DNA of 64,000 nt, taken from the NCBI GenBank assembly GCA_000827325.1, contig KN832870.1, positions 2,232,001-2,296,000 on the forward strand. The letters are read 5' to 3'. The translations under genes and the position numbers were made by a program. This DNA comes from Oidiodendron maius Zn. Its lineage: Eukaryota; Ascomycota; Leotiomycetes; Myxotrichaceae. The notes under the pieces are model-generated. The model was not told the origin of the DNA and did not search any database. It was given only the letters and a program-made list of their open reading frames with translations. Positions 1 to 64,000 of the stretch are shown here, in pieces. Position 1 is the first letter of the stretch, and each line of letters opens with the position of its first letter.

Positions 1-1103
1 CATAACACAGTACAGTACAGTACAAGTATTTTGTCACTCTCAGCCTTATCTCAAAGTCGATTGCAAACAGTGTTTTAGACGGATATTATGTTCTGAATAG
101 TATCGTGAGTAATTGTGCATGGAAGGTAGGCGGTGATTAGAATATGCTGTTATCACTTGAGAACAATTTAATAGATGCTTCAATAGAGGTCTTCACTGGA
201 AGGATAGGTACAGCTCACCAACTTATGTACGACTGATTAGTATTGCAACATACGCAGAATCTCAGCCGACTTTTCTTCAACGGTAGAGTTGTTGTGATGG
301 TGAATGTCATTCGTACCTCATGCCTTCTTACACTGCCATTCTTTTGCTAGGGTCACGTGCAAAGACTTTCTCCAGACATTGAAACCCCGGACCCGTAGTA
401 CTCTATCTATGAGTTCGCTCCCGCAGCGCGGAAAAGAGGCCCCTGCCGGGTTTCTAGATTTTGGGATAGGATTCCACGATGATGCGAATGACGAACTGAG
501 CGAAGTCGGATGTTGGGTTTGTAAGCACCTGCATGATCTTCGCTTAAGCCCCTGAGTTCAGAAGCGACACCTACGTCATCCAACCTACCTTACTGCAGAA
601 GGCTGACCGTACTGACCTCTGATGGATGTCGAGAGAGCAAATATCCCGCAGAGTTGTGTCATTGTCTATTATACGAATTGCGCTTAACTAAGGTAGTGCT
701 ACGAGGTGAGAATTATGGTGCGCGAAGTTTCACCGTTCGTGTCATTCTTGGAAATTAGGACATATGGTGGCGAGAATGACACTTTCTCAAGAGTAGGAAA
801 TCTAGCGAGGTACGGCACTTGGAAAATAATTAGAACTTATATCTCGGAAAGTTTTTTGTATTATAATTATTAAGGTAAGTTAATCTAAGGTTGTGGGTAT
901 CAGTTTCTCGTCCTCCCCTTATATTTGCAAGAAAGCAACAGGTTATTAAGTTGGTGCTGCCCACCCCCGAAGCCAATTCCAAAGTCTTAGTCGTATCTCA
1001 TTGTGCATAACTTTTCTAAATGCCAAACTCCATTCTAGTGCTGCCAAGTCTCAATGCAATGCCGTGCCTGAAGTGCAAATAAATGTCCACTCGTAGTGCC
1101 CAT
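1..1103. other. Gene-poor left end
   Basis: I see no convincing gene here. A short open frame at 304-555 has no recognisable domain and no supporting context. The first 25 bases contain a small CAGTA tandem run, and a CACGTG E-box lies at 354-359. The stretch ends at the 3' side of the small minus-strand gene that follows. Confidence 0.5.
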
Positions 1104-1325
1104 TTAGGCATTTTGGTAGAACTTGGTGCCGTAGACAGCGTCGAATGCCTTGTTGACCTCGTGGTGGTGCCTCTTAATGGCGGCGACAGTGCGCTGGGCA
1201 ATCAGCTTCAGAGTGCTGACATCCTTGTTGGAGGACTCAGCAGAGGAGCGGCGGCTGTCGCGGGGAGAAGAGGTGGGTGCGGCGACCACATCGCGGGGCG
1301 AGGTGATGAATCCAGCAGAGGCCAT
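1104..1325 (-). CDS. Small conserved fungal protein, function unknown (73 aa)
   Basis: Single-exon minus-strand ORF of 73 residues starting in a good fungal context (CACAATG). The N-terminal half is rich in Ser, Pro and Arg (GFITSPRDVV, SSPRDSRRSS). The C-terminal half is predicted helical and basic, ending AVYGTKFYQNA, a layout I associate with short conserved ascomycete proteins of unknown role. Codon choice is strongly biased to C-ending codons, as in well expressed fungal genes. A TATA-like ATAAATAG (minus strand) lies near 1489-1497, about 165 bases upstream of the ATG. No signal peptide, membrane segment or catalytic motif is visible. Several overlapping frames exist, but only this one has both the start context and the codon bias. 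Confidence 0.6.
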   Translation of the reverse strand: MASAGFITSPRDVVAAPTSSPRDSRRSSAESSNKDVSTLKLIAQRTVAAIKRHHHEVNKAFDAVYGTKFYQNA

Positions 1326-1499
1326 TGTGATGTTGCTTTGGTTGGATTGAGGAGTTGTGTTTGGGTTGGAGATCTTGAAGATGATCTTGAGAAGATTGAT
1401 TTAATTGATGGAGGATTGGATTGGTCTGATAGTTCTAATGATGTTGTGCTTGATGATGAGAAGATGCTGCCACGGAGGGGCAAAGAGTTCTATTTATCC

Positions 1500-2257
1500 T
1501 TTGAGCTTAGAAATGGCCACCATCCCCGCGCCCTGAAGAGAACATGGGCAGCCGCATCTACCCGGCCTAGAAAAGATTTGCCCAGCACGTTGCGCCATGA
1601 CATCCTCCATGTCGCAAGGCTGAGTGGCTTCTGGGCTGGGATTCGAGTTTTTGCGTCACCAGGAAGAATCTGGAAGAATCCACCATGCGCGATGGCGGAA
1701 TATCGGCATTCTTACTTAACCGTCGGAGTAGTCATCGGAGTTCCAAAAGAGGAATGGCACCTTGCTGACGAAGAAAAATTTCGCAGAATCGCGAAAAGTC
1801 AGCAAAAATCTTGACGACCACTTACCTAATGGCCCACGCCCTATGCGCCCCTGATGCCGCAAATAGAACAAACGGAGCAGGCTGGGCGAAGGTAACCGAG
1901 CCCATTACGAGATGCCTGACATGGACGCCCTTCACGAGGCGCCATCGACAGGACCACAGACGTCGGCATCCCTACAGGGCGAATGTGGCTGCCATGTTGA
2001 TGGAGCTGCCGATGGCCGGCCCGGCCTCACTATCGTGTGCGGCATCGGGTCAAGGGCGTACACCAGTCTGTCACACCGAGAGAATTTTGCGCCCTTGCCT
2101 AAGTCACCAGACATGACAAGCTGACGGATTATCCATCAAGGTGGATGAGACGACATTTCCCATGACACCGTGGAGTCATTGATTATTCTACGATTCTAGG
2201 CAAGGGAAGAAAGCGGGACAGCCCAACCAAAGATGAATTCTGACTCAAGGACTCGCC
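1500..2257. other. Intergenic, between small gene and RBR gene
   Basis: About 750 bases, upstream of the small gene and downstream of the RBR gene. Overlapping short frames at 1811-2124 lack any recognisable domain and look like chance openings in GC-rich sequence. No RNA gene or repeat seen. Confidence 0.4.
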
Positions 2258-5200
2258 TCACTCCTCCATCACTTCATTCTCCTCCTCGTCTTCGCTGTCT
2301 TCTCCATCCTCCCCATCGTCCCCTCCGTCTCCATAATACCCACCGTGCACCTCCTCCATGTGCGGATATATCGTATCCGCATCAAACTTGCCCCCACAGA
2401 GGTAACACCAATGTGCGCCACAGTCTGGAACCGTGCAGTTTATGTGGTTGCAGCCTCTGATTTTTTCAGTCGGCGTCCCGCATCCAGGACATGCTTTAAC
2501 ATTTGCAAGAGGCATGCGCGCCCATTCAGCCGCCGCGGCCTCCTGGCAATGGTCGCAGACCCAGTCTCTCCACTCAGGTGGAGCACCTGCCGCGCACACG
2601 CGCTCCATGTACCGCTTTGCGAGCCCACACCGCTGGCACCATCCGTAAATCCACGTTCCTCTCTCCTCCACTGCCGTCTGGAGGTTGCCAACTGCGTGGA
2701 TCCCCATCCCATATCTAGCCAAAGTCTTGGCCGTCGGCGCTCGGCGACAAAAGGGGCAAAAGAGCGCTGCGGTGTTGATGATTCGCCCGGCGGCATTCAG
2801 TCCATACCACCCATCCAAGCAAGCTCTGCAAATTCGCTGGTGACAGCCTGTGCGGCCACACGCGAGTATGAGATCTGTTTTGCGTTTGGATGAGTAGCAA
2901 AGGGAGCACGTTCTTGACTCCGTGCGGCGGCCCGAGATCCAATGCTGCAGCTGTAGAATCACCGCTGGTATGTTTCGAACCAGCTTTCCATTCAGGGTGA
3001 GATTTCTCTGAGACGAGGATGGGAGCAATTCCACCCTGTTACAGAAGTCCTCCACGCCACATGTGGATATTGTGTGGTAAAGAGACCGATTATTAAATGG
3101 CTCCGGGAGCTTCCCATCATTCCTGATCAGCCAGGAGTAGGAGTTTTCCTTGGACAGTTCAGATGCTGTGGTCTCCACTTCTATAATTGTTTTGTGGCCA
3201 GACTCGCAGATGTGACATCGGTAATTTGCCATATCGCCTGGTCGGTGATTGATAGGCCATATGATCCTGCTTAGACACACCGAACACTCGACTATAGGCA
3301 CTTGTTGTCCCGACCTGCAGTAGTAACACTTCGGTCGGACATTCAAGTTTTCTGCGCAGTATACGACGTACTGAGCGCGACAAGTACGCATACTGCATTC
3401 AACCCAGGTAACCATTGTTGATTCTGTGTCGTCTATGGTAACATGTCTATCAATATTCTCCAGACGTTCTTCTTCGGATGCCCAATCGGACCAAAAGCAT
3501 AAGCAAAATCCACAGTTACCATCCTCACCCATGATAGTTACTGAGCGTGGAAACTCACAAGATTTGCAAATCATGTTTGGTCCTAGTGAGGCCTTGCTCT
3601 TTTTTGGAGTCCAGCCAACTTGTGCTGTCAGAGTTGTACCCAAGTTAAGTTCGAGCATCTTATAGGATACTAATCGCTCAAACAAGTTGCGATCCCGAGA
3701 TAGTAGTAATGTCCGAGTCTCTATCTTGTTCATTGAGTTGCCTGTGGCCGTCATTCTCATGCGATGCGCCTTATCAGCATCCAGAAGTAACGACAGACAA
3801 TTCACGTTCCATATTTCTGGGATATTAGGGTCATTCCAACGACGTCTCCAAAGCAACATCTCCTCCTCGGCCGCTTGCAAGAAGGGTGAGGTCCCAAGAC
3901 GAATACTTAGTGCTGCGAGCAACGCCGCTGGTCTAGCTGATAGCATCGTTCCTGGAACTATAAGGTGTAGCAAAATCTTCCAAAATCTGCGCTCATATTT
4001 GGCAGTGGCGAGAGCAATGGGCATCCTTGGTATGTCTGCCTCCGGCGCTCTAGCAATGTGAGTCGGCATGTCCACCAAGGAATCGATGTAGGTGAGTCTT
4101 GTCAGAACACGACCAAGCCTCCGGAGGATCTTGTAGTCGCAAGATCGACCAATTTCAAGAAGTTCGTCGCGCGTAAAGGACGTGATGGCCCTATTGTCAT
4201 CTTCATCTGCATTATCGTTTGTTGACATCTCCGTGAACGCCAGTGTGGGGTCCAGACAGACACATGGGAATCGTAGTTCCGGTGGCACAGAATTTATCGC
4301 CTCGAGGACTTCAGCAGTGTAGTCATAGGACTCCTCGAGCCAGGTCTTCACTCGTGCCTTCTCGCCAGAGTCTGTAATGCGATCAATTTCGAGACCGAAG
4401 ACAGCAATGAGTTCGTCTCGGGCATCGTTTTCGCGATCATTGCACACTGCCCTCCAAAGCGAACCAAAAACTGGGTTTATAGTTATTGACGCGACATCAT
4501 CTCGAATTATCTTTCTTAGATTATCAACAGCAAGGATCCTATAGTGTGGGTCTGCAGTGTATCGTTGAGCGAAAGACATGACTGCCGTCTTTTTCTTTGG
4601 CAAATGCATCTTAAGAGAGTCTGGTGAAATTGGAGTAGTTGTGTAAGCCCAGTCTCTTGTAATGTCTGTATTTGAGGAATACACAGACAAATCTATCTCA
4701 TCCTTAAGCTGCGTGATACATTCCAATGAATTATATCTCATTAAGTAGGCTGGCAATGCAGTTGCCTCTGAAATGCCAGCCTTTTCCGCCCCCATCCAGG
4801 CCAAGAGAATTTCTACTGTTACTTTCGAAATGTTTGCTGGTTTGAGATCACGAAGGGAGAAGCAGGCTCCACCTGTCACCGCAGAGAGGTAGAGATAGTA
4901 AGCTGCATTGTTGAAGCCCATTCCATTATCTAGGAAGGCGAATACTTGGGCTGTCTTGCCCCCAAAGCGACCGGAGAGGACATCGACTGCCGAAATCCAA
5001 TCCTGGAAGTACGGACCAAAACTGCCAAAAGATGTTTCGACTTGGAGCGCCGCAAGCTCGGGACCGAGGCATGAGCCTCGGTCAGCTACAGATCCGTTAG
5101 TAAGTGTATGCGGCGGAGCATCAGTGTAAAGGAATATAATCGTAGTAGCATCCTCCCGCATGAGTTCATATGCTCTCGCTAAGGCTGTCTTAATGGCTTC

Positions 5201-5485
5201 TGGGCCATCTCCGCCACCCATAGGCTTCAACTGCTTCACCATCTGAATAAGGTCCACTTCCGGCTCGTCAGTCATGGACGAAGGAGAGAGCCATCCAGAC
5301 CAGTTTAAAAGGTCTTCGTCGCAGTAGTCTTTGTACGCGAGGATCCCTATGCGCGAAAAACAGTCCGTCAAAGTGGAAATAGGTATTATTCGTAAGAGAG
5401 ATAATTGAAGAGAGGTAAGGTAGTTCTCCATCGAGTACGTCGCATCGACTAGAATGAGAAGGTCGTACATATCCGATGACTCCAT
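2258..5485 (-). CDS. vWA domain + RING-IBR-RING (RBR) E3 ubiquitin ligase-like protein
   Basis: Intronless ORF of 1,075 residues. The N-terminus is a von Willebrand A domain (about 5-230) with an intact-looking MIDAS start, D-A-T-Y-S at 13-17, and a second acidic site at FLYTDAPPH (about 118-126). The middle (about 240-630) is helical and unassigned. A cysteine-rich region at about 640-760 has several C-x2-C pairs. The C-terminus is an RBR module: RING1 about 860-914, IBR about 950-980, RING2/Rcat about 999-1030. RING2 carries GCNHINC, so the catalytic Cys of the RBR transthiolation mechanism is about residue 1012, followed by the usual His. The last 25 residues are Asp/Glu-rich. In RBR enzymes ubiquitin passes from E2 to the Rcat Cys and then to substrate; the vWA domain may recruit substrate (inference). 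The start at 5485 is the first in-frame ATG before the vWA fold. Confidence 0.85.
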   Translation of the reverse strand: MESSDMYDLLILVDATYSMENYLTSLQLSLLRIIPISTLTDCFSRIGILAYKDYCDEDLLNWSGWLSPSSMTDEPEVDLIQMVKQLKPMGGGDGPEAIKTALARAYELMREDATTIIFLYTDAPPHTLTNGSVADRGSCLGPELAALQVETSFGSFGPYFQDWISAVDVLSGRFGGKTAQVFAFLDNGMGFNNAAYYLYLSAVTGGACFSLRDLKPANISKVTVEILLAWMGAEKAGISEATALPAYLMRYNSLECITQLKDEIDLSVYSSNTDITRDWAYTTTPISPDSLKMHLPKKKTAVMSFAQRYTADPHYRILAVDNLRKIIRDDVASITINPVFGSLWRAVCNDRENDARDELIAVFGLEIDRITDSGEKARVKTWLEESYDYTAEVLEAINSVPPELRFPCVCLDPTLAFTEMSTNDNADEDDNRAITSFTRDELLEIGRSCDYKILRRLGRVLTRLTYIDSLVDMPTHIARAPEADIPRMPIALATAKYERRFWKILLHLIVPGTMLSARPAALLAALSIRLGTSPFLQAAEEEMLLWRRRWNDPNIPEIWNVNCLSLLLDADKAHRMRMTATGNSMNKIETRTLLLSRDRNLFERLVSYKMLELNLGTTLTAQVGWTPKKSKASLGPNMICKSCEFPRSVTIMGEDGNCGFCLCFWSDWASEEERLENIDRHVTIDDTESTMVTWVECSMRTCRAQYVVYCAENLNVRPKCYYCRSGQQVPIVECSVCLSRIIWPINHRPGDMANYRCHICESGHKTIIEVETTASELSKENSYSWLIRNDGKLPEPFNNRSLYHTISTCGVEDFCNRVELLPSSSQRNLTLNGKLVRNIPAVILQLQHWISGRRTESRTCSLCYSSKRKTDLILACGRTGCHQRICRACLDGWYGLNAAGRIINTAALFCPFCRRAPTAKTLARYGMGIHAVGNLQTAVEERGTWIYGWCQRCGLAKRYMERVCAAGAPPEWRDWVCDHCQEAAAAEWARMPLANVKACPGCGTPTEKIRGCNHINCTVPDCGAHWCYLCGGKFDADTIYPHMEEVHGGYYGDGGDDGEDGEDSEDEEENEVMEE

Positions 5486-6277
5486 CTTCGACCAGCGAGG
5501 AGGACTTTTGTCATACGGAGAAGCAGCTTCTGGACGACTTCTCGACTCATGAAAGACAAGAAATAATGGACTTGAGAATCTTGTCCGAGAGATGTAACCT
5601 TTAATATCTATACTGTTTTATAATTATAAAGGAAATATACCATACCGCACACTCATACGGTAAGGTTGACTCATGCAGATATCCTTGAGGAGATAGACTT
5701 TTCAACATGGGCGGGAGCCTGCTGTTGACTCATCACTTGAGGAGAATATGTCTGTGATGAGATCAAATATAAAGTAGGCATGTGCAGCTACCTGTTGATT
5801 GGTCGATTACCACCATGACCTGTGTACAAGATGTTGTGAGTCGAAAAAGTCTGGGAGACCCAAGGCGTGGATCCGATCAGGCAACCATAACCAACACAGC
5901 CTCGAAAAAAGGGCTTGACACAACTTTAACAGAAAATAGTATTGCTTTACAAGGTCTGATTTTTGATCCATTATTTAGCATACGTAGTCATCGTATGAGA
6001 TGATTTGATATAATAGCATTGAGCGAAATCGGTGTCCTGCTCTTAATCCACATATCCTGCAAGTACTTTCCGAGATTTTGGTTACCTGCCACTTTCTTCA
6101 CAGATTCCAAATCACCCCACCAGTGCCACCTCTACTATTCCAAGGTGATACTAGTACTGCTAAGCATTTGAGAGGCTGAGAAAGATGTAATCGTGCATAA
6201 TATGTTGCCTCTGTACAAAACCACAAATCTGCTACTCTTCATCTCACGACCTACATGCTCTAGGGTCATTCGGCTCC
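5486..6277. other. Intergenic between RBR gene and membrane-protein gene
   Basis: About 790 AT-rich bases holding the RBR gene promoter (minus strand) and the 3' side of the next minus-strand gene. A short plus-strand frame at 5782-6003 has no features. Nothing else recognised. Confidence 0.4.
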
Positions 6278-8192
6278 TCACGCAATCACGCTTCTATCCG
6301 TGCTGATATCTGCCACAATCTGTCCAAGCTCGATATCAGTGGTATGAACCTTAGTATTCAGGTTCCTATTCTTGAACCACACCGCCGAAATTTCTTGAAG
6401 CACCCTGAAATGTTGCAAAAGATGCCTGCTTACGAATCGAATGGCGTACACCATGATGAAAAGGGCCACAAGAGCAAATCCAAACGCTCTAGGAGTTAGT
6501 TCAAATGGTACTGCAGACTGCTGCATGCTGAATATCGCTGCAGCAAGTGCGGGGGGGTAGAGGACCTGGAGCAAACCCACATCAGCAAGAGCGATTCCTA
6601 CCGTGTATCCACAAGAACTTACAGATACTGTAAACTCCGAGATCTTTCCACTCTGATCCGCCGCAGCCTTGTTCTCCAGAATCAAGCGAAGTTTCAACTG
6701 CATTTGGAACGTTAGACTCTCTGCTCCCGCTGCGAGTAAACTTAAAGGAAACAAATAGAGTTTGTGGCTCACAGTGCTTGAAAATTCCGAACATTTCTGC
6801 TTCAGAAACATTATCTTGTTATGGTCTCTTTCCATCTCTAGAAACATCGCCTTTATAGCCTGAAGAGATCGTTTGGAATGACTTGAGATGGCCGCATTTT
6901 GTGTTGTTCGGAAAAAGCATATGTGAGAATCATTAGAATTAAACGAGTTCCATGCCTTGATAGCGTCTGAGAAAACACCTCCAATTCTGCCCAATATTTC
7001 CATCATTTCAGAATTGACATCAAAGGCCGTTTCCACCTGGGAGGCTCGCTCTTGCGCCGTCCGGGAACGTCGGGACAGGGTCAGAGGGTATTTTTCAATC
7101 TAGAAGGGAGTCAGCAGCAGAAACGATGGAAAGTGTCTCGCGTTCCTTTAGCTAATAACGTACATATTGGCTAACTCCAAGCTCCAATTTATGGACCAAG
7201 TAATCCCACTTCCTCTTCACGTACAGAATCCGAATTTCGAGTACCTTGATCCAGTAGTCTCTCGGTTTCTGAAATGGTAAATTTGAATCTAGTTTGCCTG
7301 CTGTGATCTGGTCAAATTGCAGATCTTGCTCGGTTGCTTGGGCCAGAATGCCGTCCACCTCAGAATCAACGAAGCCATACGCAACCCACCGCCAATCATC
7401 ATATCCAATGATAACAAAAGAGATCTGAGCGTCTTGAATTCCCCAAATCTCTTCAGTTGCTAGGTCCTCCGCCTTTGAATCCAGATTATCCAGGTTGAGA
7501 AATGAAAGATCAGTCCACCTCCTACGTGGCTTCATATTCACCTTGCCAAGTTCCTCCGACGGGGGCGGAGATCTGCTCAAAATGAAGAAGGGCAGGTGAA
7601 AATCCAACTGGAAACTCAGGAGGCCAGCCGACGTTATTTGAACTGCAATCGACGTTTGAAATTCTAGATATTTGTAGATGGCATCTCTCAACCCAGCAGC
7701 ATCGTGAGATGATACTGTGGCCGAAAGAGCCCAAATGCAGGCAGGACTGAGGTCGGAGAAGTAAATGAGCCTTCTCGAGGCATCAGGTAGTTGTTCGTGG
7801 TCAAATCTAGCTTTATCCAAAGCTCGGTAAAGTCCAGTGGCAGTGAGGGGATTATCATGTTGCCTTGCGGGCTCGCACTTCGTTTCAGCCGGACTGCTAG
7901 TCCTTTCATCCACGCAAACCACTCGAAGTTGTCCTGCTTCACCTTTGCCTGCTATCACATCTTCGAGGCAGGTACCTCGACAGAATCTTGTCAGGACCTC
8001 GAATTCACGCGGAGAGTCTTCATCGCCAGAATCTGTGAAGAAGATGCCTATCTCTTCCCCGTCATAAATCTCATCTCCCCGGCTTTTAACAACACCCAGC
8101 GTCGTCTTGTCATGGATAGGTCGGAAGGTCGAGAATTCAGGGTACCAAAAGTTTTCCAGGAATTCATCCAGATGCTCCCCTTTCAACACCAT
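6278..8192 (-). CDS. Fungal two-TM membrane protein (CorA-like architecture, tentative)
   Basis: Two exons, 8192-7164 and 7099-6278. The 64-bp intron (donor GTACGT, acceptor CTTCTAG) is in phase and gives about 616 residues. The N-terminal part contains FFTDSGDEDSP and LTRFCRGTC, family-like features of soluble regions in fungal proteins annotated as CorA-like. A long helical region (KRKWDYLVHKLELGVSQY onward) precedes two C-terminal hydrophobic segments, roughly GIALADVGLLQVLYPPALAA and FGFALVALFIMVYAIRF. The CorA signature GMN is not visible, so Mg2+ transport should not be assumed. The frame stays open upstream to about 8294 without an ATG and with a stop just before, so I chose the ATG at 8192; an extra 5' exon is possible. 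Neighbours give no functional hint. Confidence 0.65.
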
Positions 8193-8294
8193 CTCTCTGA
8201 AGGAGAAAGTCTTCCACCAGCGTCTCCCGGTCGTCGTAAGCAGGATCAGAGGTAGTAAGGAGGGCAGATTTAGGTTTGGCAAAATGCTAGCCAA

Positions 8295-9474
8295 TCACGG
8301 CCGAAAGGTATAGGCCCCCGAAAGAGAGCAACAGGGTTCAGAGGTCGTGATAGTCGATGTTGTGCTTGAATAGCAAAAGAAAGATTCGAGACCTCGGCCT
8401 GAAGCATGTCGGTTGGCAAGATGATGGCAGCGGGTTCCTTCCCGGATGAAATGATACGAGATTCAGTGGTGTCTTGAAAGGCAAACAATCAGGAGGAGAG
8501 AACACTAGTTCTTGGATCTGGACATGAGCCCAAGAGATATGATCATGTTCTCTGTGACTCCATGCCCGTGAGCGGACGGTTTGAAGCTCATATACTGGGC
8601 AAGCAGGACGCACTAAATACATCCCATGATATCTTTAGACTAACGTCACGATTTAGTCTCTATTCTATCCTCGCACGCCGCTCCGTTGTTCAAACCGAGG
8701 TTGGCCCCACCCGCATTTGCTATCTGTCGTGGTATAGTGGCCGTCGGGAGATCAGCGCATTGTGGAGATTCGAAAAAGGGGTTGGGTCGCAATGCCGTGC
8801 ACCAGGCTACCCAAATTTGGTCATCCGCTCAGCAGGGCTCGAACAGCTTCCTGGCATCAACCTGTCATCTGCAAAGGGAGCACTCACAACCAACCACAGC
8901 ATCTGTCTTTCCAGCACCTGGCGTTCTGTTCCTTTCGCAGCCTCGAAAATTCCTCTAATACATTCATTCTTGCTCTCGCACATGTTTCCTGGTTGGTGGG
9001 TAGGACGCTTGCACGTGGATTTGGCATTCGAGATACGTGTTTGCTTGAACGGTGACTCTGGAGAGCCCACATAACACTTTCATTTCGGTGAGTGCACAGT
9101 CATCAGGCCATCCAGGAAGGGGGGGATTAAGGACTGGGCACCAACGCATGGCCAGAAGTACAGTGCCTTCTAATTAGCTGGCGGTTTAAATCGAACAAGC
9201 GTCAGCGTCAGCTCGGACTCGACTTGAGTGGTTGAGATGAGACGGATAGAGCGCAGAGACTTCGAGAGGCGGAAAGAGTGAGGCCGACGGACCAGTTGTA
9301 TCTGGCCACGATGAGATATTGCGCAATCGAGGCTGTCGGGCGCCGAGGCCTCCCGAAGAGCATTGCGTTGTGACGGAGCCTGCTCCTCTCGTGGCATTGA
9401 AGCGGCTGTAGGTCGCGGTTAAATATCGTGGGCTCACCCGCATCAATGCATTTTCAGCGCGAGCCCACTTCTAT
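8295..9474. other. Gene-poor stretch
   Basis: Short overlapping frames occur on both strands (8562-9074, 9170-9446), but none shows domain-like sequence, consistent codon bias or plausible introns. The left part is presumably the promoter of the membrane-protein gene. I see no supported gene. Confidence 0.4.
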
Positions 9475-9624
9475 CCCCCTGGACCCTGAATAAACACCAC
9501 CTCCCAACATTAGACGCGAAGGACTTACTTAACTTATAAGAGAGGCAAAAGGACCGTTCAGCCCTATTATTGAAGTTAGGACCTGCTTCGCCTCAAATGT
9601 GGGGGGTGTTTACTCCAAGGGGAT
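9475..9624. mobile_element. MITE-like element with imperfect terminal inverted repeats
   Basis: The left arm (about 9475-9527) and right arm (about 9575-9624) are inverted copies of roughly 45-50 bases with some mismatches and small indels. Shared blocks on the reverse-complemented right arm include CCCCTTGGA, GTAAACACC, CATTTGAGGCGAAG and a GTCC-containing inner end. The arms surround about 45 bases of unrelated DNA, and there is no coding capacity. This matches a non-autonomous DNA transposon (MITE) in size and form. I could not identify a clear target-site duplication, so the ends are approximate and the superfamily is unassigned. Confidence 0.5.
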
Positions 9625-9639
9625 TGTGGAGTCCATACG

Positions 9640-12600
9640 AGTCCAAACCGTCACACCTAGGCACAAATGCACTACTCTTTTCACTCTTTCCTCACATTTT
9701 GCACAGCGCACTTACGGTAATTCTTAAGGGTGATTAGGCCTGCACTCTAGTGTTAATGTGAATTCAATGCTCTTCTATACATTCTTTCTAAACGGGCGGG
9801 AGTTTACTTTTTTCAAAAAATCAATTTAACGTACGTAGCACGATGAGCGGACTTAGAAATTAATTTTCCGACAGTCGAATTTTAGTAGTAAGAGTTTCAT
9901 AACTGCATACTTGTTGGTAGTTGTACACAACCAACCAGTGAAATAATTAGGGTTCATTCTGGCTTTCCATCATCGGCCTACTCCCCTTTACCCCAGACCT
10001 AGACCCCACTAGTGCGTTGTGTGGCTTGATAGTCCACCCACCCCACAAAATTGGCGAGTGGCTTGGACGAGGGGAACCCCACTTCCAGTTCAGCAGGGGG
10101 AGCTTGCCAGCCGACAAAAGTGGATTTAAGCTCTTGTTCCGTAGTGTATAGCTATTGACTTCATTCTGCCTAAATAATAAGCTGGAGATTGGCCTACTAT
10201 CCTACCGTATTCGTATGCTTTGTTTGTCAAGATCGTATGTCTAATGAGGGCATCGTCCGTAGCCCGGACCACAATTTCCATACTGGCATACTTGATTAAT
10301 AATTAGCCTCCTAAATTGTATTTCAACTTGAACAAACTTCCCCAACTTTTCTAGCCCAGCAATCCTTACGAGAAATTGACTGAGATAAAAAGAAATAAAC
10401 CATCGAACTCTAGTTATCCGCATCTCCCTCCCCCTCTCAACGCGAAGCTTCATTCCATGGATAACCAAATCGATCGGCAACAACCACCCTACTACCACTA
10501 TTATCACACATATGGAGTTTGCGGTCTTGTATGAGGTAAGACTTTGAATGTAGCTCCTGATTCTGGCATAGACTAGTAACTAGAACCAGAGCGAGAACAT
10601 ATGTTTTGTGCATGGGCCCAAAAAGCCCGCAGACCCGATAGTCCTGCACATCCGATAGACTGTTGCGAGACGGCCTCGAGAAAACATGCCTTTCTGCAAA
10701 CCCTATACAATCCAGCCCACTGCATATCCTGGTTACAAATATGTCTAGTGCATGTTTGAGTGAATACGCCGTAAAGGAGAGGATATATTGGAGGATTCGG
10801 TCTCGAATAAGGCTCTGTGTTCTACATTCTGGCAGTCAGTTTCGCTCCTAGTGCTTCCGAGCATTCGAAAACTCACGCGATGCCCAATACCCAACCACCG
10901 TCATCCACTGTCCTTCCACTTGAGATTCGTTGCCCTAACGTACTTGAACTTTGGTCGTCAGGCAGTGCAGACACCGAGGGGTATAGCACTCTGGGCATGG
11001 ATCCGTCTGTATACGAATTCCCCCATGGCCGCATTGGCACTACAAATCCGTTAGCTAGTTCCTGCGACGTGCGGTATTCTCTTGATTACGCATTCCCATA
11101 GATATACCGTCCTCCGTTTTGATGGGGGCTATCAACCAATTATTAGCTTTTTTTAAGCCATTGAAGGCCCGCAGACGGCGAGCTTGATCAATCTACCCAC
11201 TTTTATCTCCTGGAAAGGAATCATTGGATGGCGACATGTCCTGCGAGGTAAGAAGGGCTCGATTGAGATTGGATTTGCTCCGTCGCAAGCTCCGTCTCGA
11301 GCTCCGGTGGTTGAAGTGACATCGTGAAGCTGTGAGTGGTTGGTGCATGGCAGGGATTCCCTTGTTGCCATTGATCTATCAATTGAGAAGGAAGAGCAGA
11401 GAACAGAGGAGCAGCTACTTCTACGGAAGAGTTCCTTTCAACGGTTCTCGCTCCTTAGAGCCGGCAGCGAATAGCACTATTTCATTGAAAGAAAAAGAAA
11501 AGAAAAAAATCAAACAAGGGTCCATTCTTCTGCCTGAGGCAGAAATAGCTTTGACTCTTTTGAAAACAGCTGCTCGAAAGCCATCTGGAGAAAGAAGTCA
11601 AACGCCATTGCGATGATGACCATTTCTTTGTTCTTCGGAAACCGGCTTCAGAGCCTCCGTTAATTAGTGGAGAGAGTGGAGCTTTCGTTCTGCTGCTTGA
11701 TTGGCCTCTCAGGTCACTTGTCACACCTCGCATGACCCTTCAAGTTTGTCTGGGCTGCCAACGAGATCTCGTTGATATTACTTGTGATGACGCAAATAAG
11801 GTTAAGTAGTCAAACAGATGTCCTTGCGCTCCTCGGGACCATCTTGTGAAAGCGTCACAAATGCTTAGTCGCATGTGTAGCGGCAACCTCGCATACATGC
11901 TTCCTCTGTCCGCCATGCTCCTCTGTAGTATCTAGAATGCGGGCCGTTTCCGTGTGCCGTACTTTTTCATATGCTCAACTTCGTGACGTTCTTAGTTGAC
12001 ACAGCACAGTGATCCTGTAATACATATAGACTCATATTATTATTAAATTCTGTCACTCGTCGTTAAACCACTGCATATCCCAAAAGAGGCCCGAAATCTT
12101 CCAAATCCATGGTAGTGACCAGTCACACTGCGATACATTATCTGCCGCCTCACTTCTCATTTCCATATCGCTTTGCCAATCGTGCTCATCTAGCGGAGCT
12201 GTATCTTTATGGTTGGGCAATAGGTACATCGAAGGCACTGGCTTCCGGGGCACGGCTCAGTTAGTATACTGAGTCTGGCTGGGCCAAACTGACACTATGA
12301 TCTCGGCATCAGCGGGTCTCGTAGTTATGTTGGCAAAGACAATTTACATACTGCCATACATACACCGTCTCTCGATGCCTAGGAGGTTGAGGGCAGTATC
12401 AATCCGTTTCCGGGGAATTTCCTAGACTCTGCGGCTTTTTTGGGAGAGCGCTGAGCTTGAATTCATAGATAACCGACTTGGGAAGATGGTGAAGTTCTCA
12501 TACGAGGCACCAGGATGCGCATTCGTCTGCCCCAGAAAACCAGTCCCGTGAATCGGCGATCAGACATAGATCAAGGCAGCCGGTGGCTTGTGAGGAGTTG

Positions 12601-13886
12601 CTGATTGCAGTGTTGTCAAAGCTGCGAAGCATTGTTTGCGTTCCATTGAGGGCTTCGTGCCTCCACAATGTAATACCTCTCCCGAAGAATAATGAAGTAC
12701 TGAGACACCTACGCTGAATTTTGCCAAAATAGTCATAGTTCTCAATCGGCAAACGATATTGCTTTAAAGTGTTTTAAACTCGGATCGCGAGAAAGGCCAG
12801 CAGCATGGCTTTCAATCTGCAAAGTGTGACTCGCACTGCATGCAATATGAAAGCCTCGTTCTGCAAGCCTTACTTAACGGTACCACAAACTTTTCTGAAA
12901 TATATGTGGAAGCTTATGTTCTAATTCGGGTTATCGGTTTACACTTATTGCAACATATCGGCGAACTCAGGAGTTTTTAAAGGCACATTGTCACAATGTT
13001 TACTTGCAAATAATAAGCAAGAACTGCTAAGGACTTGTGCAGCCGTAATTTGAAGTATCAAAATTGCCAGAAACAAGGGAATCAGAAAGGCTCTTGCCAC
13101 AGTGGTAGTGTGCTGATGCCTGCGGCATCAAGCATATATAGCATGCGGGTACTTGCAGAGATGACACCACGCGGAGTTCGAGATCTGCCATCAAGATTTG
13201 TAATCCCTATATTAGCTAAGCTTGGCATCAAACGCAACTATTGATTTGTAGTGTACTCTCTCTACACCATTATCTTAGATGATAATGTTGTATAGGATAC
13301 TACCCTAGTCTTGCTACTCTAACTCTAGATGCGTAATACTAAGGGGAGAAGAAACGAGAGCGTAACTGAAAAGACCTAAGAGATAAAGTGCTGCCCAGGT
13401 TACTGTAACTTTACATCTGAATCCACCTTCCTAGGATTGTCTATATATATTACATCATGGTCCATATGTGTTCTAGAACTAAGGAAAGAGCGCTATGCAC
13501 TTGCCGCTCCCCTATGTCTGTTGACCAAGGGCAACTGAGGTTTGCAGTAACTCGTACACTAAATAGAATTACTCTTCTATGACAACGATAAGTTCTTCGC
13601 CTTCATGATTGTTTGGCTTTCTTTATATTCTCAGTGCGACGTCTGTGGTAGTTTCTATTTGTGAGTCATCGTGTAATTTAGGTTCTGAACTAAGACAGCT
13701 TATATAGAAGAAATATTTCTATTGACTCCCATAATCACTTTATGCACTCAAATCAAGTCACATAATCATTTTGCTTCCCACAATCGCTTTGCTTGCACAG
13801 CAAAGGTAAGATGACTAGTAACAGCGAAACTACAAGCTTTAAAAGATCACTTAGATAAATGCCGACTTTGACTTCCGTCTTCTACA
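9640..13886. other. Long gene-poor, AT-rich region
   Basis: About 4.2 kb without a supportable gene. Short frames on both strands (for example 10241-10507, 11332-11616, 12053-12253, 12498-12752) show no family I recognise. The minus-strand frame at 12053-12253 (WQSDMEMRSEAADN, CDWSLPWIWKISG) reads like protein and may be the tail of a decayed gene, but I cannot name it. AT content rises toward the right and merges into the pseudogene-rich segment. Confidence 0.4.
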
Positions 13887-14773
13887 ATGGATATCTTGGA
13901 CGAATTAGAAAATCTGGCTACAAATGCCGCTTACTAGGAGCTCGATGACCCAGATAAGGGAACAATCAAGATGTGGCAAGACCGTTTTGGCTATACCTAC
14001 AAACATGCAGCGGCAATGATAGGATTCACAAAACATGCCAACAAGCCATCTTCAACGCAACAAGCAATTCTATCCCCTGCAAAGGCACGGGCAATATATC
14101 TTCTTAAACTCGATAGCCCTCTCACTACTCCAGCAAAAGTCCAAATAGCTGCAAACTTGCCGGCGATCCCAGAACTATACCGGGGAACTAGCGACGAAGG
14201 GGGGTCTTTATTCTGCAAAGTAGACGGCCGAACAAAGTTAGCAATCAAGAATTGGCTTTCTATGCAAAATGGTCTTAGGCTTAGACCCCTTTTCGTCCCC
14301 ATCGGAGCAGCATACAAGGAACTATCCCCTAACTCACTTTACCATACACTCAGCAAAGACTTCACACTCCCACAATTTAGACCACAAGATGCACAACTCC
14401 TTACGATAGAGCCATCATTTGGTCGCGCAAGATCAATACCCGGTTTGGTATTTCTTCCACGGTACTTTAGCGACTATTCCAACGCTTTGTAGTGTTCTAT
14501 CCCTTGCTAAAGAGGAAGTTCCTATTTTGCATAAAGCAAGATTACATAGAGGGAGAATGAAGACGGTGGGGAATGGGAAAGTATAATGCGCTTGTTGATG
14601 GACTGGAGACGAATTATGTTAAAGGGTCGGCGTACCTAGTTAGGTCGGAAGAACATGAAGATAGGCTAAGGAAATATGAGACTGAGGCGTATGAAGTCGT
14701 GAGATGTTTGATTGAGATAGATGATACAATACTGCAGGGTTGTACTTTTAGGTTTATTAGTGAAGCTGATTAA
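13887..14773 (+). pseudogene. Broken gamma-glutamylcyclotransferase-like (AIG2-like) gene
   Basis: The reading starts at ATG 13887 (MDILDELENLA) and meets an in-frame TAG at 13935. It then resumes in the same frame for about 170 codons (MWQDRFGYTYKHAAAM onward). The diagnostic GGCT/AIG2 motif WYFFHGTL appears in another frame near 14446-14470. The rest of the domain (YNALVDGLETNYVKGSAYL, then EEHEDRLRKYETEAYEVV and GCTFRFI) is in a third frame, ending at 14773. So there is at least one stop and two frame changes, one of which could be a lost intron. AIG2-like folds include gamma-glutamylcyclotransferases acting on gamma-glutamyl peptides. The TAG could derive from CAG by a C-to-T change in a CpA context, as RIP produces, but this is not proven. 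The gene is most likely dead. Confidence 0.7.
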
Positions 14774-15740
14774 TAGCTGGGAAATGGGTGGCAATTACCT
14801 TGCAGCTCCTCAAAAATTCACATCGTGCTCTGACCAGTATATGACTTTTTTGGAGGAAATCATATGGAGTGAGTGGTCCATGCCACCATATTTTTGAGGT
14901 AATAGTCAGGCCAACTTCGACGGCTTTCCGTTTCTTAGTCGCAATCGTTTTAGTAAGATATTGCCGTACTCTGAGCAGTTAATGCCATCATCATCGATAG
15001 CTTCCATTCTTCCCCTTTCCAGCTTCGTTATGCGAAAGTAGGGTGTTAGTATAGCGTAGATTAGGTTCGCAGCGAGGCGAGGCTGTAGAGATTGTGACAT
15101 GATTCTAATGTGAGCGTGAGGCTGTAGTTTCGGTTGCCATCGAAACCGAAGCTCAACAAGCAAAAGCATGCATAGATGGTACTGTACTGCGAGCCCAAGA
15201 CCACAGTAACTGGTAAAGGCGCGACATGGCACGACTGTGTAGTTGCGAGGTAATTGTAGTTTGAACACGATAATTGGCGCTAGCTGAGAGAGGAGAATGG
15301 GATCGCTCTGTGTGGAAACCTAAAGGCGATGGAAGTTTGAACAACACTGAGTAGATACAAATTAATGGGACGGTAAAAGCGTAGGGTAGAAGGCGAAAGT
15401 ACTGCCCGTCTAGTCTCTTAAGGATGTATCTTGGGATCTTTATCTTTTAGCCAGCAGCAATGACCTAACAGAAACCCTACTGCATCTAAAATATTTTCTA
15501 GGATCTTGCCTAGGTAACCCCATTAAGAGGTCTAGATTAGGTTAAATCCATGTTCTTGAAGGGTCTCTTTGTCTGTGATACCGTTTTCTATAATTAGCTT
15601 ATTGTTTTCATTAATGCTCTTAGCGTTATACTTAACGTTAAGGGCTACATTAGTAGTAAGCGGGACATTCTCTATTGTCTTCTTAAGATCAACTCAAGAG
15701 GCTGGAGCCCTTTGTTAGTGACCTATCAAATACTTCTTTC
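14774..15740. other. AT-rich intergenic with protein-like debris
   Basis: No intact gene. The minus strand at about 15533-15700 keeps an open run of some 56 codons without a start (for example KKTIENVPLTT, NGITDKETLQEHGFNLI). It reads like a coding remnant, but I cannot assign it. Minus frames at 14906-15347 are not convincing. Confidence 0.3.
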
Positions 15741-16250
15741 ATGGCAACCTACTACATGTACTTCCCGTTCCTGAGGTGCGAAGTGAAGTGTGATACTGCG
15801 GCTCTCGATGCTGCAGATAAGCAAAATATCCATAGCATGACGATGGCGGTGAGGGGCGTTGTCAAGTTCTTCAGGCTTCTAAAAAGGGAACCAGAAATTC
15901 ATCGCCAGATTCTCGCCTTCTCACTCTCGCATGATCACCGGACGGTGAGAATCGCGGCCACTACCCTATTATTGATGAGAAGAATACCACATTCTACCGG
16001 TATCCTCTCCGCACGTTTGATTTTACAGAGCTCGATGGCAAAGAGAAGTAGACGGCATAATTGTTCACGAAAGTTCTCTTCAGCTGACGAACAAAAAGAC
16101 GACAAATCCGCGGAAGATTACGTCTTTAGCAGTTGATAAGTCCCAGTCAGCTAGTAAGTCACCTTCATCCAATTGCGGCACTGAGACTCACGAGTCTAGA
16201 AGGGATGCTGCCGGCAGGGACCTGCTAGGGCTTAACAAAGCCAGATGAGA
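15741..16250 (+). pseudogene. Decayed DUF7924-type fungal gene fragment
   Basis: The opening MATYYMYFPFLRCEVKC, followed by LDAADKQNIHSM and AFSLSHDHRTVRI, matches my memory of the DUF7924 family of fungal proteins of unknown function. The family's next block (HYPIIDEKNTTFYRYPLRTFDF, here in parts) is found in a neighbouring frame from about 15968, so a one-base shift lies near 15960-15970. That frame then meets TAG where family members keep Trp (GKEK then stop) and further stops. TGG to TAG is a G-to-A change of the kind RIP makes. The 131-codon frame that stays open to 16136 is the wrong frame after the shift. Upstream exons may be missing. Confidence 0.6.
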
Positions 16251-16384
16251 GCCTCTCTAAGAAGCAGCCATTCCCTATGAGCCACATCGCGATGATCATG
16301 CTACCGTGAGTGACGTTCCATTACTACAGCGTGGCGGAGGAGGTCCTCTATACTCCTTAAAGTTACATTTAGGTGAGTAGCTAT

Positions 16385-16600
16385 TTAAGTAGCCTCCTGC
16401 AACCGTCGATGCGTCAAGACTTGATCTATAGTTTTTCTAGCCGTTGGGTTTGGATTTATCATCATTTTCTGTGTCTCGGGGCCAAGTTCCTTCCCCCACC
16501 GCTCGAATCTTAGTTCAGGCTGTTCCTTAGCTGCTTCCTCAGCTATTTCCGACGCTATATGCCCGCCAGACTTAGCTAAATGCCTGTCATCTTTCCTCTC
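16385..16600 (-). pseudogene. Remnant of a protein kinase C-lobe (C-terminal end)
   Basis: A 71-codon open run on the minus strand without a start, bounded upstream by TAA. It reads EEAAKEQPELRFERWGKELG, then NPNPTARKTIDQVLTHRRL. The second block looks like subdomain XI of eukaryotic protein kinases, where a conserved Arg sits in a P-T-A-R-x-T-I-x-Q-V-L context just before the domain ends. Only this last piece is present; the ATP-binding and catalytic loops are absent. It is therefore a fragment, opposite in strand to the DUF7924 remnant nearby. The assignment rests on motif shape only. Confidence 0.45.
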
Positions 16601-16725
16601 TTAGATAGTTACGCGAAGAAATATTGCATTAAACTCAAGAAATATTACATACAATTCAACAAGACACCAAGTATTTCGAAGCCTTTTGGAAGACAATTAT
16701 ATCTATAAAAACATAACGGTTATGA

Positions 16726-16754
16726 GGTTAGAGGTTAGGGTTAGTTAGGATTAG
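16726..16754 (+). repeat. Degenerate telomere-like TTAGGG run
   Basis: GGTTAGAGGTTAGGGTTAG followed by TTAGGATTAG: about five imperfect copies of the fungal telomere unit TTAGGG. It lies inside the pseudogene-rich region, far from a sequence end in this window. Could be an interstitial telomere relic or chance. Confidence 0.4.
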
Positions 16755-16767
16755 TCTCGGGGGTTTT

Positions 16768-16785
16768 GGGGGGGGGGGGGGGGGG
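16768..16785 (+). repeat. Homopolymer of 18 G
   Basis: Uninterrupted run of 18 G, preceded by GGGGGTTTT and followed five bases later by CCCCCC. It could form a G-quadruplex or hairpin, and its length is liable to sequencing error. Confidence 0.9.
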
Positions 16786-17260
16786 TCTGACCCCCCATAT
16801 AGGTATACCTTTAAATAAGTGGGTAGTGTTTTGGTCGCTTTTGAGATTTGGGCGACGGCGGGCATATAGCTGGTCCGTTATTGATTGTTGACGTACTCGA
16901 TATGGAGTTGACGACTTGAATTGCTACAGTGGGAGAAGCCTATTAAATACATAAGTAGTATCAAATGTACTGTATGCCTGCGTATATTAAGTCCTTCGGC
17001 ACTCCAACATTGATGAAGCATATCTTTATCATGTGATTATTTCTATGAGAAAATTTATTAAGCATCTTGGCAAAGTGGGGGAGACATATTCATCCTACCG
17101 AAGTTTTACGGTTATAGTTCGCTGGCAGCGGTGATACCATAGTTAGTGAAGACTCGGAGCATCATTACCCACTAAGACTGCGTCATATCTCACCTTCTCA
17201 CTGCGCTACAATACCACTGCCTACAAATACCGCTACCTATAGTTATATCACCCATTAGCG
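16786..17260. other. AT-rich upstream region of SRR1-like gene
   Basis: No gene seen. Holds the presumed promoter of the SRR1-like gene at 17261. No clear TATA box or repeat besides the G-run at its left edge. Confidence 0.4.
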
Positions 17261-18253
17261 ATGCTCCAAAGCAATACTAAAGCTGGTAGGAGAACAAAGA
17301 GGACTAAACAAATTCTCAGATCATTTGCTGCGGGTGCACCACTCTTCCCTCGATCTTTGCTAGAGGACCTCAACAGACAGTTGGCACTAGGCAAAAACCA
17401 TGTGTATATCAACGACTTTGACAATAACCGGCATGAGTATAGTCTAAAGGCCCCGGCTTGGTGCAGGGATGCCGGCTCGTATCGGATCCTGTACAACAGC
17501 CTTCAATCGCTTACGAACTTAAATCCATCAGATGAAGAGCACAACCCAAATCCAGTATCGATCACTTATGCTACATACGAAGAGCCAAAACAAAGTCTTG
17601 CCTCTATAAGACGAGCATTTAGGTCCAATCGTCGAGCATGGATGAAGAGCGAGACCTACCCGTGGCTCATTCGCCAAGTTAGAAGCATGGCACATATCAC
17701 TTGCCTCAACAAAATCGTCTGCTTTGGCCTTGGGACCCTTGGACTAATGGCCGAGCAGAGCGTAGCTTACTCGCATACACAACACGCTGCAGTTGAGACG
17801 ATAGTTAAAACTTTAAAGGAGCAACTTTCATGTGATATTCTTTGTTATAGCCAAGACCCTGCATATAACGATGCCGATAAGGAAGTTCTTCGGAGCATAG
17901 GCATCACGCCAATCAATGATCCAAAAGGATTTTTGGAAGTCGATAGTAACACACTCGTCATCTCCGTCAATCCAAACATCCCTGTGAAGCAAATAATTGC
18001 GGATGTGCAATGGCCGGGCGGGATGATATGGAATACTGTTGAGCCAGAAGAACAGGAGATGACAACGTGGACCAAAATTATTATGTCTAATACAGAAACT
18101 TGGCTGGCCCCTTTTACTACAGACCCCGATTCCCCTCGAGTGCGACATATGGTTCAGCAATACTCACAAGAAGCTTTCCAAGACGTTGAAAAGAGATTCG
18201 GGGACCTCACGATATATATACGAAAACCACCTCAAGTCACTTCCCCCACATAA
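17261..18253 (+). CDS. SRR1-like domain protein
   Basis: Intronless ORF of 330 residues. The first 140 residues are a variable basic region. From about 150 comes the SRR1-like core: KIVCFGLGTL (151-160), then QHAAVETIVKTLKE, ILCYSQDPAYNDADKEVL, the block GITPINDPKGFLEVDSNTLV, SVNPNIPVKQIIAD and GGMIWN. SRR1 family proteins were first described in Arabidopsis red-light signalling and the circadian clock, with homologues across eukaryotes including yeast. The biochemical activity in fungi is unclear. All core blocks are in one frame with no stops, in contrast to the broken genes on both sides. It may belong to a multi-copy lineage-specific family, since such SRR1-like genes are common in filamentous fungi (general recollection). 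Confidence 0.8.
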   Translation: MLQSNTKAGRRTKRTKQILRSFAAGAPLFPRSLLEDLNRQLALGKNHVYINDFDNNRHEYSLKAPAWCRDAGSYRILYNSLQSLTNLNPSDEEHNPNPVSITYATYEEPKQSLASIRRAFRSNRRAWMKSETYPWLIRQVRSMAHITCLNKIVCFGLGTLGLMAEQSVAYSHTQHAAVETIVKTLKEQLSCDILCYSQDPAYNDADKEVLRSIGITPINDPKGFLEVDSNTLVISVNPNIPVKQIIADVQWPGGMIWNTVEPEEQEMTTWTKIIMSNTETWLAPFTTDPDSPRVRHMVQQYSQEAFQDVEKRFGDLTIYIRKPPQVTSPT

Positions 18254-18837
18254 CGGTGTAAATTCTTTGGCAAGAGACGACAAAGCAATGGAAATCGGGG
18301 AAGGTGAGGGCGAGCATGTCAGCTTCAAGTAGGATATGGCATTGCTCTTGTGAGATTCTTGAAGACCTACCAAGACGCCGATAAGCAGGAGAGCCTAATT
18401 CACGTCGCTGGTGTAGCCATCGATTCGCGGTTCGGAATGTGATATTCTCGGTGGCAGCAATTGCCCTAATAATCTCGTATCTATTATCATAAGCTTGAAA
18501 AAATGATGACCTTTTGATTGTATTAGCTTCGCAGGCTCTAATATATCTTGGGGGAGCACTAGGAAGAAGTGTAGAACGCGTCGAGGGTGCTATTATGGCG
18601 TGTATTGAGAGGTTTATTCTGCGATTCTGGTGTTTTGGTGACTGTCAGTCGTACTACATTACAGATGTAACTCGCCTACTGGCCGACTTGAACAAGTTTA
18701 ACATCAACCTCCATCGTCCGGTATATACTGGTAGCATCCCTGCACAATGGCTCGCAGTACGTCTATTTACTTTTAAAGTCATGACTAAAATCTAGAACTA
18801 ACTCTTACCACGGTAGCAGCTCCCCCCTGCCCCACCC
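18254..18837. other. Intergenic within pseudogene-rich segment
   Basis: No gene supported. A sequence ATGGCTCGCA followed by GTACGT at about 18748-18764 and a later CTAACTC...TAG could be the first exon and intron of the guanylate kinase remnant that follows, but the frame does not join correctly. Confidence 0.3.
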
Positions 18838-18993
18838 CGATCGCCAACCTATCGTTATCTCTAGGCCTTTAGGTATTGGTAAAGGGACACTTATTAATGC
18901 TCTTTAAAGAATACCCAAATTCGTTTGCATTAACTGTATCCTATACAACGCGCAAGCCACGGGCTAGTAAAGTTAAGAGCGTGGCCTACTTTT
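18838..18993 (+). pseudogene. Guanylate kinase N-terminal fragment
   Basis: One frame reads DRQPIVISRPLGIGKGTLIN, then shifts after about ALF to another frame reading LFKEYPNSFALTVSYTTRKP. Together these cover the P-loop (normally GPSGxGKST, here RPLGIGKGT) and the following GMP-binding region (SxTTRxPR) of guanylate kinase, which converts GMP to GDP. The frameshift lies near 18897-18905. The C-terminal two thirds of the enzyme are absent. Loss of the first Gly of the P-loop and the shift show it is dead. A full-length functional copy presumably exists elsewhere, since the enzyme is essential. Confidence 0.65.
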
Positions 18994-19009
18994 TGTCTCC
19001 CCTTTTTAT

Positions 19010-19262
19010 TTTCCTCCCTTATCTCTGTACGGCGCCTTCAACCTTGACAACGGCCTTATCGGCACTGACATTGTGGTGGCGGTGCTGGAGGTAGAGGCAG
19101 AGGGCGATGTGGACGCCGTGCTTGAGGAAGACATTGCTGATGGGACCGTTGATGATGTCGTCGACGGACCGGGTCTGCACAAGCGTCAGAGCAATCTGCG
19201 TTACATACAGAGGTGGACAAGTACAGACCTGGCGGGAAATAAGCCTGACCTTGAACATACAA
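19010..19262 (-). pseudogene. Fragment of an unnamed conserved fungal family
   Basis: The minus strand reads QIALTLVQTRSVDDIINGPI, NVFLKHGVHIALCLYLQHRH and then HNVSADKAVVKVEG before a stop. I recall similar blocks (LKHGVHIALCLYLQHRHH, EAVVKVEGTAH) from longer ascomycete proteins of unknown function. Here the sequence ends soon after KVEG, where relatives continue, and no exon structure rescues it. Most likely a truncated copy. A shadow frame on the plus strand (19073-19429) is not credible. Confidence 0.4.
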
Positions 19263-20009
19263 ACTATGTTAACTTCGACTCATGTATCTCGGTTTTGATT
19301 GCGACCTGGTTTGGGGCCATCATATACTGCATACCTGTACGACTTTCGCCGCATAATGCTCGGAGGAGTCCTCACAGCAAGCTTTACTTAATATTTGCAA
19401 AGGATTTTGTTGTTCTTCTCACGTCTTAGCAACTTTGCGCTGATTGTTGGTTGAGATACCATTCTCCGTCTATCTAACCCTCACGATTTAATATCGTACA
19501 CATTGTGCTATCGAGAAAGTATCAACCTCCCATAATGGCTAGGACGTGTAATCTCAGCATGCACGTCTATTTGGAGAGACACTCCTTCTATAGACTGACG
19601 TAAACGGGTTTCGCCGTGTACATCAGTTCTTGGAGCTTACAAACAAGGGCAGAGAACTATCTGTTTATCATAAACATAGGGGAAAAGATGGATATGTATT
19701 AATATCGTGTTACATGCAACAAACCTACCGTGATTTAGCCGTCAAGCGGCTGATTACCATCACATGATACCGATCTTCACAAACTCGGCATTAAGCATTC
19801 ATAAAACCACGTATAAATTTAAGTTACTCGTTGCTAAATTTCTGTTCCCGCCAGTGGTACTTTCCACTTCAAATCAATATTATGCTATAAATGCCCTGAT
19901 CATACTCCCAATCATGTAACAAGACAAATCTCTAGTGTACCAACTGCTTTCAGCGTTTCATTCACTTCCGAGAGTATCTATCGTATCTGTTGTTTACCAC
20001 AAACCCCAG
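19263..20009. other. AT-rich intergenic
   Basis: About 750 bases with no supportable gene; many stops in all frames. Separates the unnamed fragment from the TPR fragment. Confidence 0.4.
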
Positions 20010-20258
20010 TCTCCAAACATGCTCAGGAATATGAACAATCTAGCTGGGAACTACGCACAGCAGGGTCGATGGAAGGAAGCTGAAGATGTTCAGGTGAGAG
20101 AGACTTGTAAGAGAATGCTCGGCGCAGAGCAGCCGAACACGCTGGGTAGTATGAATATCCTCGTCAACGTACTGGGATCAAGGACTATGGATGGAGGCGG
20201 AAAGCTAGAAGCGCAGGTAATGAAGATAAGAAAGAAGATTCTTGGCGCACCACCTTGA
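20010..20258 (+). pseudogene. TPR (kinesin-light-chain-like) repeat fragment, likely from an NLR-type protein
   Basis: The frame reads SPNMLRNMNNLAGNYAQQGR, WKEAEDVQV, KRMLGAEQPNTLGSMNILVN and EAQVMKIRKKILGAPP. This is two degenerate tetratricopeptide repeats of the type found in tandem at the C-terminus of fungal NB-ARC/NACHT STAND proteins. The second repeat has lost the usual W-K-E-A core (MDGGGKLEAQV). No nucleotide-binding domain is present within reach, so this is an orphan fragment. It abuts the MFS transporter promoter. Confidence 0.6.
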
Positions 20259-20439
20259 AATCCGCAATGGCCAGTTAAAATACCGAATCGCTTATTAAGA
20301 AAATCCCCATGTTGGCGCTAGTAGCATTGTAGGCTGCTGATTCGCTGTAAGATTGCCGTGTCTTGTAAGCCTCATGACGATGAAACCCTCGAAGTAAAGT
20401 TACACATGCGGCACCTGAGGATGCTTTCGCCCTCAATCA

Positions 20440-22488
20440 ATGAACGATAGCACCGATACCCAAGACATAGCACGGCAGGCTACGCCGCCGCCCAGACCTG
20501 CAGCTAGCAATGGCCTTCGACTTGCAACCATCGATTATAGTAATGTGGTGGCAGAAGGTGGGGTGCACGCTGTAGAGGACCGCGCCTTGGTGGAGAGCGA
20601 GAAGGATGCGCCGGTGACTTGGATGTCGCTGCCACATAAGAGGCAGCTAATTATACTCACTCTGGCACGTTTATCAGAGCCGCTGGTTCAGACATCGTTG
20701 CAGGTAGGTCTTGAAGCTGTTTAGCCCAGGTCCCCCCACTCTTCTCCACATCTGGCTGATGGGACTGGCTTGGCAGGCATATATGTTCTATCAACTCAAG
20801 TCTTTCGATGAAACTCTTCCAGATTCGGTGATTGCGACCCAGGCTGGGCTGATGGCGAGCAGCTTTACGGGGGCACAGTTCCTGACGGCCATGATGTGGG
20901 GAAGATTATCCGATTCAGAGAAAGGGGGAAGAAAGCTTGTAATAATGATAGGACTCCTCGGAACGAGTATGTTTTATTTACATCAAACAAATAATAACTC
21001 CTGAGAAGTATTAACAAATGAATAGTGTTTTCTTGCATTGGCTTTGGGTTTTCAAAAACCTTTTGGCAGGCAATGATATTCCGCACCATGGGAGGCGCCC
21101 TTAACGGAAACGTTGGGGTGATGAGGACGATGGTATCTGAAATTATACAAGAGAAGAAGTCCGTTCTAGTCGTACATTCGCAAAGTACAAAATACTGACA
21201 TGTAATACTAGGTATCAATCTAGAGCATTTCTGCTATTCCCTATGACTTTCAACATCGGAGTAATTATAGGTCCCATTCTGGGCGGACTACTTGCAAACC
21301 CTGCTGGCACTTATCCAAAGCTCTTTGGACATATCGCCTGGCTGCGAAAGTATCCCTATGCGCCACCAAACCTTTTGAGCGCCCTTTTCCTGTTTTCCGC
21401 TGCCACAGGGATATTTTTTGGACTTTCCGAAGTACGTATTATCCTAATTATACGAAGTTTCACTCTCCTGATATTACCAGACTCTCGAGTCTATACGTCA
21501 CAATGAAGATTTTGGTACAAAGTGTGGTCGCAAGATTAAGGAAATAGTTTTTCGTCGCCGAGCTGATTCTTCCCATGCATACGCTGCACTGGCCGGAGAT
21601 GAACTTGCCGATTCCGCGATTGAGGGGCCAGTCGAGATGTCTCCATTTACTCCAGTTCAACAGCCGGAGAGGAGGAAAGCCATTCCGAGATGGCGAAAGA
21701 GGTTACCATTTCGCAGGATATTTACTTATAACGTGATCTGCACGCTCATTGCCCATGCTTTAGTTGCAACTCATCTTGGAGCATTCAACAACCTCTGGTT
21801 TGTTTTCCTCTCAACCCCTGTAGATGATCCAGCACATCCCATTCCGCCAGATTATCGTCGCCGTCTCCCATTCATATTCACTGGCGGTCTTGGAATGCCA
21901 CCGAGGGATGTCGGACTTGCAATGTCGGTTCTGGGAATTATCGGCATCATGATGCAGCTTCTAATTTATCCCAAAGTGAGCACAAAACTAGGGGTGGTCA
22001 AGTCATGGCGTATATTCTTATACTGCTTCCCACTTGCCTATCTTCTGGTTCCGTTCCTTGCCATCGTTCCGTCAAAATCACCTCCCCCTGCTGAGAAAGA
22101 CGGTATCCTGGTATGGTTGGCACTATGCTGTGTTCTCTTTGTCCAGGTCACAGGTCGCACGTTTGTCTTGCCTGCTACTACGATCCTGGTTAACAATGCG
22201 TCGCCGCACCCGTCTGTCTTAGGAACAATGCATGGTATTGCGCAGAGTCTCTCGAGCGCAGGTCGGACCATTGGGCCAAGTTTAGGCGGCACATTTTATG
22301 GTATGGGTTTGAGGCATGGCATCGTGGGAGCCGTGTGGTGGGGTTTGAGCGGATGGGCGATAGTCAATTGCATCTTCAGTAATTGGGTTAGAGAAGGCGA
22401 TGGCCACGAGGTTAAACTTGAAGGCGATGACGAAGCGGAAGCTGAATGGCAGGCCGACGCATTGAGACGAGGCGAGATTAGAGGATAA
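20440..22488 (+). CDS. Major facilitator superfamily transporter (YCR023C/ZIFL-like)
   Basis: Five exons: 20440-20703, 20777-20966, 21026-21158, 21212-21431, 21481-22488, giving 604 residues with all phases consistent. Donors are GTAGGT, GTATGT, GTCCGT (unusual) and GTACGT. After a 75-residue cytosolic N-terminus come membrane helices with the MFS signature region WGRLSDSEKGGRKLV between helices 2 and 3, then GFGFSKTFWQAMIFRTMGGA and FNIGVIIGPILGGLLANPAG. A long central loop is followed by six more helices, including GIAQSLSSAGRTIGPSLGG. This pattern fits fungal transporters related to yeast YCR023C and plant ZIF1-like carriers. The substrate is unknown. It lies next to a thioesterase gene on the same strand, with no obvious joint pathway. 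Confidence 0.88.
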
Positions 22489-23108
22489 ATGGGCTACGAT
22501 ACATTATGAGATATGGAGACATGATAGAATTGGTGTTTGGATTTACAAGATTCGAAAGGGACACAGATATTTGACAAAATGCATAATCGACCCGGAGATA
22601 TGTAGGCGGTCAGACTACTCAAGTACAGGAGAAGCCGGAAAGCGCCGGATTAAAAGACATGCATTGACCAGGGAGGCTACGCCCAAGACGGACCACACCA
22701 TGCGTGTCCGGTCAGTTATACGAACTGTGCGAGATGTTACTATGAAGATCCTAAACTGTGCCGCATAGGATCCGATCGGGTTGTTATTCTGAGACATCCC
22801 TTACGGTACCCCGCAATCACGTGCCAGCCTATATATCCCTTGACTTCCGAGGTTGTCCTCAAAAAAAGTGGCCCAAACTTCTAGGCATTCGAGTTTGACT
22901 AAATTCCAGCTAAATAGTGTTTTGAACATGAACTAGTATCGAACCTTATCCATACGGTATCATACACTATCTAGATCAGATAACGGCTGGACGCGGGACG
23001 GTCGTTGACAAGATCACGTGCTCATATCAACCTCACGTGCAATAAACCTCCTGAATTCAACCGAAGGGAAGCAAGGCGTCCAAATCCAGATCGAGGAACA
23101 CAGGCCCA
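22489..23108. other. Intergenic between transporter and thioesterase genes
   Basis: About 620 bases holding the transporter 3' region and the thioesterase promoter. Three CACGTG motifs lie in it and are listed separately. No gene seen. Confidence 0.5.
22818..23039. promoter_or_regulatory. Three CACGTG E-box motifs upstream of thioesterase gene
   Basis: CACGTG palindromes at 22818-22823, 23015-23020 and 23034-23039. The last two are 19 bases apart, start to start, and 70-95 bases before the ATG at 23109. CACGTG is the core bound by bHLH factors such as Cbf1/Pho4 relatives. Function here is inference from spacing and position. Confidence 0.4.
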
Positions 23109-23690
23109 ATGGCCGAATCAAGGCCATTTCCGGATCTGGAGCACTTTCAGAACATCCCCTGGTGTGCGAGCCTGCTCTCCGCACCAGGCTTCAAGCACAC
23201 CGAAACCTTCTCGCGGACTGTGAAAGCCCACAACGAGGACACACTCTTCGGACAGACACTTAAATCGGACAATACTATCACTCATGCTCATTCCGTATAC
23301 CTGCCTTCAACAACTAAATCCCCTGCTCCTATCCTCGAAGTGCGGACATTCGTCACACTCTCTACAGGTATGAACGGCGGCCCGAACACCCTGCACGGAG
23401 GCATGATCACGACGCTCATGGACGATGTTATGGGCACGCTACTGAAATTGAACCGGGAGGCGGAGAAACGCGGGGAGACTGCATTCGGCGTCACTGCGAA
23501 GATCGACGTGCGTTTCCGCAAACTGATGCTCACGCCTGGAACATATTGTGTCGGAGCGAGGGTAACGAAAGTGGAGGGAAAGAAGGTCAGGCTTGAAGGG
23601 TGGGTGCGAGATGAGGATAATGATGTCTGTGTCACATCAAAGAGTCTGTGGATACTTGTGACGAGGTCTGAGGCACAGATGAAGTTGTGA
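23109..23690 (+). CDS. Hotdog-fold thioesterase (4HBT/PaaI-like)
   Basis: Intronless ORF of 193 residues. The core carries NGGPNTLHGGMITTLMDD (about 95-112): the H-G-G-x4-L-x-D arrangement seen in PaaI/THEM-type acyl-CoA thioesterases, where His-Gly and a nearby Asp sit in the active site. It continues with VTAKIDVRFRKLMLTPGTY, the central beta sheet of the hotdog fold. The family hydrolyses acyl-CoA thioesters; the substrate here is unknown. No targeting signal is evident, so the location is likely cytosol. The first ATG in good context is used. Its promoter has paired E-boxes. Confidence 0.82.
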   Translation: MAESRPFPDLEHFQNIPWCASLLSAPGFKHTETFSRTVKAHNEDTLFGQTLKSDNTITHAHSVYLPSTTKSPAPILEVRTFVTLSTGMNGGPNTLHGGMITTLMDDVMGTLLKLNREAEKRGETAFGVTAKIDVRFRKLMLTPGTYCVGARVTKVEGKKVRLEGWVRDEDNDVCVTSKSLWILVTRSEAQMKL

Positions 23691-24186
23691 ATCGAACGCA
23701 TGAGCAGAGAGAAGAATGGGAAATGGCATTGAGATCTGTTTAGCGATCATTCTTTCCGTTTTATATGGCTGTGTGCGAAGGCATGCTAACTTAGAGCTCT
23801 CTGTTTTCAAAATCTTTCCTTGTTCTCAATCGCGCTATGCTCAATGGCTCTCAAGCTCGAGTCAGACCAACCCGATTTGGCGAGATATTGCTCCATCCTC
23901 GCCATTGGGCATACGTGACGATCATATAGACCCACAACCATTTATTGCTATTAGGACATTTAGCACTATATAGATGACAGGCAAAATTTAGACAATTTTG
24001 GGAAACCCGTCTCGGATTTTCGGGAATGAATTTCATTTTAAGGTTGGTAATACAGATTGTGATCATCAACATTTATATTCATGACTATATACTACACCTT
24101 ACAGGAACATAGTGTAGAAATGGCTAGGTGCCGTTTTCAACATCAATAGGCCATCAAAGTTTAGTAGCCTTTTTACTTGCGTCTCT
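23691..24186. other. Convergent intergenic
   Basis: About 500 AT-rich bases between the 3' ends of the thioesterase (plus) and the carboxypeptidase (minus). No gene seen. Confidence 0.5.
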
Positions 24187-25833
24187 CTAAGTAGACGAGA
24201 GAGGCTGCTTCGACAGAGTCTGCTTGAACACTTGTAGAGCTACGGCAGGTTCTATCCGAATATTAGCATATTTCTCAATCTCATCTTTTTAGCCTCCGGG
24301 GAGCAACTGACGATAGTAAGGCACCTCATGGCCAGCACCAAAGACTCTCAACCAGCTTAGGTTGTTTACAGTCTTGAATTGACCACCGGCTACGCCGCTA
24401 ACAGTATAGTTCACTACAGCCTTGCTGGCAAAGGTTGAAGAGCCAGAGTACTGGATGCTGTTGGCAACATTGAATCCACCGAACCAGTTGCAGATCCAGT
24501 CAGCATCGCCAGCCCAGATCAGGACTTGGATACCAGATTGGACAACACCAGAGAGAGTTGAAAGGAAAGACCGGGAATCTGGGTTAAAGGTTAGCGAGAG
24601 AACTGAGATTAAATAACCAGAGGCATACCATCACCAGTATTGGCGAATTTTTCGTACGGTGCGTCCGGGCACTCTGTGTAGGTGCTCTTAGCACCAATGG
24701 CCTTCACAACTGATGAGGTCTGGAGATACGTAACGTAGGTCTCGGGTGGGTATGGATCATTGCTCGGTTCACGGATATCGTAGACGTCAAAGTTGCCTTC
24801 CGATATGGGACCTTCGATATCGTTGTAGCAAGTGTTGTCAGCATCTTCACATGCAGCGTTGTTACCTGTTGTAGAGGTGCATTGCTCAAGACTGGGAAGG
24901 CAATCCGAGTTATACGTGTTCATGTAACTGGTGTATTGTGATTTGGTGATAAGAGGCTTGTATGTGTTGTTGTAGCTGAAATCGATATAGGCTTTATATT
25001 GGATGATAGGGTCGTACCATCCGTTGTTGATTCCAAGGGCAACAAGATCAATCTTCTCTCCTGTAACTGACCCACTGGCAATGGCGGCATTTTGAGACTC
25101 GAAATACGAAGCAAATTCTGGGTTGATCAGCAAACAGTTTCCGACGCACATTGGCAGGAGAACTGTACCAGGTCCATAGTGTCCTCCATAAGACTCAGTG
25201 AACAAACCAAAGTCGCGAGACTCGTACTGTGGGAACTGAGCAAAGAATGCTTGGATGAGGGTCCAGACATATGGGGCGGCAGTCACAGTCGAAGTAACAG
25301 GATCGGTGCCGTACGAGAAACCAACTCCAATTGGTTGATCAACGTATAACATATTGGCAAACTCATTGAAGCTGTATGGATTCAGCGATGGCGTAGAAGC
25401 ACCATTCACAAAGTGGCAAGGTCCGTTTTCCTAATATTGTCAGTGAGGAATGCGGATTCACAGCAAGGGCTTCTACTTGGAAGAGGCCAATCATGGAGGA
25501 GCAGCCTGGTCCACCATTAAACCAAGTGGCCAGAGGAGCCGTGCTGGCATTGTTCCGGGCCTCGAAGAACCAAAACCACATATTCTCATTGCTGCCAACT
25601 GACAGATAACCGGAGTACTGGTTCACGCCAGGCGTCGTCTCACAGATCCCTGAATTGGTCACGAAGTCGATCTTGGCGCCAGTAGCCTCGTGCTCAAAAA
25701 CAGTCCGCTGGACACCATTGTCCGTATAGGTAGAGCGCTTGCCCTTGAGATGAGCAGGCACATCAGAGGGTGCACAGAAAGCCAAGGCTGGCAAGGCAGC
25801 AGCAGCTAAAAGCGACTCAATTGAAAGACGCAT
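24187..25833 (-). CDS. Secreted serine carboxypeptidase (peptidase family S10)
   Basis: Four exons: 25833-25477, 25430-24629, 24578-24312, 24251-24187, giving 496 residues with consistent phases. The last intron (donor GTCAGT, branch GCTAAT) places the His block next to a C-terminus ending KQPLSST. Signal peptide MRLSIESLLAAAALPALAFCA. The S10 hallmarks are all present: oxyanion loop WFNGGPGCSSM, ENGPC, nucleophile Ser in ESYGGHYGP, catalytic Asp in IWAGDADWICN and His in FGAGHEVPYY. N-glycosylation sequons are visible (NNTY, NNAS). S10 enzymes remove C-terminal residues from peptides at acidic pH, either extracellularly or in the vacuole. The signal peptide with an extracellular-type sequence suggests secretion. 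An ATG 78 bases upstream would add a non-signal leader, so 25833 is preferred. Confidence 0.9.
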
Positions 25834-26933
25834 GACGACCGTGTGACTAGGGATTATGGATATGGTTGAAGAGCAACTGGGGAATCGATCATCATGGATA
25901 TGGCTGCACAAGTGTGGTATTTATGCACCGCTTGGAGATCCGGGAGCTCTACACACGACTTACTGGATGCAGAAGGTCTCTCGAAGAAGCCCAGAACTAC
26001 CTCCCGCGATGAGACGTCACAATTGGTCGGCGGTCCCCGTTGGCTCATGGGTGCCAACTTTCAAGGCGCCTCTGTCAGCGATAACAAGGTGCCGACGGAG
26101 TGCCGGGTGGGGCGATGCAGAATGTACGGAGGATGAAGCTTAAATCGACCAGACAGCCCCGCTGTGATTTTCCCATCTTCCTGCGGGCCAATGCGCCTGG
26201 CGACCTGAGGGGCAGCTGATAGCCAGGCCGTTGGCAAGTGCTCATCCCGCGACAGGCAGCTGGAAGGAGAAGCTTCAGGTGGCTTAGCGATAGCGCAACC
26301 CAGGCGGAGGCACGACCTTCCCCATGCGGGGTCTTGGCAGGCGACGGTGCCATCGCGCAGCCCCTGGAGGATCATCAAGAGATCAATTGCTGCGGCAGAA
26401 TGGCCACGGCGATTTGGTACGATAGGGAAGGTGGAGACACTGGTGCCTTGCGGAGAGACATCTTCGGACCATAATTGGTGCCAACGTTTGGCAGAGTTGT
26501 TTTGCCCAGCAGCCTATCTAGGGGCGCCCTATTGGTAGTGGTTCATATTACGCTTTGGTATCCCACTCAGCACATAATCTTCTCAACCAATGTAGACTCA
26601 AACGAATACTTGACTTATGTCACGTACAACTACAATTACCCCATCCCTTTGACTTCATCTATATAGCGCGGTCCTCTTCAATTGCGATCGTTATTCTGGA
26701 AAACACTACCCAACAACCCCCCCCTCTCTATCAATGCAGCATCCACCTAACGCCGGGGTATATATTATGAATTTGGTCGCATCGAAAGAGCCGGGCTTGA
26801 TGCAGATTAAGATGGTGTGGACTGTAACCTTGCACATAGAAGGCAACTCAGTTACCTGTTGTATCGTTCGACTGCCCATCGTGTGTTCCTGTCGTCCACG
26901 TATTTTCGCTATTCTTGAGTGGTTCAGCTGTGA
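25834..26933. other. Gene-free interval
   Basis: About 1.1 kb between the carboxypeptidase promoter (minus) and the 3' end of the Sfk1-like gene (minus). Left half GC-rich, right half AT-rich. Overlapping frames at 25856-26538 on both strands look like chance openings. No RNA gene or repeat recognised. Confidence 0.4.
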
Positions 26934-27909
26934 TTAGTTTGTCCTCGTTTGCTCTCCAGGTTGGATTCGTGTGTTCCCAACCCGATCCGGTGCTCTTCCA
27001 CTGCCATCCAAATACGCATTCGCCTCCGTGCCCGCCCAAGTCTGCTCTCCAGCCTCTTCATGCATGGCCGAACCCATCTCTGTATCGGCCTCTTTGTTTC
27101 GGTAGTGTTCGATACGCACAGCGGGGATGAAATCGATGGCAAAACTCCACACATAAAACGTGAACACCAGCGAAATGGTCCACTCCACCACGGCCGCAGG
27201 ATTATATCGCTTCCTATCACCGAGCGCTCCGAATGCGATGCACAGAGCCACCTCGACAATAATAAACATGAGCTTAATGTAGAAGGATACGCGCAAGATG
27301 CGAAATCTCTGGTGATGGACGCCGAGACGATGGTACTCCCAGCAGATGAAGATGGCAGAGAGTATATACCCAGCTCTAGAAATTTCCTGTCAGTTTCATT
27401 TCCATGGAGGTGGGGAAAGGTTGCACGTACATGAAAATCACTAGGCAGGTATCGTGCGCAGTGTGGTGATGTAAATCATTTAGGCAAGTGAGGAGGATGA
27501 GTCCAGCTGCTCCCGCAATAGCACAAACAGTGGCAGCAATTGATAGCCATTTCTGGAACCAGGACGTGTTCACGGCCAACGTCCCTCGGTGTCGCAGCCA
27601 GCGCTCAGCAATGAAGACCATATCAAAGGTAACGACGGAGACAGCGCCCATTGCAATGAAAAGGGGCTGCAATTCATGAGCTCCGATATCTGAAATATAC
27701 CTTTGTTCCTCATCAGGGCTGCGCGTGCAAGTATAATTACCATTGGAATTAGGGACTTACGCAATCTTTTGGTCTTCGACCATCGGCGCTAGATGCGGAG
27801 AGTGCTTTTCAACTGACCACCACAGCAACATTGCTAGCAGCATAGCAAGCCACACGCATCCTGAGAATATGGGAACCATCCACCAGAAGTGTGCAGCCCA
27901 TTGAGCCAT
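26934..27909 (-). CDS. Frag1/DRAM/Sfk1 family membrane protein
   Basis: Three exons: 27909-27761, 27700-27431, 27375-26934, giving 286 residues with phases consistent. Starts MAQWAAHFWWMVPIFSGCVW, then a first membrane helix, YISDIGAHELQPLFIA, FDMVFIAERWLRHRGTL, LSIAATVCAIAGAAGLIL, AGYILSAIFICWEYHRLG and NPAAVVEWTISLVFTFYVWS. This succession of five to six helices with YISDIGA and ERWLRH is typical of Frag1/DRAM/Sfk1 (PF10277). In yeast, Sfk1 acts at the plasma membrane with the PI4-kinase Stt4; animal DRAM members are lysosomal. The C-terminus is a hydrophilic tail. The first intron ends in AAAG, a less common acceptor context, but it restores the conserved YISD block. Confidence 0.82.
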
Positions 27910-28658
27910 TTTCGCACCGTGTTCGCTCGATTTCGATTGTGTCGCAAGGAATTGCCCGGTGCCCGCTTAGGATGCTTGGTGTCACAAAAACCAGCAATGC
28001 GCAATTGAGAACCAGAGCTGGATAGATGACGTGTTGATAGGCTACCAGAAGGGAAAACGAGAGGCAGAGTACGATATATCCAAAATATCAGACAGAGACG
28101 ATAGAGAATTAGAGGAGGGGTGCGAGGTTGCGATCGGAAATAATGTATGGACTCTATAAACAAGAAAAGGTCCAGGGGCCTCGTGCACACGACGTCATAC
28201 ATGCCGGCCATTCCGCCCGCACGCGGCATTTGGTCGCCGGACACGCAACGAGCCGGAAAAATGGAGGGGAGATGGTTATTATTCAGGATTGGAAATACAT
28301 GGCTGATGCATATTGCTCTTTTAACGCAGCATGGAGAATAGGCAGAGAGAAGAATGATTATCTTCACGCCGGCTTGCTGTATTCGCCTAGAGCCTGTTCT
28401 GTGGTGGGCTGGTGACAAGGAGAGACATCAAGGGTCCCCAGGGTTCCCCAGGGTTCCCGGAATAAGTTGGCAGAATGTTAGTATTGGTACATAAAATATT
28501 CCGTGGTATCGTCGATGAGGGACAGGAATTACCAAAACAGCGAATTAGTTCTGCGTTGCTTCTGACTTCGACCCTTTCGTCTCCTAGGCCTCTGCCGGCT
28601 ACTCTGTTTCGAACGCATAGCATATTACTCCTGGCTATGATCAGAAGCGTTTCGAAAC
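27910..28658. other. Upstream region of the Sfk1-like gene
   Basis: About 750 bases. A long minus-strand frame (27834-28418) overlaps the Sfk1-like first exon in another frame and is not supported. Around 28433-28460 a 10-base unit (CCAGGGTTCC-type) occurs about three times in tandem. Confidence 0.4.
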
Positions 28659-28925
28659 ATGAATCAATCAATTATAAAATTACCGTTGACCATACTGCAC
28701 ATAATGTCGCTTTCAAGACAAGAAGCAGATTGTAGAGTGAAGAGATCTGAGGGCATGACAAATCCAAACCAGGAACCCAACAATAAAATACCTAGGCAAG
28801 AATTTCTTGTCCTACGCGAACAAGATCGGCGAGAATTCCGAGGGATATTCTTCACAATCGTTTTTGTAATCATTGCGATCCTCCTTGCAATCATTTATTA
28901 CCTGTTTAATAAGCTATTGCATTAA
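28659..28925 (+). CDS. Possible small tail-anchored membrane protein (88 aa)
   Basis: ORF of 88 residues ending in one strongly hydrophobic segment (about 63-83: FFTIVFVIIAILLAIIYYLF) followed by five residues (NKLLH). This is the layout of a tail-anchored protein. The preceding stretch is polar and charged (REQDRREFRG). A later ATG at 28755 (MTNPNQEPNN) would also keep the segment. I recognise no family. The hydrophobic run could be chance in AT-rich DNA, so status as a gene is uncertain. Confidence 0.3.
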   Translation: MNQSIIKLPLTILHIMSLSRQEADCRVKRSEGMTNPNQEPNNKIPRQEFLVLREQDRREFRGIFFTIVFVIIAILLAIIYYLFNKLLH

Positions 28926-29862
28926 GTATGTCTAATTCTCTAATCTCAAAAGCAATACTAATGTTCAGAGTTACAAGATGTGGATCACTGTGCCTGTTGC
29001 CTCGCAACAACTAATAACACAGGCATAAGTACAGGTGGATGGCGTTTTAGGGAATTCTTGGGATTCTCGGCCTTTGGTAGAAGGAACATTCTGGAAGGGG
29101 CCTATTATATGGTCTAGTGAATAGTTGTACTAGAGGTTTATACTGTTAAATACTAATACGATGGAAATCGATCCTCCCTGTGCTGAACAGTCACGTGCCA
29201 CATTAGGACTACCGAGCTAACCATAATAGTACCAGCGCCCCAAAATTTAGTGCCAAACTTAAATCATAGTGTTCAGACTGACGCCGATTTCGACTTTTAC
29301 TGTATACACTTAGTAGAGTGCGAATAGTCGTAGTATAAACACGAAAAATAAGTGATATGGAAAGCTATAAGAAGCGGAGAATTATGAGACGAAGGGTCTC
29401 GCGACAGGAGAAGGGAAACGCCCCTGGCCCGCCATAGGCTGGGTCTCGCTTTTCCTTAAGGGTCTGGTGTGCTTATGGAATAACTATACAATGGAGAGGC
29501 TGTGAGCCCGGTCGGCTATCTACAGCCTCACGACCTCGGCTGATCCCGTTGCAAGTCGCATTAGGCCACGCCTTTACATAGGGCTTCCGAAGCTTATTGT
29601 GGATAAGGCGAAGTAGTCACAATTTGACACCGAATATGGACGGTTGGTGGACTAAAACCTATCCAAGTCAGCAAGCGGAGTGGACCAGACAGGCTGCCTG
29701 CCATTAGCCGCGGCAACTTGGGTGCACCCCGCAATCTGACATCTCATACGCCCGATGCTTTATTTAGAGCTCCTTGGAGGTGTGCTCTGACTTGGATTAA
29801 ACAAATACAAATCAGAGTCCCGTTATTTCTCTCGTAATAGTAGAATTTCTTGTTCTGCAGCA
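28926..29862. other. Intergenic upstream of the acyl-CoA dehydrogenase gene
   Basis: About 940 bases without a gene. A CACGTG core (in GTCACGTG) lies at 29192-29197, about 670 bases before the ATG. Nothing else recognised. Confidence 0.4.
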
Positions 29863-31269
29863 ATGGATACATCGCTAGATCCAGCTCTCCAGCAATATCT
29901 CAATGATATTGATGATTTTATAGCGAGAGAAATTACCCCGCTACAGCTGGCAAACGACAACAATAGGTTTTTTGACCATCGTCGAGAAGATGCACGAACC
30001 AATTGGAATTCTACCCCTCATTCTGGACTTCCCAGTAAGGATTGGGAGAAGCTGTTAGAAGATTGCCGGCAACGTGCAGACAAAGCCGGGTTTTATCGAT
30101 TCAGCCTCCCTACCAAATATGGTGGCAAGAATGGCAGCAATCTCTGGATGGCTGTCATACGAGAGCATCTAGCGGCTCGGGGATTGGGCCTGTTCAATGA
30201 TTTGCAGAACGAGCACAGTATTGTGGGTAATTTTCCTGATATTATTATGTTCGACAATTGGGGAAATCAAGCTCAAAAAGACGAATTTATATGGGGAAGA
30301 TTAAATGGGACCAGAGCTACCACATTTGGCCTCACAGAACCGGGACATGGAAGTGACGCAACACATATGAGCACACGAGCCGTTCGAGAGACCAGAGATG
30401 GGGTTGCAGGCTGGCGCATTGATGGGGCCAAGGCATGGCAGACTGGTATGCACAGAGCCACACACTGTACCATCTTTGCAAGAACAAGTGGAAAAAACGG
30501 CGACGCAAAGGGCATCACGGCATTTATTGTACCTGCGACAACAGATGGAATCAAAGTGGAATCGTATGAGTGGTAGGAACCTTCGCCAACTTATATGTCA
30601 AGCTTGCCCACTAATGAAAACACTTCAGGACTTTTAATATGCCCACTGATCACGCCACAGTCTCAATTACAAATGTATTTATCCCAGACTCAGCAGTGTT
30701 TGGGCCCATAGGCGGTGGACTGTCTTTGGCCCAAGCCTTCGTCCACGAGAACCGGATCCGTCAAGCGGCCTCATCACTTGGTGCAGCTAAATATTGCATT
30801 AATGAATCCGTCAAATATTCTAGGCAACGAAAACCCTTCGGAACCGATCTTGCAAAGAATCAAGCAATTCAGTTTCCTCTGGTAGAATTGGCAACACAAG
30901 TTGAAATGCTACAGCTGCTCATTCGAAAGACTGCGAATGAGATGGATAATATGAGTCGCGAAGGAATCGCCTTTGCCCTAAGTGATAAGGTCAGTATGTG
31001 CAACTATTGGGCAAATCGACTATGTACACAGGCAGCAGATCAAGCTATGCAGGTATTTAATGATCTGCCCCCAGATTCACTTCCTTACTCATATTTGACA
31101 GGTCCATGGCGCTATTGGGTATAGTCGGCACAAACCATTTGAGCATATATATCGCCATCACAGACGGTATAGGATCACAGAAGGGAGTGAGGAGATTCAG
31201 ATGCGAAAAGTAGCAGCATACCTATTTGGGTATATAGGACCTCGGAAAGCTGAGCTGTCTCGACTGTAA
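29863..31269 (+). CDS. Acyl-CoA dehydrogenase family flavoprotein
   Basis: Three exons: 29863-30572, 30629-31052, 31102-31269, giving 433 residues. The N-terminal helical domain (about 1-130) is followed by the FAD/substrate signature FGLTEPGHGSDATHM, the beta domain (to about 255), then the C-terminal helical domain with RQRKPFGTDLAKNQAIQF and VHGAIGYSRHKPFEHIYR. The end YRITEGSEEIQMRKVAAYL carries the Glu-containing E-G-x-x-E-I-Q motif near the catalytic base. The layout resembles ACAD10/11-type fungal members. It probably oxidises an acyl-CoA to the trans-2-enoyl-CoA using FAD; chain specificity cannot be read. No clear organelle targeting signal was found at either end. It sits 365 bases before a same-strand Zn2Cys6 regulator gene, a common pairing for catabolic genes in fungi. 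Confidence 0.88.
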
Positions 31270-31633
31270 AATCAATTGATGAGCGTATGCGGAGTGCCAC
31301 TTATTCTCCAAGGTCGGATGGAAGGTCACTATTTTTCAATTACAGGTTGATTGGTTCTAGAGAGTACAATAATTTCCGCCCGTGAAAAATAAACAGCAAC
31401 TTGAGGCAACTTGAGGAAGCAAATGGAGAGAGATACTTTTTAATATGAGATAAAAGATAGAATGCTCTAGTATGATGCTTTTTATAGTGGTACTTGTTAA
31501 GTCAGGAGCTGCCTCCTATTCTGATTCGCTTACCGCAATCTGGATTACACGCTTACGCTTCAATTAGTAATACTCTTTGTTTCCTCCCTCAGTTCTCACT
31601 ATGCAGGCCCTCTAGCAAAGGTGGAGTGCTGCA
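31270..31633. other. Short intergenic, dehydrogenase to regulator
   Basis: About 365 AT-rich bases holding the terminator of the dehydrogenase gene and the promoter of the Zn2Cys6 gene. No other feature seen. Confidence 0.5.
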
Positions 31634-33477
31634 ATGTCTGATACTCTAAGAAGCAGTGACGGATGTTGGACGTGTAGAGTACGGCGCAAAAAATGCGACG
31701 AGAACAATCCGGCCTGCCTCACTTGTACTTCGCTCCAACTTCCCTGTTATGGATATGGCCCGAAGCCGGTCTGGATGGACCGTGGGATAAGAGAGAGAGA
31801 AGTTGCCAAAAATCTTGGAGCTATAGTCAAGCAGACGCTCAGCCTTCAACGTACACGTATATCTCAGCAATCAAGCAGCACCAATAAGATGAAATCGGAT
31901 GACTCTGCTCCACAGCCTTCTCTACGTCGTTCCTCTTCCTGGGATGCCCTCTCTGGAAAAGATATTCAAGATACCGATTTTATTCTGCTTCAAAGCTCGA
32001 CAATCCCAAGCTACACGGCTTCTGACGCAGCCTCAAACGTCCTGAACTTTGACTCTCGTGATAGCCATGGCGCCAATGAAAGCCCTCAATATCCTACCCC
32101 GGCAGCCGCAGCAATTGGTGTCTCACCACGCAAAGAACCTATTGATATGATCTTGACCAATGACAGCTGGTCGGTTCCACCAGTGCAATTTGAAGAGGAT
32201 CAAGCAACCCTGCTCATGCACTTCTTTGATCATGTGCTGCCCCGCCAATTTCGATTCTATAACCCAAGTGTGCTTGAAGGGGGGCGGGGTTGGCTTCTTT
32301 CGATTCTTATACGGACTAAACCTCTTTACCAGGTAGCTCTTAGCTTAGCTGCGTATCACCAACAATCGATATTGATTCGAGGGAGTGGGATTTTATGCGC
32401 AACCAGTGTTGCAAAATTACAAGAACGCCATATCGAATGTATTAAGGAACTACGAACTCACCTTGAAAAGTTCCCTGTCGGGACCCAGGCCAGTAGCTGC
32501 GAGGAAAATATTGAAGTGATGGCTTGCATTGTGCTACTTATTGCACTAGAGGTAAGATTTGCCTAACTAGCATTTCGTGGATGTGGCTAATTGTTATGGA
32601 TTTCCAGTTGTTTACGTGCGGTACCAAGGATTGGAATGTGCACCTACAAGCGGCATGCTCTTTGTCACTTAAATTTGGACGGGATCCACTAAAGAAAGGG
32701 CCCTCCTCCAAGACACACAGACTGGCAATGGCATTTTTTAAATCCGTGGTTTCTTGGTATGACATCTTCTCTTGTGCCACAACTGGTCTGAAACCGTTCT
32801 CAACCTTTGACGAGAGAATTGATGCAATTGTTCCCCATGTTCCCTTTGAGAAGCTTATGGGCTGTGAAGACTGGCTCATGCGTCTCATCCATGAAATTGC
32901 TACTCTCGGCGAATGGAAGAAACGCATAGAGGAAAGTGGTGGTTTGAGCATGGTAGAACTTGTCCGCCGAGCAAGTAATATCGAGGCTCGTCTAGAAGAC
33001 GGCTTGGCTGCCTCTGGAAACGCAAATGAAGTAATGCTGATGGACACAAGTATTGATCCGGCCATATCTGACGCGGCAAAGGCTGTCATAAAGAAGACTA
33101 CACATATATTCGCAGGCGCAGCCCTCGTATACCTACAAGTTACCATATCTGGGGCTTACCCTGGCATACCAGAGATCCAGCGAGGAGTATCAAGAACTAT
33201 GACTGCCCTTGACGAACTGGATGATATATCTATGGTGAGAAATCTTCTATGGCCGGTTTGCATTGCTGGATGCATGGCTACGGAAGAGTACGAGCCTTAT
33301 TGGAGAGATCTACTTTCAAGCGCAGGCAATGAGAGATGGGCATTTGGGTATCCTTTCAAAATCCTTTTGATCATGGAAGAATGCTGGAAGCTGCGGAGGT
33401 CACAGCCGGGTACTGCCGTGGCCGTAGATTGGATGACGGCCATGAAGAGTCTTGATATGAGACTCCTCTTAGTCTGA
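31634..33477 (+). CDS. Zn2Cys6 transcription factor (Fungal_trans_2 type)
   Basis: Two exons, 31634-32551 and 32608-33477, giving 595 residues. The DNA-binding domain is at the N-terminus: C11-x2-C14-x6-C21-x6-C28-x2-C31-x6-C38, perfect spacing for a binuclear zinc cluster, with the basic RVRRKK between the second and third Cys. The linker is Ser-rich. The C-terminal region contains blocks such as ALSLAAYHQQSIL, WNVHLQAACSLSL and AFFKSVVSWYDIFSC, typical of the Fungal_trans_2 (PF11951) activation/regulation domain. The intron (donor GTAAGA, branch GCTAAT, acceptor TTCCAG) removes an in-frame stop. Being next to the acyl-CoA dehydrogenase suggests a local regulatory target, which is inference. 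Confidence 0.9.
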
Positions 33478-34351
33478 TGGGCAGTGGGAGCGACGATAAT
33501 CTATTACTAAACTGAGATCCCCAAACGACTTAGTACCAAGACTGCAACGATACCATAAAATGTGCCTAGCGTCTTGCATTATTAATCATCTTGCAAGCAT
33601 TCCATAGTAACTTATGGAGGGAACGGATGATATTATGAAGGCAGAACAGACCGCGGATATATTCAAAAAGGGGGAACTCGCTTAACTCTCCCGACTGAAG
33701 ATTGCTTCTGTATTTATAGTAGCTGGGAGGTCAGCGCTCCGCTCTCCAGGTCCGCTGCCGAACAATTTTATGAATGCCACGCTCAACAATGCTGGCTCCC
33801 ATGGTGAGACTGGTCCTCTCAGCGGGATCTGCTGGGATAACTACACAACTGTCATCCATTCTCTCTACTTTTCGGGAGGTTCTCATGTCAATACACTTCG
33901 TGAGCAGCCAGCCCGGCCTGAAGATCCAGTTGGTGCCGGGATCCTATTACTACCCCGGACGCCACAACCGCCCAACTTCCCCGCACGGCCCCAGTCTTCT
34001 CGCTCTTCTCATTCCTCTGTGCCAGTTCCCCGCTTTCTGAAACCTGTGGCTTCCTGCGAATTCCCCCGTCCAAGGATTCTGGAGTGATTACACAGACGCG
34101 TCAAGCTCACCAATGAACAGCGTTGATTCGGGGCAGCACCTGGGAATGGCCGCGGTCCAGACGGCCTGGCCATTTAAATAGCCTGGACTTCCCCTCGCGA
34201 TTCCCAACTCCAGCAAACAGCCTGCGTGACTGTCAGACCAAACTCATTCCATCTCATTCCATCTCATCCCTACTAAGACTTTGATAGTCTTATCTCATCT
34301 CAACGCGTCGTGACATTCTCCAACGCTCTCTCACAGCCGAAGACCTCCAAC
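33478..34351. other. Intergenic
   Basis: About 870 bases. Frames at 33770-34087 are short, in GC-rich sequence, and show no family features. The right end has an imperfect direct repeat CATTCCATCTCATTCC and CATCTCATC just upstream of the next gene, probably the promoter or 5' leader. Confidence 0.4.
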
Positions 34352-34681
34352 ATGGCGCCCTTACCCCGCTCTGCCATCATGTCAGCCCTGGCTCGCACGC
34401 GATTCCAACAAGCTGCAGTTCGCCAGTTCAGAGTCCGCCAGTATGCCACTGCTCGCGCCGCCCGCCTAGAGCAAGCGCCAGGGCATTGGGGCGCCCATTG
34501 GAAACGAGCAGGTGGAACTGCGATGATGTGAGTCTGGCCTACCCAGAAACGCGGTGCTTCTCGCGCGAGCAAAACTGACTGCTCCTCTTTTGTACTATGT
34601 AGGTACTTCCCTGTTGTAGCGGTCGTAATGTTCTGGCCATATATTGTTGAACCTATAGTGAACATCTACGAGGGTGTGTAA
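34352..34681 (+). CDS. Small mitochondrial membrane protein (84 aa)
   Basis: Two exons, 34352-34527 and 34603-34681, giving 84 residues. The N-terminal 45 residues are Arg/Ala-rich and free of acidic residues until LEQ (ALARTRFQQAAVRQFRVRQY), a classic mitochondrial presequence. It is followed by GHWGAHWKRAGGTAMMYFPV and a single hydrophobic segment FPVVAVVMFWPYIVEPIV. Size and shape match small supernumerary subunits of respiratory complexes, but I cannot say which one. The intron (donor GTGAGT, acceptor TGTAG) splits a Met codon. The first ATG is used. Confidence 0.7.
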
Positions 34682-35582
34682 AGTGCTAGATATTGTGAAG
34701 TGCTTCTTGGGAGTTGAGCTCTGGATGATCATTGGGTAGAGGGTCTCATGGCTGAGATGTATGGATTGGTCTTGACAATATTCGGAGACCGCAGATTTAT
34801 AGATGAATGCACTATTTCAATAACTATTTCGTATTGCCCCCTGAAGTCTATCGGATTCTCTATAACATCTTCATAATGACTTGCACCGCCTGTATGATCT
34901 GGGTTAGGGTCCGATGCTTCAATCGCTCAAGACCCAAGAGTTAAGAGGCAAATGAACTATCCTTCTGTATACTAGCTGCTCTTGGCTTTCAATGTTGTGG
35001 CTAAGTTGGAGAGAGTAAAGAACCTCTGTCAATAAGTAACAGGGCTGGTGGCCCATGGAGGCATTTAAGGCCAGTAATATGGAGAGTAATCGGCAAACAC
35101 AATTTGAATTATGTTTCATTGGCTCCCATCTGAATGGCACAGCTTGAGCCCAGGTAACTGCAGATATGACTGCGTTGCAGACATATGGACTTGTTCAATG
35201 CCCTTAACTTCTCCACCGCGTCTCTGTTTAGGGCATGTAATCTGCCTAACTAACCACGCTTCTCATCAGCGTTCGACTGTGAAGCCTCAATATCCAGACT
35301 AGAAAACAGTATCCTTAGTTCTGGGACGGTTGCTCAATTGGCGGCACCAATTAGGAAACTTAGAAGATCCAATTTAGGTAGGCCAAAAATTCGATATGAA
35401 GATATATCTCCTTGTGAGCTTGATCCTGCCTCTAGGACAGATTTTCCAAAGGACATCTTTCTACCACAAAGCAGATGAATATCCAAGTTCTGGTTCTGGT
35501 TGAACATGCAGAAAACGAAAGTTAGGCGTACATTATCAGACTCCTGTTATTATGCCACGGCCATCTCGGGCTGTAGATTTGG
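34682..35582. other. Intergenic
   Basis: About 900 AT-rich bases between the small mitochondrial gene and the 3' end of POP7. No supported gene. Confidence 0.4.
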
Positions 35583-36217
35583 TTACCGAGGACTAATGCC
35601 AACCTCCAAACAGCTGACTCTTCGAATGCGAGTCTCGTCTCCATCTGCATTTTCCTCTTTTCGCTCAACTTTATTGTCTCTGTCCATATGGATGACATCA
35701 TCAATGGCTCCAACGCTGCTCGTTCGCAGTACGACTTTAACTCCGAGTTGGTTTTGTGCTTCGTCCTGGAACCAAGCCGCCAGAGCTAAGACCTTTTGTA
35801 TTGCTTTCCCTGTTCCTTTCAAGATAACCTCTTCTTGTGCCCCATCTTTCTTTCCCTTACGAGATGCCATCACACCCTCGTGGACTTGTTGTAGCACATC
35901 TTTCGAAGGGTGACGCAGGTTAACGGGACCAGTTGAGCGCGCCTGGATAGCGGCTAGGTTTTTCTGCACCCTTTTCACGACTGAGATAAACGGTGAAGAA
36001 GCGGAGACATAGACGACTTTTGGAGAGGAGGATGAGGTTCGAGGAGACGGTATGGCTGGGTGTAGCAGAGGTCGTTTCTGGATTTTGCTACCTGAGTGAA
36101 AGTCTCTTAGCTAGGCACCCTAAGTGGAGGGGTAGAGGAAATACCTTTTGGAAGCCGTGGGTGCTTGGGATAGGTTTGCTGCCTATTTGCGACTGGCGAA
36201 GGAGGTCCCTTTTCCAT
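35583..36217 (-). CDS. POP7: RNase P/MRP subunit POP7 (Rpp20, Alba-like)
   Basis: Two exons, 36217-36145 and 36091-35583 (53-bp intron, donor GTATTT, acceptor CTCAG), giving 193 residues. After a Pro/Arg-rich N-terminus comes the Alba-like core: KVVYVSASSPFISVVKRVQK (about 52-71), LRHPSKDVLQQ, ILKGTGKAIQKVLALAAWFQ and VKVVLRTSSVGAIDDVI. The G-T-G-K-A-I-x-K segment is the typical RNA-binding loop of Pop7/Rpp20. The protein is a subunit of nuclear RNase P and RNase MRP, which process pre-tRNA and pre-rRNA, and pairs with Pop6 (Rpp25) in known complexes. It shares a 207-bp divergent promoter with the RAV2 gene. The C-terminal 40 residues are Lys/Glu-rich and less conserved. Confidence 0.85.
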
Positions 36218-36424
36218 GGTACAGAATCCTTTACCAAAATTGTGGAGATGTTGCGAGTTGTGCGGTGATTCCGGAGGACTTATTTTGAAAGTCTTGAAGA
36301 TCTCGCGAAGTGACGCGCTCTGAGAATCACAGCTGTGCGGAACCTTGCCGCCCCAAGCTCCTCACCTCCAGCTAACTCCACCTCACCTTACAACAACATG
36401 TCCCACCGCATACTTTAACGCACA
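36218..36424. promoter_or_regulatory. Divergent promoter POP7 / RAV2
   Basis: Only 207 bases separate the two start codons, so the genes must share a bidirectional control region. No specific site is obvious; GTGACGCGCT near 36311 and the pyrimidine-rich stretch 36355-36400 are the only notable features. Confidence 0.5.
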
Positions 36425-37507
36425 ATGTCAACAGCTGTGTGGCCTCCCATTCCTGAAGACGAGCGCAAGAAAAGGGAGGATGAGTCTCTGGTACGCAATA
36501 TATTATCGTCAAACCTCAGAATACCTACCTATTAGTACTCCTGGTAACAGTTAATTGTGCAGGCAAGAGAGCTATCATGGCTTCTAGATTCCCTACAAGA
36601 AACTCTCGCATCTCTCAAGTCGGGTCTGGATGACTGCTATGCATTACTCGCGCCTATAGAGCCAGGAAATACTTTGGTGATGTCTAGTCCCCGGAGCGAG
36701 AGTATCAAAGGGCATGTTACACGAGTGGGATCAAGAGTCGTGAAAGGGGTATAGGCCTTTTGATTTCTTCTTCTTACTGCCATTTGTAACGAAGAAACAT
36801 AATAGGGCTAACGAAAGGAGTAGCAATTGACCTTGCGTCTTAAAACATACTCTCCGGTCCAGCTGTCCATTTCCCCGACTAAGCCCCTCATTCTCCCAGA
36901 ATTGACACAGCTCCGGAACCTCCTGAACCAAAGCCTTGACTGTATAGATATTACTCGTTGGACGGGAGATCGTACATCCGCAGACTTCATAGATGGTCAG
37001 CTTCGTCTCCTCCACGGAATTATTCTCGAAGCTTTGGGCGTGCTTAAAGGGCCGGCACTGCTCTCGCCCACCGAACCACCGCCCTCATCAACAGCACCGA
37101 TACCCCCTCCCACCTCCTTCCACTTCCAACCCTGGTTTGAAAACCCCCCCGATCCAGAATCCTTCGACCCGCCTCTCCCGGGCGACCTCAGTCTGGACTT
37201 GCACCTGAGCGAATCTAGCCTGGTACTGACGGCGCGAGTGCTGGAGATTGCTCAGCGGGAACAGAATTTAGGGGAGAGGCTTGCGTATGCAATTGGAGCT
37301 CAGAGGAGATTAGAACACGACGAGATGGATGATGTATTCCTCTTCAGAGGAGAAGAAGTCAGGGTTAAAGAGAAGGTGAGGGTTGTTGGAGGAGCCGATC
37401 CGAGTTTTTTATCTCTCGGTGCAAAGTTGGGTGCACTGGAACTCATAGTTAAGGGAAGTAGAGTAGCACTAGGCGTCGTTACGGGGAGGGAACTGGAGGA
37501 TGATTGA
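36425..37507 (+). CDS. RAV2: RAVE complex subunit 2 / Rogdi family
   Basis: Three exons, 36425-36490, 36563-36748 and 36824-37507, giving 311 residues. It opens MSTAVWPPIPEDERKK, then ARELSWLLDSLQETLASLKS, DDCYALLAPIEPG, VMSSPRSESIKGHVTRVGSR and LTQLRNLLNQSLDCIDITRW, blocks I recognise from fungal Rav2/Rogdi (PF10259). Rav2 is part of the RAVE complex (Rav1-Rav2-Skp1), which reassembles the V1 and V0 sectors of the vacuolar H+-ATPase. A Pro-rich insert (about residues 165-185) separates the two helical parts. The third exon uses the acceptor GGAGTAG after a CTAAC branch site, giving VKGQLTLRLKTYS. Confidence 0.85.
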
Positions 37508-37871
37508 GAAGAATATTTGGGCCGTTGATGGCGTGACATGAAATGTACCTGTGACGATAATAGGAATCTTGATGACAGGCGGATTCACAGTCTTAGGCTT
37601 TAACGAAGAGGGAATACTAAGAATAATTTGAGCTATGTACCTTTTAATTTCAGCTAGATAAGCTCGGCACGGTTTCTGGGAGTAGTCGTGAGATGTGACG
37701 TAAAGAAAGTGCCTATGGTCATAGGTTGGTGCAGGACCTCTGGGATCAACTGCGAGGGATGCCTTCACCGGCCCTCAGTAAGCTAACGTACAAATGCAGA
37801 ACTCCTGGTTTAGCACACTTCTCCTCTGAACCCTCCATTGTTCATCTTATCAAGAGATGTATAAAACTCGC

Positions 37872-39022
37872 TCAAGCAATCGCACTCCAAGGCATGGGAA
37901 TCAAGATCCGACTCTTCATCGTCTGGATCAATGGAACTGTTTTATGGACCGTATCACCCCAGCCCTCCACACTCCAGCTTTGTTCCCTCCTCGCTTTACG
38001 CTCTTCCAGGTCTGCAAACTGCCAGAGGTGATGGACTGTGTTTAAATCACCGATCTGCACAAACCACGCTCCTACTCCCTCCATCACTTCACGCCTTGCT
38101 TGCAAGCCTCGGCGCCAGTGCGTCTCCCATTCTAGTAGGTTACCAGGGTGTAGCGTGTAGGAGCGGAGTTCGAAGAGACCACCGAGTTGGCGAGGAGGCG
38201 CCGTAGGCCAGAAGGAGAACTCTTGCATCAGCGAGGTTCGCTTCGCTGTGATGAGGGATTTTAGCTTGGCATCAAATGCTGGGAATTCGGGATGGCTGGC
38301 AATGCTGTGGAGGGAGTCATGGTATCCGTGGTAGCGCTGGTATTCCCAGATATGGACTTGCAAGTTGTTAGCCCGTGTCATCCTATGCTAGCAAATGACA
38401 AGTGGGGAGATGGCTACACGTACCAAAGGTATCACAGTCGCCGACTTCAGTCCTCCAGCTCCCTACCAGATGGACCTTATTCTCTGGCATGCCCGCCATG
38501 CGCGGATACCAACCTCCAACCAGCTTCACGTACTCGTCCACCTTGTCAGGCTTAACTTCGTGGAATACAATGCTGTGGACGTACTTCCCCCTTGCTAGGA
38601 CCTGCGAGAACGAAGCATTCAGCTCATGGTCGAGCTCCCGACCCTCCTTTGTGCCGTAGATCAGGTTCGAAATCGGGCCAGCCTTCTTGCCACGTTCTTC
38701 AGCTGGGGATTCTATTTTAGCAGAGCTCTGTGAGCCTACAGCCAAGGTACATAGAGCGTTAGACATGCTCGCATTGCCCACAAACGGGGCAGTGGGAGTT
38801 TAGTATTTATGAGGCTGACTTACTGAGCTCGACCTTCTTCTTGGTTTGCGCTGCGACCCTTACTCGGAACTCCTTCTGCTTGGCGTCAAATGAAGTTACT
38901 CCTTCAGGCGTGATATCTGCTAAGGCCGGAGATCGAAAGAGGGGAGTGCTTGTACTGAATGCCCGGTTCAACGAGCTCGAAGCACTGAAAGAAGAGTTCT
39001 TGGCGAATCGTCGAGCGAACAT
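37872..39022 (-). CDS. NIPSNAP family mitochondrial protein
   Basis: Three exons: 39022-38824, 38735-38424, 38356-37872, giving 331 residues. N-terminal presequence rich in Arg/Ser/Ala (MFARRFAKNSSFSASSSLNR). The first ferredoxin-like NIPSNAP half contains ILARGKYVHSIVFHEVKPDK-type sequence (LARGKYVHSIVFHEVKPDKV), then YPRMAGMPENKVHLVGSWRT and VHIWEYQRYHGY. The second half has FELRSYTLHPGNLLEWETHW and FVQIGDLNTVHHLWQFADLE. NIPSNAP proteins are mitochondrial and, in animals, take part in mitophagy sensing; the fungal role is little defined. Both halves are complete and all introns canonical. It is divergent from ATP18 across about 570 bases and convergent with RAV2. Confidence 0.88.
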
Positions 39023-39588
39023 CTTGATGAAATTAAAGAGGGTGTTTTGGTCTTGACCTTGTTCAAGATCGAACTTGGGCGGTCGCGTGGGCGGTTGTGG
39101 GAGCTCTGGAGGTAAGCTCTATGTCGAAGGGAAGAAGAGCAGAAGACAAGCTGAGCACAAGAGTTGAGAAGGAGGTCGAGGGGAAGCAGGCACAAGGTCG
39201 AGAAGCAGGGGACAGATAAAGATAGAGAAGAATCGATTGGGCAGAGAGTTGTCGCTGGATTGAGGATTGCACAGAGTGCGGATGTTCACCCCGCACGTTT
39301 GTACCTCGATGCCGGGAGTCGTAGATTTTGATGCGGATTGGTCGATTCATCTGGGGAAGTAAACCTTGCCTGACTAAGCAACTTGCCTACGCGAATGGTC
39401 GACGTCACTGGATATGATCAGGTGACCGGCAAGTCACGGGCCGTATCATATTCGCGCTATGCCTTATCTGACTAGCTCGCTCGAATCCTCTCTCCGAGGT
39501 TGGTCGTGGCAGCGAACGACGATAGAAACATCAAACGACTCAAACTCATCACCACTCACCCATCATCTCTCCAAACCTGAGTATCACG

Positions 39589-39964
39589 ATGTCACTGCTG
39601 GGGAAGAAGTTTCCAGCGCCATTTGGTGGGTCAATTGGGAGGGGAAAGCCTTGCAAATGGATTGCTAATTCCACAAATAGCTCGGCCTATGGCTCCTTTC
39701 TTCGTTGCTGGTATGCAGTCCCTTATCCCTCAAGATCGCCATGGATGGCGGCAGAAATATGTGTTACAGTGGCACGCTGACAGTGTGCAAGGTCTTGTCA
39801 TTATGTATGGAGTCAACGCAGCACAGACCGCGTTTATGAACAGTCAGTCCCCTTCACTATTCGACGTGATCAAGGAAGCAAATTAACCGATGTGATTCAC
39901 AGCTGCTGAGTTCAAGAACGACCCAAGAAACCCCAACGCAAAACCTGTCCAATCCGGCCATTAG
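39589..39964 (+). CDS. ATP18: ATP synthase subunit j (Atp18)
   Basis: Four exons, 39589-39625, 39681-39710, 39792-39842 and 39903-39964, giving 59 residues. Three introns in so short a gene hide it from simple ORF searches. The product reads MSLLGKKFPAPFARPMAPFF, VAGLVIMYGVNAAQTAFMN, TAEFKNDPRNPNAK. Yeast Atp18 has the same plan: an N-terminal K-x-F-P-x-P, then a single membrane helix with PFFVAG, then EFxNDPRNP. Atp18 is a small subunit of the mitochondrial F1Fo-ATP synthase membrane sector. Every intron has GT...AG ends and the phases sum correctly. The NDPRNP block and P-F-F-V-A-G make the identification firm. Confidence 0.88.
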
Positions 39965-40509
39965 AGCATCGGAGGATGAGTTGTTGTGACGATTGAGGAA
40001 GCATTCTGGTTGCGGGTAGCACGGAGAAACTAGGCAAGCGGATAGATTGGTGACTGTGTATCATAGAGAAACTGCACACCTGTTTGTTGATTTGATCCTA
40101 CGTCTTAAACGATTGCCGTGAATTCTGAGGATTTTCCTTTCAGAATTCTGCATGTGAGGAATGTTTCTAGTTTATCCGCCCTCAAAGACATCTACACCTG
40201 TTGGGCATGACCTGCGACATGCGACACTTGTGATGTTGTAATATTCACAACAGTAATTATATGCGTCTATAAAAACTGATCCATTTTTAGGTCAATTGTG
40301 ATCCAGAACGAGACCATAACTAGGCAAGGAAAGGTCGAGCATTCTCAAGGTGGTTGGCTGGGGAATTAAAGTACTGTATATTCTCCAAAAATGTGCATTT
40401 CCTTCCCAGAGAAAGCAATACAGCCACAACCCCATTTATAATTCCCCTCAACGCCGGGACGTATGCAGCAATACTCCACCAACTCCGACTACGCCACTCC
40501 GTTCTCCCT
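39965..40509. other. Convergent intergenic
   Basis: About 545 bases between the 3' ends of ATP18 and RRP40. AT-rich, no gene supported. Confidence 0.5.
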
Positions 40510-41284
40510 CTATAGATTCTTAGCCACCTTTTTAGCCAGTTTCTTCTGCTCTTCCACCTTAAGTCCTTTCTCATCGGTCTCTTGCAAGGCCTTGCCGATG
40601 CTTAACGTCGAAGCAACCTTCCCACTATTCACCCAAACCTTCCCATTTCGCCCTACTGCAATTTCGAATGGCAGACCTTGACTCCCTAGCTCCTCCAACA
40701 GAACCAATCCGCCTTGCTCACTGGGCCTAGGCAGCATCAACCTCCTTGCCATGCTTAATGAGACACTAAACACCATTCCGCCGGTCAAAGGGCCCAATCC
40801 ATCATTCTTCCCAGTCGTTGAAGAGACGCATTCCAGTTCCGGATCCATATGTTTGTTAGCCAGCGTAACACGCGCATAGACCAATGCGCCTGGCGCAAGC
40901 TGAGGACGAGTTTTCTTAGTGGCTCCTTCAAAAGAGAGTTGTGGCAGCATAGCATTAGGTGCATAATCGCTCAAGCTGGCATAATAAACATCGGTCGCTG
41001 AATGGTGAATCGTTGCTATGACAAGATCGCCGACGGTTGGGATATACTGCCTTCTAGTTAGCCAGAAAGATATAAAGGCAGGCGGTACATACTCGGCCGG
41101 CATTATACTCAATCCATACCGCATTCTTCCTCTTGTCTGTAGATAGCTGTCCTGCAACTGTCGGGACAATTGCATTTGGAGGGATGTGACGCAAGCCTGG
41201 CCCAAGCTTTAGTGGTTGCTTAGGGATCGATGGCAAGAGCTCGGGATCGATCTGCTCGCCCGGGAGGACAAACGTTGCTGCCAT
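40510..41284 (-). CDS. RRP40: RNA exosome subunit RRP40
   Basis: Two exons, 41284-41093 and 41046-40510 (46-bp intron), giving 242 residues. The N-terminal domain has VLPGEQID and KLGPGLRHIPPNAIVPTVAG. The S1 domain follows: KRKNAVWIEYNAGRYIPTVG, DLVIATIHHSATDVYYASL. The KH domain has EGATKKTRPQLAPGALVYAR, ANKHMDPELECV and the G-x-N-G loop GRNGKVWVNS (about 200-209). This is the cap-forming S1/KH subunit of the eukaryotic exosome, acting in 3'-5' RNA processing and decay in nucleus and cytoplasm. Divergent from SSZ1 with 237 bp between the start codons. Confidence 0.92.
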
Positions 41285-41521
41285 AGCAGAGCAGACAAGC
41301 AGCAGAAGTTGTCATATGAAGTTTCTGGGCTCGGGTTGAGAGGGTCGATGTTGGTGGTCAGCCTTGCGGTTAGGTCAGGCGGGGCGGAACTGAAAAAAGG
41401 ACGCTAAGGAAATTTCTTGGAGGGACAGAAAAAGGGTCGAAATTCAGTGTGGGATAATTGCTCGCAACACTGTAGTAACGCAACACGCCCTATTCCGCCT
41501 AGATTTCCTCCATCCGCCAAG
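41285..41521. promoter_or_regulatory. Divergent promoter RRP40 / SSZ1
   Basis: 237 bases between two opposite start codons for an RNA-decay subunit and a ribosome-associated chaperone. Both are translation/RNA housekeeping genes, so co-regulation is plausible. No specific motif is claimed. Confidence 0.5.
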
Positions 41522-43333
41522 ATGAGTGCAGAGGAAGCCTCTACGAATGGCACGACGCTGGGCGAGCGAACCGCCATCGGTATCTCGTTCGGCAACTCGA
41601 ACAGCTCTATTGCATATACAACCATCGAGGACAAGGCTGAGGTGATTGCTAATGAAGACGGAGGTACGTGACTATTATTATGAATTTCTAAATTTGGAAC
41701 TATCATTGATATAGATCACAGACCGCCAAATCCCCTCTATCTTATCGTACGTTGATGGAGAGGAGTACAACGGCCAGCAGGCTAAGCAACAGCTCATCCG
41801 TAATAACAAGAACACTGTCGCATATTTCCGGGATTACATTGGACAAGAGTATGGTGTCCTTCCAGTTCTGTAATCTGCCTTTATTAATATGCAGACAGCT
41901 TCAAATCAATAGACCCTACACACTGCCATGCCTCAGCACACCCGCAGGCTCATGAAGCCACCGTCGCATTTACAATCCAGGACAAGGAAAGCGGCCCACA
42001 ATCCACTGTGACTGTATCCGAAATCGCCACTAGACAATTTAAACGATTAGCAAAATCTTCGTCTGATTTTCTGGGCAAGACGGTTGACTCTGCTGTGGTC
42101 ACGATTCCTACCAACTTCACTGAAGCACAAAAGGCGGCTTTGATTGCGTCTGCCGCCGAGGCAGGATTGGAGGTGCTACAACTGATCCATGAGCCCATTG
42201 CTGCGCTACTTGCCTATGACGCCAGGCCGGAGTCCAAAGTCAGCGACAAAATGGTAGTAGTGGCCGACCTTGGTGGCACTCGCTCCGATGTGGCAGTCAT
42301 CGCCTCGCGCGGAGGAATGTACACGATTCTGGCAACTGCGCATGATTATGAGTATACTGGTGTGCACCTTGACAAGGTACTGCAAGACCACTTTGCCAAG
42401 GAATTCATCAAATGGAACACAACCGATCCGCGTGAAAGCCAACGTTCGCTAGCCAAGCTCAAGCTCGAAGCTGAAGCAACGAAGAAAGCCTTGAGCATCG
42501 GTACCAACGCAAATTTCTCCGTTGAATCATTAGCTGAGGGTATCGATTTTGCCAGCACAATTAATCGTTTACGCTACGAGACTATTGCACGAAAAGTCTT
42601 TGAGGGTTTCAATCGCCTGATCGAAAGCGTCGTAAAGAAAGCGGGCTTAGATGTGCTAGATATCGACGAGGTCATACTATCTGGTGGCACCTCTCACACT
42701 CCCAAAATAGCTTCAAATATGACTGCCATCTTCCCTCCCACCACAACTATACTTGCTCCGAGCACCACTGCCACCGCCATCAATCCTTCAGAGCTCCAAG
42801 CTAGAGGAGCCGCCCTACAAGCCAGCCTCATCCAGGAATTTGAGAAAGAAGACATCGAACAGAGTACTCACCCTGCTGTCACGACTGTCAAACATCTCAC
42901 AAATGCCATCGGTGTTCTGAGTATTTCTGGGGATGAAAGCCATGGTGTATTCACACCCATTATCGCCACTGAAACCGCTATCCCCGCTAGAAGAACCATT
43001 CATATCAACGCGCCTAAGGAAGGAGGAGATATCTTGGTCAAGATTGTCGAGGGAGGAAGCCACATCAAGGTCTCTCAGGTTGAGAAGCCTTCCAAGGAAG
43101 CGAATGGGGAAGATGAAGAAGATAGCGATGATGACAGTGACGAGGAACCCGAGGAGCGGAGAGAGAAGGTGTGGAAGGTGGGGAAAGTCCTAGCGGAAGC
43201 AGCGGTCAAGGGTGTCAAGAAGGGTGGAAAAGTCGAGGTCATGATTAATGTTGCCGGAGACTTAGGGGTCACCATCACAGCTCGAGAGGTCGGCGCCAAA
43301 AATGGTGTTAGAGGTGCTCTATCGTCACCTTGA
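41522..43333 (+). CDS. SSZ1: Ribosome-associated Hsp70-like chaperone SSZ1
   Basis: Three exons, 41522-41663, 41722-41848 and 41899-43333, giving 567 residues. The Hsp70 nucleotide-binding domain is visible: AIGISFGNSNSSIAYTTIED, DRQIPSILSYVDGEEYNGQQ, TIPTNFTEAQKAALIASAAE, LIHEPIAALLAYDAR, VVVADLGGTRSDVAVIASRG and ILSGGTSHTPKIASNM. Compared with canonical Hsp70, the phosphate loops are altered (GISFGNSNSS instead of GIDLGTTNS), as known for Ssz1, which binds but hardly hydrolyses ATP. The C-terminal substrate-binding part is shortened and holds an acidic stretch (EDEEDSDDDSDEEPEE, about 497-512). Ssz1 pairs with zuotin to form the ribosome-associated complex RAC, which stimulates Ssb at the tunnel exit. 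Confidence 0.9.
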
Positions 43334-43336
43334 AAG

Positions 43337-44311
43337 CTATTCTACGACAAATGATAAGGAGCTTTGGGGCTTGAGACATCAGCGACGGCAATCAGGGGTT
43401 GATTATACAACCGTTCGGGGTGGGCTTTTCCTTGTGCTGAGAAGTATTTATAGATTGGATAGTTTCCGGCGTGTCTATAAACATTAGATTACCATAAAGA
43501 ATTAAAAACAATACGAAATCTAGCTGTCGGATTAGTGGCTCACGTTTTACAGATTGGCAGAAGACAACAATCAGTTGGATATCGTATAGCTGTGAACGTC
43601 GGATATCGCAAGATACCGAAAAAGCCACTCTGGATAAATCAAGAAGCCACAAGCCACAAAATGCAAGCCATTAGATCTTGTAACAAATACCGAGATAGTC
43701 GAAGACCTTAAGAGACGTCGCATGAAATGCCCAGATCCTGAGATCACGTCCTCGATCCAGCTGCCCAAGTAATCCGACTAGAAAACTGATTGAACAGACT
43801 GACGCTCTTTACAGACGCCGGAAGGTCTATCCGGCAATTCCACGGGACGACATCATTCACATATTTGGACGCTGATCCATAAGCATGCCAAGATCCCACG
43901 GATTCCTGCCTGCCCCCCTTTGTCTTCTACCGTCAGATTAGACATGCTCCTTCTCCGGGTTCCATCCCGACACTCCTGATATGAGGGTCAGATATTACAT
44001 TAAACAGCGCAATTTGGGAATCGAAAGTCGACCCGTGGTTTGGTTCAACAGAAATTGCCATGAAGGCGTTCCCTCACACTCAACCGCAACATACCATCCT
44101 GCCTGTACGCAGATGGAAGGACTGAAGGAGTCTTGGCAAAAACATCACGCAGCAGAGCCGTGGAGCAGGAGTGAGCATCGAGAGCGCGATAAATATCCTT
44201 TCATCTAAAAAAGTGGATGAGCGACAAGTACATAAGTGGCACCGCACCAATCGACGCCGCCCAGATACGTGGGCCGGGCAATATCGAATTTTCCGTCGTG
44301 CTCGATGTACA
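43337..44311. other. Gene-poor stretch right of SSZ1
   Basis: About 975 bases. Short frames on both strands show no recognisable domains. Precedes the inverted repeat. Confidence 0.4.
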
Positions 44312-44531
44312 GTATCCCCTCGTCCGTCGTCGCTTGCCACAACTAGCAAGGGCAAGCGGTCCAATAGTACATCTCATTTAGCTGTTGATGATCTTCATAG
44401 GAGATATGAATTGACTGAATAAGGTAAAGTAAAGCTTAATATTATGCCCTTTCTTCTCCTAAGCAAATGAGAGGAGCGTATTCAGATAACCCCCTGCTAG
44501 TTGTGACAAGCGACGACGGACGAGGGGATAC
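44312..44531. repeat. 41-bp near-perfect inverted repeat with 138-bp spacer
   Basis: Left arm 44312-44352 and right arm 44491-44531 are reverse complements with about 39 of 41 bases matching (blocks CCCCTCGTCCGTCGTCGCTTG and CACAACTAGC in parts). Each arm, read from the spacer outward, encodes PLLVV(A/T)SDDGRGDT. The spacer has no evident gene. It could be the ends of a small transposon, an inverted duplication of a gene piece, or a hairpin-forming element. Confidence 0.75.
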
Positions 44532-46085
44532 AATAGTAGCTCTGGACAGGACCAAGCACCTTCACAATAAACACTGGCTCCACAGCCACTGGGTTCCCCG
44601 CCTTTCTTTTGGGCCTCCTTCTAACAACAGTCTCTGCTTCCTCAACATTGTGCAGCTCGGATGATCTGCTGGGCCGTATGGGATATTTCCCCCACAGCGC
44701 CGTACTCGATCCAGGGCGCGCAATCCAGGGTACCGCTCAACTCCATACTCCAACGGCTCGTCTCACATTGGGTCTATTGGCCGGATCAGCGGATCTTCTA
44801 CACCGGCAATTCTTCCTCGTCCTTTTGCTATCCCAGGGCGTTCTTTGTTTTATCCGGTCCGTCACAGAGGCGAAAGGCTCTTGCTGGTCGACCGGGTGCT
44901 TACCTGCGTCACCCAGGGCAGGTTCCGCAGCCTTTCAATCTAGGATCCCGAATAGAATACTCAACATGCTTCAAGTTATCCAGGTTTCCATGCTGCCTAA
45001 CTGGACTTGGCTGCTGGCCGTATTGGTCCATTCTCTTCTGTAATCAGAACTGACCTGCTCACATGCCACCCCCACAGTAATCCATCGTCAATATCCTCCT
45101 TTTAAGCTTCAGGAGTCCTATTCCGCATAACCGGTATGGATACGAGATTCCTCATTTAACCAGGCATTCTTTTCTACTCTACAAAGAAGCAAGTACAAGA
45201 AGAGTTTAAATAGGGCTAGTTCTATTGTTTTCTTACGTAGGAATATGTGCTCATATAGAGTCGGGAGCCGCTTGATAGAAAGCCATATTGAAATTATCCT
45301 ACCATCTACATCGATCCTCTCATGCAAGCGCATAGTTGACGGGTGATGATTCTCCGTAGATAGACACCGGAGAAGCAAGTGGTTTCAGGAGTTCGATGTT
45401 TGATCGTCAGAACAGAACCTACCACATAAACCATGCGATCGCTCTACCACTCCTTTAATTAGTTCAACCGGTTTCAGGATGCAGATCGACGACTCTTACA
45501 CCCTACCGTCCACATTATTGGGTTTATGTTAAGAGCGAACCATTCCCTCCAACCACGGCACACAGTCGGGAAATCTGAATTGCGGGGAACGGGATATAAC
45601 ATTTACTGCAGTATGCTTCGGGCTACTTTAATCCGTCCCTTTATCCAGTCGAAAGTCTTGGCACTGGAGTAATTCTCAGCCCATTCTCCTGGCTATCCAA
45701 AATAAACACGCACGTATAGTGTTGAACAGGACCGTTTATTAACGCAATGATATATTCCTCTTTGGGGAGGCGTCTTGTCTTCTATCGAAGTTATTTGGTT
45801 TCCGAGATCACATCCCGATTTAGAGTTTGATACGGGCCAGTGGCTGAGGTCTTCAGCGCAATACAGCCAATATGCAAGGCAAATTATGGTCGGGTGCGGC
45901 GTCAGGGGTCCCGAACGCCATGTAATGCTGTGGCTCGAGGTGAAGGTCGAAAGCAGTTCTGCCGCCTTGGAGCCTCGTAGCCAGCCGTTGCACCACCATC
46001 TATGCCTTACCTCTCGCCTCGAACGGCTATATGGAGCCAGTCTCCGTCGTCCCGCCTGTTCCTTGAACCTTATTTGGGCTGGCGT
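44532..46085. other. Gene-poor region upstream of the cellulase gene
   Basis: About 1.5 kb. Two overlapping plus-strand frames at 44609-45053 (one with SHWVYWPDQRIFYTGNSSSS) are longer than average but unrecognised, and only one could be real. 45.1-46.0 kb is the likely cellulase promoter. A GCGGGG at 45582-45587 fits the SYGGRG core of the carbon catabolite repressor CRE1/CreA, but such short matches are frequent. Confidence 0.35.
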
Positions 46086-46149
46086 TATAAATATTATTCT
46101 CGGATGGGCTCCGCCTTTCTTTTGCTCCTTTGCAGGACGGCTATATAAA
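46086..46149 (+). promoter_or_regulatory. TATA-like elements of the GH7 gene
   Basis: TATAAAT at 46086-46092 and TATATAAAT at 46142-46149. The second is about 85-90 bases before the start codon at 46232, a normal distance for a strongly inducible fungal secreted-enzyme gene. Confidence 0.5.
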
Positions 46150-46231
46150 TCCTGAGCATACCCAGAAGTTCCTGCTCTTTGTCCTTTTGCCAATCCTCAA
46201 TTATTCCTCCTTGGCATCTCTATCTTTCACC

Positions 46232-47648
46232 ATGTATCGAAGCGTAGCCCTTGCATCAACCCTCGCTGCTGGCGTCGTCCGCGCCCAGCAGGTTGGCACC
46301 ATGCAAACGGAAACACACCCGTCACTGACGTGGCAAAAGTGCACTGCTCCTGGTAGCTGCACTACCCAGCAAGGAAAAGTTGTTATTGATTCCAATTGGC
46401 GCTGGGTACACGATGCTACAAGCGGCTCTACTACGAACTGCTACACCGGAAACACCTGGGATACAACTCTCTGCCCAAATGACGCAACTTGCGCCGCCAA
46501 CTGCGCTCTTGAGGGAGCCGATTATACAGGAACATACGGCGCTACTGCGAGCGGAAACTCGTTGAAGCTTACATTCGTCACTGTTGGAACTTATGCCACC
46601 AATGTCGGTTCGCGTCTGTATCTCATGGATACTGATACCTCGTATGCGCAATTCGACCTTCTGAACAACGAGTTCACCTTCGACGTGGATGTCTCCAATC
46701 TTCCTTGTGGTCTTAATGGCGCGCTTTACTTCGTGTCCATGGATGCCGATGGTGGAATGGCCAGATACCCCACTAACAAAGCTGGTGCCAAGTATGGCGT
46801 TGGATACTGTGATTCGCAATGCCCACGTGATTTGAAGTTCATCAACGGTCAGGTAAGATTCAGATTCCCCTCATTCAGGGCACAAATTGCTAATATTTGT
46901 TTCTCAGGGCAATGTCGAAGGCTGGACACCATCAACAAATGATCCAAACGCTGGTGTTGGTGGCCATGGCTCTTGCTGCGCCGAAATGGATATCTGGGAG
47001 GCTAACTCTGTATCTGCGGCCGTGACACCTCACTCTTGTGACACCGTCACCCAGACCATGTGCGATGGGGATGCGTGCGGAGGCACCTACTCCTCCAACA
47101 GGTACGGAGGAACTTGCGATCCTGATGGGTGTGATTTCAACTCCTACCGTATGGGTAATACCAGCTTCTATGGAAAGGGTAAGGTTGTCGACACTTCATC
47201 TGTGTTCACGGTTGTCACCCAATTCATCGGCAACCCTCTTACTGAGATCAAACGATTCTACGTTCAGGGTGGCAAAGTCATCCCCAACTCTCAGTCCACG
47301 ATCGCCAACGTGGCTGGCAACTCCATCACCACCGAGTTCTGCGACGCTCAGAAGGCTGCGTTCGGCGACAACTACACATTCAAAACTCACGGTGGATTCC
47401 AATCCATGAGCAACGCTATGGCTGGCGGTATGACTCTCGTCATGTCGGTGTGGGATGACCACTACGCCAACATGCTCTGGCTCGACTCCACCTACCCAAC
47501 CACCGATACATCCCCCGGCGGTCCTCGTGGCACTTGTGCTGTCACTTCCGGTGTACCGCACGATGTTGAGACTCAATCTCCAGGTGCTTCCGTTACCTAC
47601 TCCAACATCAAGTTTGGTCCCATCAACTCTACCTTCACCGCCTCGTAG
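46232..47648 (+). CDS. cel7A: GH7 cellobiohydrolase (Cel7A/CBH I type), no CBM1
   Basis: Two exons, 46232-46852 and 46908-47648, giving 453 residues. Signal peptide [18 protein letters not shown] with likely cleavage before QQVGT, so the mature N-terminus would be the usual pyroglutamate-forming Gln. The catalytic centre EMDIWEAN gives nucleophile Glu233, Asp235 and acid/base Glu238. Other family blocks are [36 protein letters not shown] and [18 protein letters not shown]. The many paired cysteines are kept. The long mid-domain ([13 protein letters not shown]) favours a cellobiohydrolase over an endoglucanase. It releases cellobiose from cellulose chain ends outside the cell. The sequence stops right after the catalytic domain (NSTFTAS), with no linker or cellulose-binding module, as in some plant-associated fungi. 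Confidence 0.92.
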
Positions 47649-49089
47649 ATTCGTGAGCGAAAGACTCGTTACCGTTAGATAACCGGTGGAGATCTGGTAC
47701 GAATGCTCATACGCGCGGCTACTGGCGAGTTGCTGGCCCTACTCTTTCCTTTCTTTCCTGAGATCTGTCTGCTATTGTTATATTATTGCAACAAAAGGCT
47801 AGCCTCGAAATTTGAATGTACATATTTTCACACAAAAATTCCAATCAAGACTTGTAGATAGTTTGCAATACTACTGTCACTACTGTCATTGCTGGTATTA
47901 TGAAGTCGAGGTGAATGGATGAAGATAAAATACACTCACAACGAAGACTAAGCGAGTTCAGGGGTAAAGTTCGCTTAACGATCTTAGCGAGAAGGACTGG
48001 ATTCACTCACGCAACCATAATGGTAAGCTGGAGTAGACATTATCTCTGCGAATTGTTAACTGGTATAAGACTTTGACACTGTGAAATTAAAGAACCAGGA
48101 AGATTGCTATATTCTTCGTCGAAGAGAGTTAGGCTGATTCACAATGCGCTTTGCTTGTCAACCGTGCACGGAATATAATTTTGTTTATTATCTGGTTAGT
48201 GAATAAGAGGATGTTGCCATCTATATATATTGGCAAGCCCATCTTCTGAATAATTACCCATATCCCATCCTTTTAGACCGTTGATTGGCGTGCATCGATA
48301 TTCGAGTATTCATATTAAAGCTCTCCAGCCCCTTATGGGCCCAACACGAGCAATGACAGAAGAGGTTGATGAACAGCCCTTCATCCGGAGGTGGTAGATT
48401 ATGGGTACATCCAGTAACAATCATCGCCGCCACTATCTCCACGAAACTTTTGATTGCAGCAATGAGTTCTTGGACCGAGCTTCCTATGAGATTTTGGGAT
48501 GCGCTTGCGAAAAAAAGTTCCAAATGCACGAACAGTTGGACCTTAGTCGCTTATTCAGAGGAGAAGGCTGTGAAAATGTTGATTATAACACAGGAGACGC
48601 GGGAAATAGGAGTATTTATGCATCCCCTTTGCTCCCTCTTGCGCAAGTTGCGATCGACGCCCCGCCCGTAGCAGCAGTCAGGATACCGATACTAGACCGG
48701 GACTATTTAGCATGATCTATTATCTAGCAAATAACGAGAGTTTAGTTTCAAATATCTCAGAAATCCGCTGCAAAGCTCCATTGTCAAATCCATATTGCCG
48801 TATACAAGAGACAAGCTTCCAAGCCATCTAATCTAGGCAGGGTCATCTTAATACTATCTGAGTGCACAGCAATATTAGATAGAACGACTAAGTGGGATTT
48901 CATAGATGATTTATTTACAGTTCGATATGTTGAGGGCTGCCCGTCTGGCATGATTCTCTGCCTTTGCTTAGACACTGAATAACTTGCGGTTACCAGTTAT
49001 ATATTTGAGCGCTTGATCCAATATATTGCCTGTCTGACTTGTTTATTGCAAAGTACAAACTCGTTTCTACCGATAGACAGTTAGCTTCT
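47649..49089. other. Gene-poor stretch after the cellulase gene
   Basis: About 1.4 kb, AT-rich. A plus frame at 48401-48715 (104 codons, MGTSSNNHRRHYLH) and a short start-less open run at about 48835-48978 (DFIDDLFTVRYVEGCPSG) read somewhat like protein, but I cannot assign or connect them. Confidence 0.35.
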
Positions 49090-49569
49090 ATGGCCGTAGT
49101 CATGCCGCTACGAGGAATGGAACGGAGATTACGACCGGGTTTTCTAAACGAACCATATATCCAGAGACTTTGGAGGGAGATGGATACGCTCAGCAGCACT
49201 AGGATCCATCAGGCGGTGTGCGAGGCCTTTTATTGCAGCGACGAATATTGGGTGGAGCTTGCAGTAAGACTACTACTTGATTTTAATGAAAATGTGATCG
49301 CCGAGGCGGATCGATGGCGGTTCGACGATCTTTTTGCGGCAAGAAGACAGAGTTTAGCGGATGTGAACTATGTAGACTCACTGTCAGCTGTGGATGCGAC
49401 AAGAATACTAGATCGCTTAGGGTACTTGATGAATTTAAACCTGGTGGAACAGAGGCGGCGCCGAAATCTGGAACGAGGACAAGAGTACCACAATGCGCGG
49501 CGGCGACGACGCCATGACCAGGAACCTTATAGACGAACTTCGTCGCAGCAGCGGGAGGGCTCAGGGTGA
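49090..49569 (+). CDS. Orphan ORF, basic C-terminus (159 aa), unknown
   Basis: Open frame of 159 codons from ATG 49090. N-terminal part mixed helical (FLNEPYIQRLWREMDTLSST, AVCEAFYCSDEYWVELAVRL). The C-terminal 40 residues are extremely Arg-rich (RRRRNLERGQEYHNARRRRR), as in nucleic-acid-binding tails. No domain recognised and no introns needed. It lies in a gene-poor area near another orphan ORF. It may be a lineage-specific gene; a chance frame cannot be excluded. Confidence 0.4.
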   Translation: MAVVMPLRGMERRLRPGFLNEPYIQRLWREMDTLSSTRIHQAVCEAFYCSDEYWVELAVRLLLDFNENVIAEADRWRFDDLFAARRQSLADVNYVDSLSAVDATRILDRLGYLMNLNLVEQRRRRNLERGQEYHNARRRRRHDQEPYRRTSSQQREGSG

Positions 49570-49937
49570 CACTTTAGAACTTCCTCTCTTCGTACTAGAC
49601 GAGAGCCGTTCATCATGATATATGCTGAATCTGTGGGCACATTGTTATTTTACATACTCGCAGCTATTAGATACTGCTGGTGAGAATGAACGCGTGAAGC
49701 AGGCCTTCTAAGCCAGATTGATATCCGTATTAGAATCTCGACATAGGTGCACGTAGATAATTTCGCCTTCTCCCGGTTCAAAGAAAGCCTGCAAATACTC
49801 GCGCAATCCCCTGTCGAGAAATAGAAGCAGTATGTAGGCTGAGATGCTAGGTATTGACTCAATGCGGTCCCAAATCTTGCTCAAGAAGAAACTAGGGATT
49901 GTTTTTTCGTAAAGAAGACAACACTGGAGATTAAAAG

Positions 49938-51245
49938 ATGCAAGGGAGAGCGCGGGAAGATGATGAAGAAATATCTGGAGATGTGGGCTCAAGGCACAAA
50001 TACAGGGTACGGCAAGATCTTCTTCCAACATTGGACAACGGTCCTGAAGGAAGCACCTTCTATGATGGTGCTATTGAAGCAGTGAACTGCGAGATCTGGA
50101 ATAGGATAACGAGTCCTAGGCAGGGAAAAGCTTCTGATGGGAATGTCAGAGCAGTCGATCTAGAGGGTGCCCTTAGAAAGGTCAGGGACGAAAAATATCT
50201 GATGGTGAAACTGGATCTTCCAGCTAAGGAGATGAAGGAGTATGGAGTAGGCTGGGGAGCCCTCTGGTTGATTGAGCCAACGAACGTACCAACAATGAAG
50301 CTGCTCCCAGAACGACCGATATACAATGATGAGCATGAAACTTCTAGACACACTTCGTTACAGCTAGAGCCAACCCTACATCCTAAGGTTCCATCTACAG
50401 CAAGGCAAGACAAGGAGGTTAAGGAGATCTTAGACATTCTCAAAGATCCTCCTCTAAGACAAAGTCAAGTTGTATATCCAGAATTTACACTACCTATAGA
50501 GGCTCAAGACAATGAAGAGGTTATATCTCGTGCCCCAACCCCACAAATGGCCGGAGAAGGGGCCAACCAAATCCATATGCCTATAGAGAAAGAGGCTACT
50601 GAGATGGACAAAATTGAGGGGTTAGTAGTTAATGAACAGGAGATTTGCTAGGATGAGGAAATAGAAGAAATTGCGGCTGAAGAACTCCAAATCCAAGGCA
50701 AGAGGAAGTCTAAAGACATGCAATCCATTCCAAAGAAGAAGTTAAAGCGATCACAATGCGAATGCTCCGACAACGCCAAGAAGTGCCTGGCATTAATTAG
50801 TAGCTACGATGATAAAAGGCAAGCGGCTATCATTCTTAAGGAAATGTTCGAGCAGGCAATACCTGTCATACCTTGCTTATTTCATTTCGATCTGTTGGCA
50901 AGTGCATGGGGGATGCGCAAATGCAGTGCAGGACTTTCATACATTAAAGCTTTTGCTGCAATCTTCAAGGAGATTGGGAAGACTAGTGACTTTTACAATG
51001 CAGTGATAAGCCCGCACACCTGGACCTATTTTGACGAAGACGATGATATGATCAACAATTTGAGAAGGGCGGGTATGAGCGGAGCTCTCTTGCATCCAGT
51101 CTTCGATGATCTCAAAATTACACCAAAAGTTCCCGAACTTGCTGGATCTAAGGTTGATGATGTGCAGGCTAATTCATGCCTAGCAGGAAGCTACCTAAGG
51201 TGGATTGCTGACAATAAGAATGGGATTTGCCTAGCCAAGATTTAG
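49938..51245 (+). CDS. Orphan ORF interrupted by one in-frame TAG (about 435 codons)
   Basis: From ATG 49938 the frame is open for 237 codons to a TAG at 50649-50651. It then continues in the same frame for a further 197 codons to TAG at 51243-51245. The first part has KYLMVKLDLPAKEMKEYGVG and WGALWLIEP, then an acidic linker. The second has a basic cluster (KKKLKRSQCEC), AAIILKEMFEQAIPVIPCLF, SAGLSYIKAFAAIFKEIGKT and EDDDMINNLRRAGMSGALLH. Both parts look like protein, and the acidic linker runs smoothly through the stop (NEQEIC, stop, DEEIEEIAAEEL). Possible readings: a recent CAG-to-TAG pseudogene mutation, stop readthrough, or two genes with a second start at 50718. I recognise no family. 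Confidence 0.45.
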
Positions 51246-51718
51246 ATTCGGCTCTTCTTGTGTGGCACTTTCTACTCTCCGAATACTCTAAATAGAAGGA
51301 GCGCCACGTTGTGCCTTGAAAACCGCTTTGCAGCACCGACAATCAGTTACAAAAGGCAGATATTTGGTAGCTACTGCCGACAGGCATTCTTGTCAACACC
51401 GTACGGATTTATAATATGTGTTTGTGGTCACGTATTGTAGAGCATCACCTTGTCCACTTGATATGGATGTGGGCCGTGTAGTCGAAACCAAAAGATTACT
51501 TGCCGATCCGCTCGATAGTCACGCTCTTCTTCTTCTTCGCAAATGCTCGTGATAATTTTTGGTTTGGCAATATGTGTGCGACAACTCTAGTGTCCTTGTC
51601 GAGTGGCTGTGCCATCCTAGTATGATACTATTCTTTCTTCTACTCCTAGAAACTCCAGCCACCCTATTATAATAAAACAAGTCCCTCTGCTGTGTACGTT
51701 GAAGTACGCTCTAGCTCT
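51246..51718. other. Intergenic
   Basis: About 470 bases up to the 3' end of the lipoyl synthase gene. A 39-codon minus frame (51496-51615, ILPNQKLSRAFAKKKKS) reads like a protein scrap but cannot be assigned. Confidence 0.35.
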
Positions 51719-52993
51719 CTATACAGTAACCTTATCCACCGGGAGAGTCTCTTCACCTGTAAGGATAGTAGTACCTTTCCTCTTCTTTAAGACGTTCTCT
51801 ATAAATGCTTCACCTGCTTTGTACGAGCTTCGCACTAGAGGCCCGCTAGCACAGTATAAAAACCCAAGATCCAGAGCCCTTTGTCTCCATAGTGCGAAGG
51901 CCTCGGGGGTAACGTATTCTTCCACTTTCATGTGGCGTTTTGTGGGACGCATATACTGTCCAAATGTGACGACATCAACGTCGATTGCGCGCAGATCTAG
52001 TTACCTCACGTTAATGGGAGTTACTAAAAATGGGTTCCGAAATTAAATACCTTTCAGCGTCTGCCAGAGTTGGTCTTCAGTTTCGCCCAATCCAAGCATG
52101 ATACTTGTCTTCGTGATCAATGTCGGTACCGCTTTCTTTGCAGCTTTCAACACTTCCAGGCTCTGCCTATATTTGGCTCTCCTATCCCTGACCATCGGTG
52201 TCAGAGCTTCAACTGTTTCCATGTTGTGAGCATAGACGTCCAATCCACTCCTTGCAACCATCTCCACCATTTCCAGATCTCCCGCATAATCACTAGTCAG
52301 AGCCTCGACTAATATGTCTGGCCTTTTCTGCTTAATTTTCATAATTGTCTCGGTAAAATGCCTCGCCCCTCCATCTACTAGATCATCTCTGTCCACAGAT
52401 GTGAGAACCACATACCCCAAACCCCATCTTGACAAGGCCTCAGCAGTATGCTCCGGTTCGTGTGGATCCAAAGGAAGCGGCGCCTTATGCGTCTTCACGC
52501 TGCAAAACCGACATCCTCGAGTGCATGTGTCCCCCATCAACATAATCGTCGCCGTGGCAGCGCTCTTATCACTCCCACCCCAGCAGTCGGATATGTTCGG
52601 ACATCGCGCCTCTTCACAGACCGTATGTAAATTCAAACCTCGCAGATCCTTCTTAATCTTCTTATAATTCGAGTTATCTGGGATCGGCGTCTTCAGCCAT
52701 TCTGGCAAGCGGGTGATCTGTTTCTTCTTGCCTGTGGGACCAACCATTGCTGTCCGCAGCTCCAATGCATCTTCAGCAGCAAGAGACTTCTCTTGCAGCC
52801 CGATAAATTCACCGAAGGATGGCACGGAATTGAGCTTGTCTTTGAAGTACGTTGGGCGTCGTCGGGGTGTGGTTTCCGGAGGGGGCGCCTCAGTCGCAAG
52901 GAATCGCGACGATGCGGCGGAGATGAGATTTCTAGGAGTTTGACGAAGAGGAGGTGCATTCAAGCATCTAAATCGACTCACTGCTGCAGCCAT
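51719..52993 (-). CDS. LIP5: Lipoyl synthase, mitochondrial
   Basis: Two exons, 52993-52051 and 51996-51719 (54-bp intron), giving 406 residues. N-terminal mitochondrial presequence ([20 protein letters not shown]). The auxiliary 4Fe-4S cluster motif is [13 protein letters not shown] (C-x4-C-x5-C). The radical-SAM cluster is CTRGCRFC. The C-terminal RSSYKAGE supplies the Ser ligand typical of LipA. Other family blocks: [67 protein letters not shown] and [20 protein letters not shown]. It inserts two sulfurs into octanoyl groups on lipoyl-dependent E2/H proteins in mitochondria. The second exon start (acceptor AACTAG) joins LKD to [14 protein letters not shown] correctly. Confidence 0.95.
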
Positions 52994-53484
52994 TATGACA
53001 ATGCCGGCTGTGGGGTGACTGTGGTCGTGTGGATGATAGTCTAGCAGACCGATAATTCTTCTTTGATGCTTTCAAATCCAGGTCCGATGATTGCCGAGAT
53101 TAAGCGAGCTACATAATTTTAGCGACTACTCCCCTTTGACCCTCCACTGGTGAGACTCCAGAGCGGGTGATGTAAACTAAGGTAGGGTTTAGTATGTACA
53201 TGCGTAATAGATCTGTGAGCTTCGAGTTTTTGCGAGCTGGAGAACCCTTAAAGGAATATATATCTACGAAAATTCAATTATTGGGCAGCGGAAAGCGTGA
53301 TTTAAAGACGTGTAATGGAAACAGTATAGAAATAAAATACAAAAATATTTCGGGAACTAAATTGATTATGGAAAGAAGGTTCCTTTACAAAGGCTGTCTT
53401 TGAACATCGATGGTATGTCTGCCTGGATAATTAACACACTTAAGCGGGATAAATAAATAGGGGGAAATAGTTTAGCAACGTATA
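52994..53484. other. Intergenic
   Basis: About 490 bases; promoter of lipoyl synthase on the left, very AT-rich on the right. A frame at 53194-53403 is unsupported. Confidence 0.4.
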
Positions 53485-56400
53485 TTATTTCGCTACTAAA
53501 CTATTCGTCTGTTTTTGGGCAAGGTCCACCAGTCTCAGTTCCTGTCTAGTCTTAGCAAGGCCATATACAGGGAGATTAGCTTGTCCACAAACAGCCTACC
53601 TCGTTTGAAAACTTCCTAAACTCTGGCATTGCACTGATACTCTGAAATTTGTCAACATCACTACTCGTAAAGCCCGCAACGCAGAAGCCATTGAAATTGA
53701 CACCGATTGTGCTCATCACCTCCGCCGTATCTGCTGGACTCAGAGACGGCTTTGCCATCTCTTTCCAATCATTTTTTGCTAGCAATCTTTCTTGTCTATA
53801 TTAGTATGTGCTAAACCACATTGGCATAAACTGCGACAGAAGATAGTTATCGAACTTACTTGGCTGAAGCTGAAGATGGCGAAGGGCTTGAGGCTCGGAG
53901 GCCGGAAGAGGTGGACCCAAAAAGGCCACTCGAACCAAACTCGTTGTTTGGGATAGTTCCACTAGCATTGGTTGCTAAACCAGTGGATGGGAGACTTGAT
54001 CTAGAGAGACCTGCAAAGAGATTGCTCGAAGTAGCTCCGGTTGCATTATCTGGTAAAGAAGTAGCCGATTTGCTATTTGACCCAAAAAGCCCGGTCGAAC
54101 TAAAGCTACTTGGGGTAGCTCCACTAGCATTGGTTGCTGAAGCGGAAGATGGGAGACTTGATCCAAAAAGCCCGCCTGATGCAAAGTGACTGCTTGAAGT
54201 AGCCCTGTTATTATCGGCTGCTAAAGAACCAGTCGATGTATCAGGAGTCATCTTCGCAAGCCCAGCTCCCGCAGGCGGCTTACAGTCTGCGAGAAAGGAA
54301 AATGGCCTTGGAGGTTGGGCCGTGGCCGAATCTCCTGAGATTTTTCCCGTTGAGCCGGATGACGAAGAGGAGAGATTGAATAGGCTATATGATTTGGATG
54401 AGAAGAGTGATTCGGGAGGGTTGGGAGGAGCCCGTTTTCCAGAAGCTGGAACCTTGGTCGAGCGCGAGTGGGTCTTGACCTTTGATTCCGGGACTACCTC
54501 TGATTCGGGGACCTCCTTTGACCGAAATATAAGAGCTATATTAGTTAGCCTGAAAGTATAACACATCTTGGACGGAGGCTAACAAGTCTGAGGGCGCTTT
54601 TCATACTGTTTGCATATCCGGGCGCCGTTCTGTAGGATCTCCAATCTCCTGGCCAATGCCTCTCTTTCAAGTGTTTTCCCCTCATCTTCCCCAGCAATTT
54701 TCTTAATTATATCCAAATCCATTGAAAATACTGCTGTAGGGGCAAATTCTTTCGAGAGTCCCTTTATAATAGGTGCTTGGATAGCAAGTGTAGGGACGTT
54801 GTCGGTAAATAAGTTAAGCGCAACCTGAATTGAATCAGTGGTCTGTGCCTGACATAATGACGAAGAATTGAGGGGTATCATACCTCGTAGAAAGAGTTCA
54901 TATTATCCAAGGCTTCTTCAGCAGCCATCAAATCCATTTTCAAACTACTTGTTGATTCCATAGCTGACATGATACGCGAGATATCCTGAATCGACACTGT
55001 TTGACTCCCAGCAATTTCTTCCTTTATTCTCCTTTCTAACTCAACTTTGACATGATCCAATCTCGGTTTTTGACTATTTTTAATGAAATGGATATTTGTT
55101 GTCAGGGGATAATCTTGGTGAACTTCGAGAAGCTCGTCTAACTTTCTGTAAGCCAATTTCAACTTTTCCTCCATGATTGGGATCAACCAGAATTTCAAAA
55201 TCTTTTCGCACGTATCATCATCGGTTAGATACTTTAGTAAGAGCTCGAGAAATTTGACTGCCGTATCCCATACGTTTCTTATATGGCATTGAGCAAGCCG
55301 AGACCATGGGCGGCTATACTGACGAAACAGCTCACCCACAAGGAGTGGATTTGGCAAGCCAGGTAACTATAAAATTCCACATGTCAGTTTGCTTGATCGG
55401 GTCGTTCGTATTAACGGGTGTGAAATTATACTTCTCGGCCACGACTGTGCTTCAAAAGAGTGCATGCCGCCTGAATTGCTTCCTCACGCGTCTGACGCAA
55501 GCCAGTACAACACTCATCTGTGGCTACCTTGGTCCGTTCTGTTTCTTGAGCTTCGTTATCTTGTATTTTCCAATAGGAGCCTTTTTTTCGTATGTTATCT
55601 GCAAATTCAAAATGCTTGTTTATGATGCATGCGCAAAGTCGCCTCTCAGGATCTGTATCAACTTGGAAGAACCTGTCTTCGTAGTGACCCCGCACAGCAT
55701 CTCCACATATTCGCTGAAAACTCTCGCTGAGTGAAGTCAAGAAAGACCGCTGTTCATCAACAGTCGCCCGACTAGGTCCGAGTTTGGATTGCGTCAAATT
55801 TATGGCCACAATTTTAGTTGTAATGTCTTCCACGAGCTTTGGAAGCTCCGTACGAATCTGGTCAAAGAGGACTTTGCTCAGTCGAGTTCGTAGGAAAGCG
55901 ATTCCAACTGTATGAGGAGGAAGAGAACTAAAGTTGCTTTCCTTGAAAAATAGCGTCTCCCTCGTGTCTCGCATTCCAAGTTGGTTTTTCTCTTTCTCCA
56001 TGTCAAGATTCCGAACCACATGCCAACCGAGAGAAAACTTGACCTTCTCGTTGCTGGCCAATGCAATATATTCTTGCTCGCTGGCCGATCCTCTCTCTAA
56101 GGTATCAGGTTTAGTGATAATTCCAAGGGTGCGTAGGCCGTGTCCGTCCACCTCTTTGGCCCTGCTAAGAATTATTTGATTGCTGGCATCGGATTTCGCT
56201 GACACAACAGCCAGGATGATGCTTCGAGGACTTTCTAAGTATGTTGACACAAGGTTGTGCACTAGAGTTACATCTTGAGATGTTTGTTGCCCAATGGCTG
56301 AATGGATGAGCCCAGGAAGATCAACAAGAGTAAGTGGAGGCTGGCTTGGGCCGCTAAATTCGATCCGCAAAACATCATTCGAAAATGACTTGATTCCTGA

Positions 56401-56805
56401 CGAGAGCCCCATGGCAGCGGTGGCACTTTTAAACAGCTGCTCAAAATCATTTGTGGATTTTAGTTCGTGGTGGAATCCTAATAATTCATCGCGCTCTAAT
56501 GTTGATCTATCATTTCCAGGATGAATTGAGATCTTGATTTCGGTCATAGCAGCTCTGCGAAGGATGACCTCCGTGGCGAATCTCGTGCATAGAGTCTCCT
56601 GCCTGGGGAATGGAATTCCTGATATCGCCTCCAATACAGAACTTTTCCCACTAGACTGGTCTCCGCACACAATGAGTTGTGGCAGCGCGACAAGGTCACT
56701 CAAGCCTCGAGCTCGAAGCGTATCAACTACATCAAGCAAGTCCAGCTGTTCAACAGATTGCAATTTCTGCAATGAAGGTAGCTCAAAGCTCTCTGCTGTA
56801 CCCAT
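53485..56805 (-). CDS. Dynamin-family GTPase with FG/GLFG tail and GLEBS-like C-terminus
   Basis: Six exons (56805-55432, 55366-54884, 54824-54584, 54535-53860, 53795-53600, 53541-53485) give 1,008 residues with every junction in phase. GTPase domain about 1-330: P-loop GDQSSGKSS at 48-56, DLPG at 162-165, TKPD at 231-234. The middle/stalk runs to about 615, with RGRELPGLPNPLLVGELFRQ. A GED follows (about 620-690, ALNLFTDNVPTLAIQAP). After that comes a Ser/Ala/Thr-rich tail with GLFGS at about 821, 848 and 903, plus LFAGL and EFGSS. The end, QSISAMPEFRKFSNEELRLV, resembles the Nup98 GLEBS motif (EELRLxDY) that binds RAE1/Gle2. Intron 4 (donor GTTAGC, branch CTAACTAAT) skips a TAG at 54579, and introns 4 and 5 link the parts. 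Alternatively these are two genes, but only 13 bases would separate the first stop from the next ATG. Confidence 0.72.
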
Positions 56806-56932
56806 GATTGAATTTCGTCTCTCCTTTCAGTTTGCAAAGTCGATTTTTGATTGTGGTTGTTGTATTCAAGAAGTTAGAACCTGATGCTAAGGGCCCAGTA
56901 CAGCTTCTAGGATCCGCCTACTGCATATTTGT
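56806..56932. promoter_or_regulatory. Proximal promoter/leader of the dynamin-family gene
   Basis: 127 bases between the start codon and the 22-bp tandem array. Contains a TTG/GTT-rich run (GATTGTGGTTGTTGT) but no clear TATA box. Confidence 0.35.
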
Positions 56933-57109
56933 AAACTTGAGTTTGGATACTTGGTGACTTGAGCGTGGATAGTTGCGGACTTGAGCGTGGATACTTGCAG
57001 ACTTGAGCGTGGATACTTGCAGACTTGAGCGTGGATACTTGCAGACTTGAGCCTGGCTACTTGCAGACTTGAGCGTGGATTCTTGCAGACTTGAGCGCGG
57101 ATACTTGCA
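56933..57109. repeat. Minisatellite: 8 x 22-bp tandem repeat
   Basis: Eight head-to-tail copies of a 22-base unit, consensus CAGACTTGAGCGTGGATACTTG. The three central copies are identical or nearly so and the outer copies carry one to several changes. 22 is not a multiple of three, and the open frames that cross it are a by-product of the repeat. It lies 130-305 bases upstream of the dynamin-family start codon. Confidence 0.9.
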
Positions 57110-57419
57110 ACAGTTAGTGCCCATGTCCCTAGTTGGCACAGATACGAGCAAACCTCTGGCTGCTTCGCTAACAGAACCACGCAGCCGTGCTGAATATCTG
57201 CAGAATTGAATTGTGTCCATCTATATGCTAAAATGACTAACACTTAACAAACTCCAGCGCCATGCAACCGTTAATAGCATCAACTCCGAACCTACTGTGT
57301 GTTACCCTGTTTTCCGATTTTGACGCCGAGGCAAATTGCATTGGAACTAACAATGTGTGTGGTCACCAGCCCCCACGCCCGTAACACCCGAAACCAGCCA
57401 CCAACATCCTCGCAGCCTC

Positions 57420-58100
57420 CTAATAGAAAACAACATTAAACTGATTATTCGTGCTCATAATGTCGGGCACCCCAGTTCCGCCCGTGATATATGCCTTCGA
57501 TTGGCCCACTGCCGTCTGTAGGTACTGGATGGCCGCCTGATTTGGCCCGCCATTCCAATTGCCCATGGTGGAGCCTAACGCCTTGGTACCATCTGACTTG
57601 TTCACCACCGCCGCAGCGGGCGCGCCAGAAAGGACATCCTCAGTGAACCCCCCAGTCGGGCCACCACCCACAGGGGTGATGGTCGCAGCGCCATCGCAGC
57701 CTTGCTCAAGGGACACATCACCATGGGCATGGCCGTCTTCAGCCTGGAGCTGGAATTCCACCCATGTCGCCGGAAGCAAATTGCCTCGCTGCACTCGGCC
57801 TTTGAAGCTTGCGGGCAGGGAAACAAACGTCGTAGCCCCGGCAGCAACAGTAGTTGGCGGGTCATCTGGGTGATCGAAGTTAGCGCCCGCCGTCCCATCG
57901 CCGTTCCAGTAGTTATTGTAAAAGTAGAAAGTAACTTGTTTGCTGGATTTATTTGTCAGTGAGATTCCCGGGCCTTGGTCGCGGGTCTCGATGGCACGTT
58001 CAACTGGCTCAGCAGTGTTGGAGGAGACAGGTGAAGGCAGCGCATGGACAGAAGAGAACCATGCAAGAACTGAAAAGAGCTGAAAGTATGAGAAACGCAT
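57420..58100 (-). CDS. Secreted protein with thaumatin-like sequence features, function unknown
   Basis: Intronless ORF of 226 residues. Signal peptide MRFSYFQLFSVLAWFSSVHA, then a Pro/Ser/Glu-rich propeptide-like stretch to about 40 ending AIETRDQ. Mature-like region: GISLTNKSSKQVTFYFYNNY, ANFDHPDDP, VSLPASFKGRVQRGNLLPAT, WVEFQLQAEDGHAHGDVSLE and QGCDGAATITPVGGG. The LTN and HGDVSLEQGCDGA blocks recall fungal secreted proteins with a thaumatin/osmotin-like beta fold. Only one Cys remains after the signal peptide, unlike disulfide-rich plant thaumatins, so the assignment is weak. A TATATATTATA stretch near 58281-58292 could be its promoter. Possible roles at the cell surface or against competitors are inference only. 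Confidence 0.65.
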   Translation of the reverse strand: MRFSYFQLFSVLAWFSSVHALPSPVSSNTAEPVERAIETRDQGPGISLTNKSSKQVTFYFYNNYWNGDGTAGANFDHPDDPPTTVAAGATTFVSLPASFKGRVQRGNLLPATWVEFQLQAEDGHAHGDVSLEQGCDGAATITPVGGGPTGGFTEDVLSGAPAAAVVNKSDGTKALGSTMGNWNGGPNQAAIQYLQTAVGQSKAYITGGTGVPDIMSTNNQFNVVFY

Positions 58101-59176
58101 GTTAGAATAGAGTGGCTGTATAAGCCTAGTTTCAAGCAGCTTGTGGCTGATTAGAGATGGGCGAAAGAGTTGCCTCGAAAATAGAAGTAAAACGACTTAA
58201 AGGATAGGATGGGCGATCGTACCGCAAGAAATTGGCCAAGGTGAATGATGAAACTGAAAAGAGAAGGGATGTGCATTGTTGAATATATATTATAGCTAAG
58301 TTACAGGATCGAGGAATAATAACTTCAAGGGATCAATTCTCATCGCAACACCGTGAATGTTCACGTCAAAGCAACCAACACCCGATGGCTCGCCCTTTCT
58401 AAAGGCGGGCCATTTATTCTAGATGAAAGGAATGGGAGTAGAAGGAAGCCTTTCTCTGTAAATGAGGAGACTGAAAGGAAGAGTGTTGGAAGGGAAAGGA
58501 TTGTCAGCAAGCTCCTCAGCCTCGATGGGAGTTGAGATGCGAGACTTAAGAGACCCTGTCAGCTTAGCGACACTCCATCGCGAGCGCCCTTCGAATTTCA
58601 ATTTCGCGCGAACAATATCCACACGAACAAAGAAACGAGAAGCTGTAAATAAAATTAACTAGCAGCATAACTTGGGTGCGCTTCTTTGCCTGAATCGCAA
58701 CAACTAAGCCCGGATATGAATTAAACAGCCTTCCAAAACTGTTCGGCATCCCCGGTGGCCTCGTAACTAGGACCAAATGGTCAAAATGTGTAGCCACTCG
58801 GAAAACACAAGCCTGACTGTAGAGCAGGTAACGGCATGTAACAGGCAAGCTACTAATGGACTTATAGTGCGATGCGATGCTCAGACCTAGCTTGAACGCA
58901 TAGCACAAATTTATTGCATCAACATTCCCACTCATTCTCTGTTCAATGTGTTCCTGTGATAGTAGCCTCCAATTTTTGGGAAGATGTACCCACTCTGCTC
59001 CGAATGACAAATGCGGGTATAATAAAACTTTAAAGTCCATCAATCCTCTCCAACGCCGTTCAATGAAAAGCTCTCTTTATCGCTCGTATACCAGCCAGAC
59101 TCAATCCAACCCAAACCACTCGAATGCTCGTTGCGATAGCCTATATGTAGCATACCAATGTGGTTATTGCCATGCC
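58101..59176. other. Gene-free interval
   Basis: About 1.1 kb between the secreted-protein gene promoter and the 3' end of SPC19, both minus strand. Frames on either strand (58564-59043, 58946-59230) are not supported by domains or codon bias. Confidence 0.4.
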
Positions 59177-59860
59177 TCAATCTTTAGTCACAGCAATGCT
59201 CATCCGCAATTGCCTCTGCCTTTGTTGTGATTGCAAGTTTAGTCTTTCAACTGCATAGCCTAGCCGCTCTTTCTTCTGTCTCAGCGCTTTCAATCTGTAA
59301 CTCGTTAGCGCGATTTCATCCTTTCCACAATGTAGGATTAAACTAAGAGCATAAGCACATACCGGAGGGCTTTCTCTTCGCTCCCCTTGACAAAACTACT
59401 GCTCCGTACCATTTTATCAAGGCTCCTCTTCTTTCTCAGCTCCTCTCTCTTGCCATTATCTCTGCCGCCCCCTAGTCTCCCTTCCAAGAGATCACTCCTA
59501 GCTCGAAGACTCTCTTGCTTCCGCTCTAGCTTCGCAAGATATAGCTCGGCGCGTTGGAGAAGTGTCGTGATGGCAGGCTCGAGCTCAGAGGCGAGGGACT
59601 GTTGGGCAGCTTGGAGGGTGGTGTGCGGGGTTAGTTCGAAGTGCTGATAATGCCATTCCCGTTAAATTTTGTAGATAAAAGAATTACTTGACGAGACGCT
59701 AGAGGATATCACATACGCGTGTGCTACTCAGGACTGTTTTCAGACGAGGGAAGTCGGAAATTCCAGAGTCGAGGATTGAGATGGACGAGTCGAGAAGGGA
59801 AAGAGAAGAGCGCAGTGACGTTACAGAGGCATTTAATGACTGGGAAGACGGTGTAGTCAT
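59177..59860 (-). CDS. SPC19: DASH/Dam1 complex subunit SPC19
   Basis: Three exons: 59860-59717, 59643-59363, 59294-59177, giving 180 residues. The first exon carries the family signature SVTSLRSSLSLLDSSISILD followed by SGISDFPRLKTVLSSTRHFE across intron 1. Then comes a long helical coil: QAAQQSLASELEPAITTLLQ, ERKQESLRARSDLLEGRL, and at the end LRQKKERLGYAVERLNLQSQ followed by RQRQLRMSIA. Spc19 belongs to the fungal-specific DASH (Dam1) ring, which couples kinetochores to spindle microtubules. Introns have GTATGT donors and CTAAC-type branch sites, and phases add up. Length fits the family. Divergent from the reductase gene at 60190. Confidence 0.85.
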
Positions 59861-60189
59861 CTTGATTGTGGATTGTTTTTAAAGGACTGCGAGCATCTAA
59901 CTTTCGTTCAGCCAATGCGGGGGAAGACGCGATATATCGAGGCGAGGCTGTTTTCATCAGGTGAGCACGTGATCGCTATATCGACTTCCAACTCCGAATA
60001 ATACCCATTTCCCCGGATTTAAGGGAGCACATCTAAGTGGATGTCGCCTTCGATGGTACAGAATTCGTCAGCTCTACAACGTCCTACTTACAAAGGTGCA
60101 GCAGGATTATAAATGCTGGCGCCCACTTACCGAGAGATGGAGTCGCCAGCTCTTTAGCATTTGCAAGATCAAAACAAGAGGTCATCATC
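59861..60189. promoter_or_regulatory. Divergent promoter SPC19 / reductase, with E-box
   Basis: 329 bases between the two start codons. Contains CACGTGAT at 59966-59973, a Cbf1/bHLH-type site. The frame of the reductase stays open upstream without a better ATG. Confidence 0.4.
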
Positions 60190-61277
60190 ATGAGTAACCG
60201 TGCTGCCTGGCTCAAGCGCCCCAAAACCCAACTTGAAGTTGATGATGCACCCAGGGCAGTAGCCGGCCCAGGAGAGATTGTTATCAAAAATGTCTTCGTG
60301 GCAATTAATCCCGTCGATTGGAAGGTTCAGGCATACGGGCCTCCATCCCACCACTATCCCAGCATCCTAGGCCAGGATATCGCCGGTGAAGTGGTGGAAG
60401 TTGGGTCAGGCGTCACTCGTGTACGCCTTGGAGATCGCGTTATTGCGCATGGAATCGGCCGTGCAACTCAGATCGACAAATACAGTGCTTTCCAACTATA
60501 TTCTGTCGCGTTCGAGATCGCTGTATCGCCAATCCCAGATTCCCTCCCATACGAGCAAGCTGTTGTCCTCCCACTTGCCATCTCAACTGCTGCATCTGGG
60601 CTGCACCAGAAACAATTCCTTGCCTTGCCTTATCCAACCACAGAGGCCAAGCCATCTGGGAGGACAATTCTTATCTGGGGAGGTAGCTCGTCCGTAGGCA
60701 CCGCTGCTATCCAGCTGGCTGTAGCTTCCGGACTGGAGGTTGTGTCTACAGCCTCGACGAGAAATTTTGCTCTGGTCAAGGCGCTTGGTGCAAAGCATGT
60801 CCTCGATTACGCCGAAGAGGCCGTCGTTGATGACATCGTTGCATTGCTTAGAGGCAGCGATTTCGTTGGAGGCTTTGATGCAATCTCAACGTCTGAGACT
60901 TTGAATGCCAGTGCAGATATTGTACACCGACTAGGTGGGGGCAAGCTCGCCAAAGTACTTCCTGGAGAGCCAGAATCCAGTTACTATGATGTGGAACTTG
61001 GGCAAGGTATATATGAGCTTCTTTCTTCGTCCCTAGTTGATGTTTCAGTGCTGACGGTTCAATTTGTCACACAGTCTCAGCATCAAATATCTTCCTGAAA
61101 GAGAAAATTGTCGGCGAAGCAGTCTGGGGAAAGTATGTACCAGCGGCATTGGCAAGTGGCAAGCTGCTTGCCAAGCCGGACCCTCTTATTCTCAGTGGTG
61201 GCCTCCCTCGTGTGCAAGAAGCACTCGATACCCTGAAAGCAGGTGTTTCTGCTACCAAGGTGGTCGTAGAGCTATGA
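60190..61277 (+). CDS. Medium-chain reductase/dehydrogenase (zinc-free, enoyl-reductase type)
   Basis: Two exons, 60190-61006 and 61075-61277, giving 339 residues. GroES-like N-terminal domain: AAWLKRPKTQLEVDDAP, VAINPVDWKVQAYG, YPSILGQDIAGEVVEVGSGV and RLGDRVIAHG. Rossmann domain with the NAD(P)-binding loop IWGGSSSVGTAAIQLA (about 165-180), then SGLEVVSTASTRNFALVKAL and GAKHVLDYAEE. The structural and catalytic zinc Cys residues are absent. This places it with LovC-like trans-enoyl reductases and quinone-oxidoreductase-like members of the MDR superfamily; the substrate is unknown. C-terminus: KEKIVGEAVWGKYVPAALAS and VQEALDTLKAGVSATKVVVE. No polyketide synthase is in the window, so a secondary-metabolism role is not supported here. 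Confidence 0.85.
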
Positions 61278-61926
61278 CTGCCGGCCAGTTCTACCGCAGA
61301 GACAGGTGAGATGCGGAATACTTAATAATATAATGAAAATCTATTTTCACCAACCTTGATATATTCGCTATCAGGACGAGTAAGCCTCCTATTGCACACC
61401 CTGCTCAAATCTGGTAGGTGCATCAGGGGTATGGAACACTGCATTCACGAAGCTTTAAATTCGCTGTGAGATCGGTATGCAACGTATGCAGGGCACATTC
61501 TACCCGCAGCAGCTCTCCCGTTTGCTTTGTTTTCTGGATATCATCTTCAATTTTGCTATGTACAGGTGGGAACTCGGCATCCCAGCACAAGAACAAGTAT
61601 TATGAAGTTCTCCTCGCTGTCTTAAAATGCTGCCAAATCAATGCTGGGCCCATATCGGGGCGATCAGCCCAAGCCGCTGATAACCGAATCGAATGCAACC
61701 ATGCCATGTCTTTATCTGCCATACAGTATCCCACTTATTGAGCTCCCGCAAAGTATAGGCGAATGATATTGTTACATATATGACGCCCCGCTTGTACTGG
61801 CCAACTTGCACTTATCTCGTACCTTAGATAAAGGCAGAAGTGCCCACCGGACTTCTTGGGATACTCAGTAGCTTTAGACTTCTAAGCTTCACTTGGACTT
61901 ACAACTATTTTCTGGCAAGTGCCAAG
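61278..61926. other. Intergenic between reductase and proline dehydrogenase
   Basis: About 650 bases. A frame at 61418-61741 shows no domain. The last 100 bases are the likely promoter and leader of the proline dehydrogenase gene. Confidence 0.4.
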
Positions 61927-63394
61927 ATGGATCGGTGGCGCATTCTCCCAAAATTCAGAAGCTTCACAAATTTCACTGATCAGAAACATTTCGTCCCTCT
62001 TCTGCATTGTCGCCAGCGATCAACGGCGATAACCCAAGCTGTTACTGTCAGCGCAACCAAACCTACCACTCCCATAACCCCACGCCACCAAGAACTCCTT
62101 CCACCACTCTCTGTAATGCCAATACGCATGTTACTACGAAGCCTCATGATAACATGGATCTTATCGTCACCGCGACTCGTGAGCTTGAGTGTTCCTATTA
62201 TGAATCGGATATCCTACAGCCCATCATGGTTTCTGAACCCCGATCGCAACCCAATTTTGCATCGTCTAGTACGGGGCATATTCTATAATCATTTTTGCGC
62301 CGGAGAAAATGCTAAGGAGGTCGATGGAACGATTAAAAGTATGAAGAAGATGGGATTTGACGGCGTGATTTTGGGGTATGCTAGAGAAATACTTGCCGGT
62401 AAGGATGTTGCGCCGTCAGGCTCTTCTAAGGAGATTGTTGAGCAGTGGAAAAGAGGGACATTAGAGACATTGGCGATGCTAGGACCAGAAGACTTTCTGG
62501 CTATTAAGTAAGTTTTTGAAACCATGGAAAACTTGGGCTAAAGGCGTAGGCAGGATGACAGGAGCTGGTCCAATTGCAGTCAAGGCTATGACAAAAGGCG
62601 AGCTTCCGCCTCCTGTGATGCTCGAAGCGTTGACGGAAATATGCGATCAAGCATCGAAACAAAACACCCGTCTCTGGATCGACGCCGAGCAACAAGTATT
62701 CCAGCGCTCTATTGACGCGTGGACAATCGATTTGATGCGCAAATACAACCGAAGCGGGAAAATACTAATATATAATACCTTACAAGCTTACCTGAAAGGC
62801 ACTCCAAAGAATATCGCTCACCACCTATCACTTGCACAGAAAGAGGGCTGGGGCGTAGGGATAAAACTGGTTCGCGGGGCGTATATCATGATTGAAGAGC
62901 GCCAGCTAATCCATGATAACATTGAAGACACGCACGTCGCTTACAACGGTATTGTGCAGAATCTCCTCTCCAGAAAGTTTCCAGGTGTTTCTGAAGCGGA
63001 AGAATTTCCAAACTTGCAACTATTTCTGGCTTCTCACAATGCAGAAAGTGTGCAGAGAGGCTACGAGACATGGAGAGAGAGGAGACGGAGGGGACTGCCG
63101 ACAATTAAACTTGAAATTGGGCAGCTGCAGGGCATGGCTGATGAGGTGAGCTGTGGGCTTGTCCAGATACGCCAGCAGATGAGCTCAGCTGGCATAGCAA
63201 TACCAAATGCAGAGAAAGAGTGGTATCCTAGGGCCTTTAAATGTCTATGTTGGGGCAGCACACGAGAATGTGTGCAATTTCTGGTCAGGCGGGTGGTCGA
63301 AAATAGGGGTTCGCTAGACAGGACCAAGGCTTGGTTGGCAGGTTTGAAGAAGGAACTGATGAGGCGGGTTAAGTCATCTGTCAGACTTGGATAA
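61927..63394 (+). CDS. PUT1: Proline dehydrogenase (mitochondrial)
   Basis: Two exons, 61927-62507 and 62554-63394 (46-bp intron), giving 473 residues. Basic N-terminal presequence (MDRWRILPKFRSFTNFTDQK) consistent with mitochondrial import. Then the fungal-type leader LSVMPIRMLLRSLMITWILS and RLVRGIFYNHFCAGENAKEV. The catalytic barrel has KKMGFDGVILGYAREILAGK, KMTGAGPIAVKAM, RLWIDAEQQVFQRSIDAWTI, ILIYNTLQAYLKGTP, GVGIKLVRGAYIMIEERQLI, LFLASHNAESVQRGYETWRE and the FAD/proline-binding end NAEKEWYPRAFKCLCWGSTR. FAD-dependent oxidation of proline to pyrroline-5-carboxylate is the first step of proline catabolism. The upstream frame is open without ATG to about 61840, so 61927 is the first usable start. 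Confidence 0.9.
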
Positions 63395-63845
63395 CTCGGC
63401 TTGTTGAACTTGAGCAGCATGGACACAGCATCTTTTGGCCCGGCAGAAGGCAGTACGTAAAGTGTGAGCTACATTTGGCGGGGATTTTCATGCCGTGAAT
63501 CTTCTAAAACAGAGCGCCTGTTTGAATTGACACGTAGTGACCTCGTTCGGGCACTTTTGTACCGGTAGATTCAGGCGGCTCGAATATCATTGGCAAAAAA
63601 TTATCATATGTCTTCAAATTAGTGGATGTGCTCCAATTATGCGCTGTCGATGAATTCGACAAAGTTGCGGCGCTCGTGTATGCGCCAAGGTCGGCACGAA
63701 GAAAGCCACCAACACAGAAGCGATCTCCCGCTCTCTTTCCTAGAAGCTCTACTCCCCCAGGTTATTTTGTCTCTAGAGTATTGCTGAGGGGTAAGCCAAA
63801 AACACCAATTGATGTTTACCTCCGTTCAGTTGATTTGGCGTCCAA
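63395..63845. other. Intergenic / leader of the HET gene
   Basis: About 450 bases. A frame at 63622-63858 overlaps the HET start and has no domain, so I do not call it. Confidence 0.4.
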
Positions 63846-64000
63846 ATGCGCCTTCTAAACACCTCCACGCTCGCGCTTCACGAGTTCTTTGGCAATGCTA
63901 TCCCTCACTATGCAATCCTCTCTCACCGCTGGGGGACTGAAGAAGTTTCACTACAGGATCTTCGTGATGGAAAGTGCTCTGGCATGAAAGGATTCTCCAA
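63846..64000 (+). CDS. HET-domain (heterokaryon incompatibility) protein, 5' end only
   Basis: From ATG 63846 the frame is open to the window edge (51 codons). It reads MRLLNTSTLALHEFFGNAIP, HYAILSHRWGTEEVSLQDLR and DGKCSGMKGFSK. M-R-L-L-N-T, Y-A-I-L-S-H-x-W-G and E-V-(S/T)-x-x-D(L/I) are the hallmark opening of fungal HET-domain proteins (PF06985). These act in non-self recognition and can trigger cell death when incompatible alleles meet. The rest of the gene lies beyond the window, so its domain partners (ankyrin, TPR, NACHT) are unknown. The short visible part is why it escapes simple ORF calling. Confidence 0.85.
   Translation, partial: MRLLNTSTLALHEFFGNAIPHYAILSHRWGTEEVSLQDLRDGKCSGMKGFS

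Follow-up and report, generated by a model that had tools for sequence, protein, structure and literature searches.

Gene structure and a relative

One gene in the genome of Oidiodendron maius Zn raises the question of whether a dynamin-family GTPase has been joined to a tail built from nucleoporin motifs and, if so, whether this tail would bring the enzyme to nuclear pores. The gene lies in a stretch of 64,000 nucleotides, here called the window (contig KN832870.1, positions 2,232,001 to 2,296,000), and runs on the minus strand from 56805 to 53485, with six exons and five introns and a product of 1008 amino acids. Removal of the three introns predicted at the start of and within the tail (54536-54583, 53796-53859 and 53542-53599) leaves one frame open to the stop codon ending at 53485, so that coordinates and frame stand as originally proposed, but the numbering as introns 4-6 was wrong: with five introns in all, these are introns 3, 4 and 5 (phases 1, 2 and 0). 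Judged from its sequence, the gene likely encodes a fusion of an Mx-type dynamin GTPase with a tail that carries short nuclear-pore motifs.

A single relative was detected among 58 pattern-matched genome contig stretches (JAPYPR010000045.1, 4324-6721; hereafter L001). It comes from an Erythrobacter metagenomic assembly (MAG), where its contig is 8155 bases long. As the gene has spliceosomal-type introns, this contig must be eukaryotic contamination, and likeness to the window gene suggests that it is fungal. Spliced by hand, L001 encodes 718 amino acids, identical to the window protein at 202 of 325 aligned residues (62%) in the GTPase part and at 351 of 681 over the head. Scanning the contaminated MAG with Dynamin_N gave five matches, the best two of which have the coordinates of the L001 gene; the remaining three are short P-loop stretches elsewhere. 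An open reading frame at 1990-2280 of the L001 contig resembles, by eye, the start of a MADS-box protein. No further relatives were found in viral contigs, searched with the head, a whole-protein alignment, the last 83 residues, and P-loop and GLEBS patterns that need exact short matches (an intron at that site would hide a gene from the GLEBS pattern), and plasmid sequences searched with the last 83 residues gave no match.

The features of the gene are as follows.

55432..56805, minus strand: exon 1, with the start codon, the GTPase domain and the first part of the stalk (on the basis of PF00350, PF01031 and motifs)
54884..55366, minus strand: exon 2, 483 nt, middle stalk, opening with LPGLPNPLLVGELF; boundaries are those found in L001
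54584..54824, minus strand: exon 3, 241 nt as in L001, GED-like end of the stalk, unrecognized by the Pfam GED model
54536..54583, minus strand: intron 3, 48 nt, with donor GTTAGC containing an in-frame TAG and acceptor end GCTAACTAATATAG
53860..54535, minus strand: exon 4, Ser/Ala/Gly/Thr-rich tail with 27-residue tandem units, three GLFGS and one GLSRSS
53600..53795, minus strand: exon 5, a putative linker, then the initial portion of the GLEBS-like core (FQSISAMPEFRKFSNE)
53485..53541, minus strand: exon 6, the rest of the GLEBS-like core (ELRLVDLAQKQTNSLVAK) and the stop codon

Several other elements were observed in the window. A minisatellite of eight 22-bp copies (56935-57109, 90% matches) is located 130 bp upstream of the dynamin start codon and may be part of the dynamin promoter. 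Neighboring genes encode a carboxypeptidase S10, a lipoyl synthase and a glycosyl hydrolase 7 whose nearest PDB matches are fungal cellobiohydrolases; together with the short introns, these neighbors fit a filamentous fungus as host. An 1118-residue open reading frame (2264-5617) combines a von Willebrand A-like domain near its start with IBR matches at its end, a pairing that looks unusual, and an HSP70-like fragment is present at 41888-43330 (Pfam E 1.1e-55, profile positions 106-418 of 599).

The dynamin head

Membership in the dynamin family was borne out by Pfam, which lists Dynamin_N (PF00350, E 3.7e-31) along with Dynamin_M, the model of the central region of dynamins (PF01031, E 2.6e-21), for the whole protein and no PH domain. 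The GTPase motifs G1-G4 are intact and common to MxA (GDQSSGKSS at 48-56, T74, DLPG at 162-165 and TKPD at 231-234). Among solved structures in the PDB, the best relatives of the head are Mx1 (E 3.2e-34) and then Mx2 (3.9e-31), followed by DNM1L (5.7e-28), Dynamin-A (2.1e-26), Vps1 (4.8e-26) and dynamin-3 (6.1e-21); when L001 was added to the head profile, Mx proteins remained at the top, with DNM1L and Vps1 next. Ranked by score, with solved structures as the only reference, the head is thus nearer to Mx than to Dnm1, Vps1, Mgm1 or dynamin. A GED had also been assigned at the end of the stalk, for which position and conservation with L001 speak, but the Pfam GED model matches neither the window protein nor L001, and the best PDB matches stop near profile position 373; the region is called GED-like here.

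Mx proteins of animals have antiviral activity. Fungal orthologues of Mx, named MxF1 and MxF2, were reported in 2025 and described as uncharacterized, with a strong turnover in copy number, from five in Aspergillus fumigatus to none in Saccharomyces cerevisiae (Langley et al.; PMC11789081, excerpt). Because its closest solved structures are Mx1 and Mx2, the window head looks MxF-like and is best filed as such, a placement made by structure-match ranking, which applies to the group as a whole and does not separate MxF1 from MxF2. The window protein shares with MxF its fungal origin, the dynamin GTPase and central region, Mx1 and Mx2 as nearest solved structures, and the lack of a listed PH domain, and differs in its tail, FG or GLEBS tails being unmentioned for MxF in the excerpted text (PMC11789081). 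The original prediction of an undescribed system therefore has to be narrowed: the head is no new system, fungal MxF having been described in 2025 (PMC11789081, excerpt), and the tail is the part that would be new.

The junction between head and tail

Three introns are common to the window gene and L001, located before LPGLPN, after FYE and after the end of the stalk, while L001 has two extra introns in the GTPase part that are missing from the window gene. The last shared intron is the one at which the tail begins, and in both genes it follows a 241-nt exon, has phase 1 and opens with a GTTAG donor (GTTAGC in the window, GTTAGT in L001). This conservation of exon length, phase and donor answers much of the doubt raised by the weak GTTAGC site, and supports the proposed in-frame link of head and tail across an intron. 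Past this intron, L001 encodes 36 residues, acidic at the very end, with neither GLFG nor GLEBS. Since L001 lacks the tail, the tail was either gained in the lineage of the window or lost in that of L001, between which one relative cannot decide. A family scan of the contaminated MAG with PF21240, the Pfam model of the Nup98 GLEBS motif, gave no matches.

The GTTAG donor (54579-54583 in the window) holds an in-frame TAG, also found in L001 (6566), so that retention of the intron would yield a tail-less protein from both genes, ending with RPQTC in the window. In another explanation, dynamin and tail do not form one product: intron 3 would be mostly retained, with translation stopping at 54579, or spliced in another frame, and the tail would be a separate or spurious frame. 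Besides the non-canonical GTTAGC, a donor that looks stronger, GTATGA, is located 23 nt upstream, and splicing from it to the acceptor of intron 3 would change the frame, giving a protein of 741 amino acids without GLFG; an in-frame ATG is also present within intron 3, at 54566. However, combined with another acceptor (TTTCAG at 54550), GTATGA also leads into the tail frame, which is open for 240 codons, compared with 4 and 12 stops in the other two frames of exon 4. The two frames are only 48 nt apart, leaving little room for a tail promoter. Together with the equal exon length, phase and donor in L001, these points make separate products improbable.

The GLFG array

The tail was described as containing GLFGS three times, and these copies are indeed present, at residues 821, 848 and 903; the additional "LFG-type" motifs, by contrast, turned out to be LFS, LFN, LFA and one EFGS, none of them LFG. 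The segment spanning residues 700-925 (226 amino acids) consists to 68.6% of G, T, S, A, N, Q and P and contains four FG, three of them as GLFG, a number of GLFG reached in none of 100,000 shuffles of the segment. At the protein level, four units follow each other at spacings of 27, 27 and 28 residues (GLFGS, GLFGS, GLSRSS and GLFGS). Tandem copies can also be recognized in the DNA, where two 64-nt copies, 83% alike, lie 162 nt apart and three 26-nt copies surround the GLFGS motifs. As the GLFGS motifs are copies within a tandem array, one founder must have been multiplied and they do not count as three independent events. The differences between the 64-nt copies are spread evenly over codon positions 1-3 (3, 4 and 4), and selection on this stretch is therefore not evident. 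Outside the GLFG array, the beginning of the tail exon holds a short 18-bp repeat (1.9 copies, 54478-54512).

In Nup98 FG domains, the median number of FG is 43, at a spacing of one per 12.5 residues, and charges are few (PMC4283134, excerpt). FG density in the window is 1.8 per 100 residues in the segment and 3.3 in the array, compared with 6.3-10.3 in Nup98 FG domains, and the segment contains 8.0% Arg/Lys and 4.9% Asp/Glu, compared with 0.1-2.3% Arg/Lys in those domains. The expectation of a nucleoporin-like FG tail is weakened by the count of four FG in 226 residues. By composition, the tail, probably disordered, is no barrier-forming FG domain and would provide at most a few FG ligands. 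Such properties would also be expected if the tail were a lineage-specific, low-complexity extension created by repeat growth, with GLFG- and GLEBS-like parts that are coincidental or decayed and without function at the pore. The tandem array with its unbiased codon positions, the sparse FG and numerous charges, the absence of a tail from L001 and a Pfam score below threshold (see below) all speak for this explanation.

The GLEBS-like C-terminal end

In residues 975-997, the protein resembles the GLEBS motif of Nup98, more precisely its second half. E990 and E991, which are separated by intron 5, align with E201 and E202 of Nup98, known to form salt bridges with R216 and R172 of Rae1 (PMC3783196, excerpt), and an I(S/T)AM stretch is common to both proteins; position 997 is Leu in the window and Tyr in human Nup98. 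With the human GLEBS motif, confirmed from the PDB, as a reference, none of 100,000 shuffles of the 25-residue core scored as well as the core itself. The first half of the 57-residue motif is not detectable, 17,793 of 20,000 shuffles scoring as well.

Among 24,736 Pfam models, Nup98_GLEBS (PF21240) was the sole family listed for the tail, with an E-value of 0.015 (15.8 bits) on the last 83 residues and 0.11 (13 bits) on the 309-residue tail, both below the 27-bit cut-off of the family, and it was unlisted at E<=1 for the whole protein of 1008 residues. Matches of this kind have to be read with care: the same model gave matches under the cut-off at E<=10 in 8 of 14 prokaryote control genomes, and none above it. 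No Pfam match to the Nucleoporin2 domain was found in the whole protein (E<=1) or the tail (E<=10), and neither PADLOC on the last 83 residues nor NCBIfam on the 309-residue tail gave a match.

Searched against 177,635 PDB sequences, the last 83 residues gave eight matches at E<=10, the top three of which were all Nup98 GLEBS chains (4owr, 3mmy and 7byf, E 0.18-0.20), followed by another such chain in the next group (7vpg, E 0.32); none of the four is significant alone, and one Nup98 GLEBS chain matched is deposited as "Peptidase S59 domain-containing protein". Matches to S-layer, mevalonate kinase and AhpD proteins in the same search were read as chance. For the last 42 residues, all five matches listed were Nup98 GLEBS chains (E 0.09-0.65), including a diverged one, 9hcj (SISAMPQYNDRSFEELRFED).

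Profiles were also built from these sequences. Adding the window sequence to human GLEBS improved the match to 9hcj from E 1 to 7.3e-5 (12.8 to 25.8 bits), but as two designed TIM barrels, which are surely unrelated, rose as well (E 0.36-0.42 to 0.0013-0.0022, 14 to 22 bits), part of this gain must come from the plain helix-like EELR, and the test is only supportive. A three-row GLEBS profile gave 42 PDB matches, with eight Nup98-type sequences at E 1.5e-17 or better; those to other proteins were read as chance (TIM barrels at 2e-5, and others, mostly capsid VP3, at E>=0.18). Conversely, a profile of human and 9hcj GLEBS, which contains no window sequence, detected the tail with 27.8 bits (E 1.6e-7 among 2032 sequences, a value that is flattering because 9hcj was chosen with the help of the window sequence), compared with 5.8 bits for the best other open reading frame of the window outside the gene. 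On the last 83 residues it gave 30.3 bits, and the best of 100,000 shuffles reached 14.7.

In the profile searches, similarity of the C-terminal segment to GLEBS was thus present, and the likeness is beyond chance. What holds of the original prediction is the second half of the motif with its glutamate pair; the first half does not, and the Pfam score stays under the cut-off. These results also bear on the low-complexity extension: the GLEBS-like core lies outside the tandem array and across an intron, exceeds all 100,000 shuffles in two tests, and would be hard to obtain by chance within the same tail as GLFG motifs. An extension without pore function is accordingly seen as possible but rather unlikely.

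GLEBS motifs are not confined to Nup98, and the core might instead bind Bub3, a checkpoint relative of Gle2, in which case the protein would act at kinetochores. The GLEBS motifs of Bub1, BubR1 and Mad3 also contain a glutamate pair in salt bridges with Bub3 (PMC3061984, excerpt). However, the PDB matches listed for the tail include no Bub1 or Mad3 chain, Nup98 being the sole GLEBS protein among them (2I3S and 2I3T, the PDB entries with Bub1/Mad3-type GLEBS peptides, may be absent from the set searched), and Nup98 has the I(S/T)AM stretch as well. Binding to Bub3 is considered very improbable.

Proposed function

The family of the head, its junction with the tail and the motifs can be read in the sequence itself. 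The best reading of them, to which roughly even credence is given, is that of an MxF-type GTPase docked to Gle2/Rae1, and hence to nuclear pores, by a C-terminal tail of short motifs. According to this proposal, E990 and E991 of the GLEBS-like core would form salt bridges with Gle2 and fix the core on top of the beta-propeller of Gle2. The oligomerizing GTPase would in this way be concentrated at nuclear pores, or else on the mRNA and pre-60S cargo bound by Gle2, and the few GLFG motifs would make further, weak contacts, either with transport receptors or with the FG barrier. The Mx head could then act on passing material, most plausibly in defense against nuclear-entering or mobile elements, in a manner comparable with human MxB. 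Intron 3, with the stop codon in its donor, could serve as a switch between tailed and tail-less forms.

Like Nup98 and Nup116, the window protein combines GLFG motifs and a core resembling a Gle2-binding site within one segment. It differs from them in its four FG compared with a median of 43, in having only half of a GLEBS motif recognizable and no Nucleoporin2 domain listed, and in being joined to a dynamin. Human MX2 (MxB) is likewise an Mx-type GTPase linked to the pore, a location that would be shared by the window protein if the proposed targeting is right. It decorates the nuclear envelope with the involvement of its N-terminal sequence, and its anti-HIV activity depends on nucleoporins such as NUP98, NUP153 or NUP214, varying by cell line, although there is dispute over how far restriction relies on being at the nuclear envelope (PMC10224399, excerpt). 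MX2 requires its first 25 residues for placement at the nuclear envelope and meets nucleoporins through its N-terminal region, whereas in the window protein the motifs are C-terminal and themselves nucleoporin-like.

The tail might also be a mimic, not serving as an anchor at the pore but tying up Gle2/Rae1, or acting as an integrated decoy that baits attackers of Nup98-Gle2. Several proteins of animal viruses are reported to target Rae1-Nup98 (PMC9376891, excerpt), and the turnover of Mx genes was linked by the authors to conflict with viruses (PMC11789081, excerpt). However, these viral proteins attach to Rae1 in its RNA-binding groove, and the ORF6 tail showed no GLEBS contact (PMC9376891, excerpt); a GLEBS tail alone would therefore be a poor bait. 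No sequence feature separates bait from anchor, and a mimic is considered unlikely by a wide measure.

The docked MxF-type GTPase can be extended into a bolder proposal, which is regarded as doubtful: fungi, independently of mammalian MxB, may have placed an Mx-type GTPase at the pore by means of a Nup98-like GLFG/Gle2-binding tail, with a splice switch between pore-bound and free forms, where it would act as a barrier to viruses or mobile elements that enter the nucleus.

Novelty and significance

FG-rich tails may also occur in further dynamin entries from fungi. A dynamin joined to GLEBS or GLFG was absent from the titles and abstract starts of the open-licence PMC matches listed. On present sequence evidence, the new part is the nucleoporin-motif tail on an MxF-like dynamin, whose head is of a kind already known. 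If it does bind Gle2, the tail would provide a concrete hint of the working site of an MxF, a group called uncharacterized (PMC11789081, excerpt). A tail acting at the pore would provide a counterpart to the action of human MX2 there, reached by other means, and a natural example of an enzyme unrelated to nucleoporins that uses their motifs for targeting. Should the tail prove widespread, it would define a general class; if restricted to this species, it would point to a recent birth by tandem repeats.
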